A stretch of 64,000 nucleotides of DNA from Tetraselmis striata. Lineage: Eukaryota; Chlorophyta; Chlorodendrophyceae; Chlorodendrales; Chlorodendraceae. The stretch lies in assembly GCA_006384855.1 (NCBI GenBank), contig VCJN01000157.1, positions 1 to 64,000 on the forward strand, in the 5' to 3' direction. Shown here one piece after another: positions 1-64,000 of the stretch (positions within the stretch are counted from its first letter, which is position 1; each line of letters opens with the position of its first letter). The position numbers were made by a program, and so were the translations under genes. The notes under the pieces are model-generated. The model ran no database searches. It worked only from the letters and a program-made list of their open reading frames with translations, and was not told the origin of the DNA.

Positions 1-240
1 TCCGAGCCGCTGGCATCCGGCACGCCCTCACCACCGCCTAATGCTAGCGCCAGTCCAGAGAGTGTGGCTGCCGACGCGCCGGCTCCCTGCCCGCCGCTCT
101 CCCCCGCGTGGCTATCGCTAGGCGTAGGCAAGCCCTCGGCCGCGCGCATCGCCAGCGGCAGCCGCCAAACTCGGCGACATGTCTGCCGCTGGCGGGCCCT
201 GCCCCTGACCCGCCACTTACTGCGTATCGGCCCAGCTAGG
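1..240. repeat. Left copy of a flanking direct duplication
   Basis: This stretch is nearly repeated at about 2496-2740 (for example the shared string CCGAGCCGCTGGCATCCGG, and later GCCGACGCGCCGGCTCCCTG). The two copies differ by scattered substitutions and bracket the satellite array. The copy probably begins before the window edge. No gene is recognised in it. Confidence 0.75.
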
Positions 241-244
241 TCCA

Positions 245-2340
245 ATGGCCAGGGCCGCCACGCGACGAGAGCGTTTGGCATGCGGGTTAGGAGCAGCGCC
301 GCGAGGGGGTTCGTCGCTCGGGCCAGCTTTTGCGCTTGGGGTCTGCGGGGGCCAACGTGCGATGGCGACTCAATTAGCATGCCGTAAAAGTAACGAGTGC
401 GCAACGGCAACAAAGGTGCAGCGGGTCCAACCCACCTTGGCGACATGAGGCGCCCCTGTCGAGGCCGGCTGCGACTCGGGAGCAGCGCTTCGAGGGGGTG
501 CGTCGCTCGGGCAAGCCTCTGCGCTCGGGGTATGCGGGGCCAACGTGCGATTTCGACTCTATTAGCGAGCCGTAAAAGTAATAGGTGCGCAATGGCAACA
601 CGTGCAACGGGGCCAACCCACCTTGACGACTCGCGTCGCCCTTGTCGAGGCCGGCTGCGGCTCGGCAGCAGGCACGCGAGGGGGTGCGTCAACACGACTG
701 CCATACAACACGACTGCCACTCCGAGTACCAGGTCACCCAGGCGCGCATTGTCGCGTATACCAACAGTAGGCGAGGATTGCTGCCCAAACCTTGTCGCTT
801 CTTGCAAGCCGTCCACATAGTTTGTTGTCGACTGAAGTGCGTTTCTGCGGGCGACAATGGGGTTTCTTGCGACTGCGACGAGTCCATAAGGTGCCGGCAG
901 TGCAGCCACCTTTATCTATGGCGGGCACTTTTGCATACATCACCAGGGTCTCAGGCTCCGCTGCGCCCGGCACCACTTCAGCGGTGCCCACCCCATAGTA
1001 GAGCTGGCGATCCTGCGCTCCGCCCTCTTCCTCACGTCCTGGGGAACGATGGACCAGGACCGCGGCGGCTTGACTGCAGCGGATGGGACGGACTTGTGCG
1101 GTGCTCCGGGGGAGGTGGGTGAAGAGGAAGTGACGGGAGTGGCAATAATCGGCGGCGGGGTCGCTCCTCACGGCCGCGCTGGGAGCCAGCACCACCCTGC
1201 CCGCGTTTGCCCTTGCCTTTTCCCCCTTTTTGCTTCTCCCGGCCTGCACAGGCGTCACCAAAGGATTGCCGCAACTGTGAGCAAACTGTGAGGGTCGTTC
1301 GAGCCTTTTGCAGCGGGGGCAGCGGGTGCGTCGCTCGTGCCAGATTTTGCAGTCGGGAGGTATGGGTCGAATGTGCGATGGCGTCTACATAATCAGCAAG
1401 TCGGAAACTAATAAAAAACCCAGCATAGCCTTACATCGCAGCAAGGCCGCCCACCTTGAGACTGGCGTCGCTTCTTTTGAGGCCGGTTGCGACTCGCCGA
1501 CAGCAAGGCGAGGGGGTGCGTCGCTCGTGCAGCTAGCAGTCGGGGGGGGGGGGGGGGGTCGAACGCGCGATGGCGACATATTTAGTAAGCCATAAGAATG
1601 CAAAGGTGGATAACATCATTATGTCGCAGCAAGGCCGCCCGCCTTGGCGACGTGCGTCGCCCCGGTTGAAGCCGGCTGCGACTCGTCAGCATCGGGCGAG
1701 GGGATGCGTCGCTCGTGCAAGGTTTGGGACTCGGGGGCTATCGGTGGAACGTGCGATGGCGGCATAATAATTAGCAAGCCGGAAATTGCAAAAGCCTAGC
1801 TTAACCTTACATCGCAGCAAAGCCGCCCACCCTTGCGACTGGTGGCGCATGCGAGCCGGCGGCGACTCGTCGGCAGCAAGGCGAAGGGGGTGCGTCGCTT
1901 GTGCCACGTTTTGCACTCGGGGGCTGTGGGTGGAACGTGCGATGGCGACATAATTAGCCAGTCGAAAACTAAAACAGCCTAGCATAGCCTTACATCGAAG
2001 CAAGGCCGCCCACCGTGGCGACTGGCGTCGCTTCATTTGAGGCCGGCTGCGACTCGTCGGCAGCAAGGCAAGGGGGTGCGTCGCTCGTGCTTTGCAATCG
2101 GGGGCTGTGGGTCGAACGCGCGATGGCGACATAATTAGCAAGCCGAAAACAACAGAAGCCCAGGATAACCTTACATCGCAGCAAGGCCGCCCACCTTGGC
2201 GACTGGCGTTGCTTCATTTGAGGCCGGCTGCAACTCGTCGGCAGCGGGGGCAGGGAGTGCGTTGCTCGTGCTAGTTTTTGGAGTCGGGGGCTGTCAGTCG
2301 AACGTGTAATGGCGACATAATTAGCAAGCCGTATAAAAAT
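245..2340. repeat. Satellite array, about 185-bp unit, about 8 copies
   Basis: A unit recognisable by GCGATGGCGACATAATTAG and GCAAGGCCGCCCACCTTG recurs with its GTGCGATGGCGAC-like anchor near 357, 544, 1373, 1564, 1751, 1938, 2119 and 2304. Spacings are 181-191 bp, apart from one 829-bp gap in which 690-1290 is mostly unrelated sequence. Copies are diverged, with substitutions and small indels. Short open frames through the array are by-products of the repeat. The array could be subtelomeric, pericentromeric or simply a local minisatellite; nothing here decides between them. Confidence 0.8.
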
Positions 2341-2489
2341 GCAAAGGTGCACCACACTACCACAGCATTACATCACAGCACGGCCACAACCTCCTCCACA
2401 CCCCCCCCCCCCCCCCCCCGCCCCCCGCCCTCCATCCCGCCTATTCCACAGCTCTTACCGTGAGCATGGTGGTTGTCGCGCCTTTACCA

Positions 2490-2765
2490 GCCTCCGAGCC
2501 GCTGGCATCCGGCACGCCCCCACCCCCGCCTAATGCGAGCGCAAGTCCACAGGGTGTGGCTGCCGACGCGCCGGCTCCCTGCCCGCCGCTCTCCCCAGCA
2601 TGGCTATCGCTATGCGTAGGCCAGCCCTCGCCCGCATTGCCAGCGACAGCCAAGCTCGGCGACATGTCTGCCGCTGGCGGCGGGCCCTGCCCCTGACCCG
2701 CCACTGACTGCGTATCGGCCCGGCTAGGTCCAACGGCAAGGGCCGCCACGCGACGAGAGCGTTGG
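2490..2765. repeat. Right copy of the flanking direct duplication
   Basis: It matches 1-240 over most of its length, with substitutions. The two copies enclose the satellite, so the array may have been amplified inside a larger duplicated unit of about 2.5 kb, of which the next unit starts here. A poly-C run precedes it at about 2401-2420. Confidence 0.7.
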
Positions 2766-3608
2766 GTGGGGGCACGTCGAGCAGACGCAGCCCTTGGTCG
2801 AGCGGGTCGGGCGGACCGGCTGGCAGACTCTCGAGAGGGTGGCCGCGTGCGGGGGGGAAGCGGGGGGGGGGGGGGGGGGGGTTGCTAGGCACCTCCATCG
2901 CGATGGGACCTACCCCAGCCTGCATGGCAGTAACCGATAGCGTGAGCTGCAAGTCTCTATAGCTGCCTACTCACCAGCCGTGCAGAACTACGCCGAAGGT
3001 AGGCGGAGTCCATTCATGTCACGGATCCGGGCGTTCGCGCCTTTTTGTGTAAGTTAAGACCCTGCATGCCTGTGTCGCGTGGGATCCTTTCCTATGAATA
3101 GTCGCTAACTGTCTGCCACGGCCCGGTTTGGGTTCTGGGCAGCCTTGGCGGTGGTGGAAAGGTATACTAGTAGCGACTAGTAGTACTGCGCAGCCCCCCC
3201 TCCACTCGAGTGGGCGGGATAAGGGATGGCGGCGGCGACGGCGAGTACAGTACTTTGCGCTGTATATGTATGTCTGTAGTACATTGTTTGGCGCGTGAGC
3301 TAGTAAATTGTCCCATTTTCAGTGAGTCAAAAGTGAAGTATAGTGGCCTCTACCGTTTACGCTATAATATTGCGCTTTTCTCGCGGACTTCACGTCGTGG
3401 CAAATGCCGGAAAGGCCATGTGCCGCCCACTCGTGTGCGGCGTGACTGGAGTCGCCCCCAGAGCAACGTGCCACGTGATCAGCGGGGTATAAATAAATAC
3501 TCTACACCGCTAGATGAACACAAGCCGCTTAAAACCGGCCCCAACGGGATACCCGTACCCTGCTGTGTACTACCGCCTGTACTCTACTAGCGACTAGAGC
3601 TGCCATTC
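2766..3608. other. Spacer without a recognised gene
   Basis: It holds a G-run at about 2862-2881 and the dispersed-repeat fragment described at 3378-3490. I see no exon pattern. It ends at the target duplication of the LTR element. Confidence 0.5.
3378..3490 (-). repeat. Fragment of a retroelement also present at 51.3 kb
   Basis: About 110 bp beginning CGCGGACTTCACGTCGTGGC matches 51314-51432 with few differences. The 51.3 kb copy is continuous with a retroelement C-terminal coding remnant on the minus strand, so this is probably a small piece of the same family. Confidence 0.6.
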
Positions 3609-4103
3609 TGTCGGAGGGAGATTGTCGAAGTGATGGCTGAGTGGCACTGTCACTGATGGAAAGAGAGTCGGCGTGTATGCGTCGAATCACGTCGAGTGCC
3701 AGCAAGCGAGATGCAAACTGGGAAGGCAAAGGGCTGCTATGAGCCGTGGGCGATGGACGAAAGGTAGTCGCTGTCGCCGTGGTGATGGCTGAGTGGCACT
3801 GTCACGAGAGAGAAAGGGTGAGTCGGAATATTTCTGGAAAAGCAGTTGACTGAATTACAAGGAACCGAGGCTGGCAATTTATACCAGCCGGCTAGGTGTC
3901 AATTAAGACGGACACCTCTCCGTCTAAGAAGGCCAACTGGCAAAGATGCCTAGGTGCCATGCTTTGGTAACAATTGGGTGTCGTACTTCTGCCATAGGGT
4001 CCAAATTAGGCACATGTACGGCAGCCAGTTGTTCACTGGAAAAATGCGGATTTCACAGAGAGAAAAAGCGGATTCAGGGTACCGGGGTACCCTGGGTCCA
4101 ACA
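3609..4103 (-). repeat. 3' LTR of the 3609-8400 element
   Basis: 495 bp, TGTCGG...CCAACA on the plus strand. It is preceded by the target duplication CATTC at 3604-3608. No difference from the other LTR was seen when the two were read side by side. Confidence 0.9.
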
Positions 4104-4347
4104 CCCCTCCTCATCCTGTGGAATCCCGCGGGCGCAGGACTGATGGCGGCAGGGGCGCAACGCAAGGCTCCTCGGATGACCCCATCAGGAAAGCGCAGAA
4201 ATGAAGAAAGGTAGTCAGCGGCAGCGCTTTAGCGAAGAATTCGGCCAGGTGGGCCGGGGTAGGCGTAGTGCATGTAGATGATGCCGTCTTAGTAGAGTTG
4301 GGCCCCATACTGAAACCGGAGGTCAATGTGGCGTTGCGCGCATGTAA

Positions 4348-7300
4348 TCATACCATGTTGCACTTGAACGATGCATGCGCGGTTGTCCCCGCATACTTGC
4401 ACCGGGGCATCAGTGGGGTGGCAGAGCTTGGCGTAGAAGAACGCGAATAACCGCCAGACATATGCAGACCACGCAGAGCGCCACGAACTCCGCTGCGGCA
4501 GTAGACATGGCCACGCTGCCTCCGAACCTGCGCACGGTAGGTGACTGCAGTGTTATGAAAGTTGGCATTCAGCGTGCAGGGCAGGCGGCGAGGCTTGCTC
4601 TCCGTCATGTGAAAGGTAGTCAGAATGTCAACGATGCAGGTTTCCCGATGAAGATGGATCACGCTGCCCGGCTTTGAGCTGATGAAGCCGAAGTCATGTA
4701 GAAAGGAAGAAAAGCACAGAAACCATGCCTTGGATGCCTGCGGCAGGTCGTAGAGTGCCTCAACGGGATGCCAAGCCCGGTCCTTATGGCCACAGCCGAG
4801 GGGGAGGTAGTCATAGGCATAGGTCTCGTTGGTGGTGAGAAGATTGCCGCAAACGATCACGCCGGCCTCGCGCTTGATGTTGCCATCCTCGTGCTGCGCC
4901 GCAAAGGCCCACGCCGTCCGTTGGATGACCGCTGACTCGTTGTCGCATCGAAACTCAGGGACGTTGATCCAGACGAAAAGTGCCATCGTGGTGATAGAGT
5001 TGATCTCATGGTTCACGGACTTCTTCCAGTCATTGGGACGAGTGCTGGAGATATCCTCCTGATAGTTGCGCGGCGCCGTGGACACGCGGACAGTGGGTGC
5101 TGGTAGGGCGAGGGCTGTCAGCCGCGCTGAGCGGGGGCGCACAACCGCCGCGATCGCGGATGCCACCAGTGTTGGGTGGTAGTCGCTGAGGTCGACATAG
5201 TGGGAAGTCAGTTGTGCCTGTTTGCTGGTGTGAGGAGCCGACAGTACCGTGGCGTCCCCCTCCTGATGGTGCGGAGGGTGCTGCTCGGTGTGATGTGGAG
5301 GTGGGGGCCCCTCCTGCGGCGAAGCAAGCGCCGCCGATGGCAGCATGGGTGGCGGTGCGTGGGGCCCCTCCTGCTGGCCCGAGGGTTGAAACGCGTCCAT
5401 CAGGTAGTCAGCGTTGGAGAAGTGAAAGGCCGGCATAGAGAGAGGCGGGGCCTTGCGCCCGGTAGCCGGGTTGTAGATGCGGCGGCCACTGAAGGGGCCG
5501 GGGTCGGCGAGGTTGATGGCGGCGACGTTGTTGCCGCAGTTCCGGATGTCTTGCGGTTGAGCGATAAAGGTCCACAGGAGGGTGTCGCGGTGAGCCGCCG
5601 AGCCGCAGGACGCCGCGCGCACGATGTTGCATGCGCCAAGTGAGGAGAGTACTTCAGGTAAGGCCAGCGCGTCTGGAAATATATTCTGCAAAATATAGCG
5701 CAGTGGTGTGAGCTGAGAAGACAGGTAGAAGCGGGTGAAACCGATGACGGAGGCAAAGGCACGAGAGCGATGGTCATGCCAGTCAAGGCGTGAGCCCGTG
5801 CGTGACCATGGTTGACACGGTGCGCTTGACACGACGAAGGTGAACGGGCGCAGCCGCTCCAGCTCCGTGATGGTGATGTCGTTGATGTTCATGGGGGTCC
5901 CGTCATGACAGTCCTGAAATGCTGATGGAGGCAGGCGGTCCGGGTATTTGCTGCTGATGACCTGTAGGTGATGTGGCCACATAGTGCGAGCCTCCGTTGA
6001 TGGGTCGGCGCCGATGAACGCGTGGATGGAGAAGCCGTATTCCACCACAGCCTCCACCTCAAATGCCGATGGGCCATGGCAGGGCGAGAAGAGATGTTCG
6101 ATCACCAAAGAAGAGCTCGGCATATGGAGGAGCGGGGCAGCGGTGAGTATCGGGAGCGGCGGTGGCAGGTCTCCACGTAGGGCGCCCTGCCCCGTATGAA
6201 CGTCGTGGGCCGCCAGTGCCGTTGAGGCTGGGAATGCGGGTGAAGCGAGGCATAGAGGTCGAATTGGGGTGGGAATGGGTTGAGAGTGGAAGTGGCGGGC
6301 ACGCCATGGGTCTGAGAACGGGAACTGGAAGTTGTCGTCAGAGTTGGAGTAGGGGACGTGCCAGGATTCATGAAATTCATCGGCTTCGTCGTCCTCGCCC
6401 TCCCCCTCCTGCGCTCCGGTGGCTGCCCCTCCTGGGGCGTTGGTGGTGGAGGTGAGCATGACAGGCAGGCCGCTGTGGTGTGGTGCCAACGAGGACACAC
6501 CAATTAACGGGTAGGCCTCCTGGCATCCTGGCGGCTGCTGGTCGGAGTCGTTGTTGGCCGGGTGATGTCCGTGGTGGTGATGTCCGCCCGGGGAGACGAA
6601 GCCGAATGGCTGGTGATGGCGCTGCAGGTCGTCGTTGTCGCTCTGGATGGGCCAATATTGCTGCCGCTGGGGCCTGTTTTGATGGTTGTAGTCGTTGCGC
6701 AGGTTGTGGGCATAGTTGTCGTTGACGTGACGCTCCGCAGGCGCGCGCTGACAGTGACCATAGCTAGGGTTGTTCATGGTGCTGGGTGGGGCGGTGTCAC
6801 CCAGGAGACGCAGGCCGTTGGCATGGCGCCTGGCCAAACACTGCTGCTGAGCATGGCCTGGACGGTCACACCTGCTGCAGACAATGTTGGGCCTGGTGGC
6901 ATGTAGTTGGTCCCTGGGGTCGCAGAAATTGAGGGTTGGCGTGCGTGAACGGGCGCGCTGCTGACGCTGACGCGTGCGCGCCTCCATGTTCTGTCCGGCA
7001 CTTATGATGGTTGCCAGCCGCTTGGTGACATTGGCTGCCGAGATGGTGGCGTCGACAATGTGATCGTATGCTGGGTGAAGTCCTGGGATGAGGTAGTTGA
7101 TGGCCACGTACTCGAATGTCCACTGGCCATGTGCCTTGCGCAACAAATTCCAGAGGTTCCGGCAGCGGCGAACGTACACCTGGACCGGCTCATTTGGGAG
7201 CTGGCCTGCTGTGATTTCTTCCTCCAAGCGCATGCGCTCCTCTATGGCCGAGCCCTGGAGTTCAGTAAATAGGGGCGTCCAGGCCGCATATCCACACTTC

Positions 7301-7731
7301 CTGGTGTCCATGCAGATGCTGTTGACGATGGCCAGCGCCATGGGATAATGTGCCGTTGCGTGGCGCAGGGCTGCCAGAAGGATGATTTGTTCCTGACGGG
7401 TGCCTTTGCCCTTGGTGGTGTCAAGGTAGCCGGCGCTGCCGAGAGCGATCTTGATAGCTTGAGCGTTGTCCCGCGTAGAGATGGTATTGTCCCAGATGGG
7501 GACGTTCTTGAGGTCGAGTGTTGGCTTCACTGCAGTTGGCTTGATATGCTGGATGTCACCTGAGTCACTGTCTGATGCCTCGTCCATGCTGAAGGTGTCG
7601 TCAGAACTGGTATCATCACGGAAGTCAGGCGGTGGCGGGGCGTCGCCAGGGTCCGGCTTGATCGCACTTTGCCGAGCCAGATTGGCCAGGGGGGTGTTCA
7701 TCATGCCGGTGGTGCTGATGCTAGTAGACAT
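4348..7731 (-). CDS. Gag / methyltransferase-like / reverse-transcriptase polyprotein of the LTR element
   Basis: A long open frame on the minus strand fills the internal region. The frame opens inside the LTR, but the Met at 7731 (MSTSIST) is the first convincing start. In order it shows: an acidic N-terminus; a Gag-like helical region of the Copia type; a CCHC zinc knuckle (CSRCDRPGHAQQQC) near 6880; a Gln/His/Pro-rich linker; a C5-cytosine-methyltransferase-like region at about 6111-5551, with APCQPWSRTG (the catalytic PCQ motif IV) and a motif-VIII-like HRDTLLWTF; a second Pro/His-rich linker; and a Copia reverse-transcriptase region at about 5073-4621, recognisable by ALYDLPQASKAW. Methyltransferase domains inside LTR-element polyproteins have been reported in dinoflagellates and charophyte algae (recalled, not checked). 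Whether this domain is active cannot be judged here. Confidence 0.8.
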   Translation of the reverse strand: MSTSISTTGMMNTPLANLARQSAIKPDPGDAPPPPDFRDDTSSDDTFSMDEASDSDSGDIQHIKPTAVKPTLDLKNVPIWDNTISTRDNAQAIKIALGSAGYLDTTKGKGTRQEQIILLAALRHATAHYPMALAIVNSICMDTRKCGYAAWTPLFTELQGSAIEERMRLEEEITAGQLPNEPVQVYVRRCRNLWNLLRKAHGQWTFEYVAINYLIPGLHPAYDHIVDATISAANVTKRLATIISAGQNMEARTRQRQQRARSRTPTLNFCDPRDQLHATRPNIVCSRCDRPGHAQQQCLARRHANGLRLLGDTAPPSTMNNPSYGHCQRAPAERHVNDNYAHNLRNDYNHQNRPQRQQYWPIQSDNDDLQRHHQPFGFVSPGGHHHHGHHPANNDSDQQPPGCQEAYPLIGVSSLAPHHSGLPVMLTSTTNAPGGAATGAQEGEGEDDEADEFHESWHVPYSNSDDNFQFPFSDPWRARHFHSQPIPTPIRPLCLASPAFPASTALAAHDVHTGQGALRGDLPPPLPILTAAPLLHMPSSSLVIEHLFSPCHGPSAFEVEAVVEYGFSIHAFIGADPSTEARTMWPHHLQVISSKYPDRLPPSAFQDCHDGTPMNINDITITELERLRPFTFVVSSAPCQPWSRTGSRLDWHDHRSRAFASVIGFTRFYLSSQLTPLRYILQNIFPDALALPEVLSSLGACNIVRAASCGSAAHRDTLLWTFIAQPQDIRNCGNNVAAINLADPGPFSGRRIYNPATGRKAPPLSMPAFHFSNADYLMDAFQPSGQQEGPHAPPPMLPSAALASPQEGPPPPHHTEQHPPHHQEGDATVLSAPHTSKQAQLTSHYVDLSDYHPTLVASAIAAVVRPRSARLTALALPAPTVRVSTAPRNYQEDISSTRPNDWKKSVNHEINSITTMALFVWINVPEFRCDNESAVIQRTAWAFAAQHEDGNIKREAGVIVCGNLLTTNETYAYDYLPLGCGHKDRAWHPVEALYDLPQASKAWFLCFSSFLHDFGFISSKPGSVIHLHRETCIVDILTTFHMTESKPRRLPCTLNANFHNTAVTYRAQVRRQRGHVYCRSGVRGALRGLHMSGGYSRSSTPSSATPLMPRCKYAGTTAHASFKCNMV

Positions 7732-7905
7732 CGCGAAGGTGGAAGATGTATAACTGTAGGGTGGGCGGGTGGGAAGAAAAATCTCGTCGCACGTCGCCGT
7801 CGATCGTTGAAAACTGTCGAGGGTCGAGATACACGCAGGTTGAAGCCTCTGGCAGGCGTCGAGCACGGGGCAAGACGTCGAACCAAAGGAGAGGGCCCAA
7901 AAACC

Positions 7906-8400
7906 TGTCGGAGGGAGATTGTCGAAGTGATGGCTGAGTGGCACTGTCACTGATGGAAAGAGAGTCGGCGTGTATGCGTCGAATCACGTCGAGTGCCAGC
8001 AAGCGAGATGCAAACTGGGAAGGCAAAGGGCTGCTATGAGCCGTGGGCGATGGACGAAAGGTAGTCGCTGTCGCCGTGGTGATGGCTGAGTGGCACTGTC
8101 ACGAGAGAGAAAGGGTGAGTCGGAATATTTCTGGAAAAGCAGTTGACTGAATTACAAGGAACCGAGGCTGGCAATTTATACCAGCCGGCTAGGTGTCAAT
8201 TAAGACGGACACCTCTCCGTCTAAGAAGGCCAACTGGCAAAGATGCCTAGGTGCCATGCTTTGGTAACAATTGGGTGTCGTACTTCTGCCATAGGGTCCA
8301 AATTAGGCACATGTACGGCAGCCAGTTGTTCACTGGAAAAATGCGGATTTCACAGAGAGAAAAAGCGGATTCAGGGTACCGGGGTACCCTGGGTCCAACA
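7906..8400 (-). repeat. 5' LTR of the 3609-8400 element
   Basis: 495 bp, followed by the second CATTC copy at 8401-8405. As the element reads on the minus strand, this is the upstream LTR and should contain its promoter. The AT-rich string GGCAATTTATACC inside it could supply a TATA-like site, but this was not tested. Confidence 0.9.
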
Positions 8401-9614
8401 CATTCTATATATTCATGCGATTAAGTACGATTGTCTCTGCATCTTATAATTGCTACTAAACACATATTTATTGTTATTATAAATAGAAATAAGGATGAAC
8501 TGTACCTGTAGCTGGAGGTCAGCGATGGCTTTGGCTTTATTACAGACTAAATCCTTTACATATGTTTCCAGTCCTGTCCGAGGACCGGGAAGATCCTTGG
8601 AGGTCTACTGCTCCTGGTACCGCCTGTAGTGGCATGTCTTGGTTTCAATGCCAGTCCTGTCCGGGGGCGGGAAAAAAGCATGTCGTGGACGTTGTCCTTT
8701 GTGATCCAACGGTAGTGCACGCCGACGTGTACGCAGTTGCGACCATCACAGCGTCATCTGTAGCGTGATTTGCTGCCGGAAAGCTAGTTCTAGGTACTTC
8801 TCCGACACCTCATGCCGATCTCGCCGGGTGCATGTTACCGAGCAATAGACGGATGGGGTGCCTCCAGAACTAGCGCCTTGCAGGCTCTGCAATGCACGCT
8901 GGCATACGACGGGGCGTAATCAGGTCAGGGACCCTCTGCCGGTTCGTCCGACGACCGCGAGCGAAGGTACCAGTACGCATATCGCGATCATGCGTGGCGC
9001 GACCACGGTACGAGGGTACTTGGGGTGTCCCTCGTAGAGATTTAGGTTATAGCGAGCGCGATACACGCCAGCATACAGCGGCGCCTGAAATGTAAACACA
9101 AGCTGGTCCAGCCAGGTGAGCGCTGGCGTGTACGCAGTTGCGCGCATTGCGCAGCACCCGTAGCGGCTGATCCGGCAAGCTATATGCGTACTTCTCCGAC
9201 CCTCATGCCGATCTCCACGGGTACGTATAACCGATACATTGCTGGAGCGCAAAGGGAAACTAGCGCCTCGCAGGTCATGCAAGGCACGCCGGCGTGTACG
9301 CGCTGCGTACAACGGGGCGTCATCAGCCGAGGGACCGTGGGACTGCTGGAGTAGAATTATTAACGACCTCCCGCGCGCAACTGCGCGTAACGACTCATTG
9401 CAAGCCAGCTGCGCCCGACGAACGTAAGGTGATGGTCGCTTGGCCGAGAGGGTTAGAGCGGGCGACAATGCCGAGGCTGACAGCGGCGTGATCACAGAGA
9501 ACGCCATCCAAGGCTTGACGCCCGCAGACCAACTGCACCGCGCTGTAGTGTGCCGACAGGCCGGTTTATCCGGGACAGTACAATTCCTCGTGCTGTCAAA
9601 GTACATCTGCGGCA
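8401..9614. other. Spacer upstream of the dynein-like gene, mostly repeats
   Basis: It begins with the second target-duplication copy and an AT-rich stretch. It contains GTCCTGTCCGAGGACCGGG (8572) and GTCCTGTCCGGGGGCGGG (8651), which resemble the end of a dispersed repeat family seen at 15.3, 40.0, 49.4, 50.3 and 51.6 kb. The duplicated block at 8711-9335 follows. The promoter of the downstream gene should lie at the right end, but no clear element is visible. Confidence 0.5.
8711..9335. repeat. Diverged tandem duplication, about 410-bp spacing
   Basis: The segments 8711-8925 and 9125-9330 share an ordered series of blocks: GTGTACGCAGTTGCG, then GTACTTCTCCGAC with CTCATGCCGATCTC, then AACTAGCGCC with GCAGG, then an ACGGGGCGT block. 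They differ by many substitutions and small indels. No coding potential was recognised. Confidence 0.65.
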
Positions 9615-12600
9615 ATGGCGGGCCCTGACAAGTCGTTCGAGAAGGCCCTGCTCGCCTGGGTGGTGGAGCAGGGCACCAACGCCACGGGTGATGCTGCCAG
9701 TGACTACTCCAAGGTGTGCACGACGCTGCGTCGCATGCCTTGAGCCGTCGAGGACGCGCCAAAGGCGCCCCTGTGTAGCAGAGCCCTCGCCGTGCGGCTG
9801 GCATGCCGCGCCGCCATCGCCGACTCACACAGACTGCACGCCCTCCCCAAGCACAGGGTTTCAGCGGCACGAAGCAGGACACCATCATGGAAAAAGCGTG
9901 AGCGCCTCCATAGCTATGATAAGCACATTGTTAACCGCTACTTCGCATCTGAAGCAGCGAATACCATATTTCAGCTGTTATGTCTCTTACTTAGGGATAT
10001 TTCTTAGTACCCGCATATTAATTATAGCTTTATCATGCTTGTCAACCGGCAAAATGTTAAACAAGTACCGCTATCAGTTCACTGCGGTCCCAGCCTAGAA
10101 AAAGAGCAATCCCAACAAGAGATGCTTTGCGCATGCCCGCTTTAGAGAATTACCCCCCCCCCCTTCCCCCCCTGAATGTTATCTCTGATGTCGTGCGGTG
10201 ATGCCGGTTGCGGCGTGCAGATACGGCGAGGTCCTTCGCGGCACCACAGAGGGAGAGAAACTGGACAACAAGAATCCCTTCCCACGGCAGCCGTGCGGCT
10301 GCAGCATGATGGGTGACGGCTCCCATGGCCGCGATTGCCCAGGCAAGTGGCTCCGCACACTGAACAAGCACCGAACATGCTACCTCTACGTGCACACCAT
10401 CACGCACGAGATCACAGGTGAGCCCCCCCCCCCCCCCCCCCCCCCCTCCCTCCAAGAACGCTCGCTCTGCTGCGCAGCCGCCTCCCCTGTCCCCTCGCTG
10501 CAATGACGAGCACTTGCGTTGCTGCAGGCGTGCGGCCCGACAACTTTGTGGACGGCGATGAGGAACAGCGCAAGCGGGCCGCCGCCGCGCTCGGCGACCT
10601 GCCTGACTTCCTCTCCTGCCAGCCCGCCGAAGCGCTGGCGTGCAGCAGGCGGCTGTACAGCAGGGACGCTAGGATCCCGCTGCTGCTGCTGGGGGCCGAG
10701 GACGGCATGAGGGAGACGGCCTTACAGGTGTGCCTGTCGCCTCATGAGGACCCGCCATTGGTTGAGGCGGGGTGCTCGCAATGCTGGGCCTGACAGGCAT
10801 GTGCGTGGCGCTCTTCTGACTGTAGGAGCTGCAGCAGCAAGGGGCCGTCATCTTTGACACCCGCCCATGGGTGCTCCCCGTGGCCAAAACCAAGATCAAG
10901 TTTGCGGACCATGTGGGGACCTGGACAAAGACCGTGAAGATGGCCATGAAGAAGGGCACCCCTCTCATGCTGGACGCCACAGAGGACTGCCCGCAGTTTC
11001 TGGACAAACTCTGCAAGCACGCCAAGTACAGCAAGGCGTTCCCGGAGCAGGTGCGCGTTACGGGATCAGTGTTGCCGACTATTCACCATTGCAATGATGA
11101 CCGCCCGCCGCCCGCCGCTGAGCACGGCGCGCGCTGTCCATCTCTTGCAGGTGTTTAACCCCGCGGCCAAGGGCTGGATGAAGGACCTGCTGTTTGGCAA
11201 TTCGCCCGCCGACGGCTTCGTCATCGGACTGGTGACACATATGACCCCGCAAGTGCGCCCCCCCCCCCCCCCCCCCCCACCCCACCCCGACCGCCTCCCT
11301 TCACATCTGCCTCCTCCCCCGAGGGTGCATCCCAGCAGCACCCTTGTGGCCTCAGCCCATACCCAAATACCCAAGCAATTAAATGTGGGAACTCTTAAAT
11401 ATATTGATATTAAATAAATGAATGAATCATTTAGTCATGTATAATTGCATGATATGGAATGGTAAGGCTAAAGACCATTCCAGGGCGGAATCAGTTCAAC
11501 TGCGGACGAAGGCAATTTCCAGAAACTGTTGCACTGCGAGTCTCTTTGACCAGTAGAAATCAGAAGGCAGCAGAAGCGACGCCGCCAGGCCTCAGCCGCC
11601 ATCCTGACGTTTGTTGCCTCACTGGCAGAGCTTCGAGTCGGAGCTGAATGGAAAGGTCGCGCTCCAACACTGCGCAGCGCTGCGTGTGCGGGCGTTTGTG
11701 CCTGCCCGGATCATCGACGTGAAGGACTTGAAGGCGGAGGACAAGGTGCGCTGCAGCTGGCCGATTGGCACCCAGGAACCCCCCCCCCCCTATGGTAACT
11801 GTACTCTATGGCTGCTCCTATGTTTCCATGGCAAACATGTAAATCACTTCGTATAGATGTGTACCCGACATGCATCATCAGATCCAATACCACCATCGTG
11901 TTTCCTTGTGGAAGTGTGTAACTTTGATGGTGCCGACGCCTTACGGTGTACATCACTGGTATCCAGCTTGCACCTCCCGCTATCCTTGGAGCTCGAATAT
12001 AATTCCTGGCATGGCGTGCTGTGATGCCGCAGGGCGGAGCGTTCCGTGAGGCAAACAGCGTGGGCAAGACCCTACTGTTGCTGGACTCCACCACCGATCG
12101 CATTGTGGACACCTTTCTCATGTACCAGCGCTGCGTTGCGGTCGACATGATGCAGGTGACCCGCCCTTTGCGCAATCGCAACACCGCCGGCGCTGTGGCT
12201 TCCTTGTGCCCGAAAACAAATCAGTGGGTGTTTTGTATGCGGCCTGTGACAGCTAATGGAGAGCAGGCGGACGACCGAGGAGATCCGGGAAGTTCTTCGC
12301 AGCAAAATGGTGCGGACGTATCACTCGCTGAGATGCAGCTACTGCCCATTTGACAGTGCGCCATGAGTTGGCTTATTATCGGTGTTTCGCCCCTTCCCCC
12401 CCCCCCCTCCCCACCGGGCGCCTAGTCCCAAGAGCACAAAAAAATCGATTTACAATATTGGGCCAAATACGGGAAAGAAGTGAAAAGCTGTGTCGGTGTG
12501 ATGCAGCAGATTGCATTTGGGGACCTACATCCCAATCACAGTCTTCATGGCATTCCGAGGGGGGCGCACAAAAGGGGGAGGGGGGGTGGACAAAGCTATA

Positions 12601-13172
12601 ACTAGCCAAAATCAAACAGCGCGTCAAATGAGATACAAAGCCACGGTCTGCTATTCATTGCGGTGTCGGAGCGCGGAACCAAGTGTGCCGCATGCCCGCA
12701 TCGACGTCGGTATCCCGTCGTCCCAGACTGAGTGCAAATGTTGTGGATTGGTGTACGAGGCGTGGATATCTGTCAGCCATCGTTTCGGGAGGATGTACTG
12801 TGGGATGTTATGCGCTTGATGCTGCAGAGTCGGCTTCTGCATGACCGTGGTTTGCAGGTGACCGCCATGAAGGCGGGCGACAAGTTCCTCCTGCGGTTGA
12901 AGGAAGGCTCGCCTGACTTCAGCGGGACGCTCTGCGCAGACAGCGACGTCTTCCCGGCAGAGGTGTTTGGCGGGCTGGACGTTCTCAGCGAGAAGGGCCT
13001 CCTGGAGCGCATCTTCCGCGAGGAGGAGAAGGAGCACGGCGTGACGGTGTGCCGCGAGGGCTTTCAGGTTGTGATCTCGTCGGAGGCCACCCTGGAGAAT
13101 TTCTCCACCGCCCTCGGCGGCGTGTTGCCGCTGAACCAGTGCCTCGTGCATCTGGTGGAGGACAGAGAGTGA
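9615..13172 (+). CDS. Dynein-AAA5-like protein, multi-exon, two related modules
   Basis: Exons chosen by splice sites and phase: 9615-9713 (or 9715), about 10221-10417, 10528-10727, 10826-11050, 11151-11252, 11629-11745, 12033-12155 and 12858-13172, giving about 460 residues. A small extra exon near 12262-12320 is possible. The start is MAGPDKSFEKALLAW. Exons 4-6 follow the order of the dynein heavy chain AAA5 (ATP-binding dynein motor) region: GAVIFDTRPWVLPV, then MAMKKGTPLMLDATED, then GFVIGLVTHMTPQSFESELN (compare the family pattern of FxxYITTKLxNPxFxPEV). The last exon repeats the pattern with KAGDKFLLRL and GFQVVISSEATLENF. No upstream motor part or P-loop is visible, so it is not a dynein heavy chain. 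The dynein relationship is my inference from pattern. An unrelated family with a similar fold remains possible. Several donors are followed directly by long C-runs. Confidence 0.6.
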
Positions 13173-13654
13173 CTCTAGATTCATATGGAGCTTGATCATC
13201 GGCAAGGGTAGCGCAAATACTGCTGGTCTAATGTGAGACACATCCCGAGTATTGATGGGTGTTCATTGGCACATGCCATCATGCCGCTGCCCCTGCTGGA
13301 TGCGCAAGGCTTGTTGACATGCCGTAGATGGCGGAAGATTCTGAAATAGCGTGAAATTTAAATGCCAATCGCGGCTGCAACACGAGATAATCGGGGTGGT
13401 TATGCTGTGGCACGTTTGCAGACACTGCGCTCTTCAGTGTGCGTCGGCACCGGTGGAAGCGGATTGATTAAACGCACTAAAAGCATGAAGCTGCTTGAAG
13501 GGGCGGCAGCAACCGCAGCATGAGTATTGTTTTGGACGAGTGTAGTAAATCAAGCAGTAGCTAGTACCGGTAGTTGCTAATTATTACTATATATTATTAT
13601 TATGATAGCATGTTGTCGCATAATTATATTTGCTGATATAACAAATACATGACA

Positions 13655-15330
13655 TTTGTCCATTGCCCCAACTCGCACTACTCCAATGTGCCGCCTACGA
13701 CCAGACGGGTATTACACCCCTCCACATAAGTCCCAGGTCCTTTTCTCGCCGAATCCTAGCTTACGAATAGTAGGGCAGCTGAATCTAGGCCGATTCACCT
13801 GAAATCCTGGAATATTGCACATTTATGCTCAGCCTTTACCACCATAGGGTGTAAGCAATCTCTTTGGCCCTAACAAGTGGCCTACACGGGTGGCACATGC
13901 GCCACACTGAGCGTTCCCAGTACCCCCACAACAACGTAGGTTGGTGCCCCGCACGTCCCGCCGCGCATGCATAGACCATTGCATGGTGGAATGGCCATGG
14001 GTGGGCGAGGAAACATGTTAGCAATGAGGCTAGGGTATTTTTGCTTGGAGTGGGACCATAGTTGCGTGCGCCCGTGCACGATGTGACGTGATACCATCGC
14101 CACTGCAGTGCTGCCTTGTGGTGCAGCCCTCAAACTCGGCGATGTCGCTCAGTGCGCTGAGAGGAAACGTCAGAATTTTTTTAATATAAATACCAATTAA
14201 AAACTGCGCGAGCAGGGCTGCAAATTCCACAGCAGCAGCACGGTCGTCCGAGGTCATGTAGGCACTTTTCGAGTTTTTTGAAATAATATGTCGAAATATG
14301 ATGTATGTGTCAGCGTGTGGTCAACACGTTGGTGTGAAACTTTATCTCAAAACCTGATACACGATGGCGGGACAGTGTGTCGTATGTACTTGTGCACGGA
14401 CTACTCATCCTTGGCACATACACCCCTTGAGTGATGCCCATGGCCGCCATCCCAAATCCCCCTTTCACAATATTATTTCCACCAGCATCAACGCATTAAG
14501 GTGGACGCCATTGCCGCCCCACTGGGCTCACCATGGCGCGCTATGAACATGCGGCCATGCACTGCTATAGAAAAGCTTCGCCCTACGGTAAGGAGACCGC
14601 GAGAACCTCTCCCGCCTGCACGTGCAACGATCACAGCCGCATTTTGTACTTGATTTTGGCCATCAACCATCGTCATCGATATGTTGGGCTTGGTCCAGGT
14701 CGTGAATGACCTAATTTCAATGCCCTACATGGATGGTGGATAGTGATCATACCAAGGGTGATGAGATATGATTACGGGGGCAGTGGTGTCCCATGCCTAT
14801 TTGTGCACACGAGTGGCGAAATTTGTAGTTTTGAAGCGCTAGCACTCGAAGTCCTGCGTTTGCCTGAATGAAAGCGTTGACGGTAACAGTCACCGCGTGG
14901 CAATATGGGGTTTATCGCGCTATCGCGGCATAGCCCCACAGCCGTACGACCCTGGGTAACACGCATGCACGCGCGCACGGTCTCAGTGTAGCCGCGCATG
15001 GGCATGTGGATCAAATTCGCAACCCCCATACTTATGTGGAGAGGTGTAGAAGGGCAGACCTTTTCTTGGGCATCAGTGCCGCGACTAGTTTGATGGCAGT
15101 GTTTTAAATTCCGTCATTGAACTTTAATTAGTATTGAAGAAGGCTTGGGCAACATGCTTATAACGACTACATAATAGAGCGTCGCCTACCCTAAGCTTAC
15201 CGTTAATCGGTCGCTGCTTATAAAACGGCCGTCGTCGAGCGTTTCGGGCCGCTGCAAGGATTTCACTGCTGCCAGTAATTTTTTGCCACTGCTGCCAGTC
15301 CTGTCCCGGGGACGGGAAAAACACGTTTAT
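13655..15330 (+). repeat. Dispersed repeat family, possible long non-coding element
   Basis: The left end (GCCCCAACTCGCACTACTCC near 13668) resembles 49137-49160 and the reverse complement of about 51700-51725. The right end (15070-15325) resembles 49210-49430 and 51465-51600 in the order GATGGCAGTGTTT, GAGCGTCGCCTACCC, AACGGCCGTCGT, then CAGTCCTGTCCC with GGGACGGGAAAAA. The right end stops 274 bp before the next gene. Between the ends, about 1.4 kb shows no protein I recognise. It may be one non-autonomous transposon of about 1.67 kb or two separate fragments. Confidence 0.5.
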
Positions 15331-15603
15331 TCATACTGTAGTTTTCTGTGCCTGCTCGCGCCCGCCTCCGCGCCGGCCGCCCGCACATGCGACCATGCGC
15401 CGCGCGCTCGGCCTTGAGTAGCCGTAAGTCCCAGCCCACAATGCCTGGTTGGGCGGTCGCGTTGAATACTCACTCCCACCCCACGGCTACTGCGCCGTTC
15501 TGGAGTGAGGTCAGAGGCGAAGCACATCAGCTCTCCCCTCGCGAGGACCGCCCACTCTTACACCTGTTCCGGCTCCTGGCTTGCCCACGGCGGTGGCAGC
15601 GAC

Positions 15604-18272
15604 ATGCCGAGGGGGGGCGGCGAGGGCGAGGGCGGCGCGCCAGCACCGGGCGGCGAGCGCGAGTCGGAACTGCTCCGCCTGCGCTCCGCGGCCAACCGCC
15701 TGCGCGCCGCGCTGTCGCTGATTCCCGATGACGCGCAGCAGCTGTCGTTCCAGCTGAGCACCTTCGCGCAGTACTGCAGCAAGTGAGTGGCCGCAGTCGG
15801 ATTCTCGGCGCCCGGCGCGGACGGGCTGTGCTACGCTGACGAAGGGAGGGGAGGAGCACGAGAGCGGAGGAAGGGAGAGGGGGGGGGGGGGGGGGGGGGG
15901 CGTCCCGAGTGTGTCACATACACAGAGGGCTGCAGGATTCAAGTGTTTCGGGGCAAAGTAAGAGGCTGTGAATTCGGCAGGCATGTGCCTTCACGGAGTT
16001 TGGGGGCAAGGGGGGGGGGCATCTTTAGCCCCATTGAACTGCAAAGAAGTTGGCAAGCACTCAGTGAGACGGATAACGCACGTCTCTACTTGTGTGCATG
16101 CGCATATTACGGTGCGTAAGCCCCCGCACGCGCAGAGCCCATCATGCGGGGGTGGAAGCATGCTTTGCAGGGGTTGCTATGGTGCGGAGCGGAGCTGTGG
16201 GAGGCACTGATACGGCCAATATGGCAGGCTCATTGGTTAGGACGCACCTGCCAGCCTTTGCCGGAGTCTGGAAGGTGGCGCCGGTCTGAGCTGGGCCGGG
16301 CTGGTCTGGGCGGTGTAGCGCTGTGCTGAGGTCGCGCCGCCGTGCCGGGCATTGCGGGGGCGCAGGCTGCAGCTCCCCGCGCTCACGCAGGCGCGCAAGG
16401 CGTCCACAGGGCTGGCGGCGCTGGCGGAGATGCTGGAGTCGGTGGCGCCGGACTGCATGAAGGCGGCCAAGCTGCTGCAGAAGCACGCGGAGAGCGCGCT
16501 GGGCAAGGGGCGCGCGGACGCCGGCATGCGGCAGCAGGTGAGCAACCCATTCCCCTCCGCTCCCCTCTCCCCCCCCCCCCCCCCCCCCAACACACACCTC
16601 CCTCCGGCGGATTGCGCAGGCGAGCTGCCTCCAGCAATGGCCTCCCCTCCACCATCACCATCACCACCACCACCGTTATCACCACCATCACCATCGGCAT
16701 CACCGTCATCACCACCACTATCACCACCATTGCCATCGGCACCACCCTTATCTCCACCATCACCGCCCCCATCATCACCAACCCAATCATCATCACCGTT
16801 CTCGGCTCCAACCCCATTGCCAACCCCACCACCACCACCATCACCACCACCGTCACCATTACCTCCACCGCCATCATCACCACCACCCCATCACCACCAA
16901 CATCGCCATCCCCATTGCCATCGCCACCGCCATCACCACCACTATCATCACACCCCCACCCCCATCACCATCACCATCTCCACCGCCACCGCCACCGCCG
17001 CCATTGCCATTATCACTACCAACATCGCCACCCCCATTGCCATTGCCACTGCCATCACCATCATCTCAACCCCCATCACCATCGCCACCGCCACAGCCAC
17101 CGCCGCCGTTGCCGGTGCCAGTGCCACCACCAACATCGCCATCCCCATTGCCATCGCCACTGCCATCACCACCGCCATCGCGCTCCTCTTCTAGCTCTGA
17201 GTTGCACCCCACCCTGGTGCGCCGCAGGTGACGCGCTGCGTCGGCTACATCACCAGCCTGGAGGACTGCGGCCGCATGACGCTAGACAGCAAGTCGGTGG
17301 CCAAGCTGCTGGCGGACGCAGAGAGCTGCGAGCTCACCAGCGGCCTCACCTCACCCCTCGACATGGTGCGCGGCAACACAGCTCCCCCCCCCCCTCCCCT
17401 CTCCCCTTCCCATTGCCGTGCAGCCCCCCAAACCGGACAGCAGGGTAGCTGAATGGGGGGGAGGAGAGAGAGGGGGGGGGGGGGGGGGGGGGCTAGCGAC
17501 TCTTGCAGCCCCTGGATTCTTTTGCTGACTACTAAGATACGCGCCAACCTTCTGCCGGCAGCTGCAAGGCATCCTGGACACCTGCAGCAAGATCCAGAAC
17601 CTGCCGGACCACGTGCACCACCAGCTGTCAATGCTGGAGGAGGAGATGCCGGAGCAGGTGGGCGCCCCCCTTCCTTTCCCCTGTTGTCCCCCCCTCCCCT
17701 TATGCCGCCCCTTCTGCCCAATACATTCGTAACGGACCCCGCAACAAGGGCCATTCCCGTTGTCGATGCATGCTCCTATATGCCCGCCTCTCCGTACATT
17801 AATCGTAGGCGGAAAGTGCATCACGCGGCATGAATGATAAAACGAGTGTGAGACCCCCCCCAGCAAGCCGCGCGCCGACGCGGTACTAGAACAAGAACCT
17901 GCGCTGCGCGTCACTCCTTCAGAGGTCAAATTTAGACGAACCTATAGCGGAACAAAATCGAATGTTCTGAAAATAGGGTCCAATACATATTGGATACATA
18001 TTGGATAGCCAGCCCACTTTGAGGCTTATAATAAGGGTCCTTATTGGCAACGAGCCGGCACCCGTATATGTAAAGCCAAATTTTCTATACCATTACCTGA
18101 CAGAAAATGAGTCGCGTTAAGATAAGGGCTTTGCTATTTGCTGAGTTGGGATGCCGTGATGCTCTCCAACCACCTACAGCTCCATTCAAGGGTTGTCTTC
18201 AAGCAACCCATCCCCCCCCCCCCCCCCCCCCCCCCTCTTCTCTACCTCCCCTCTCTCCCTCTCTCCCTCGCC

Positions 18273-18303
<31 letters not shown>

Positions 18304-18434
18304 CCCCATTCTCTCTCTCTCTTTGATCCCTTCTCTCCCCTCTCTTCCCTCTCCTTCTCTCTCCCCTCCCCCCCCCCTTCCGTCTCTCTCTCTCCCTCTC
18401 TCCCCCCTCTCTCCCCCCCGCCCTCTCCCCCCCC

Positions 18435-18471
<37 letters not shown>

Positions 18472-20337
18472 TCTCTCTCTTCCTCTCTCCCCCCCCCCCC
18501 CACCCTTCTCTCTCTCTCCCCTCTCTCCCCTCTCCTTCTCTCTCATCTCTCTCTCTCTCTATCCCTCTATCCCTCTCTCTCTCTCTCCCCCCCATCCTTC
18601 TCTCTCTCTCTCTCTCTCTCTCCCTCGCTTTTAGATGCCCCGTAACTGGGGCGATGCGGTGTCCCACAAAATCTAGAGACCGGGCTGTTGTGGATACCCC
18701 CGGGGAGTAGGTTTGCGGTATATGGACCGCATGGGATGGTCAGTACATGCAACACGCCGCTGAGCACCTCGAATGGGCGGCTTTGTGCCTGGGACTAGAG
18801 CAGGTTCTGTTCGGGTGGCCCCAACAGCGGGTCAGCTGTGGGTGACCGGGTGGGTGCAGGGTGGCGGTTTTTGTTGATGACCCACTCACACCACACCCGC
18901 GCGCCCTCAGGTGACCACGCTGGCCGCTGACTACCCGAAGCTCGCCTCCCTGGCCGAGAAGATGGACGACATCGTCTCCCAGGTTGGTCCGCTGGTCCCG
19001 CCTACGCCCCTGTGCCGTCATATGATCCACGATGCCCGGCAATATACCATGTCACTAAAAAAGACCTTGCATGGTTATAAGAACAGACCGCTATTCTGCC
19101 TGCTGCGGCTCCAACCCCATTCATCCCTTGCCCGGGCTGGGCTTTGCCGTCTGTCTTTAAATGAGAAGCGCTCCGAAACCATTTTCCGTCCATGTTGGAC
19201 ATAGAAGTATACCGTACAATTGAATACGGTCTGCAGGGCAAAAGTAATGAATTGTTTGCATCTTTGCGTCGGAACATTCTTGATGTATCCGTGCTGTATT
19301 CTTATTCATTTCTCCGTTTTAATAGCTTTTCCCCCTCTTCACGGAGGGGTGGGGGGGGCGGGGGGGGGGGGGGGGGGGGGTTGGAAAACGTTATCTGTCC
19401 GCAGACCGTTTGTGTTTGTACGGTATATCGCAGGCTCTTTATGTCAGCTTCAGCTCCATCGAGTGGTGCTGCCACCTGTGAGTCACATGCTATGGAACCG
19501 TCTTACAATCACGGCATCAACACCGTCCCCTGCGTAGATGTGCGGCCGAATATGTTCACGCGCAGTATTCCCGACAATCCGTATCAGCTTTTGTATAGCA
19601 CTGTACATGCTGATACGGGAGCAGTGATATACCGGTCAAATATGCACTGATTCACTGTGCAACCGCATGGTGCAGCAGGCTGTGTAAGTCTAGCATACTG
19701 CGGTGGACCTATGCATGCCCCCCTACAGGTGGTACTCGTACATGTAAAAGTAGTCAGAACAGCCAGATCGCCGTCAAAGGCTCCGAAACCACAGTCATGT
19801 CTACAGCCCCGTACGGATGGCGATTGTACATATGAAAGTAGTCGGAACAGCCAGAACAAGGTTAAATGCTCCGAAACCACATTCATGTCTACAGCTCCTG
19901 CTGTCCCCCATCAGCCATGTGCCCCCACCTTTCCTTCTCTCGGCGACCTTGACACCCCTCCCGCCGCGCGCTCCTTCATCCGGCGCGCCTCCGGTACCGA
20001 CCAGATTGTGGCGGCGACGATGCCGCTGCGTCTGGATGAGCGGCAGGTCAAGCTGGCTGTGTCGGGGGTGGAGGCAGTGGGCACCGCGCTGTCGGTGCTG
20101 AAGGAGCTGCCGCGCGTGGTGGAGCCGCTGGTGGAGAAACTAGACATGGTGTGCCCCCCCCCCCCCCCCCCCTCCAGGTCTCGATAGTGAATACTGGTAG
20201 GGTAATACATATGTAGCTACATAAATATGTCATGTATATACATATATGCATACTATGTATACATGTATACTATGTAATATACACCCATGTACTGTACAAC
20301 TATATACTGACCCCGTATATATGTTATATACACACAG

Positions 20338-20372
<35 letters not shown>

Positions 20373-23300
20373 ACACTTGTTTGTCGTCGAAACAGCAACA
20401 ACATACGAGGAGCATCGTATGAGGTATGCCGGTACCGCGAGCTGTTTGTCCGCAGTATTTATAAGACCAGCGCGTAGATGGTATTAATTTGAACGGCGGT
20501 GCCTGGCCGTGTTATGCCACCCTTCTAGAGGTTTGTACCTATTTATATTGTATTCTGGTATTATTTTACTATTTTTTATCATTGCCAAGGTTCCATCGTA
20601 ATAGACTGTTTGGACGGGATAGTAAGGATTGCGTTATCCTTCAAGTGTGCAATACGCTTCCCAAACGCGCTAGGTATGTATAAGCGTACTTCCTTCCCAG
20701 TACATATACGCGTCAAATATCTTTAACGTATCCAGATTATCTGACGCTTAAATTTAAAACGCGAAATGCTGCCAGCATGGTTATTAACGCCGTCTTATCG
20801 TTGTGCATCATCGGTCCGCTTTCCTGCATCGCTATCTAATTTCGAACAATGCACGTCTATTTTTTTTCCTGAATCAATGGGCAATTCACACTCAAACAAT
20901 GTCCTTAGTGCCTTCCGAATCGATTCGCAATACGACTGAGATGAATCTGTCAGTTTTCTTTCGAAATAGTCCAAACTGTCAACCCATTTCTACTCTATTT
21001 CTGATTGCCTAACTTCCATGATACTAGGGTGGTATGTCTACCCGTACCCGGAGTACATCGGCACGAGTTCCGGAATTGATTGATCGCAGGATTAATGACG
21101 TTGCAGTACCGGTTGGACATTAGGCGCATACTGCTACGGACGATCCATTCGGCAGTACCACAGTGAGTACGCGGATGTGGCTGCGCAGCTACGCGACTGT
21201 GCACATCCGCACTTTGATAACAACACGACGGTCAGACGTCTCTACATCACGTGACAGGCGACAGTTACGATGTTGGATGAAGGCCTGCGATACGTACTTT
21301 TAGGTTTATCACACCTTCACAGGGATGAGAAGCAAAGCAACATTTCTATGAAGAATGATGATGATACGAATGCGTTAAGGTCACCCTCAGGGAATGCTGC
21401 CCTGACAGGAGCGCCACTCGACAGCCTGAGTGAGCTGACCCGCCTCGCTGTGCACTCAGGTGGGCGAGGTGGTGAGCATGGGCGCGCGCGCCGCGCGCGA
21501 CCTGAGCCAAAGCGTGAAGCGCCGGGTGCGGGAGATGCACCGCGAGACGCCGCAGCAGCGCTGGGCGCGCAAGGCGGCGAAGCGCGCGCGGCGGTGCTGC
21601 CACCACTGGCGCCAGGCGCGCTCCAGCGCGGACTTCAGCTGGGCGCCGCTGCTCATCATATCCATGTACGTCCTGGGGATGCTGGCCGGCGCGGCGGGCG
21701 TGGTCCTCTTCACCGCCGCCCTCGTTCAGGGATTCGCAGACAGCCTGCCCTCGCTGGGTGCGCCGCCTACCAAATACCCCATCGCCCCCTTCGGTTTTCC
21801 TCTAGCCTATGCCGAGCGGACATAACTTCGCCCCCTGTCGCCGGTCAGCGAAGTTGCATCCCTGGGTGCCGGTGGCTATTATGGCGGCCTGTTGCCGCCA
21901 TCCGGGCCCGGCTAGGCGCTTGACTCTAGGGGGCCCGCCAACCACTAGGGGGATCCCGTTAAGCCCCCCCCCTCCCGCCTGAACACCACAACCACAAACA
22001 GGGCATGACGCTCGCAGCAACTGAGCGCCATGGTGGCCTTCACACCCCAAGGCCTCAGCTATGCTCTCCCCTCCCCCTCCCCCCCCCCCCGCCTGCTGGC
22101 GGTTTCCCCGCAGGCATTGCCGGCGTGGTCTGCTTCATCGCTGGCATCCTGAGCTGCATTCTGGGCGTCCTCACGAGCTTTGTTCTGCGCGGGCTGGCGC
22201 GGGTGGACGCAAATGATGCGGATGAGGAGCAGCGAGAGATGGACCAGGCTGTGCGGGAGGTGCTGCCCCTTCCATTTGTACACTCATACATACATTCATA
22301 TGCATGTATGTATGTATGCATGTATGTCTGTGTGTATGTATTTATGTAGGCAGGTAGGTATATGTGTGTATATGTGTATGTATGCTTGCACGTATTTGAA
22401 GAAGGGTCACAGAGGTGGGCTAGTCGCCAATTTGGTTCCAAGGGGGGGGGGGGGGGGGGGGCGAAGTTGTGGATGTCTTTCTTCAGTTCTGACGTGGGAA
22501 GCGGCAGAAACGGTTGCATGCTTGAACCTCGGGGTGGGGAAAAAAATGGGGTGGTGTTGGTGGTGGGACTAGTTGTTGCTGTTGTTGACTTTCTAGATGC
22601 CGTGCTTTTGTCTCGGAATGGCGGTGTTGCTTTGGCGTGTGCGCGGTAGTGGTGGCAGTGATTTGACCGGCAACAGTGCCGCCGCGCATGGCGTTATCCT
22701 CACCTTGTCGTTGGTGCAGCACATCTGCTGGCCGAAACAAGTCCCTTCCACTGCAGAACATGATAGTAGTGTATTTGAGGTCAGCTTCAAACATCAGCAT
22801 GTGACATGGGATGAAGAGACCACCGGAGGAGGGTGGAGGGCGGGCTATCCGTCCTCAGTCAATACTCCGGATCGGGTGCATTTGAGATCTTGCTGCAAAT
22901 TCGGGTGCTCTACAGATCCGCTAATTACCGCACGGGGTGGCAACATGTTCCATCCTACTTGTGCCAGTACAGGCTGTCTCCTCAAATCGTACTGGCTGAC
23001 TCCCTGTTCCGCCGGCGGCTGTTGCGTGCTTTACGTGCAGATAAAGCAGGCCCGCCGCGAAGGACAGCGGCACGGGAGGACCGCGCAGGGCCGCACGGAC
23101 GACGGCGAGATCGACGTGGAGGCCGGCGACGGGCCGCCGGCGGAGGACACAGGGGAGCGGCTCATCTTTGGCGACAGCGACAAGGGGCTGGTGGCGGAGA
23201 TGCAGGCGCTGGGTGCCAACGTGATGTACGCGGAGGACGTGCTGAGCGCGGGGTCTGCTAGCGCCACGGCGGGCAAAGGGAGGTCCAAAGGGAAGTCGAA

Positions 23301-24363
23301 GGGGAAGCAGCGCCTGGACGCTGAAAGGGGCCTCCTGCAGCCACGCACCACGGCGCAGGAGGTGCTTCAGGTGCCCCCCCCCCCCCCCCCCTTTGCCTTC
23401 TTTACCTTCCCCCATACGGTGTCGAAGCCCAGCACGCCTGCCGCAACCATACACACTCGTCCAGGCGAATGCTCCGAAACCATGGCTGCTCGACGACGCG
23501 TTCTGCTCCGAAACCATTTCTGTTACGCCGATCTGAAACAACAGCATCACCCCATCAAAACGAATTACCGCTGTCGGAAAGTCGCGCGTAGTTTTGGTGA
23601 ACGTGGAGGTGGACGTCACGCACAGCGGCGACCAGCCGGGCCTGGTCGTGTGCCGCACCTTTTGGCTCTACCTCGCGCCTCTGCCGGCCGACGCAACCAA
23701 TAACCATCTCGATCTCGATCTCGCTTGCGGGCCCTCGGACCATTCGTCCCGCTCGTGACGCGTCGCTGTGCGCGAGATCTTCGTATAGCGTTCGCGCCGG
23801 TACGAGTACCGCGCAATAGTCTCGACCTCTCCCAAAATCCCGTTGCCGCTTTCTTGTGTCGGTGGGTTCGCCATCGACAGCGTGGCCATGTGCACCAGTG
23901 TATGAGTGGCCACCGCTGCGCCCCGTGGCAGGGCCTCTTCGTGGAGGGGAGGACCCAATCGACATCCAAACCGGCCAAGGCCGCCGAGGCGGAGGCGGGG
24001 CCGAGCGACGAGAGCAATCCATTCGCGGCGTTTCCGGGCATGGGCGGCGCCGAGCAGGTCGAGGAGCGGGACGGAGCGGGCGGCGAGGCCGCGCAGCCCT
24101 CGAGCGCGGCGCTGCTGATGAACATCATGGGCGACAGCGGGCCGGCAACGGAAGCTGGCGCCCCGCAGGCACAGCCTCAGCCCGACCCGCAGGCGCAGCT
24201 GTCGGGAGCCACGGGCTTCACCATGGCGGAAAGCTCTGCAGACGCGGAGGTGGGGCCGCTGCCGACTATGAAATTGGCCCCGTCGATGCCGGACCGAACT
24301 GTTCCGCTGGCGGGGGTGCTACGGGCGGCGCCCCCAACAAGAGCAGCCGTGTCGGGCCAATAG
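15604..24363 (+). CDS. Unrecognised helical protein with two transmembrane segments, multi-exon
   Basis: Exons by splice sites and phase: 15604-15782, 16366-16537, 17228-17365, 17562-17657, 18911-18982, about 19915-20148, 21460-21757, 22114-22259, 23041-23370 and 23932-24363, giving about 698 residues. A further exon near 23593-23700 (frame containing VNVEVDVTHSGDQPG) is possible. Residues 15-295 are helical with leucine-rich heptads (for example LLRLRSAANRLRAALSLI). A strongly basic stretch (KRRVREMHRE) precedes two hydrophobic segments at about 359-386 (LLIISMYVLGMLAGAAGVV) and 398-421 (IAGVVCFIAGILSCILGVL), a hairpin-like pair with a short loop. The tail is acidic, then Ala/Pro/Gln-rich. 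I do not recognise the family; a membrane-tethered scaffold is only a guess. The stop at 24361 was taken as the end, but continuation into the CEP164-like exons cannot be excluded. Confidence 0.6.
16637..17190 (+). repeat. (ACC/ATCACC) low-complexity repeat in an intron
   Basis: About 550 bp made mainly of CACCATCACC-type units plus variants such as CCATTGCCATCGCC. It lies in the intron between 16537 and 17228 of the helical-membrane gene and leaves open frames in more than one phase (Pro/Ser-rich, His-rich or Thr/Ile-rich). These arise from composition and are not genes. Confidence 0.85.
17873..18063 (+). repeat. MITE-like element, copy A
   Basis: About 190 bp running from CGCCGACGCGGTACTAG to GAGCCGGCACCC, in the intron 17658-18910. 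It shares blocks with copies at 30769 and 36157: GCCGACGCGGTA, GAGGTCAAAT, CGAATGTTCT, TTGAGGC and ATAAGGGT. Ends are roughly inverted (GTGCCGACGC against GCGCCGGCAC in the family). It contains a 14-bp tandem repeat, CATATTGGATA. Confidence 0.65.
18210..18632 (+). repeat. (CT)n polypyrimidine tract in an intron
   Basis: About 420 bp almost purely C and T on the sense strand, beginning with a C-run at about 18212-18234. It lies 280-700 bp before the acceptor of the 18911 exon. The long Pro/Ser/Leu open frames and the Glu/Arg-rich frames on the other strand are composition artefacts. Confidence 0.9.
19744..19892 (+). repeat. Tandem duplication of an 87-bp intronic unit
   Basis: Two units share AAAGTAGTC, GAACAGCCAGA and GCTCCGAAACCAC followed by TCATGTCTACAGC. 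The second unit leads straight into the acceptor of the exon placed at 19915. Single copies of GCTCCGAAACCA recur at 19170, 23471 and 23505, in introns of the same gene. Confidence 0.7.
20216..20375. repeat. TA/CA-rich microsatellite in an intron
   Basis: Irregular TATACATATG-type repeats are followed by ACACACAGACACACACACAC and a (TA)n run. It begins about 65 bp after the donor at 20149, past a C-run. Confidence 0.8.
22288..22385 (+). repeat. (TATG)n microsatellite in an intron
   Basis: Imperfect TATG/TGTA tetranucleotide repeats (TGTATGTATGTATGCATG) just after the donor at 22260, followed by a G-run at about 22442-22461. Confidence 0.8.
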
Positions 24364-24693
24364 TCGTCGCTATAGCATGCCCACTCTCGCGTTGTATAGC
24401 CGAGAACGAATCCGCGTCTTCGCCTGCAGTACCACCCTGCGCGATGGCAGCGGCCACGTTGCGCGAACGCCCTACTCGGCGAAATCGTCCCGTCCGACAC
24501 GGCGACGGACGGGACGGTGAGATCGAATGTATGCGACGCTACAAGTACCAGGTCCGCAGGGGGGGGGGGGGGGGGGGGGGTACTTCGGCCAGCACTAATA
24601 GCCGGAACGTCCTGTCTTTACATGATGCCTGGTTCGGGCTAGCATGAGATAAATGACTCCCCCCCCCCCCCCCCTCCCCGCCCGGCGTCGGCC

Positions 24694-26028
24694 ATGGGAC
24701 GCCGTCGCACGCTCCCGTCGCCGCAGCCCCAGACGCGTGCCAGCGCAGAGGAGCTGACGCAGTACGCTCGCTACCTGGGCATGGATCCCGTCTTTGACGC
24801 CGACCTCCTCTGGATCGCAGAGCAGGTCCGCGCGCCGCCACCGCAAATGCCCCTTCCCCACTACTCAAATATCTCCCAAATGTATGCAAGAAGTATCGCA
24901 AAGGCTCCAGAGCCCGCAGCCGAGCCGCGCCGCAGTGAGGCATACACAATTTCTGCATCCGGGTCCGACTGACACCGCGGGGCCGGATGCGGTCGCTGCC
25001 ATGCCTCAGGCCTACTACGCGCCGCTGCCGGCCAACTGGCAGGAGGCGGCCGACGCAGACGGCAACATTTACTACTTCAACAGCATGACGGGTGCGCGCC
25101 CTGTCTACTCTGTGCTTGTAGCTACCCCGCCCACCTTTAATGCTGCCGATGCTTTGATTTGTTGTTACTGTCACTATTACCATTTTCCGCACTGTGAGAC
25201 TGCAGAGCCAGAGAGGGGATGGACGGAGTTATAAATAAAAATATAGAAACCCGCGCTATTTCTATTTTGAAATTGTGCTCGTACTCATCGTATTTGTAGT
25301 GTAACACCAACTCTAAAAGAAAACCCGGTCAGGAACTCGTATGAATCACTACGTTGTCGCGATGTGTGGGGCCCTCTGCCCACCGCTATGGGGATACCGC
25401 TACCGCCGGAGTCGCGCCACTGACGTTTTCCCTTGCCATTTCGATCGGTCGATCGATCGCAGGCGTGACCACGTGGAGCCACCCGCTGGAGGACCACTTC
25501 CGGTCCCTGTTTCTGCAGATGAAGGCCGACAAGACGCGCGCCAAGGGCGGCGCCAAGTCGAGCGGTACCACTCAGGGTGGCGCTCGTCGGCAAGGCGGCC
25601 ACCCGTTTGGCTCTCCGCGGCAGCACCACCACCTCGACGACACCGAGATGGAAGCCGAATCGGACGGTGACTCCAGCCTGGGCACGAGCCTGAGCCTGAG
25701 CCAGAGTGCCGCCAGCGTGCGGGGGAAGCACCAGCAGTGGGATCTCAGCGGCAGCCAGCGGCAACCCTTCATCCGCTCGTACGGCGCGAGCGGGGACCTC
25801 GGCTCCAGCCTGTCCGCCGCTCGCGCCGCGGCCGCGCTGCCGCCGCCGCTTCCCGACCTCGCCGGCGAGGCAGACGCGGCGTCGGCGCCCGTGGGCAAGG
25901 CGAGGCGCGGCCGGGGCGGCAAGCCGCGCGCCAGCCTGCTGTCGAGCGAGTCGGCGGACGACGGCACGTCACTGCTGCACCCGGTCGCCCGGCACGTATC
26001 GTCCGGCTGGGTGCCGCCCGCGCAGTAG
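24694..26028 (+). CDS. Short CEP164-like WW-domain protein
   Basis: Three exons: 24694-24825, 25010-25091 and 25463-26028, about 259 residues. Phases agree (0, then 1). The start is MGRRRTLPSPQPQTRAS. Residues 19-43 (EELTQYARYLGMDPVFDADL and on) match the helix before the WW domain of CEP164. Residues about 49-84 form a WW domain (PLPANWQEAADADGNIYYFN, then TTWSHPLEDHFRSL). In animals this N-terminal part of CEP164, a distal-appendage protein of the mother centriole or basal body, recruits the kinase TTBK2 to start ciliogenesis (known family biology). The C-terminal 170 residues are low-complexity, rich in Ser, Gly and Ala, without the long coiled coil of animal CEP164. It might instead be the 3' end of the preceding gene; a poly-C run just upstream and a possible acceptor at CCCAG make that plausible. 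The Met start and the family's own N-terminal layout favour a separate gene. Confidence 0.75.
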
Positions 26029-29000
26029 GCGGCGACTCGACGCGCTGCCCGTGACGGCATCTTCGTGCCGCTGCCATGGTAGTGACCAGACGGGGATGCA
26101 TACCTGCATGGTGCTATCTATCGTCAACACCACGCGACCTCTCCGAGTCCGGCGGCGACCGTCCCTGGCCATATAGTATATCGGTCGGCGGGGCGGCTGT
26201 TCATTTATTTCAATAAATCCATCATATGTTTTAAGTACTGTGCTCGAGTAGTCTTCGCGGCAAGGGATGAAGGCGGCGGGGATGCTCCTAGCCTCCCCGC
26301 CAGGCCGGCTGGATGCATGTCAAGTTGCAGGTTCACAGTACGTATGATGAATGGCGAGGACGGTGACATACGCCCAGTCGCTGCAGCCGAGCAAATGGTT
26401 ATCCGCATGCTGTCGGCCGGTGCGAAATGAATGCACACCGGAATGGATGGCGATGATCGCGGTAGTCTACCAGAAGCAGGGGTCGATAGCCACCAGGCGC
26501 GATACCTCTACGGGTGTCTGCATCGGTACTCGCGCAAGCCAAGGGGCGGTGCGACGCGGCTGCGCTTCGCGTGCTGATGAAAAAACGCCCATCGTCTCAA
26601 GGACAACCACTTTTGTTTATGGGCCGGTAATACTAACGACACTAAGTCGTACTATACTACTACCAGTACTGGCACGTTTACTATATCACTATGAATCGTG
26701 CGGAATAAGTGTCGTCAATTTCTGGCCACTTCAGCCCAATGCTCTGCTGTCAGCGGAATTCAGCTCCCCCCCACCACCGGGGAGGGGGGGGGGGGGGGGG
26801 GGGGGGCGTATCATGGATATCGACTGAACTGAGTTCAAACCAGGCTTTGGACTGGATTCAGCTCAGCCTTAGTGCAGGTGGATTAAGGCAGACCCCCATG
26901 ATGGACAGGATCATTGATGGGCAGCATAATAAGCGGTGCCCAGAATCACGCTACACTGCTCATTACTGTTCCACTTGCCGAGGAGCAGTTCAGGAACAGA
27001 GTCCGCATGAAACGTGACTAAATATCTCCGTAATACCGCAATTCGGGTCTGAGTCCCCGGTTCGGAGTACGTTGACGACAGTATATGGTACGGCGGCTAC
27101 GACCCCTCGTATCCACACACCACATCCAGCGTGTCCAGAATATAGGCGGCAGAATATCGAGCTGCTGTGGCCAGAGGCCGAAGAGGCTTCGCGCAGCTCT
27201 AGCAGCAACCCCCTCCCCCCCTGCTTGTGTATTAGACTCCCGCGCTCATCGCCATACACTCCGGGGTGAATTTATCTGCATGTATGATACATGTATAATA
27301 CATGCAGATATGTGCAGCCATGTGTCTCTCACAAGCTGCGGGCGGGTGTTAGTGTGCTCGAGCGCGGCGATTGTTTCGCACCATCCATCGAGTTGAGGAT
27401 TCCGTGCCATATCAAGTATCATTCCGTGGAAATGCTACAAATGTCGGCGTGACGACATGCTGCCGCCCTCACATCATCACATAATTTGCTTGTGACACCG
27501 GTGAATGCACATCCGCCACACCGCAACAATCGGCAGTAGTGTGTACTTGAGCTCCACTAATAACTACTTCACAAGACTGGTGTCTACCCTTTTGTGCACA
27601 TAAGTCTTAGCTTCAAGATAAAGCCGTCAATAGAAACACGACGTAGTGGCAGTTGCAACACAGCACTTCATCAAAAACGACGTGCGGTCGAACGTGGCGC
27701 ACGCCGCGAGGCGGCACTGTTACTTTGGGTGAGTACTCTTGCACGGCGGTGTCAGCATAAGATCGTGTGTTTCTACGGACGTGCATCGTCGTGCACACCG
27801 GGTAGCGCGTACACGCTGGCGTCCTTGTACGCGTGTAATAACCCCCGTAAAAAAACGCTAAGTAACGTGTCGCAGTGCCATTGGTGCGCGAATACTACAC
27901 CCCTGTGCTGCAACACACCCACGTCCTGGCCAACAGAGGCCCCGCCCTACGCAGTATTTCGACCCTATGCAGGTTGGCCAGGGGCGGACCCTTCCATGAT
28001 ACTGGGTATTAAAGACAGCACGCGTAGTCAAAAACTTGATTCAGTTGGAAAACTAATTTTAAATTAGACACATATATCGAATTTGCATCCCATCCAGCAG
28101 GGGATTCGGTGATGGGTTTCTCGTTCGTTCGTAACCAGCAAACATAAAGGGGAAATTTGTGGGGGAAAACACCCGCAGAAACACCTGGAACAACCGTAAT
28201 TATGCTCTGTTGTGGGGGACCGGGACGTCAGGCGGCTGCAAAGCGCCACTTCGTCATCTCACTGCACACGGGCGTCCTGTTACATATAGCTAGGGGCGTA
28301 CGTGTAGAGTGCGGGTGCCCTCACGCTAACACCAATACTGCAAACAAGAGCCTGCCCTATCTGTCAGAGGCCGCATCTAAACGCAATGACATCAGAACTA
28401 ATATATCGTATATATATAGTTCCAGATCATATTTCATATATAGTTCATAGCATATGTAAATCATATAATATATATATAAATATGTGTGATATGAACCATA
28501 TAAATTGTATAATATAATGATATTGGAATGCTTTTATAGGTTGCATGCAGACCCATTGTCAGGGTCGCTATAAGGGTCCCTGGAACAGCTCGGGTCGGGC
28601 GGTGTAAGCAGCAAGTCAGCACGTAACTTCATTCCGTTCACAACAAGGACCTGGCCTTCAGAGGACTGCATGCTACGGGGGCAGCCGGCCGTAAGCGGGC
28701 TCATGTGAAGAAAAGTAAAGCACCCCCGGACAAGGGCCGGAACCCTGTACAGTCTAGATTGTGACCTAGGGATGTGCGATCCTCCACAGATGCCATCTAG
28801 GTGCCTAGCCGATTCGACGATCGCCTCATTCAAACCCCGTAGGGCTAACTAATGCGCGGCGGGAGGCGCAGGCGGGTCAACGAGTAATTCATTGATCCAA
28901 CAAAGGCCCGAGTCAGCTCAAGTTCCCGGGCCCGATAGTAGTGACACACTGGGAGCTCTCAAAAAACTCGTCCGCGGGTTCATGTAGTTGGGCTGTGAGA

Positions 29001-29380
29001 CAGCTGGCTTGGATCGCCCAGGAACAAAGTTGAAAGATAACTCAACGTTAACCTACTAAGAGTTCTTATGGGCTAGTCGGCGCCCGTAGGCATGTGCCAT
29101 GTGGACATCAGCTGGCGAACCGCTCGCCGCCACACCTGGCCACACGCTGCACAAGGCAGCTTGGAGGTCACACTCCGCTTGGCCGCCACTGCCCACGCAG
29201 GGACTAGGGCAAGCAAGGCTGTGCCCTGTGCGCTGGGCACCCGTTTGGCAGAACACATCAAGCCGGTCATTTTAATAACGGCGACTACTACTATTGCTAA
29301 CTGTACAGTCCGGCAGAGGACGGGTGTTGGCGCTACACAGACGATGCCGGCCCCTTTCGAAAAGGGAGGTGAAAAAGACA
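26029..29380. other. Spacer between convergent genes, no gene recognised
   Basis: Convergent spacer between the CEP164-like gene and the surface-protein gene. It holds a G-run at 26785-26806 and an AT-rich patch at 28400-28520 (TATATATA-type). Open frames here are short, uneven in composition and lack exon-like neighbours. A G-run at 29381-29402 marks its end. Confidence 0.5.
26212..26217 (+). terminator. Possible polyadenylation signal of the CEP164-like gene
   Basis: AATAAA stands 184 bp after the stop at 26028, in TTATTTCAATAAATCC. No other candidate is obvious. Green algae often use TGTAA instead, so this is tentative. Confidence 0.3.
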
Positions 29381-29671
29381 AGGGGGGGGGGGGGGGGGGG
29401 GGAGGGGCACAGAGCCACAGGGCAGCCCGGCCAGCTGCACGGCGTTCACAGCCAGGCAGCCGGGGAGTCCGCCGATAGGACATGTTTCGCTCTCGGCGGT
29501 GACGGAGTGTGCCTCGGCAACGGCCGACGGAAGGGATCCCCCGTGCTCGCCCGAGAATCTTCCTGGAATCTTGGATCTTGGAGTGCTCGAGGCAGCTGCC
29601 TGCTGGGCGCCTCTCCGATGAGAAGTGGTGTACCTTATCATTACCCATTGTTGAAAAGAGCAGTAGTTGCC

Positions 29672-31554
29672 TCATCGCTCCTTCAGCTCGCAGGTCCACT
29701 CGGGCGCGGAGGAGGACACCGTCGAGACGAGGCCCAGCTCCTCGCCGCCGCCGCCGCCGCCGAGGCCGGAGCGCAGCCGCGTGAGACCCAGCCGCGAGGC
29801 GGAGGGCGGCACCAGCTCCGCGCCCCCCGGGACCGCCGAGGCGCCGCCGGAGGGGGTCGGGTGCAGGGAAAACGCGGGCATGCGCCTCCAGCGCAGCGCC
29901 CACAGGGCGCGCAGCCGGCGGCTGCACAGCGCGGCCGCCAGCCCCTGGAGTGGGAAGGGAAGGGGGGGCGTCGGTCAGCACCTGTCACAAGTGGACGAAT
30001 AAAGGGGACCGCACGGGAGAGACACCATAACATCATGCAACAAGGACTTAATATGTTACCAGTGCTATTATCGGTGCTACTACTACCGTACAAACACAAA
30101 CGGATAAATAACGATTTTGAACCCCCACGAGGATTACAACAGAGGATTGCAAACTATAACAACGGAAAAACAAGTCAAAATAAAGCGAGAATACAACACC
30201 AATATTCGGACTCAAGGTGCAAAACAATTCATTGCTTGGGACTGTATTTAATTCTACGGTATTGCTGGTTTATCTATCTATCTATCTTACTATCTATCTA
30301 TATGCCTGTCTGTCTATATGTATGTAAATTGAACTATAAGCATGATTAATTAAGACAGTGAATCGGTGCGATGCGGGCATGGGACCGGTCAGGCTGTCGC
30401 CCACCAATGCCAGCAGCAATACAAATGTTATTAAAGTGCAGCGGCGGGCTCATGGGCACATTGTTGTGCCTGGATTGAGGAAAGAGCGCGTCCCACTACC
30501 GCCATCATAGTAGCAGCCAATGCTCTGGTTTGATGGGGCGGCGTTTTGCACGCTCGGGTACGTTGATTGTGTGGCGCTTGCCGGTAGTAGTGGTGGGTGG
30601 CTGATGTTTGAGATGTTACCCTCGAGGGAACGAGAGGGGGGGCAGTCGTATCAATCAATCCACGAGTTGAGCACCATTAGATGCAACATCATATGCTCTA
30701 CACACGTTGATGCACAGTAAGGCGTGTAAGCTCAATTTGGGTGGCAGTACATGTTCGGCAGTGGTCCGGGTGCCGACGCGGTAATAGGGACACTGCGAAT
30801 CAGAAGCTGCCATGCCTGCCAGAGGTGGAATCTAGGCTACACTATAGTGAACCAGAACAATAGCGAATGTTCTCATAGGTTGCAGAGCAAGCCCAGTTTG
30901 AGGCTTGTTATGATAGGGGGTTCTCATTATCGGGGCGCCGGGATCCGCAGTCAGAACTGGATGGATCAAGACGGGGAGAGGTCAGAGCGGAAGGGGCGTG
31001 GCAGTGCCATGGCGGGCAGCGCACCAGGAGGGACACGGTGCTGGCGCCCACGGAGACCCAGGCCCAAACGGGGATCCCGAACCAGCCGCGGCGCGTGGGG
31101 TCGTGGATCTCCATCTGCACCGTCTCGGGCGCCACGATCGGCTGGGCGTTAAGCGCCTGTGCACAGCCAGAAAGTGAAAAGGGAAAGGGGGGGGGGGGGG
31201 GGGGGGGGGGTGTCAGTGCCAGATGTGGGCGGAGACGACTCAGTTAAGGGGAAAAAGAGGGCCCGTAGGGGAGAGGGGGGAGGGGGGGGGGGGGGGCACC
31301 TTGGTGGTACGGGAGAAGAAGGCGTCGGGGCTCTTGGCCAGCAGCTCGATGCCATTGTCTGCGCTCAGCTCCTGGACATTCACCTGGTTGCCCACCGCGC
31401 CAGGGTAGGGATGGAGAGCAGGGAGATTGTAGGGTTTTAGGGTTTTGACTCGTGTTTTAGGATATATATATATATATATGTTGTGTGTGTGTGTGTGTCT
31501 GTGTGTGTGTGTGTGTGTACATATATAGAGAATGTATATATGTACATATATATA

Positions 31555-31587
<33 letters not shown>

Positions 31588-34500
31588 ACATATATAGAGA
31601 ATGTATATATGTACATATATATATGTATATGTGTGTGTGTGTGTGTGTGCAGTGGGCTGATCCAGGTACCAGTACCATCCAGCGGAAGGAGGGGAGGTGG
31701 GGGTGGGGTGGGGGTCTCCGCACCTTGGCCGTAATGTCGTCGCTGCTGTCGTCCTGCAGGTTGACGTCCGCTGCCAGTGTCGCCGTGACGTTGGCGGTCA
31801 GCAGCCGCCGTCGCGAGGCGGCGCCGCTGCTGTCGTTGCCCGCAAGCGCGAGCCAGGCCACCACCTCAGCCGGCAGCTCGGGCAGGCCGGCGGATGCTGC
31901 GCGGGCGTCGCCGGTGGCAGCCTCATTCTGGTCTGGGCCGCTCCCAGAAGCAGATGCCGTCTGGTTGGCCCTCAACCGGGTAGTGCCATTCGAGACCGAC
32001 CAGCCCGCTGGTGGCGACGAGGGGTCGGCGGGGCGCCCGGTCGACGAGTCGGACGACGCCGACGAGGCACGAGAGGAGCTGTTGGTGCCGGCGGAAGTTT
32101 CATTTTGGTTGCCGGCAGCCAGCTGGGCCATCGGTGGGCCGCGCGCGGCCGGCGCCATGAAGCCGATGAGGTGGCCGCTGGCGTCGGCGGGGTGCAGCAC
32201 GTGCAGGCCCACCTCGACGTCGGCCAGCGGCACGCGAAAGACGCTGGCAGTGTCGAGGCGCAGCAGGTGTGCGACGACCGCCTCGATGGAGCCCACCAGG
32301 CTCGTGCGCAGCGTGACATCCTCCAGGTCGGCGGTGTCCACCAAGAACGCAACACGCAGCTGCACGATGACGGCGTAGTCGGTGCTCAGGTCGGTGGGGT
32401 GCGCGGGCTGCGAGCAATTGCCGGCGCCGGCCGACGGCGTGGTGAGGTGCGGCGGGCACAGCAAGCACGCGCGCGCGCCCGGCCAGGGCGTGTAGGTGCC
32501 AGTGCCGCACTGCCGGCACTCGCCGGCGCCCCAGACAGGAGAGAAGCCTCCCGGTCGGCACGGGTAGCACCGGCCTGCGAGGCTGGGCGAGAAGCTGCCG
32601 GGGCGGCACAGCCCGCAGGCGACCGAGTCCGGCGAGCCCGACCAATAGCCGCGCTCGCAGGCCTCACAGCCCGCCGCTGCTAGCGCGTCGGGCAGCGCCA
32701 GGGGCGGCAGCCCTGCCTCTAGCACGGGAGGCCAGAGCGGCTCCGGTGTGCCCGTGGCATTGGAGGCGGCCGTCACCCGAGACGGCGACGAGCGTCCCGC
32801 GGAGCGAGGCGGGCGCTGCGCAGGGACGGATGGCGCTCCCCCACCCGTGCCTAACGGCGTGCCCTTCCCGCCCGTCGCCTCCGACTTCCCGACCCCCTCA
32901 CTCTCGGACGGGCCGAGGCGAGTGGCACGGGGCGCATCCTGGTTGCGGCGGTCGTTCAGGCGGAGCGTGTATGTCGCGGACGTCACGCCGTCCTCGGCCA
33001 CCACGAGGATGCGCACGCTAGTGACGGCCGGACCGCTTCCGGCGGCGGCGAGCGGCAGCGCCACCAGCGGGAGCGTCCCGGCGCCGATGCCGTCCAGCAC
33101 CTGAAGAGAAAGTCACGCGATGAGAACAGGGTGAAAGGGGAGAAAATGTGTGTGTGTGTGGGGGGGGGGGGGGGGGGGGAAGGGGGGGTCAAGTGACCAT
33201 AAAAAAGGTGGTTCGTGGCACGGCAAGGCGAGCAGCAGCAGCAGCAGAAACATTGTCCGAAATAAATATTCACCTCCGAGCCGACCTCCACGCGCACGCC
33301 CGGCACGCCCGCGTGTTTGAGTGTCAGCGCCAGGAAAAAGCCGCCCTCGTTGCTGCCCGAGCCACCGCCGTCGTCGAGCAGCTCCACGTCGATGGGGCCA
33401 TCCGCCGCGCACGGGCGATGGACGTCGATGGACGGCGCAGTAGGCCCAGCGTCCAGCCCATCCAGCTGCTGCCAGGCTTTCGAGCGCTGCGGCGCGTCGG
33501 CGGCGGCTGCCGACGAGTCGCACGCGAGGGTGTTCTGAGCGAGAGACAGCACGCGCACGCTGGCCAGCTCCGCGTGGGCGGGGTCCGCCAGGCGGGTGAC
33601 GCTGAGCGTGTAGGGCGGGGGCAGCGGGCCCATGGCGCTTGCGTTACACGCGGCGGTCGGCACCACGCGGAAGGTGTTCTGCCCCACAGCGACCGGCAGC
33701 CGCCAGCGGAGCTTGCCGCGAAACTCCTGCGGCTGCTGCACCACCGTCTCCGCCCCGGCGGGCGCGGCCTCGCCCACGTCCGCCCGCGCCAGCCGACCGT
33801 GATTCTGCCCCAGCATGTCGCACAGGGCCAGCGGGGCGGACGACTGCTCGCACGCGGCCGCGTACTTGTCAGCGCCGGCGCTATGGGCGCCGCCTTCTTC
33901 GTCGTCGCCGCCGAGAAGCGAACGTCGATGGGGGCCCTCGACAGTCACGTTGGCCAGCTGCTGCTGCTGCTGCTCCTTCAGCACCGCGGTGGCGTCCGAT
34001 ATGTTGGCCCCCGCCAGCATCAGGTTGCCCAGCGCGCTGGGCTCCAGCACCAGATGGGAGCTGCGGTAGATGGCCTCCACTTGGATCGGCACCGTGCTGG
34101 TGGTCTTCAGGTCCAGCGTGATGGCCTCCACCTGGCTGCCCACGTGAGCGCCGTACTCCAGGACCTCCGGCCGGAAGCGCGGCGAGACCGGCAGGGCGGC
34201 GGTGGTGCCGCTCGAGTTGGTGGTGATGGCGAGGTCAGAGGCCATGACGGCGGCGGTGCCGGCGCTCTGCTCCAAAGACCAGCTGCTTGGGGCGGGTGCG
34301 GGGGCGGCGCCGTCGCCCTCCGCGGTGCGCGTGCCCAGGGGGCACACGCCCCGCGGTGAGCCGAGCACGTGCAGCAGGGGCTGCACCCCCGGCGCAGCGT
34401 CCACCCGCGCGTTGCTGCTGGTGTTGAGCGCCAGCATGGCTCGAAGGTAGACCTGCCGGCGGCGCATCAGCAACAAGCGCAGACTGAGCGCGAGGCGCCG

Positions 34501-37500
34501 CGGAAGGGTGGCAAGGGGGGCGTCGCAACGCACAGCACAGAACCACACCAAGATTGCTAGACGCCAGACATGGACCTACATTATACAGCGACAAGAAAAG
34601 CATCCAAAATCTACAGGTGCCTAAGCAACAACAACAATAGCCCCTTGTGTAAGCCACGGATTGGCGTTGCATGCCACCTAGCTAAAACAACGCTCCGTAT
34701 AGTTCCGCAGTACTTTTTCTGTCTACATCCAACCTCTGGCAAGCACGGCAGGTTCTTATTGCCAGTGCATTTCTTATGATTGATGCATTGGCACCTGCAT
34801 CAAGGTACAACACGTAAGGTAAACATAGTTCCGGTACAGAACAATTCATTTCAGAGTTTGGACCCACGGACCCGACCAGATGATACGGTGTGTCCCCATC
34901 TGTCTTTCCTGTTTCTGCACGTTTGGCTGGCATCAAAAACATTCTCACCATAAAACAGGAAGGTGTTTAAGATGAGCTGTATGTTCTCATAAAAACGTGA
35001 ACGAGCAGGACCGTTTGGGCGAGTGGGAATGATTTTCCACGGGACACAGGGTAGAGTGGTGGGGAAGGGGGTGCACCGTGTCGTCCAGGGCGTCGGGCAG
35101 GATGTCCACCGCCACCTCCTGGGGTCGGCACGGGGGCCGGCTACCCCCGCAGCTCTCCCACTGCAGGGAGGCGCGCGGCAGCCGCACCAGCGAGGCCCAC
35201 TCCGGCGTGAGAACCACCAGGCGCACGTCCACCGCCACGGAGCGGTGCAGTACAGCGCCCGGCTGCAGCGGCCCCAGGCTGAAGGCGACGCGCACCACGT
35301 CGCGGCGGTCCGGGTCCAGCTCGGCGGCGTACAGCGGCGCCGGCGCCGACAGGACGCCAAAAGCGGGGAGATCCGCCTCCAGCTGCAGCGCAGTGGTGCG
35401 CGCGTCGCCCAGCTCGGCGTTGGTGACGTTGGTGAGGGCGACCTGCAGCTTGCCGGGCGCCGAAGCCGCGGCGGAGTCGCCGCCGGGTGGCAGCACAAGT
35501 GCCACCACCTGGCTGCCGGAGCTGCCGGGCGGCCACACCGCCTCGGCCTCGATGAGCGGGCCGCGCGGGGACAGCCGCAGGGGCGAGCCCCCGACGCCGC
35601 GCTCCTGCAGCTGCAGGCTCGCGGTGACCAGCGCGCTGCTCTGGCCCTGCATGCCCACCTGCACGTAGACGCGGCTGTCGTTGGCCAGCACCAGCGAGCT
35701 GCCGTCCAGCAGCGACACCACCGGCAGGCCGCCCCCCGCAAACAGCACGTGATCCTGCAGGGAGCACGTGCGCCGAGCAAGGGAGGGCCTCAGCCGCCGA
35801 GCATATGCGTCGGCGCCCGCCCAAGCTCTCGTATGGTACTGGACAGGCGATGGACCCATATACAAAACGAATGACCTGCGGCCCTATATGCCACGCAGCC
35901 AAGAATTGTCAAATTTAACGTGGTATGGCGCCCGCAGAGGCCAAGATCCACTCCCTGTGTCTCTGTAGCATCATAAACCTCTGATCTCGCTGAGCTTGCG
36001 CAGGCCATCGAGACGGATAAATGACACTCACGGTGCACATGGCGCAACGGATGCTCTTGATAATCCCGGAGCCAATGCTCAAACAGAGACGGTACAGCGA
36101 TATTTTCTAACTACGGCGATTCACTTGGTGCATGGTAATATGCGGCATCTGCAAACGGGTGTCAACGCGGTAACAAGAACATTGCGAATCAGAGGCTGCC
36201 CTACCCGTGAGAGGTCAAATCTGGATGACACCATTACTCCGAATGTTCCTCTAGGTTGCTAGGAAGCGCAATTGAAGCGTGTAATAAGGGTTCGTATAGG
36301 TGCGCCGGCACCCAAAAGTGTGTCTACGGGTACAAGTTGTGTACACGCGTCCAAGCCCTGGCACAATACAAATAATACAAATAACAAGTAGACCCGTTGC
36401 AGGAGTGTGGGATCCGGAGAACCACAGGGATCAATTGTAGTAGTCGCTACATTGTACAGCCTTGCGTCCGATCCGCCGACATGCCGATCCGGGGGGCCGG
36501 CGTCCGTCCGTGGACGAGCGGCAAGGCGGACGGGCAACGGACGGGTCGGGTCGACGCGGCGGGCTCAATGGCCACGCTTCGCGCCATGCCTGACCTGACG
36601 AACGGCGATGACCGGCCCGACTACCGGCGGCGGCCGGGCGGCCGGTACCCGTACCGGTACAGGTAGTCTGCAGATAAGCGCGACGGTTATTTTGGCCTGC
36701 GCGAAATTATCACGGAAGCTACAACGGACACATTTTCGATCTGTCGAGTAATCTATGCGAAACCGTTGCAAAAGTCTGCGACAGACAGACAGACAGACAC
36801 ACCTCGTAATTAATATGGTAGGATATCAACTTGATTCATGCATTGGCTTCAGAGCGTATGGACTGCATGATAGCTGTTTGTACGGCACGGCGATCAGGGC
36901 CCTCTGCGCGCGCTTGAGGCACAGCGGTATTTGGCATGCGCCCGCCAATGGTGCGGCTAGCTGGGAGCACTGTGGGGAGCGCTCACCTCGCCGGCGCTCA
37001 CGCCCTCGTCAGCCACCTCCCCGGTCGACAGGGCGTGGTCCACCACCATGGGGGCAGAGAGGCTGTGGCCCACGCCCACCTCCAGCGGCAGGGAGGCGCG
37101 CGGCAGCTGCGGCCTCTCCGGCGTGCTGCAGCCCACCTTCACCGGCTGCGAGGGGCCCCGAATGAGCTGCCCCGGCATGAGTAGGTCCGCCTGCCCCGCA
37201 TTGGCGGCGCCCACCAGTCGGCAGAACAGCTGGCCGTCCACGTCGCCGGGGCTGCGGAGCACCCACTCCGCGGCCCCGGGCGCCAGGCTGACGCTCAGCT
37301 CCGTGGGCCCCGCGCGCCGGGCGGCCTTGGGCTCCACGTCGACCACGCCCAGCCGAGTCAGGCGTGAAGGCTCCACCACCACGCGGAGCGGCGCGCAGCC
37401 GGCAGCGCCGCGGATGGCCACCACCGGCCCCGGCGCCGCGGCGGGAAGGATGCAGACGGCACTGGTGTCGTTGAGCACGGTGGCGGCGAGGAGCGCACCT

Positions 37501-39028
37501 GCACGGAATTCCAGCCCCGCGTGTCAGCGTCAAAGCCAGGCCAGAGGAGCGGCACCCCGCAGCGCGCTGGCGTGTCGCGCAGCCGCCCAAACCAGCCACC
37601 GCGGCATCTCGACACGCCCCCCCCCCCCCCCCCCCCTCCTCGTCTTTCGGAAGCCCCGGGTTGAGCTTCAGGACGAGGCACTGCGACCCTTTGTAATCTA
37701 TCATGCGTCGCCATCATGTAATTGGGCTACGGATACTCCAAAAGCACTGGATTGCTGTGCAGCAATAAACGAAAAAAAAACTCGGAACATCTGTGTAGTT
37801 TTTCAGGAGTATTCTGATAGAGGTCCAGAGAAACAGGTGTTCCATTCCTCGCAGGAGTTCACAACCGAGAATGTGCAGCAAATCCAAAGCACGGTTGCGG
37901 TCATAGGAAACGGATGGACGGTCCTACAGCCTGCGGATCCATGCGCGCTGGCAAGCGGACGCCTCCGTATTATGTGTGTTTGTGCACTTCTCCACCGGCC
38001 AAGCGCCTGGATGTTTTAACACAACCCTAAACCACCACAAGGACAGGCGCCAAGATGACATTTAGGATGAACGTCACGCATACAGGATGGTGGTATGATC
38101 CTCTGCCAGTGGGTCAGAAGATGGAGGCGGGTGTTGCGGGTGGGGGGGGCACCGTCTCTCAGCTCGCACGCCAGCGGACTGCTCAGCCCCACCCCACTCA
38201 AAACAATCACGGACTGGTTGGCAGACTTGCTGCGCGAGGAGTGGGCGGCCTGTAGGACGTTCTGCGGCGCCGGGACTGCCGCGGGCCGAGTGAGCACGAG
38301 CGACGCGTTGCCGTCAGCTGCAGCCGGCCGGTCCCACACCAGCGCAACCGCCCAGCTTCCGCCGTTGGGGGCGGTGCAGCTAAGGGGGGGCGCGGACGCG
38401 TCCTCTGCCGCTGCCTCGCAGCTCCGGCGGCCCCACTGAGCGCCACCCCCGCGTCCGCCTTCCCCGAGGGGCAGAAGCACCGGGACGGGGTCCGCCTCGA
38501 GCACCGCATGCAGGTAAGAGTCCGGCCAGGGATCCCCCTGAGATGCGCCCGTTCCCTGAGGCAGCGCACGGAGTCAGCGCACGGAACAGCGGGCGCGCTC
38601 TGACGCTACGCGGAGCACGCGCAGAGGCATGCGTCTATTTGGGTGGTGGTTTGGACGACTGGGAGGGGGGGGGGAGGTATCACCAGGTACTCCCGCGGCA
38701 CGAAGCGGCATGAGAGCGAAGTGTCGAGCGGCCCCGGGAGGAGCCCCTCCGGCAGGCCGCATGCGTCCAGGTGCACCAGGCCGTCTGCAGCGGCAGGGCA
38801 GCCAGGGGCGCTTGCCACCGTGGCGCCCTGCAGGCAGCCCTGGCAGAAGCTCCCGCCGTCTAGTCCCTGGATCACCGGGGAGGAGGGGGGTAAGACAGGA
38901 CTGCGTTTTTTTGTGCCGGGCAGGCGCGCAGATTGGAAGGGGGGTCGGTGGCGCAGGCTTGCCTTGATGCTCCACAGCAACAGGCTGAGGTCCAGCAGCA
39001 GCACCAGCGGCGCGAGTGCGGGCCTCAT
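29672..39028 (-). CDS. Large cell-surface protein: signal peptide, cadherin-like beta-sandwich, cysteine-rich repeats, one TM
   Basis: Ten exons join in phase on the minus strand: 39028-38963, 38866-38684, 38537-38153, 37498-36987, 35754-35077, 34452-33274, 33100-31724, 31383-31300, 31156-31025 and 29944-29672, about 1,622 residues. Exon 1 is a signal peptide ([19 protein letters not shown]) and ends at a GC donor (AAG|GCAAGC). Around residues 900-1050 are cadherin-like beta-sandwich motifs ([29 protein letters not shown]). About 1146-1230 is an ephrin-receptor-like cysteine-rich region ([22 protein letters not shown]). A later extracellular part has [17 protein letters not shown], a pattern common in algal surface proteins. 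The membrane helix at about 1519-1539 is split over the last intron ([10 protein letters not shown] then [10 protein letters not shown]), followed by an Arg-rich cytoplasmic tail of about 80 residues. An in-frame upstream Met at 39163 would destroy the clean signal peptide. Adhesion or recognition is likely; the ligand is unknown. Confidence 0.8.
30769..30941 (+). repeat. MITE-like element, copy B
   Basis: About 170 bp from GGTGCCGACGCGGTAATAG to CGGGGCGCCGGGATCC, in the last intron of the surface-protein gene (31024-29945) and close to its donor. Shared blocks with copies A and C: ACTGCGAATCAGA, GCGAATGTTCT, TAGGTTGC, TTTGAGGCTTGTTATGATAG. It carries no coding sequence. Confidence 0.65.
31459..31650. 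repeat. (TA)n/(TG)n microsatellite with internal 78-bp duplication
   Basis: A TG run with a core of ACATATATAGAGAATGTATA and TGTACATATATATATGTATA occurs twice, 78 bp apart. It lies in the intron 31723-31384 of the surface-protein gene. Open frames of Cys/Val and Tyr/Ile here are artefacts. Confidence 0.9.
36157..36313 (+). repeat. MITE-like element, copy C
   Basis: About 157 bp from GGGTGTCAACGCGGTAAC to GGTGCGCCGGCACCC, in the intron 36986-35755 of the surface-protein gene. Shared blocks: ATTGCGAATCAGAGGCTGCC with copy B, GAGGTCAAAT with copy A, and GAATGTTC, TAGGTTGC and GTAATAAGGGTT. The inverted ends are clearest in this copy. Confidence 0.7.
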
Positions 39029-40777
39029 GCTGCCACCCGGCTCGCGGCTGCGCTGGTAGTCACCGCCCGCGACCGCCTGGCGAAAGCCTCCGGCGCCTGC
39101 AGTCGCCACAGCGCCAGCGCTGCTCAGCCTCCGAGGCCGTGAGCCCAGGTATGCCACCAGCACAGGAGCTGCAGTTAGGGACGCTTGGCAGGCGCTGAGG
39201 TGTTTAAAAGTGCGCGCTTGACACTTGACCGTAGGGGCAGAGACCAGCGAAGCCCCCCCCCCCCCCCCCCGCCCCCCCTTCCTCTGTTGCTTCGCCTCGT
39301 TGCTTCTCGGAAAGTCCCCCCCTCCCCCGCGCGCGCCCCTACCTCGTTTACGTCCGCAAGCAGTGTCGACTTAACTGCCATGCCGAGGGCGGCAGACTCG
39401 AAACTTTTGGTTGCAGGGGCGGTAGCAGGGAAGGAGGCGGGGGTCGGAGTAAAGGTTTGGCGGGGGGGGGGGGGGGGGGGGGGCGCGCACATGAGGGGCA
39501 CACGCGTGGCACGCGCGGCGGCGGGACGACACGGGCCCGCCGGCGGTCCGGTGGTACGAGGTACTGCTACGGTACAGGTAGAGGTGCTACTGCTTGAAGC
39601 CACCCAGCACCACTTCCATACATCAGTTTCTGACCCGTATGTGTTGCGTCGCAAAAGTGTGAAGCAAACCCCCTGGCAGCCAGAAGGGGCTAACGTCTTC
39701 CCTGTTGAGCGATATGCCTGGAGTGGGGTCGCACACACTGCGACTGGAGTCGCTAACGCTCCGGGACCGTCGCGCTCCACGTCGGGGAGAATAATATTTG
39801 GGAGCACCTAACATTTTTATCAAATAGCGACTATATATTTATTTAGATCAGGGCTTTCACAAAAGCGCACTATATAGGTACGAGTACAGGATTGGAACAG
39901 GGAAGGATAAATATAGCCGCATCCGTATGCTCGCATGCTCGCGTGTACAGGTACAGGTACCTGGCACCGTCTATCATCTCATGTCCCGGGGACGGAAAAA
40001 TCATCTGATGCTATAGCGACTGCCCTGTACCCGTCGTGGCGTGGGCGCGTGGCAACTTAGTATCCCGACATTTTGTAGTTTGCGCAGCAGTTGGAGTCGC
40101 ACGCCAGCGCAAGCAACGACTACGCTCGCGGGCGGGGGCTTCTACTAAACGCAGCACGCACCACGCTCCGAGTGATCCTTACACCACCCAAGGAACAGAT
40201 GGCGCTAGCCAGCAGTCCACAGCGCGGCGGGTGCGCTTGACAGTGTTGCCGCTACGGGTCGTAGCTGCACCGGGCGGGAGCCGCGTGCCGTCCTCTGCTG
40301 AAATATCCGCTTACTCTGACCTCGAGGCGAGTTGGCGGCTTGGTACTGGGCGTCCTGTTACGCACAGCTGGTCGCCGTGCCGACGGGTGCCAACGCACTT
40401 GGCAAAACCGCATTTTGTGCCAGCAGAATGCAAGAACGTGCCATGCCTTTCTGGCTCAATATCAGACGAATAGTCGAGGAATCTTCGCGGAATTGAGAAT
40501 GATTTGCCGGCACCCCAACTTCTACAGCAGATTATTACAGTGCGTCGGCACCCGGCGAATTATTACATACGAAATCCCGTGTACATTACCTCTGTTCATT
40601 CCGCGGCATTGTTTTTGCTGATACACCCGTCGCGGATTGACAGCGGCAATATCAGCAAAGCCCAGCAAGTTGAGTCTGGTTCTGCCAAAAAGGTCGCGCA
40701 GGCTGTGTTACACATACAAGAGCCGAAATTGGCAGGAAGGTTAAGTGAAAGCGTGGAGGGAAAACAGAGTCATGGGG
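39029..40777. other. Spacer upstream of the surface-protein gene
   Basis: The promoter and 5' UTR of the minus-strand gene should lie at its left end. It holds a C-run at 39247-39270 and a G-run at 39463-39483, and TGTCCCGGGGACGGAAAAA (about 39981), which resembles the end of the repeat family at 15.3 kb. No exon-like reading frame is convincing. Confidence 0.5.
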
Positions 40778-40970
40778 TCGCTGCGTGTAACACAGCGAAA
40801 CTGGAATATGGCAGGCTCAGCTGTTATGGCTGCTTTTATGTCTATTCGTGCTGCACCCAAAAAGGGCGCAACAACATGTGCCTAGGAACCCGTACCACTG
40901 AGCAGCACGGTAGTTGGAAAAAGCAGTTCGGGGAAAGTAGGAAACCCCATAAACAAGTTTAGAACATTTC
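40778..40970 (-). repeat. Direct repeat, left copy
   Basis: Matches 43862-44053, for example GGCTCAGCTGTTATGGCTGC, GCACCCAAAAAGGGCGCAAC and GGGAAAGTAGGAAACCC. It overlaps the end of the recombinase reading frame. Confidence 0.8.
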
Positions 40971-42266
40971 AAAGTTGAGTCTGGTTTTGCCAGTCATGAG
41001 CGAACGCAGAGAGCGGTGGATTTCGGAGAAGGGGTTGCGCCAGGTCATGCAGGGGGCACCGGGAAGGCCATTGCTGCGGAGTCTTGTACTCTTGTTGGAC
41101 TTGGAAGTGGCGAAAGGGTGCGATATGTGGCCAAAGAAGAACCACGCGCCAGGCAAAGGAAGGACGTTGGGGTCGATGTAGTCCAAAACGACATCGGAGT
41201 TAGTGGCCCAGTCGCCTTGATAGCGACTGTGGGACATTGGAGTTCCGATGGCGTCAGCGGCAGATGTTGCTCCTTTGCGAAGGCTGTGTGAGCTCCAGGA
41301 AGTGCCGGCGGCGGGGGGGGGGGGGGGGGGGGGGGGCAGCCCCGACAAGACGAATGGCCGTAGAGAGCCATTCCGACATTGTGGCGGCAGTCCAAGACTT
41401 GGAATGCTCGCTCGGGGTGATCGCCCAGAAGTGTGTTTCGCCCAAGGCAACAGGGGCCAAGGGGACAGATTGTACGTGGTCGATGAAAATAATGGTGCAG
41501 GACATGCGCTATACGGGGTTGCTCCGACACCGACTGGAAGGAGCAGCACGCGCAAATCGTCGGGCCCGCGTCGACCGGCGCGGCCTTTCTCGCGGTACAC
41601 ATGCAAGGTAATGTTGTAGTCGTCGACACGCACGTCCCGCACTCGGCAAGACACGCCAGTAAGTCCCTTGGCAAAGAGCAGGAAGTTGACAACCGAGGCC
41701 AAGAGGGCTCGGAAGTCGTACTGGTATTCGGGGAAGAGAGGAGACACAATCGACTCTGCCCGCTCGACGAAGTTGTAAGCGACATCAGCAGCAAATGGAC
41801 ACGAAAAGGGGCAGCTTCCATGCGGCGTTAGCATGGGGCCACGACGAGCCGCGATAAGGTGCCGGCTGTCCTTGGCGATCGGGTCGATGTTTTGCAGCTC
41901 AAAGGAAGTGTTGATTGCTGACAGGTAGGGCTCTAACGACTTAGCCCCTATGTGCCCCCGCTCATCAATCCAAGCAACGTACCGGACGACAGTTAGGTAG
42001 CAGTGGTCGCCTCCAGCGGGCTGATGTTCTCGGATTCGTGGCAGAACTCCGCAAACTGCGACAGTCTGCCGGCGTAGCTCTTGAGCGTCTGAGCGGAGAG
42101 GGAGATGGAGAGTAGGTCGAGGGTCCGTCCGCTGTCCCAGCTCGTCTGAACCGAACGCTTCCTTTAAGCGAGACCGGAGTGAGGCAGCCCAAGGGGCGAC
42201 GGCCTCGGGCTCGTCAATTACGTAAGTACCGCGCTTGGCCGACGGAGTCTCAGGGGGACGGTTCAT
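40959..42266 (-). CDS. Tyrosine recombinase of the 40.8-44.1 kb element
   Basis: The frame starts MNRPPETPSAKRGTYVIDEP. An N-terminal SAM-like core-binding region (YLSAINTSFELQNIDPIA) precedes the catalytic domain. Signatures are VSCRVRDVRVDDYNITLHVY around the first active-site arginine, HSLRKGATSAADAIG (the H-x-x-R box), QGDW, and a candidate nucleophile in VLDYIDPN. A proline run of low complexity, coded by a long homopolymer, lies between the two halves of the catalytic domain. Elements of this type integrate by site-specific recombination without an integrase of the DDE type. Treated here as a fossil of a mobile element, and not as a host gene. Confidence 0.7.
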   Translation of the reverse strand: MNRPPETPSAKRGTYVIDEPEAVAPWAASLRSRLKEAFGSDELGQRTDPRPTLHLPLRSDAQELRRQTVAVCGVLPRIREHQPAGGDHCYLTVVRYVAWIDERGHIGAKSLEPYLSAINTSFELQNIDPIAKDSRHLIAARRGPMLTPHGSCPFSCPFAADVAYNFVERAESIVSPLFPEYQYDFRALLASVVNFLLFAKGLTGVSCRVRDVRVDDYNITLHVYREKGRAGRRGPDDLRVLLLPVGVGATPYSACPAPLFSSTTYNLSPWPLLPWAKHTSGRSPRASIPSLGLPPQCRNGSLRPFVLSGLPPPPPPPPAAGTSWSSHSLRKGATSAADAIGTPMSHSRYQGDWATNSDVVLDYIDPNVLPLPGAWFFFGHISHPFATSKSNKSTRLRSNGLPGAPCMTWRNPFSEIHRSLRSLMTGKTRLNFEMF

Positions 42267-42719
42267 GTGAGCAAATTATTCAGCGGCAGCTGCTAAGTTT
42301 TTGGCGGTTGGCCGGTGGTTGCTGGACGGGTTTGCAACATCATCAGTACGGGTTTATTTGCGGGGCCATGTTCATGTAGGAGGGCCGCCCCGCGCGCCCT
42401 TCGCGCTCGTAGCGCATGTTACGCGCGTAACGCACACGCGCGAAGCTTGGTCGTTGCGAACCATTTGTAACACGCAGTGTGACAACCGCCGGGCGCAACG
42501 ATGGGGTATGAGAGGCGAATTGTTGAGCCGCCATGTGCAGGTTTGTGGATGGTTGAGCCGCACTCGGCTGAAGCTATAAGATGCGCCGCACCGAGGAAGG
42601 TCTACATGAAGTTTGTGAGGTTAGGGGGGGGGGTCCGGTGCGGACACATGGCGCTCATCCCGCCGTTGAGCTGCTAGGGTTCGCTGTGCGGCGGTCACTG
42701 AAATAAGGTGGCCTCGCAA

Positions 42720-43680
42720 AGCGCCAGCAGCTCCGACGTAAGGCGCCCCACACCGTCACTCGTGCTCACCCTCGCGGCCACGCCCGCGACCGCCGCCACG
42801 CCCACGTCCACGCCCGCGTCATGCAGCCGCTGCCGCCCACCCGAGCAGTAGCGGTAGCTTTCGCGCTGCTAGCGACCGTCGCCTCGAAGACGCGACGCTC
42901 GTAGTCCTTCATCAGGTCCCCAAAAATCGCTGAGCCCAGATGCTTAGCAGCATGCTGAAAATGCTGAGCTCGCAGCACGTCCATAACACCATGGTCACCG
43001 TGCACACGTTTGACCTCGTTAAGCCTCCGCAGGAAGGCTAGACGAACGCGAAACGCTTTGTCGATGGCCTCGGCATGGTTCCGAGCGCGCGCGAGGTAGG
43101 GGGTGAAGTCTTGATTGGCAGCATGGGCGTAGGGCAGCAGCTAGCTCGTCGAGAGCTACGAAGAGTGCGGCCATGTGGGCTCCGAAACATGACATCCAAA
43201 GATACTCCTCCTCGGCCGGCAGACGATGGTCATCTTGCTTGAGGTACTCGTTCGTCAGGTCGGTGCTCACGGGAAAGAGCCCAAGCTATCGGCTGACCGG
43301 TTGAACGGCCCGGGCGGTCGAGCATCGTTGTGCCCTCTATCTCATGTCCATTGGGTCAGCAAAACGCTAGCGGCCGTTTCTCGGCGAGCAAGTCGCAGGA
43401 TGACGGACCCATGCCGGCCCACATCGTAACTAGACTATGCTCGCTGCAGTAGCTCTGGCACCGCGAGGTAACGTAGTCGTCCTTGTCACTCACGGATTTT
43501 GCTCCGACACGGCCGCTCTGGGCTAGCTCTAGCAAGTCGGGGCGCGCTGCGGCTCCCCCGCTGTCTGTCGGCTGTCCCGCGACGCGCTGCTTGGATCCAG
43601 AGCCATGTACTCCGTCTCCGACAACACGGTCACGAGCCGTCAATTGAGCCGACATTGTTCCAAGCTCGCGCAACAATGTA
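42720..43680 (-). other. Possible Gag-like region of the tyrosine-recombinase element
   Basis: Minus-strand frames starting MLRELGTMSAQLTARD and, further on, EEEYLWMSCFGAHMAALF and GSAIFGDLMKDYERR have protein-like composition with helical, charged character. They lie upstream of the recombinase inside the direct repeats, where DIRS-type elements place their first ORF. No motif proves this. It looks degraded. Confidence 0.4.
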
Positions 43681-43861
43681 GACTGGCTGGGCCTTCATGT
43701 ATGCATGTAGCGATTCGAGCGTCGGCCCCACGACGGGTTCTTCTCCACCTGACATGATGACGCACGGACGTACGGATGAGAATATCACAAACGGGTGGTG
43801 AGCCGGATGAGGTCTTGAACAACCTGGGTGACCTTGCTCGCAACAGGTTACGAGACAGTAA

Positions 43862-44053
43862 TCGTTGCGTGTAAAGCAGCGAAACTGGAAGATGGCAGGC
43901 TCAGTTGTTATGGCTGCTTTTATGTCTACTCGTGATGCACCCAAAAAGGGCGCAACGACAGGTGCCTAGTAACCCGTACCACTGAGCAACACGGTAGCTG
44001 GAACAGCGGTTCAGGGAAAGTAGGAAACCCAGTAAACAAGTTTAAAACAGTTC
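43862..44053 (-). repeat. Direct repeat, right copy
   Basis: Second copy of the repeat at 40778-40970, same orientation, 3,084 bp apart. The matching stops sharply at TAAAACAGTTC, after which the flanks are unrelated. Confidence 0.8.
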
Positions 44054-44970
44054 ATTACACGTCAGATCCGAGGCGGTCATTCCCAGCTAACGACTCATTG
44101 TGCTAGCGAACAGTCGCTACCAACAGCATGTTAGTCGGGCAATAAAGCAGACATCAGCCGCGCCATCTGCAGACAGATCTCGCACGAACACAGCACCGCG
44201 CGTGACCGGTAGGGGCGGAAGTGGTCACTACAGTGCGTCGGCACCGAGCGGGATGTAGTAGAGCCCGGTAGTCCCGGACCCAAACTCGCGAATCGCCATC
44301 AACGGGGCGGCAAACCCTCCTTGTGGCCTCGGCTACTGATGTTAGGGTTACGCCTAGCGACTACCCTAGTACGGTACCACCACAAACCTGCGACGCCGAG
44401 ATTATGGCCAAGTAATCACGTTGCTGTACTGATACTGCAGCATGCGTGTTATTACTGGTACGGCCACAACCAGACGCCAGTAATATTCCTTGTAACATAC
44501 AATACGCGCTACAACTCCTTAATCATCGTGATAGTAGCTGCCTATCCGCGGTACCGAGTCGAACCGCTACGTACATGATAGATATGTAATTCCACCGGCA
44601 TATTGTAACAGATTACATTCAGCAACCAACTCAATTCGCCAAACACTACGAGTAGAGCCATATTTCATGAAAGTACTGCCACGAGTACTTACAACTGACG
44701 CGCGCTGTCGCTTCTCTTGTGGCCGAGGACAGGCGTTGAGGTTGACCTCCCTGAGGAGGCTCCGTGACATGGTGCGCTCCGTAGTGCATGAGGAAGCTCC
44801 ATGCGCACATGAAGTTGGGGTGCTTGTCTGGATGGCGAAGCTCGCCATGCCCTCGAGCAGCCTCGGCTGCGAGGAGGCCGGTGCCGGGCGGGGAAGGCTT
44901 GCGCATGTGCAGTCACCGGAGCGCTGTCGGCGGCCAACATGGATACCGAATGCAAATAAATCATATTGTA
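44054..44970. other. Spacer, no gene recognised
   Basis: It contains AGTGCGTCGGCACC at about 44231, a short string that also occurs near 13437 and 40539 and may be the end of another repeat. The long minus-strand open frame across 44.6-45.4 kb owes its length to the hexanucleotide repeat at 44971. Confidence 0.45.
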
Positions 44971-45126
44971 AATCATAATCATAATCATAATCATAATCAT
45001 AATCATAATCATAATCATAATCATAATCATAATCATAATCATAATCATAATCATAATCATAATCATAATCATAATCATAATCATAATCATAATCATAATC
45101 ATAATCATAATCATAATCATAATCAT
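44971..45126. repeat. (AATCAT)26 microsatellite
   Basis: 156 bp of uninterrupted AATCAT units. The purity suggests recent expansion or active slippage. It is open in all frames (Asn-His, Ile-Met, Tyr-Asp repeats), which produces false ORFs. Confidence 0.95.
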
Positions 45127-45224
45127 TCTGCATGACGATGAAAATATCACACAGTGAGATTCGCCGCCAAGCAAGATGGCAAGTGTGATAGCAACTGCAA
45201 TGACAACTAGTATGTGAATAATGA

Positions 45225-45645
45225 TCGAACAAAGCCCCGCACCTCGTGTCCACAGCATCCCATGCGGCTTCCTCTGCAGATGTCGCGGGGGCATGGCCAA
45301 TAGTCAGTCTGGGTTCCACAGGTGGCGGGAAGCTAGCGGGCTGTGCCACAGGCAAGTGTGGGGTCAAGGCGGAAGCGGGCGGCTGATGCAGGAGAAGCGC
45401 AATGGCGGCTTGAGAAGGCATGCGCACGTGAAGTCAACACATGATTGTAACAAGCAGGAAAATTGCACTTGCGCACCTCATGAGATGCGTAAGATATGCA
45501 TGGGATAAATGGCAAGCTAGGCAGCGGGTAGTATAAATGCGCGAGGCAGCCGGACTCGCACCTCTCGTCCGCGGCATCCCATGCAGCTTCCTCTGCAGGT
45601 GTCGCATGGGCATGGTCAATAGTTAGCCTATGTGCTACTGGTTTT
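45225..45645. repeat. Diverged local duplication, about 300-bp spacing
   Basis: Segments at about 45238-45330 and 45557-45650 share GCATCCCATGC, GCTTCCTCTGCAG, TGTCGC, GGGCATGG and CAATAGT. Reading frames across both encode similar peptides on the minus strand (AEEAAWDA), which may reflect a duplicated exon or only duplicated DNA. Confidence 0.6.
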
Positions 45646-45837
45646 GGAAAGTTGGATGGTTGTACCACCGCGCGGAGTAAAGTCGCAGCAGCAGCGGGAA
45701 TATGGAGCGGTTCAGCCGAATTCTCCGCCATGGGGGTAACCCTAAGTATGCAGGAAATAGTGATGCAAGTTTAGTTCTCACGCATGGCGCATCATCGGGC
45801 ATGATCGAAACAGGACCTTGGGACACCTTCAGCAAAA

Positions 45838-46211
45838 CTCCAAATAGGGGCCCGGTGGCCCGGCCCTCCGCACGCCCACGACGCACACCTCTAGATGGGA
45901 GGAAGCGCACGGCGATCGGAACGCAGCTGGCCAGGCGGCAGGGCTCTAGACCTCTGGGATTCCCGTGTAGAGGCCGAGCCGGGGCGACAGACACGCACAC
46001 GCCGAGACGGCCGCGCGATCGAAACTCCGACTAAGGGCCCGGTGGCCCGGCCCTCCGCACGCCCGCGGCGCACACCTCCAGATGGGAGAAAGCGCACGGC
46101 AATCAGCACGCAGCTGGCTGGGCGGCGGGGCTCTAGACCTCTAGGAATCCCGTGTAGATGCCCAGCCGGGGCGAGACACACGCACAAGCCGAGACGGCCG
46201 CGACGCAGCGG
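45838..46211. repeat. Tandem duplication, about 187-bp unit
   Basis: Two head-to-tail copies (45838-46024 and 46025-46211) share GGGCCCGGTGGCCCGGCCCT, GGGCTCTAGACCTCT and GCCGAGACGGCCGCG, with scattered differences. No gene recognised. Confidence 0.85.
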
Positions 46212-46892
46212 AAGATGGGAGGACCGACTACGGCTAATCGGTTGATCGCATACCATGTACCATCGACGAATCTCAGTCAAGGTATATACTGCAAGTACGG
46301 TTGGTCGGTGCACCGGTGTCCAGTGGACAGTTGGCGCACCTTACCTTGTCTAGGGAGAGAGTCAACGAGTACGGCAAGGGGTCGTCCTCGCCGGGGCGCT
46401 CCATGGATCACGACAGGGTTCCGGTGGGCGGTTGGGAAAGGGTGTCTGGCTGGGAGAATGTGTGGAGATCGATGGAGGGCAATGGATCTTCGTCCCTCCG
46501 CTGCGCCGTTGTCTTCTGTCGCGGGCGCCTGCGGCACTCCGACTACCCGGATATCATCATATTCCTGCGACGCGCGGTTACGAGTACGCATACTTTATGG
46601 CGTTGTTGCCACGCGGGGTACGAGGTAGAAGAATCTGATACTGCTTAGGGCTATGCACAGTCAGACAACAGATTCGGTTCGTCGTTGGGGTAGTCGCTAG
46701 GTACTAATAAGGATTACAAGTTACCATAGCGACTGATCGTGAATGGTACCTGCACCGTTCGGGTGGTTTTACGGCCATGTGCTGTTGTTCACTAGTAATC
46801 CTTAATTGATGACGATGAGGATGAGGGAGTAATAGTCACGTACCATGAAGGGAGTTCATGGTCCAGAAATATCCGGAATTTCGTAGGATAAA
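46212..46892. other. Spacer, no gene recognised
   Basis: Mixed-composition sequence without repeats that I can see. Open frames overlap each other in several phases (46158-46648) and lack conserved motifs. Confidence 0.4.
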
Positions 46893-47028
46893 ATTCGTGA
46901 TTCGAATCACTAAGGTTATATCTGTGTTCGGGGCAGGAATGAGCATCTTCGGAGGCCGAGCAGCCGGACCGAAGATGCTCATTCCTGCCCCGAACACAGA
47001 TATAACCTGAGAGATTCGAATCACGAAT
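46893..47028. repeat. Foldback element with 60-bp inverted arms
   Basis: The arms 46893-46952 and 46969-47028 are reverse complements with only a few mismatches (around CACTAAGG against CTCTCAGG), separated by a 16-bp loop. The inner 39 bp of each arm pair perfectly (for example GTTCGGGGCAGGAATGAGCA). It is long enough to extrude a cruciform or, if transcribed, form a stable hairpin. It may be a foldback MITE. No target duplication was identified. Confidence 0.9.
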
Positions 47029-47950
47029 ACGAGTTCTCATCGTATCTTGATCTAGAAGTTTTTTATTTCTGGGGTTTGGGTGGAGTTCGAGCTTGCCAGT
47101 TCTAGATGGGTAGGACAAGCTACTGACAGTGAGGACGATAGGTAACAAAGCCTGGTTGTGGCCGGAAACATGTACCTCGAGAAACCCCTCCGCGCCTCCA
47201 AATGATTACAAATCACCGCAGCAAAGAGTACAAACTCTCTGTCCAGGCGGACAGACCCGCAAGGCTAGAGTTAGGCCGACAAATCGGGGGACAATCATCT
47301 TGAGGTTAGTACGGGACAAAAGACAGCACTACGGTTACCACGTTGCGCTACAACAGGCTGCATGTGTGTTAGGGTTACGCTCGCAACTTTCACTGCACCA
47401 CTAAACATCATACCGCACTATACCACGTACGCTTACGTGCTACTATCAGGGGTAACCCTTGCTATTGTATGATGACTCCTTGTACCCACGCATCTGCTCG
47501 TACTGTATCGTATCTGTACATATACTCATACATGCTTATAGTTATACTAACTTCTATATACCTGCCCGTACTATACTATGTCTCCACATGTACTAATACA
47601 TATTGTTGTCGACTAACCGACTAACTGTTTAATGCTGACGGCACTAATGCGCCACATTCCCCGAGGGTCCCCGAGCAAACCGCCGCCGCCACTGCTTTTG
47701 CTCTGATCTAACCGATAGCCAGTTCGCTATATAAGGCAATGCAATGCCAGACCTACAACATTCGGTTCTTCTTGCAACCTTTGCCTCTCAAACTGCATTT
47801 GCATTACATCACCTTACAGGTGGTTGGGGGGAGCAGACTGAATTATTATAAAGAATTGCGAGATTGACGAGCAGCTTGGGGCTGCGATGGTTAAGTAGTG
47901 CCAATGGGCACGGGTCTAAACCCTGGACAGCTCTGATGCACAAAACAAAA
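47029..47950. other. Spacer, AT-richer, no gene recognised
   Basis: 47085-47150 resembles 47998-48060 (CGAGCTT, CTAGATGGG, AAGC, GACAG, GAG), a weak direct repeat. CTATATAAGGC at about 47727 could be a TATA box, but no gene starts convincingly downstream on the plus strand. Confidence 0.4.
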
Positions 47951-48154
47951 TTTCAATACAGTCCTAAAGTACTGCTAATAACTCCATAGTTTCGGTGCAG
48001 TGCGAGCTTACCACAATGCTAGATGGGCAAGGCAAGCCATGGACAGCGAGCGAAAGATGCGGGCGAACAATCCCTCGCGCCATGTCTACGATGGTGAACA
48101 GAGGACGGCCATGGAGAAGGCCAAGTAAGCGGCACGGGCGGTGGGAGTTCATAA

Positions 48155-48670
48155 CGCATGTTGGTGTTGCAGGTGGCGGCTCAGCCCGCTTGGCGAACGC
48201 GTACGTCGCGGGGGACATCGGCGGCGGCAGCGATAGTGCAGCCGCCGGACTTTAGCCGAATGGGAGCCATAGTCTTGTTAAAAAAGACTCCCCACCCATA
48301 CCGAGTATCGGGGCCATCCAACGGGCAAGCAGCAGACGGTGTTGATTTGGGGCAGGGGGCGGGCATCCCACGGACCGTGCAGGTAGATGGTGTGCCCGTC
48401 GAAGGCGGGGAACACCAGAGTAGTCGAGGCGTCGCGCGGGAGGTGCGCCTCGCACCATGCCGGCAAAAGCGATACAGGGCAGACGCCCGCCGGGTTGGGA
48501 TTCTTGGCCATAATGATGGGTTGGCCAAGACGGACCTGGTCCGTCGGTCTTGCGTTTGGTGATGTGGACGACCACGCCGTTGGCGTGTTCCTCCGCGCGA
48601 GCCCACGTGAGTGCAAGGGCCTCCTCAGCGCGCATGGCGTCGAGAAGGCACAACACAGATGAGGCCGACC
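48155..48670 (-). pseudogene. Tyrosine-recombinase fossil, second locus
   Basis: Minus-strand frames carry recombinase-like segments: LLDAMRAEEALALTWARAEE (the region of the first catalytic arginine), a strand-rich middle part with HITKRKTDG, and IAAAADVPRDVRVRQAG (the region after the H-x-x-R box). It is broken and only a remnant of the catalytic domain. The sequence is not closely similar to the 40.9-42.3 kb recombinase, so a different family is likely. Confidence 0.55.
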
Positions 48671-48699
48671 GTGGGTGTCCAACCCGTGGGGGCGCCGGT

Positions 48700-49045
48700 T
48701 GTGACCGGGCTGCACATTATGATACAATTACGCACCCGAGTATTTCCCACTGCCCGCCGATTGGACAGATACATGCCATGCCTGAGCGGCTATTCCTTGA
48801 ACACTGCCCTACATATGTCGGAGGTGAATCTGATACTATCGAACATATGTTGGTGGAGCGCCCGCGGTGGGGGTATCACCGTCATAATTTGGGCCGGGTT
48901 GTTAGTTCCGGAGTTTAGGCATTTTATTAGTCGTCAGGTTATTGCGTCAACACATGAGGACTTAACAACCTTTATTTTGGGCGGGGTCGTCCCCACTCCC
49001 TTCACGGGGCCTTGGATTTTACTGGAAATGGGAAAACATTTCTAG
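48700..49045 (+). pseudogene. LINE-type 3'-terminal remnant (zinc-binding RVT tail)
   Basis: One frame reads CPTYVGGESDTIEHMLVERP, the pattern of the zinc-binding region after the reverse transcriptase in many LINEs (C-x-x-x-x-x-E-x-x-x-H-x-x-x-x-C-P type, here with R replacing the last C). A second frame continues VPEFRHFISRQVIASTHEDL to the stop near 49043. The change of frame near 48900 shows a frameshift, so it is dead. Only the C-terminal 110 residues or so survive. Confidence 0.55.
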
Positions 49046-49107
49046 CTATGGCGTCGGGCCCTCTCTCACATTGACTTTTTTGCTGCACATGTAGCGCTCT
49101 CCCGAAA

Positions 49108-49430
49108 TGCTTTGCTCCGCGGGATGGGGCTGCTTGCTTGCCCCAACTCGCATTAGTCGAATGGGCCGACGCCCAAACGGGTAGGGTGGACCTTTCGTGA
49201 TCAGTGCCGGGTATTTTGATGGCAGTGTTTCAGACGGTGATCCAACAATGTTGGAAATTCTGGCACTGGCCTTCAATTAGTCTTGTAGAATGCTTCGGCA
49301 ATTTGCTTGATGACTACAAGGGAGCGTCGCCTACCCAGGGCTTCTAGTAACTGGATCGCTGCCTTAATAACGGCCGTTGTAGAGACGCTGCAATAAGGGT
49401 GTCACTACTGGTGCCAAACCTGTCCCCGAG
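49108..49430 (+). repeat. Dispersed repeat family, copy at 49.1 kb
   Basis: Shares TTGCCCCAACTCGCATTAGT, TTTTGATGGCAGTGTTTCA, GAATGCTTCGGCAATTTGC, GAGCGTCGCCTACCC and ACGGCCGTTGTAGAGACGC with 13.66-15.33 kb and with 51.46-51.76 kb. In this copy the left and right ends are joined without the 1.4-kb middle seen at 13.7-15.0 kb. A G-run follows directly (49431-49449). Confidence 0.7.
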
Positions 49431-49479
49431 GGGGGGGGGGGGGGGGGGGACCTGTAGTGCCCCGTATATTTCCAATCAG

Positions 49480-50320
49480 ATACAGTGACACTACCTCTAT
49501 AGTGAATATCCCCCCCCCCCCCCCCCCCCCCCCCCCCATGTTCACTATAGGGGCAGGTTCACAGTGAGGGTATTCACTTCCGGTAGCCTACCTCAGTCTA
49601 CAGTGAACTGTTCACTATAGGGGTTTTCACCGTGAAGGCAGTGACAGACGGATATCCTTGTGGTGGGGCGAGCGGCTGTCCTTAAAACACCTAGGAACCC
49701 TTTCTTGTATTGATACATCAAACATCATCCCCAACCGGAGAGGGATGGGGGTTGTCATCCGTGGGTTGCAGCCTTTCTACCCATAGGCACCTCACTGTAC
49801 TTCGAGGGGAAACTTGACATCGTATTCCCCGTGGCACACGACGCCACACGTGGTGCAACAGTGTGGTGCAACCGCATACACCATACTGTTTTAGCTCTGG
49901 CCCGCCGGGCTCTCCTCTGGCGGCAACTACGCAGTGCATGCCATAGCAACAGCCCGGAGCGGGTTCCGCCATGGCGGCGAGGCTTGCGTTGTTATGGTGG
50001 CAGCGCCGACTGTGCATGCAACGAATACGTGCCGCCAACATTGTGACAGTTCAATACAAATAACTAGAGCGGCCGCTCACGCCGCCACCGCAGCTGGCGC
50101 TCTTTACACCATGGTTAGGTACTGGTGGTTCACTATAGAGGTAGGGAACCCCCATTCGGGACCCCCCCCCCCCCCCCCCCGTTTATTATAGGGGTAGGTT
50201 CACCATAGCAAGTTTTCACTACACGGAGTTAAGCGTTCCGTCTCCCCCCCCCCCCCCCCCCCCCCCCCGTTTACCATATGGGTAGGTTCACTATAGGGGT
50301 AGTGTCACTGTACCTATAGT
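49480..50320. repeat. Cluster of TTCACTATAGGGG motifs separated by poly-C runs
   Basis: The motif TTCACTATAGGGG and its derivatives occur near 49491 (inverted, CTATAGTGAATAT), 49541, 49608, 50129, 50180 (TTTATTATAGGGGTAGG), 50269 and 50288, often followed by TAGGTTCAC. Poly-C runs stand at about 49509-49537, 50162-50180 and 50245-50268. The first C-run is flanked by inverted copies of the motif. A stretch of unrelated sequence (49640-50100) sits inside. No coding. Confidence 0.7.
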
Positions 50321-50329
50321 AATCCTTAC

Positions 50330-50510
50330 CACTTGTTTTTCCCGTCCCCAGGAAAGAACTGGCAACAGTGAAACCCTTGCATCGTCTCGAAGAGGGCCGT
50401 TTCTGCAGCGAGCCAGTTACTGGGTAGCTACCCGTTACTTATTGAATAAGCAAACTGCCGGAGCATTCTAAAAGACTAATTGAAGACCACTGACAGAATT
50501 TCCAACACTG
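50330..50510 (-). repeat. Dispersed repeat family, inverted copy
   Basis: Reads on the minus strand as the right end of the family: TTTTTCCCGTCCCCAGG here is the complement of the CCTG(TCCC)GGGGACGGGAAAAA end, followed in order by complements of AAGGGTTTCACTG, AACGGCC and GAATGCT. With the 49.1 kb copy it makes an inverted pair enclosing the TTCACTATAG cluster. Confidence 0.6.
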
Positions 50511-50849
50511 TTGGCCCGCCGCATCTCCAACACTGCCGCCTCCAACACAGAATGTCGTTTTTTACATCAGGGCTTTAACAAATGCGCACTACTAACAGAA
50601 CTAACATCAACTATGAAAGGTTGCCAAAAGAGAGACATAAGCCTTAAACCAAGGTCGAGCAGGAGGCCAAGGAGCCAAGAACCAAGGAGGAGCCAAGGGA
50701 ACCACGAAGCTGCCAGGCTGCCAGGAACCAAAGGGACCACCGCCCCGGGGTAGGCTATCAGCCGCGGCGAGGACGCCTGCAGCCAATGACCCGGGTCATA
50801 TATAGCAACACAGGCCGACGAGCGACGCGACGCAGGCGCAGGAGCACCA

Positions 50850-51432
50850 TCACGTGCCGCGCGCGGCCACGACCCCGCCAAGAACGTTGTCTGCATGTGC
50901 CCTGTTGATGAGCAAGGAGAAACGGCGGCGCCACGCAGACAAGAGTTGGCCAATGTTTTGGCCAGTGTGTGTGTGGCTAGCTTTCGCGAGCTCCACCAAG
51001 AAGGCCTCAGCGTGCGGGGCCAACGAGCCAAAAATAAACTCGGAAACGGCGAAAGGAATAAAGCGAAGCATGCCGGCGGCATTTCGGACACCCTCGTCAT
51101 ACTTCTGGATTTTGTGGCGCTCTGCAGCCCGCAAAGCAGTCGTTGGATCCGAGCTTGACACGCCGAGGATAGGGGCAATGGTGGTATTGACAGCAACCGT
51201 GTTCCCGCGGATACCACCATACCCAAAAAGCCCGGCCGTCCGGCCGTCGCTGCCCTTCGGAAGAGAAACAAGCACCGACGGGTCCGTGAGGCTCTGGCTG
51301 GACACCCACGCCCAGCGCGGACTTCACGTCGTGGCAAATGTCGGAAAGGCCATGTCCCGCCCACTCGTGTGCGGCGTGATTGGAGTAGTCGCCCCCATAG
51401 CAACGTGCGCGTGCCACGTGCTGATCAGCGTA
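50850..51432 (-). pseudogene. Retroelement (probably LINE) C-terminal coding remnant
   Basis: On the minus strand, frames read GHGLSDICHDVKSALGVGVQ and then TALRAAERHKIQKYDEGVRN and MLRFIPFAVSEFIFGSLAPH. This series (a short strand-rich domain, then AAERxKxxKY, then FxPFAVExxG) is typical of the extreme C-terminus of reverse-transcriptase ORFs in algal non-LTR elements, as I recall them. At least one frame change occurs near 51300. No reverse-transcriptase core is present. A related 110-bp piece lies at 3378-3490. Confidence 0.5.
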
Positions 51433-51464
51433 CGCGACCGCCCAAGTTGGAGTAAAATCCACAG

Positions 51465-51760
51465 AATGCTTCGGCAATTTGCTTGATGAGTGTGACGGAG
51501 CGTCGACTACCCAGGACTTTCCGTAACTGGATTGCTGCTTGCTAAACGGCCGTCGTAGAGACGCTGCAAGGGTTTCACTGCCAGTCCTGTCCCGAGGGCG
51601 GAAAAAAAAACACTGCCGCCATCACAATACGCGGCACTGACCGCGAAATGTCCGCCCTACAGGTAATCCATCCACACAGGTAATCCTTACCCGGTTGGGC
51701 TTCGAGCAATGCGAGTTGGGGCGCAAGCAGGCCCATCCCGCGGAGCAAAGTCCGCAGGAA
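51465..51760. repeat. Dispersed repeat family, rearranged copy at 51.5 kb
   Basis: 51465-51600 matches the right half of the 49.1 kb copy in the same orientation (GAATGCTTCGGCAATTTGC through GTCCTGTCCCGAGGGCGG). 51630-51760 matches the left half in reverse orientation (GCGAGTTGGGGCGCAAGCAG and GGCCCATCCCGCGGAGCAAA). The two halves therefore lie head to head, probably from two nested insertions. Confidence 0.65.
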
Positions 51761-52004
51761 TTGACGCAATATTAAACTACCTGACTACCAATAAAATCCC
51801 TTAATTCCGGACCTAACAACCACAATGAATTGTGACGGTGATACCCCACCGCGGGCACTCATCTGCCAGCATGATGTGTTCGATGCCTTACCACTTATTC
51901 TTGCATTCCGATTACGGCGATCATTGCCCATAGTGAGCCGCACCAGAAACTGAGCGTGTCTGTGCCGCCGCTCTTGTCGCGGGAAGCCGGCCATACTCCG
52001 TCAG

Positions 52005-53256
52005 ATGGCCCAGTCCGCCGCACGCGCGGGTCTGACCGTGCTGGCCGTTTGTCTGTCCATCACCGCCACGTTGGCTACCGGCAGGCTCAGTGCCCTGCCT
52101 CATAGCTGGGACGCAGTCGCAGCCGTAAATATCGTCGATGGGGGCGATGTGCCTCCCAAGCAACTGAACCCGACAGCGCGGGCTAGCGAGGCTCGTGTGG
52201 AGGTCGGCTTCTATTCCGAGTCTCTATGTCCCTTTTGCCGAGCGTTCACCAACGAGACGCTGGCTCCCATGTTTCACAACGGGATGGCCGACATCATGAA
52301 TCTCAAGTATTACCCCTACGGAAACGCCAGGGAGGATCCGGTATGCGCCCGTGTGACCTGGCGACTTTGCCGGTGATACCAACTGCATTTAGACCACCGA
52401 GATAGACGAGTCGTAGGAGGCCTTCGCCTTCGCCTTGCGTCCTGTGGCAATACAAGCAGTCGCTGTGAGCCCAAAAGCAAGGCGCAGGTGGCTATAAAAC
52501 GGCGGGGTCGGCCAATGACGCTTTGACTCAGTAACTGCTTATGCTATGTGAACCCCCTGGCAGGAAACCGGGCGCACTGTCTGCCAGCACGGCGAGGAAG
52601 AGTGCCGCTTGAACAAGGTGCTGGCCTGATATGCAGAGTTGCCCGCGCGCACAGCAGTAGCTGCAGGCCATGCACCTGGACTTTGGGGAACATCACGGGC
52701 ACATACTGCACGAGAGTATTCGTCCTGCAGGCACATGTGGCCTCAGGACCCAGTAGACTGATACCGTGCATCCGCTGAGTTGGTGCTGCGACTAAGCGGT
52801 AGCTTGCTACCCCCGCCCTCTGCCTTCCCCTGGATCTACCTGCAGGTCTTTGCCTGTGTATTGCATATCTACCCGGACCAGAAGCGCTGGTTTCCATTTG
52901 TGCACTGCGTCGAGAACAAGGACCCAGGAAGCATGGAGGATTCGCTCGCGGAGTGTGCGGAGGCGTCATTCCCAGCGCTGAACGTCGGGGAGATCACAGA
53001 CTGCGCCAGCGGAAAGCTGGGGGAGGAGTTGGAGCAACAGATTGGGGCACAAACCAAAAGCCTCAAGCCGCCTCACCGTTGGGTGCCATGGTTGACCGTC
53101 AATGGTGTGCCTATCTGGGATGACAACGCCAACCTGGAGCAGTACATCTGTGCAGCCTACCAAGGAGAGCGCCCTGAGCTATGCTTTCGCAGGAAGCCTG
53201 TCTCTGCCACCGGCCGTAGCCCCAGTGAGTCTACTGTGTGTGCTAAGACAGTGTGA
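52005..53256 (+). CDS. GILT-family lysosomal thiol reductase
   Basis: Exons 52005-52340, 52564-52617 and 52846-53256 are joined in phase 0, giving 266 residues, close to the family's usual 220-260. Residues 1-26 are a signal peptide (MAQSAARAGLTVLAVCLSIT). The active-site CPFC is at 75-78. Exon 2 supplies the GILT signature CQHGEEECRLNK, completed by VFAC across the next junction (CQHGxxECxxNxxxxC). PPHRWVPWLTVNGVP, the conserved C-terminal block, and LCFRRKP follow. The enzyme reduces protein disulfides at acid pH in lysosomes or vacuoles. A strong donor-like site (GTGAGT at 53224) inside the last exon and an acceptor near 53373 could give an alternative short C-terminus. TGTAA at 53309, the usual green-algal polyadenylation signal, lies 53 bp after the stop. 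Confidence 0.92.
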
Positions 53257-54555
53257 GGCGCTGCACCGCCTTGGGTTGGCTTGGCCAATCGGTGTCAACA
53301 AGTCAAATGTAATAGTAAGTTGACAGACAGCCGAGTGAAAGGCAGGTTCGGTGTCAGCATGTTGTGCGGCTTCAGGAGGACGGTCCTGCGATGGCTCCAC
53401 CGCCACATGTACAGCTTGCCAACCTGGAGATCTCGCCTGAGTCCAGCGCAGAACTCTTCCATCACCCCAGCGGGAGCGCCAAACCTGATGAGACTTAACT
53501 ATGGTGGAGTGACGTAAGCGATGTCCCAAGTCTTTCCCTCCATGCGGGTTGGTTTTTCTCCACTGATATAGATTGACATGGCCTCCTGCCTCATATAGAT
53601 TATGTAGACGTGTCCTTGCATCTCACCTGCTGGCAGTCTTCATGGTAGCATGGGTAAAAGGCAAGGCACAACGCCGGGTTTCTTGAATCAATACTACCAG
53701 GTAGTGGATGTGCATGTTGCACCGAGGTGCAGGGACCTGTTCCCGCCATGAGTGTGCTGGGCCACAGCAGCCAGAACAATGACATGTTATGGGTTGCGAA
53801 GCCTGCCAGTTGGGGCGATATCTTCCACATCTCACTTTGAAACCAGGCCTTCTCACGAGATCCATGGGGCAAAGCATGGCACCTTTACCATGCTCATGTG
53901 ATGGGAGGGAAGGGAGGGGGTAGGGAGCAGGTGCGCCATGTCAGAAGGGAAGGGGGGGGTACACGCAGAGTGGTTCCTGAAGATAGCGCACGACAAATCA
54001 ATTTCGGATTCCTCACATAACATTTCTGGATCCGACCAAAACAAGGCCTGGTCTTTTTTTGATCGGGTGAATGGCCAATGTCTTCATGTCAAAAGTGAAA
54101 TCACCTGGTCGCTGGCCGCGTTGCGGTGCAGGTTGACATACAGATGCATCGCATCTGTGACGCACAGTCCCTGCCCTGCGTGCTTGCAGAGAATGCGTGT
54201 CACTGGAAACACCCCGAGGAACGAGTGCTGGGTATGCTGCTTGCGATGCCGCGCTGGGAGTGTGCGCATGGGTGAAACATAATGGCAGACGCTAAAACGC
54301 AGCTGTCCATAACTCCAATACTTAACTGTGCTGCATTTCATGTTATCATCTTCCCTTGACAATCCATCCGTAGGACAGTCACACGAGCTGCTTCAGACCA
54401 AGCTACCGCGATTGAATTGGTTTGCTACATGGAAATTATATAGAGTGTCCATACTGCCTGGAATTCCCCTACCGTACATATATTTACCCCACTGGTACCA
54501 TTGTTGGACTCTAGGGCCAAGAAAAGCATATAGCTGCCATTTTTTGAACAAAGGG
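53257..54555. other. Convergent 3' spacer between the GILT and kinase genes
   Basis: Tail-to-tail spacer of 1.3 kb. It has normal composition without satellite or homopolymer runs longer than about eight. Open frames up to 120 codons occur on both strands without recognisable motifs. It should contain both 3' UTRs. Confidence 0.5.
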
Positions 54556-55716
54556 TTACAACTTGATCATCCATTCATGTTCCAAGGCCTTGTCTGCCGT
54601 CAAACGCAACTCGGTGTCCAGCTCCATGAGTTGTGCTATCAGCGCGCTCGCCTCAGGGGTAATCAGCTGCATCGCGGGGTCGTTGAAAGTTAGCGGACCC
54701 TCACGGACTGCTGTGATCAAGTCTGTGACGTTTTTCGCTTTGAAAGGCGCGTCGCCCACAAGCAGCACATAGAGCACGACTCCGACGCTCCAGACATCGC
54801 AGCTGACGCCATACCGCGCGCGTCGCCGCAGGACCTCCGGCGCAGAGAAATGAGGAGTCCCGCAGGTGGCTGTGAAGTGCGGTTTGTCTTTTGACAGCTG
54901 CCCCGCGAGCCCAAAATCGATTAGCTTTATCGTCAGGTGGTCGGAGGCGTCCACGCACATAATGTTGCGCAGCTTCAAGTCCCTGTGCGCAACCCCTCGC
55001 TTGGCCAGGTACGCCACTGCACTTACAAGCTGCTTCATGACTTCGCGAGCGTCCTCTTCGCAATAAGACCCTCGCTCGGAAAGTGACGAAAGAAGTTCCT
55101 TGCCCTCCAACAACTCCGTCACCATATAGCATCCCTCAGGCCCCCTGCAAAACTCGCGGCACTTAACGATATTTGGGTGGTCGAGCTCAAGAAGCAAACG
55201 GGCTTCCCGCACCAGGTGCTGCGTCTCGTCAGGCCCTGCCGCAATCTTGCAAGCCCACGTCTTCCCGGTCTCGTTGTCAACCACTGGTCTCACCTCGGAA
55301 AACGCACCCTGGCCAAGGAGTTCCGTGCTGGCAATCCTGTACCGTTTCTCGAAAACAGCCCAAGCAGTTTCACCGCTACAGTCCACCTCTGTCGGCCTCG
55401 AGTCTGACAGCTCGGGGACAGTCAGGTCGGTGGGCGTAGGCCTCCGCCCGCCGAATCCGAAACTCTTTTGGAAAAGCGTAGCAAGCCGCTCGACGCTGCT
55501 GTTTCGCTTCGGTGGTGGTCGGCGGGCCTTGCCGGCGCCACCCGCGCGGTCTGCTGGCTTCTGTTCTGGATTGGCGGAAGGGTTTCGCCCGCCAGTGAGG
55601 AGGCTAGCTAAGTATTCCACACTTGTCTGCTTCTTCGGGGCTCGCCGCACCCGGGCTCCAGAGTTGTTGCGGACGCACAGGTCCCCAGGCAGTTCGGTGC
55701 CAGTACCTGCAGACAT
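54556..55716 (-). CDS. Ser/Thr protein kinase, CAMK-like, intronless
   Basis: 386 residues in a single exon. The kinase domain spans about 126-386 with all key positions: glycine loop GQGAFSEV (135-142), Lys157 in WACKIAA, Glu171 in the C-helix, HRDLKLRN (244-251), DFGL (267-270), SAPE (291-294), DVWSVGVVLY and Arg371. CGTPHFSAPEVL and the DVWSVGVVLYVLLVGDAPF pattern are of the CAMK/CDPK type, but no calmodulin-binding or EF-hand tail follows. The protein ends right after the domain (EWMIKL). The N-terminal 125 residues are basic and disordered, with a duplicated motif, TSVEYLASLL (31-40) and SSVERLATLF (73-82). An intronless gene among intron-dense neighbours suggests retroposition or lineage-specific intron loss. 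The substrate is unknown. Confidence 0.92.
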   Translation of the reverse strand: MSAGTGTELPGDLCVRNNSGARVRRAPKKQTSVEYLASLLTGGRNPSANPEQKPADRAGGAGKARRPPPKRNSSVERLATLFQKSFGFGGRRPTPTDLTVPELSDSRPTEVDCSGETAWAVFEKRYRIASTELLGQGAFSEVRPVVDNETGKTWACKIAAGPDETQHLVREARLLLELDHPNIVKCREFCRGPEGCYMVTELLEGKELLSSLSERGSYCEEDAREVMKQLVSAVAYLAKRGVAHRDLKLRNIMCVDASDHLTIKLIDFGLAGQLSKDKPHFTATCGTPHFSAPEVLRRRARYGVSCDVWSVGVVLYVLLVGDAPFKAKNVTDLITAVREGPLTFNDPAMQLITPEASALIAQLMELDTELRLTADKALEHEWMIKL

Positions 55717-55901
55717 TTTTGCACCAGTGCTACGCAGCGCTTGGCAGCTTGAGGCGTGTTAAGGCTCAGCGAGCTATGTGTCGTCCGAAACAGGTTGGCT
55801 CGCCAGAATCGGTGGCGGCAGCATCAGGAGGGATGATAGTCGCGACAGGGTACCGGTACTGTACTGGTACGCGTGCATTCGTAATCGGTATCTCCACTGC
55901 A

Positions 55902-56574
55902 AGGATACCGCGCAAAACGCACCGGGCACTGGGTACCCACATCGGGATTTGTGTGGTACATATCCTTACACTCCGCCCCCCCATAGGATGGACGACCTCC
56001 TCCAGCAACGTTTCGGCTTGGATTCGGTGGCGATCCGCATTTGCCGGGTCGTCCAACATTGCGGGATATCATATCCTATTTACATGATGATAACTACTTC
56101 GAAACTTTGTCGCCGGCCAACCTGCTGAGTTCCGCCGTCACCTGTCGCGCACACGGCGGGGGCTGTTGCAGCGGGTCTCGGCTTGCGTGCATGGTACCCT
56201 GGGCGGCATTCTCTCTGCCGGTGTGCAGATGGCCAAGTCTGATGCGTGTGCTCGTGCCCACTCTGCGTCTTCTCATGTTACTGCTTCCACCCCGCAGTCG
56301 ATGTAGAGGACCTTTCTGATTGCCTTTTATTTTGGTGATTTCCGATATCGCCTTCTGCTGCTAGCTCATGTAATTATGATATTTACATGATGAGCTATCG
56401 TGTCATATTCATATCGACATATATTATAGAATGTTTCTCCGCGGGATCGAACCCGGATCCAATGCGTGCGAAGAAGCGCCATCTGTACGGATACCGCCGC
56501 GCAAAACGCACCAGGGCAGGGCAGGGCAGGCACTGGGTACCCACATGGGGATTTGTGTGGTACATAGCCTTACA
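55902..56574. repeat. Direct repeat pair, 55902-55968 and 56487-56574
   Basis: Both copies read GGATACCG..CGCAAAACGCACC, then GGCACTGGGTACCCACAT, then GGGATTTGTGTGGTACATA and CCTTACA. The second copy has an expansion of GGGCA units. About 585 bp apart, same orientation. Confidence 0.8.
56438..56498 (-). pseudogene. tRNA-Ala-like fragment with Pol III B-box
   Basis: On the minus strand, GTACAGATGGCGCTTC is followed by TTCGCACGCATTGG and GGGTTCGATCCC. The last is a perfect B-box. The middle resembles the anticodon region of tRNA-Ala(CGC). The unit is only about 56-60 nt, stems do not pair fully and the acceptor arm is missing. It is a truncated tRNA or the head of a tRNA-derived SINE, and not a working tRNA gene. 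Confidence 0.35.
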
Positions 56575-57620
56575 TCCAGACTGGTCCTGGTACGAGAGAT
56601 AGCGACTACTGGAGTTACTACGTACTGGATGGAGAGACTGGTGTGGATTACAAAAAGGACAGTAACAAATCCACCTACTGCTGTAGCTAAAAGTAGTACT
56701 ACCCTGTAACTTGTAATCACACTACCCTGTAACTAGTAGTACTAGAAGACGTACTGGAGATACGGGTACGAGTACCCGTAATCCTTAGGACCGACCGGTG
56801 TGAATTACAAAAAGGACCGACCGGTACTGGGTACACCTGTACGGAGCACTGGCAGCAGCAGCAAGGTACAGCACACTAACGTGAACTTCATGGTGGCAAG
56901 CTACAAACATGCCAGTACCAGTAGGGGCACACCATGCCAAAATCGAGTCCCAAGGCAGTTCAATAAGAGACTTGCTGCACATCGTGACGGATACTTGACG
57001 ACAGCGCTTCTTGCAGAGTAACTTCATTTCAAAATGACAAGGGTTTCCGTCATAGAGACGTTATATACACGTTGATATGATGCAATATGCTTTTTGGATG
57101 TCGGGGGACACGCTGCACGGCGCGTACTGGGGGTCATTGACTGGAAGAGGATGACCAAACCCTACAAACCTATGAGCCCCTTTACCAGTAACCTGAAACC
57201 TCTTAACTATTGACCTCGAGACAATGATCACTTGAGCGCGGCTGACGCTTCCTACCCACCTGCTGACCACCTCACACATAGTCGCTAGTAGCACAACTAT
57301 CCCAATGTTTCATGACTCAACCCACGGAGCCCTTTGTCCCCTTGCTGAACCATGCAATCCTTACCCCGTCTATACATAAAAAAATACAGATACAGATACA
57401 GATACAGAAATCCTCAGAAATCATCAGATATATCACTATAGTATCCCACCCACCCTCCGCCGCCTGGGCGGGCCCGACGACCGTCCTCGGCCCTCGGAAT
57501 CGCGGGCCCTTCCTCCGCCTCCACCCCCGGCTAGGGATGGGGGCGGGGATCGTGCACGGGTGGCGCCTTGGTTGCCTTGGCCCCGCTCGTGCTGCCACTG
57601 CCGCGGAGGAGCAATGTGAG

Positions 57621-58480
57621 CTGGACACCGGCGTCTTACGTCATTGCTGGTCCGGTCAAGTCCCTGTTCGCTGTTCTTTGAGCACCCTCTCCCTTCCTGT
57701 CCTGTCGGCGCCTCCACATTACATTCGGCCTAGTGCCGCTATTGGAGTGGCCCGGGATGTTGTGCTGGGAAGGGAGTTCTACGTTCGGCGGAAGGGGACG
57801 CGACCGAGCTGGCGGCGGATCTGGCGCTGGGCGGAACAACGTGCGCTGGACACCGGCGTCTTACGTCGTTGCTGGTCCGGTCAAGTCCCTGTTCGCTGTT
57901 CTTTGAGCACCCTCTCCCTTCCTGTCCTGTCGGCGCCTCCACATTACATTCGGCCTAGTGCCGCTATTGGAGTGGCCCGGGATGTTGTGCTGGGAAGGGA
58001 GTTCTACGTTCGGCGGAAGGGGACGCGGCCGAGCGACCGAGCTGGCGGCGGATCTGGCGCTGGGCGGAACAACGCGCGCTGGACACCGGCGTCTTACGTC
58101 GTTGCTGGCCCGGTCGGCTCCGCATTCCCTACTCGTTGAGCACTTTCTCCCTTCCTGTCATGTCGGCGCCTCCACATTACATTCGGCCTAGTGCCGCTAT
58201 TGGAGTGGCCCGGGATGTTGTGCTAGGGAAGGCGTTCTACGTTTGGCGGAAAAGGACGCGACCGAGCTAGCCGCGGCGCATCTGGCGTTGGGTGGCCTGC
58301 GTCTGTTGCACGCCCGTGGCGCCCCGTTCTGGGTTGGACCCCCCCACTTCCGCTCCTTGCTGCGAGACCTCAACTTCGAAGCTCCTTTTCTGTCGGCGCC
58401 TTCACATTACATTCGGCCTAGTGCCGCTATTGGAGTGGCCCGGGATTGTGTGCTGGGGAGAGCGTCCCTACTGCGTGGTG
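57621..58480. repeat. Tandem repeat, about 230-bp unit, about 4 copies
   Basis: Units starting CTGGACACCGGCGTCTTACG begin near 57621, 57846 and 58079, at 225- and 233-bp spacing. A fourth is recognised by TGTCGGCGCC and CACATTACATTCGGCC near 58391. All share GTGCCGCTATTGGAGTGGCC. The long plus-strand open frame through the array follows from unit lengths near a multiple of three and is not taken as a gene. Confidence 0.85.
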
Positions 58481-59389
58481 CGGCGGCTGGCTGGTGGCGA
58501 TGCCTGGTCGGAGGCTACCATGGCGGTTCCTGCCTCTGTTGGCCCGTAGCTGGATTTCCTTCTGGATTTCCTTCTGGATTTCTGTGTGGATTTCTTGAAT
58601 GTTGCGTCTAGCTCATGTAATCAATACATAAAAAAATTCCGAGGTCTGACTAGGGGTCTGACTTCCGGGGTCAGTGAAGGGCATAAGGTATAACCCGGGT
58701 ACCGTCTGGCTTCGGGTGCTCGTATTTCAGAAGTACGTCCGAATTTCGCAACATGGAAGTCGAACTCAACGCCTCGTCACGACTTGTACGAGCGGCGGCT
58801 CCGCGGCGGCCATGCTCAGGGGTACCCTGACCCAGGTCGCCAATCGGCGCTGCGGAATCAACATGTAAAGCAGCCTCCAGGGTGCAGTGACCTCCAAGGA
58901 CTCGGGGGAGGTAACATGGGGGCCGGGGACGTGACGCGGTTGATCCCCGCCGTTCGGGCGGCGATGTCACGCCTCGATGTCGGTATCGCGCTACTTGTGT
59001 ATAATCGCTACGGGCGGGGTGCAGAATACGAGGAGTGCGTGGCGGTACGAGGACAACGGTTAGCCCCCGTAGCTAGTCAGGGCCAAATTGTCTAGTCGCC
59101 ACCCCCGGGACCTGATTTCTAGTCACAACCTCCGTGAGGATGAGGGTCGGACTCGCGAGTGGTTACCTTGATCCTATACATGCAACCCGGGGGACCCCTC
59201 CCGCTCGCTCATCCTTCCCGTTTCATCGACCGTTCCACGTTTGCGAGTGCCGCCGCACGGGGTAGTGCTTCTGGTGTGTGAGTAGGGTGCCGAAGTTCCG
59301 TTGCCCACTTAAAAATATTATCGATGAGTATTCGCAAGTCGCATATGGCGTGATACCGAGCATCCAACAAGAAAGCTCATCTCCTCAAC
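58481..59389. other. Spacer, no gene recognised
   Basis: It contains a small tandem repeat, TGGATTTCCTTC and variants (58551-58595), and CGAGGTCTGACTAGGGGTCTG. Its right part may belong to the LINE remnant that follows, but the reading frames are too broken to say. Confidence 0.4.
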
Positions 59390-60790
59390 CACCCCTACAT
59401 GCAGAAATTATGCGAGCTCCCCGCGCGCGGACATCACCAAATTCCGGTCCCCATACCGACACACCGAGACAGCCCCGAACAAGGACCTCGGCACCAAATG
59501 GCCGGTGGGAGTGTACTTGGTGGCTTCCGCCCCCTACCTCGCAAACGTCAACGCAGCGGAAGCTTCGACCTAGATGTCGGCTGCCCTCATGGTCTTGTAC
59601 CCCGGCCGCACGCCGCCTTTCCACCTTAACACCACCCAACGACCAATAGGCTCGGACGCAGCAAGAGCAGCAACATCATGCCCCCGTCTTCCGAGACCGC
59701 CTCGCGACTGGCGGATACCACCCGCCGCACAGGAACTCCGCCCACTGACGTCACCAATCCCGTCCATACAACTCATGGAACGACGGCACGACCCGAAACG
59801 TTTTACATACACCGACGGCTCCGGATCCACCGCGGCGGAGCGGTGGAAATCGGTGCCGGGGTCTACACGCCGGGCAATAAACCATTCGCAGTGGGAGTGG
59901 ACGCGGACAATATTCGCCGCACCATCACCACAGCCGATCTGACCGCCATATCGGTGGCACTCGAGTATGACCTACCGAAGCACATCCTCTCAGATAGCGC
60001 AGTCTTCCTTCACATAAAGAGCGCATGATGTACCGGCCGGTCACCTTACGACGCCACGCTCACAAAGTACTACTCGAACATATAGTACGCCAACTCCGAC
60101 ACCGAGCGGATTTGGGACTCCGAACCATCCTCCAGAAAGTCAAAGCCCATATTGGGTCGAAGGCAACGAACAAGCCGACACCACCGCCGGCGAAGTAGCC
60201 AACGGGACAATCCCACCTGACACTATCGTAACCATATGCGCCACTCCCGAACCAACCGATGACATGTGGCTGAACCCATGCCAAGGCGCGCCGACCACCA
60301 CTTTCACCCCCCACAACTTGAAAGCCGCCCTTCGGAAACACGCCAGCGCTACAGTAGGCTGCGACGCCTCCGACGAAACCCTACACTGCCACCTCATAGA
60401 CCAGGCGTTGGCCACAGGTGCAATGCCGGACCTCGTCACCCCCTCGGACATCACCACCTCGGAAAGAATCCACAGGCTGGAATTCATGTGGGGAACACAC
60501 TGAAGCCGAATGAGACGCAAAGGCCAGCCGTCCTTCAAATGCGAGAAATGCGGACAGCACCTCAACATCGGTCACATGGCAGGCAACTGCCCCTCCATGG
60601 CCGGCCTAAAGACAGACTGACAAAATAGCACGCTTAAACTCGTCCTCAACGAGCTGGAAGTCCTAAAAATATGGAAACAAGAGGCGCCCGCCGCCAGGCA
60701 GCGGCCCACCAAGAGCGGGGGATCCTGGGTGCGGCAGGCCCGGCGGCACCACCCCCACCTCCACGTGGTGGGCGCTGGTAACCCCTAAGA
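59390..60790 (+). pseudogene. LINE remnant: RNase H, tail domain and zinc knuckle
   Basis: Three frames carry successive parts. FTYTDGSGS at about 59803-59829 is the first RNase H aspartate motif. In another frame GGAVEIGAGVYTPGNKPFAV and LTAISVALEYDLPKHILSDS give the Glu and second Asp regions. From about 60128 a third frame reads LQKVKAHIGVEGNEQADTTA, the last RNase H motif, and runs through NGTIPPDTIVTICATPEP to FMWGTH and a stop. A cysteine knuckle, CEKCGQHLNIGHMAGNCPS, follows in another frame at about 60540-60596. The KAHIGxEGNExAD form is typical of LINE RNase H (I/Tad-like groups). Frame changes near 59830 and 60030-60130 and internal stops show it is dead. No reverse-transcriptase core was seen upstream. 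Confidence 0.7.
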
Positions 60791-62249
60791 CCTGTGCCCG
60801 GCTGGGTGCGGCAAGGGGCTGAGCGGGGTGGCCGGTTTTGACGAGTCTTGTATCATGCGATCGGAAAGCCCTACTGGGGGCTTTTCAAATAATACTCATC
60901 GTAGTCCTTGTAGCGCCGCTGGCGCCTCCGGGCAACATGCATGTACGGGGGCTGCTAAAAATAAATCATTCACGACATCGGCCTAGCGTCGGCCTCTCCG
61001 AGATCCGCCTACGGGTAGAGAGGGGGTGTGTGTACGACTCGGACGGGGACAGCCTACTCGCGAGGGCTGATCGAAATAAAATCGTGTTCTCGTACCTCCA
61101 TACGACACGCGACCGACCTGCAGAAGATCAGTCGTACCCCCTCCCCCCCCCCCCCCCCCCCCCCCGAGCACCCGCATGTGTTCCACCTGTGAATCACTCG
61201 AATCCCGGCCTAGTACAACGGAGTGTTCGGCGGCGCCCTGCGGCCGACCCGTTCAGAACATCACCCGGGAAACACTCAGCCGCCCCGTGAGAACGGGCGA
61301 GGGCGGCAAGCGCGAGAAGACGGGAGCCCGGCACTTAAAGGTGGGGCGGGCGTTCGGGGGCGGAGAGGCCGAGCATGGCAGCAACTCAGGGGCCAAGAGA
61401 CAGGAGCCGGAGTGCCCTGAGGGAGTCGCAGCCATGCAGGGGGATGAGTCTGCTGGCGGCAAGCTCGGTTTGACCATGGACGGGCGGCTACATCGACGAG
61501 GCGCGCTGCGGAGGCAAGCGGCGCGCGGGCGAGCAGGACCGGCCTGCCGACCACGGAGCAACGACACGCGGACAGGGGGGGGGGGGGGGGGGGCGCCTTT
61601 CCCCCTCCAGTCCCCCTTGGGGATCCTACCGCAAGAGCTCAGGCGGGCGACATGGAAACAACATCGGCGGACCGCGGCCGAGGCCGGCGGACCGCCGCAG
61701 CCGGCGCGGTGGGGCCGCGATCAACGACGCGACATGCGGGATATTTTCAGCGATGGCGGCAGGTGGAGCCAAGACGCAGCACGACGACCGAAGATTGCGG
61801 GGTGCCGGTGCAATATCAATGTACATGAAAACATTTTCGGGCGGGGCGAGTATTGTATTCGTAATCCCCGTAATGCCGATTAGTGGCGGTCGCTCGTCTT
61901 GGCGACCGCCTGTAGATATCCGGAAATAACACATCTATTGATCACGTGATGCAAGGAGGCGGGATTTGGAAACGAAAGAGGATGGCCGAAGGCTTGAGCT
62001 GTAATTACACTATATGTGTTCCCTACTATGGTTAGAGATGGCATGCCCTAAGAACAACTCGGTCTAGGCAGTGGCGAGCGGCAGACTAGCACAATTCAAT
62101 TAATTTCAATTTCATTTTAAATAATGGAAACATGAAACGGAAGTATAATGTTCCATTGATTAATGTTAAATTATTAATGGAATAATGAAATATAAATTAA
62201 TGTTCATACTCTGGTCCACGAATCTGCAAATGGAGTACATGCTGACATA
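60791..62249. other. Spacer, no gene recognised
   Basis: A C-run at 61143-61165 and a G-run at 61576-61594 frame a GC-rich block with overlapping open frames of 70-235 codons and low-complexity composition. 61920-62220 becomes AT-rich, with direct repeats such as TTAATTTCAATTTCATTTTA and AATGGAAACATGAAA. Confidence 0.45.
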
Positions 62250-62716
<467 letters not shown>

Positions 62717-64000
62717 GTATGCTTGTAATTTGAAATTTCTTAAAACCTTATTCCTTCTTAGTCTTTGATGCTAAACAGGTTTTTTACGGCCCGGATGCAC
62801 GAACCCGCATATGGTCCACAAATTACAACGCGTAGCATGCAACCCTCTGACGGCCAAGTCCCTAGCTAATTTCCCCTCCTGCATAGTGACTCCGCGTAGG
62901 CAAAGTCCCTCCTACAAGGCTACAACCATGTACCTACAACAATGTACGGGCTCCAGGCACACATTCACTAGTTTGTGTAGGGAAGTTGTGAGGGGCACCG
63001 CCCCCCAACCCGCTTAGCGAGGAGCCCCCCCCCCCCCCCCCCCGCATCCCTCCCCACCCCCGCATCCCCCTGTGTAGCAGCATGTATCAGAGCAGCGACA
63101 TATAAATACATATACATTCTTTTCTTGTACATGAAGCATATGTATTAGAGTTGTTGCATCGTCGGTACCCGGGTGTTGTATTCGGATTTCCCCGCCAGTG
63201 AGCGTGTGCTCATCCGTCGTCCGTGCCGCCACGCATTATCGTAAAGTAGCGGCGCCGCGCCCGAACGGGCAGGCCGCGCCGCCGCCCGAGATCGGGGCCG
63301 CCGCCTCAGCCGCCAGCCCATGTCCACCCAGCCGGCGCTGCGATGACGCGATCAGCCGTCAGACCCCTCTACCCCAGCTCGGGTGTTGGTAACGCCAGCG
63401 CACGAGCCCGTGGCTTCCTCTGCCGTCGTCACGCTCAGTGGCCGCCCGTCTCGCGTGCCGTGTCACATGGCCGTTGTTGCCTCCGCGATTTTGGGTGTGA
63501 TGCCACCGGTCGTGACGGTGACGCCGCGCGAGGGCTCGCCCCCAGCTCAGTCTCCTCGCAGTCCGCCAGCAACATTAGATCGGCCGCTTGGGCTGCCGGG
63601 TTCGCTGGTGTCAGATAGGCCGACTTCGACCAGCGGCTGGCCGACGATTGGTGTTTCGGTTTCGATAACGGTTTCAAATATCTTTCAGTCGATATTTCAG
63701 GGGTCGCAGAGGAGCGCGGGTGCCGCTGCTCCCCTCCTATGCGCGCCGCGCTTCGGTCCGCGGTTGTCTCGGTCGTCGTCGTGAGTCTTGGTGGTTTTCA
63801 GTGTTTCTGCGCATTCGCGCTGCTGTGGGGCAGCGCTGCGGGCCGGCAGTTGGGCAGTAAGGCAATCGGAGGACGTGCATGTGATTGTTTTGTAGTCGCT
63901 TGTTGCGGGCAAGCGCGGGCGCGGGTGCGCCCCTTTTGCGCGCGCAGCGCCTCCGCTTTCGACTATGTGGTTTTCATGGTACTCGGTGGTCTTCCATGCA
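62717..64000. other. Right edge, no gene recognised
   Basis: C-run at 63027-63044, then a GC-rich block from 63190 to the end. A plus-strand frame at 63383-63784 (ASAILGVMPPVVTVTPREGS) is Pro/Ser-rich and could be the start of an exon or an element ORF that continues beyond the window. There is no diagnostic motif. Confidence 0.4.

Follow-up and report, generated by a model that had tools for sequence, protein, structure and literature searches.

The window, a 64,000-nucleotide stretch of the Tetraselmis striata contig VCJN01000157.1, holds a 4.8-kb non-autonomous Copia derivative that inserted recently (Table 1). The element lies on the minus strand between two 495-bp LTRs that agree without a mismatch and end in TG..CA, and CATTC is found on both flanks. 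Both the identical LTRs and the 5-bp duplication had been predicted, and the identity of the LTR pair bears out the predicted recent insertion. No primer-binding site was identified in the element. Its sole long frame starts inside the 5' LTR (the ATG of MSTS.. is at 7731) and encodes, as foreseen, a single polyprotein with a zinc knuckle, in the order Gag, methyltransferase remnant, integrase tail and reverse transcriptase (RT) remnant. The knuckle was seen by eye, and its Pfam match (zf-CCHC_5) reaches 13.9 bits, under the cut-off of 27.

Table 1. Features of the Copia derivative, in window coordinates
Feature	Position	Strand	Basis or remark
Target-site duplication, left copy, CATTC	3604..3608	.	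sequence comparison
3' LTR, 495 bp	3609..4103	-	identical to 5' LTR
Candidate polypurine tract, GGATGAGGAGGGG	4104..4116	-	adjoins 3' LTR; read from sequence
Open frame, 1,211 aa stop to stop	4348..7983	-	sole long frame of the element
Integrase tail, linker, RT remnant	4552..5487	-	alignment with parent-type frame
Deletion junction, methyltransferase joined to integrase end	5488..5499	-	alignment with parent-type frame
Truncated C5-cytosine methyltransferase, residues 627-830, motifs I to VIII only	5494..6105	-	PF00145 and parent alignment
Catalytic Glu of ENV motif replaced by Gln (QNIF)	5686..5688	-	sequence, 30 copies compared
Catalytic Cys (PCQ), kept in window copy	5815..5817	-	sequence, 30 copies compared
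Gag zinc knuckle CX2CX4HX4C, residues 369-382	6838..6879	-	by eye and weak Pfam match
5' LTR, 495 bp	7906..8400	-	identical to 3' LTR; element on minus strand
Target-site duplication, right copy, CATTC	8401..8405	.	sequence comparison

The proposed homology to C5-cytosine methyltransferases held in a profile search. PF00145 matches residues 697-749 of the frame (E 4.8e-5; 23.4 bits, the curated cut-off being 22) and spans no more than profile positions 44-97 of 324. Aligned with the 320-aa domain of the parent-type element described below, the remnant covers residues 4-211 and lacks the C-terminal third. Also missing are parent residues about 910-1459, which comprise the protease and most of the integrase. 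The predicted Copia RT signature stood in part: the frame can be aligned to the parent-type RT, minus the blocks with both catalytic sites (FDVTCAFLN and YVDD), but it is a remnant with at least two in-frame deletions, and PF07727 gives no match to it at E up to 10. Since the element's own protease, integrase and RT catalytic blocks are missing, it is a non-autonomous derivative. Its Copia affiliation, likewise predicted, is supported by the TG..CA LTRs, the 5-bp duplication and the alignment to the parent-type Copia frame.

The genome-wide search for further copies suggested at the outset returned at least 40 scored LTR matches among 356 candidates and at least 151 methyltransferase matches (150 of 411 candidates scored), so the window element is not a chance arrangement. 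It belongs to a satellite family of about 4.8 kb with tens of copies. In nine of the 11 loci examined (the window plus 10) two full LTRs are present and the length is 4,792-4,980 bp; seven of these nine have an exact 5-bp duplication, and LTR mismatches in the examined loci range from 0 to 12 of about 500. We read the methyltransferase at 30 satellite loci out of the at least 151 matches. In all 30 the match to the 320-aa domain stops at residue 210-226, mostly 211, and the catalytic Glu is replaced by Gln, the window copy included; the catalytic Cys has become Leu in 18. The protease is gone from this family, as are most of the integrase, the active sites of the RT and the C-terminal part of the methyltransferase; its LTRs persist, it has recent insertions, and a number of copies still have the Gag-fusion frame open. 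The original prediction that the window element may methylate its own or host DNA does not survive the missing C-terminal third and the Glu replacement in 30/30 copies: judged by its sequence, it can very probably methylate nothing.

A related family in the same genome shows what was lost. Parent-type elements measure roughly 7 kb and carry one 2,162-aa frame in the order Gag, zinc knuckle, DNMT3-like methyltransferase, protease, integrase, RT and RNase H, where the protease was called by its LIDSGAS motif and RNase H by eye only. Profile matches follow the Copia order PF00145, gag_pre-integrs, rve, SH3_retrovirus (1.5e-22) and RVT_2 (E 7.1e-44), the rve match upstream of RT scoring 29.2 bits, under its cut-off of 32.6. 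Two insertions are 99.95% identical across the 6,039 bp common to the compared pieces, with the match stopping at the LTR end; 265-bp parts of paired LTRs differ at 4 positions, and the LTR is 89% identical to that of the window element. The methyltransferase domain matches PF00145 at 36.8 bits (E 3.9e-9, profile positions 45-116), and the alignment shows the PCQ Cys, the ENV Glu and motifs IV, VI, VIII and X in their customary order. Among the 11 parent-lineage copies read for motifs, ENV is present in all and the catalytic Cys in ten, the eleventh being frame-shifted at that point. The SAM-binding motif I is atypical (CHGPSAS versus CGGI.. in relatives), and methyltransferase activity of the parent is therefore not assured. 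Identity as a plant DRM was rejected, as the motifs follow one another in line (I-IV-VI-VIII-X) and are not rearranged. The same domain order recurs in another, distant Copia family, whose methyltransferase is 40-41% identical to the parent-type domain and 36% to that of the window element. With both catalytic Cys and Glu kept, the parent-type family is the only one to which the idea of self- or host methylation could apply.

Selection was compared between the two families. The methyltransferase dN/dS is 0.37 (codon bootstrap 0.24-0.56) in six stop-free parent-type copies and 0.69 (0.52-0.99) in the 24 stop-free satellites, the six of 30 with a stop being set aside; the bootstrap ranges overlap slightly, and the pooled pairs are non-independent. 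Seven parent-lineage copies including divergent ones give 0.54 (0.47-0.64), and among six divergent copies four contain a stop, one of the four also being frame-shifted. The satellite Gag region, measured in the 13 of 30 copies whose upstream 1,500 bases are open (17 left out), has a dN/dS of 0.69 (0.45-1.06) and is thus without clear constraint, which counts against the explanation that we prefer. In the same sampling the downstream stretch was open in no satellite copy. Another point against the preferred explanation is that a CpG-decay footprint of methylation was absent from eight LTR pairs, where 5 of 19 transitions fall at CpG against a baseline of 20-24% of C and G in CpG; observed/expected CpG is 0.90 in the element and 0.94 in the window.

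We favor, with a probability of roughly 0.85 for the explanation as a whole, the reading that the window element is a satellite of a Copia lineage with a captured methyltransferase. In this lineage a DNMT3-like C5-cytosine methyltransferase would have entered the Gag-Pol frame at a point after the Gag zinc knuckle and before the protease. The partner elements anticipated by the original prediction are available, having long open frames and near-identical copies; their enzymes would package, copy and integrate the satellite RNA, and because of this supply the satellite's own methyltransferase could have become dispensable and decayed. The parent methyltransferase, presumably a Gag-Pol component that travels inside the virus-like particle, would methylate CpG in new cDNA before or at integration. 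Methylated cDNA may then pass for resident methylated DNA or gain a shield from host nucleases or deaminases.

The parent enzyme might instead act on RNA, either genomic RNA or a tRNA primer, in the manner of DNMT2. Its position beside the zinc knuckle would suit RNA handling, RNA methylation is raised for the LINE version in PMC5890265, and the single window copy finds DNMT2 as its best match among solved structures (E 0.01). A profile built from eight relatives, however, prefers DNMT3A/3B (E 7.5e-16) over DNMT2 (7e-9 or weaker), and a Foldseek search with the model of the relative P0024 lists DNMT3 entries as its best 50 matches. By profile and predicted fold the domain thus appears closest to DNMT3 among the solved DNMTs, and we consider an RNA target improbable.

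Less probable still is that the satellite's dead methyltransferase serves as a regulator that pairs with, blocks or steers the enzyme of the parent or the host. DNMT3L is an example of a dead methyltransferase acting in this way. It would fit that 24 of the 30 remnants are stop-free, that among the matches listed ten satellite places have the remnant in open frames of 1,203-1,237 aa (one with a TAG inside the match), and that the window frame can be read into the RT remnant despite large deletions. Yet other causes, such as mRNA stability, could keep the frame, six remnants contain stops, and the remnant's dN/dS, with an upper bound close to 1, is not below that of the adjoining Gag region. 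The predicted fold of the window remnant is also poor (mean pLDDT 59, from a shallow alignment). The alternative of an unrelated protein with a fortuitous Pro-Cys motif, for which one could cite that the window match exceeds the PF00145 cut-off by just 1.4 bits and covers one motif region, is refuted by the parent-type match with its motifs and by the DNMT3 affinity in both profile search and fold comparison.

Four Gypsy- or LINE-type polyproteins (P0048, P0049, P0051 and P0050) carry the same methyltransferase family, at 25-36% identity over 91-100% of the Copia domain. They differ from the Copia elements in having RVT_1 (P0048, P0049, P0050) or Gypsy-type RNase H and integrase domains (P0048, P0049, P0051); all four have a PHD finger, and P0050 also a PCIF1 domain. 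In a tree whose sole DNMT3A entry is a fragment on a long branch, the Gypsy/LINE methyltransferases show closer kinship with one another than with either DNMT3A or bacterial enzymes; of the eight rows labeled bacterial, P0084 and P0091 are so named by their source and the others are assumed, and five of 35 sequences (P0061, P0076, P0079, P0082, P0085) were excluded because they were partial or distant. No close bacterial source was found, the best proteins beyond the retroelement group (E 8.7e-11 for P0079, then 6e-8) spanning 17-33% of the domain. Nor was there a close phage source among seven phage-record matches to P0024 (27-42% identity over 16-45% of P0024), and a scan of viral contigs with one peptide pattern gave nine stretches and no relatives. 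Tentatively, and at somewhat under even odds, we propose a retroelement-specific DNMT3-like family, apart from host DNMT3, that is passed among Copia, Gypsy and LINE elements in algae as a cDNA-marking module, with satellites escaping its cost by parasitizing the marked parental particles.

Hosts commonly silence transposons through DNA methylation, which makes transposons that carry a methyltransferase a paradox. Open, near-identical Copia copies next to a defective satellite in one genome offer a natural experiment on how loss of the enzyme in cis relates to silencing, insertion and survival. Recurrence of one enzyme family across Copia, Gypsy and LINE elements, if real, would probably mean that it does something for retrotransposition on which selection can act.

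Short non-autonomous LTR elements such as TR-GAG keep a Gag frame without functional Pol and depend on partners; the window element differs in retaining in-frame remnants of methyltransferase, integrase tail and RT. DNMT-bearing retrotransposons are already known as DIRS, LINE and Gypsy elements from de Mendoza 2018 (PMC5890265), where a passage describes the abundant Copia elements of Symbiodinium as free of any DNMT domain. A 2025 paper names Copia DNMT3s, but its cited source says Gypsy. In PMC5890265, SymbioDIRS-Dnmt3 and SymbioLINE-Dnmt of Symbiodinium are likewise C5 methyltransferases on retrotransposons, of the DIRS and LINE types in contrast to Copia here, and SymbioDIRS-Dnmt3 performs de novo CpG methylation in yeast. 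KnitGypsy-Dnmt3 of Klebsormidium nitens, compared by its description in that paper, shares a DNMT3-like methyltransferase in a polyprotein, lack of introns, several copies, the green lineage and purifying selection; it is a Gypsy element of a charophyte with the domain in Pol, whereas ours is a Copia element of a chlorophyte with the domain between Gag zinc knuckle and protease. Sola1-1_Ec32 of Ectocarpus and its algal relatives, as described in PMC12477816, also have a DNA methyltransferase as accessory protein, but are DNA transposons with an N4-cytosine or N6-adenine type enzyme and a ParB-like domain. What we judge to be new is the Copia version in a chlorophyte, with the methyltransferase between Gag and protease, together with a satellite that carries the dead enzyme.

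The element originally predicted, a Copia-type insertion carrying a methyltransferase-like domain, was correctly described at the sequence level. Its LTRs are 495 bp each, mutually identical and bounded by TG..CA, a purine-rich stretch precedes the 3' LTR, and CATTC is duplicated on either side; the insertion is recent. The element has one frame of 1,211 aa, in which PF00145 matches residues 697-749 (23.4 bits; cut-off 22) and the zinc knuckle is matched weakly. Other features of the window are listed alongside it. Among these, the adjoining frames with the ephrin-receptor-like and cadherin-like matches are perhaps exons of one large protein, the direct repeats look like those of a diverged tandem duplication, and the end of the 438-aa frame presumably recalls, by eye, a tyrosine recombinase.

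Features located in the window
Feature	Position	Strand	Observation
Copia-type element	3609-8400	-	paired LTRs and target duplication
Interspersed direct repeats	8715-9336		32-36 bp, spacing about 390-400 bp
Adjoining frames	31457-35908	-	ephrin-receptor-like match and cadherin-like match below cut-off
438-aa frame	40959-42275	-	no Pfam match
Hexamer array	44971-45126		AATCAT x26, 100% match
Protein kinase frame, open	54556-55758	-	PF00069, E 2.1e-64
Hexamer array	62258-62721		TGTGTA x77, 95% match

A search of the genome (224-Mb assembly, 2,903 contigs) with the methyltransferase piece revealed at least 151 matches, mostly in three tiers: the window family at about 80-98% identity to this piece, family B at about 71%, whose frames are up to 2,162 aa long, and another family at about 36%. 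Aligned to the frame of L049, a locus of family B, the window frame covers residues 25-909 and resumes at 1460 onward. It thereby lacks the methyltransferase C-terminus, the protease and most of the integrase, and additional gaps have removed the reverse transcriptase blocks FDVTCAFLN and YVDD. A similar truncation recurs at the 30 satellite loci read, where the match to the 320-aa parent-type methyltransferase domain stops at residue 210-226, mostly 211. Judged from these alignments, the window element is a satellite of the parent-type Copia, family B.

Searching with the LTR gave at least 40 matches (the best 40 of 356 candidates), and the window element and ten fetched loci were compared end to end. 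Both LTRs are present in nine of the 11, at lengths of 4,792-4,980 bp and with 0 to 12 LTR-LTR mismatches; the remaining two have one full LTR only within the stretch fetched. The 5-bp target duplication is exact in seven of the nine, retains four of five bases in one and is missing from one. Given the lengths, few mismatches and target duplications of these nine loci, the satellite family is, as far as read, short and recently mobile.

The parent type encodes in L049 a single 2,162-aa frame, in which a Gag zinc knuckle and the methyltransferase are followed by a protease motif, an integrase and an RVT_2 reverse transcriptase, with an RNase H recognised by eye. At 10 or more places, frames of 1,621-2,162 aa are open and free of stops within the match. 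L049 and a second locus, L052, show 2 differences and one gap over the 6,039 bp common to the fetched pieces; their match stops where the LTR stops, and they are therefore separate insertions. The parent type is young. Its domain is up to 99% identical to database proteins that have TSEL_ gene names and are labelled jgi/Tetstr1 in EukProt, a label that probably denotes Tetraselmis striata. The protein cluster P0040 (31 member sequences) combines PF00145 with Copia domains.

The catalytic residues are intact in the parent lineage (ENV in 11/11 copies read, the catalytic Cys in 10/11) and lost in the satellite, where the ENV-motif Glu is Gln in all 30 copies read and the Cys is Leu in 18; six of the 30, the window included, have one extra residue beside the ENV site relative to the parent-type domain. 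By its motifs, the satellite methyltransferase is dead. Pooled pairwise dN/dS, calculated over non-independent copies and with parent and satellite ranges that overlap slightly, is 0.69 (0.52-0.99, n=24) for the satellite methyltransferase, 0.69 (0.45-1.06, n=13) for its Gag region and 0.37 (0.24-0.56) for six stop-free copies of the parent-type domain. Pairing L049 with five divergent copies gives 0.24-0.42, and with a sixth, frame-shifted one 0.62; the seven pooled yield 0.54 (0.47-0.64).

Against solved structures, a profile of eight relatives ranked DNMT3A/3B first (E 7.5e-16), followed by M.HhaI and DNMT2. The structure predicted for P0024, a complete relative (mean pLDDT 72; at least 70 at 268 of 410 residues), is closest to DNMT3 entries in fold (E 3.6e-13). 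The linear motif order excludes a DRM identity. A second Copia family, family C (L050 and L063-L066), has its methyltransferase in the same place, the order being read in L050 alone, and PCC-E rather than PPC-Q at the active site. This substitution, or the unusual SAM-binding motif I of the parent type, could alter activity.

Beyond the Tetraselmis copies, a search space of 5.8 billion proteins contained relatives in Gypsy-type (P0048, P0049, P0051) and LINE-type (P0050) elements, which align across 91-100% of the domain with an identity of 25-36%. Among the best 7,996 candidates by words in common, further fragments matched, some with Gypsy domains (P0057, P0066), and ordinary methyltransferases ranked far lower (E 8.7e-11 and weaker). 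The three Gypsy-type proteins combine a PHD finger with the C5 methyltransferase; P0050 (3,489 aa) joins in a single frame an endonuclease, a reverse transcriptase, a PHD finger, a PCIF1 domain, the C5 methyltransferase and an RNase H. The profile, biased toward retroelement rows because it was built partly from them, gave 177-321 bits for 12 database rows outside it, 96 for P0076, 59 for DNMT3A and 41-60 for bacterial-type rows. A 30-row tree unites the five Copia domains in one clade (100/98) and joins this clade to two Gypsy rows and the LINE pair (95/91); a second set comprises twelve rows (100/99), three of them Gypsy by domains. Both sets (21 rows) separate from DNMT3A at 93/90, and eight bacterial-type rows from the rest at 100/100. 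A single retroelement methyltransferase lineage is suggested, and no more firmly because branches are long, that of DNMT3A included, and host algal DNMT3s are absent from the rows.

In the proposed life cycle, proteins of the parent would package the satellite, the element's protease would free the methyltransferase, and this enzyme would methylate cDNA. Eight LTR pairs show no CpG-decay footprint (5 of 19 transitions at CpG), and so lend no support to heavy, lasting methylation of those copies.

In titles and abstract starts, with preprints and most subscription papers outside the scope, we found no report of a methyltransferase in a Copia element of Tetraselmis or another chlorophyte. Passages of two papers mention Tetraselmis DNMT5/DNMT6 or Tetraselmis viruses and no such element (PMC9998398, PMC10120064). 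A 2025 paper places some DNMT3s within LTR Copia and DIRS elements (PMC12344493), citing a 2018 study whose corresponding text says Gypsy; the Copia mention may be a slip or a new case. That study, by De Mendoza et al. (PMC5890265), describes Symbiodinium Copia elements without any DNMT domain, DIRS, LINE and Gypsy elements with DNMTs, and CpG methylation by a DIRS-borne DNMT demonstrated in yeast.
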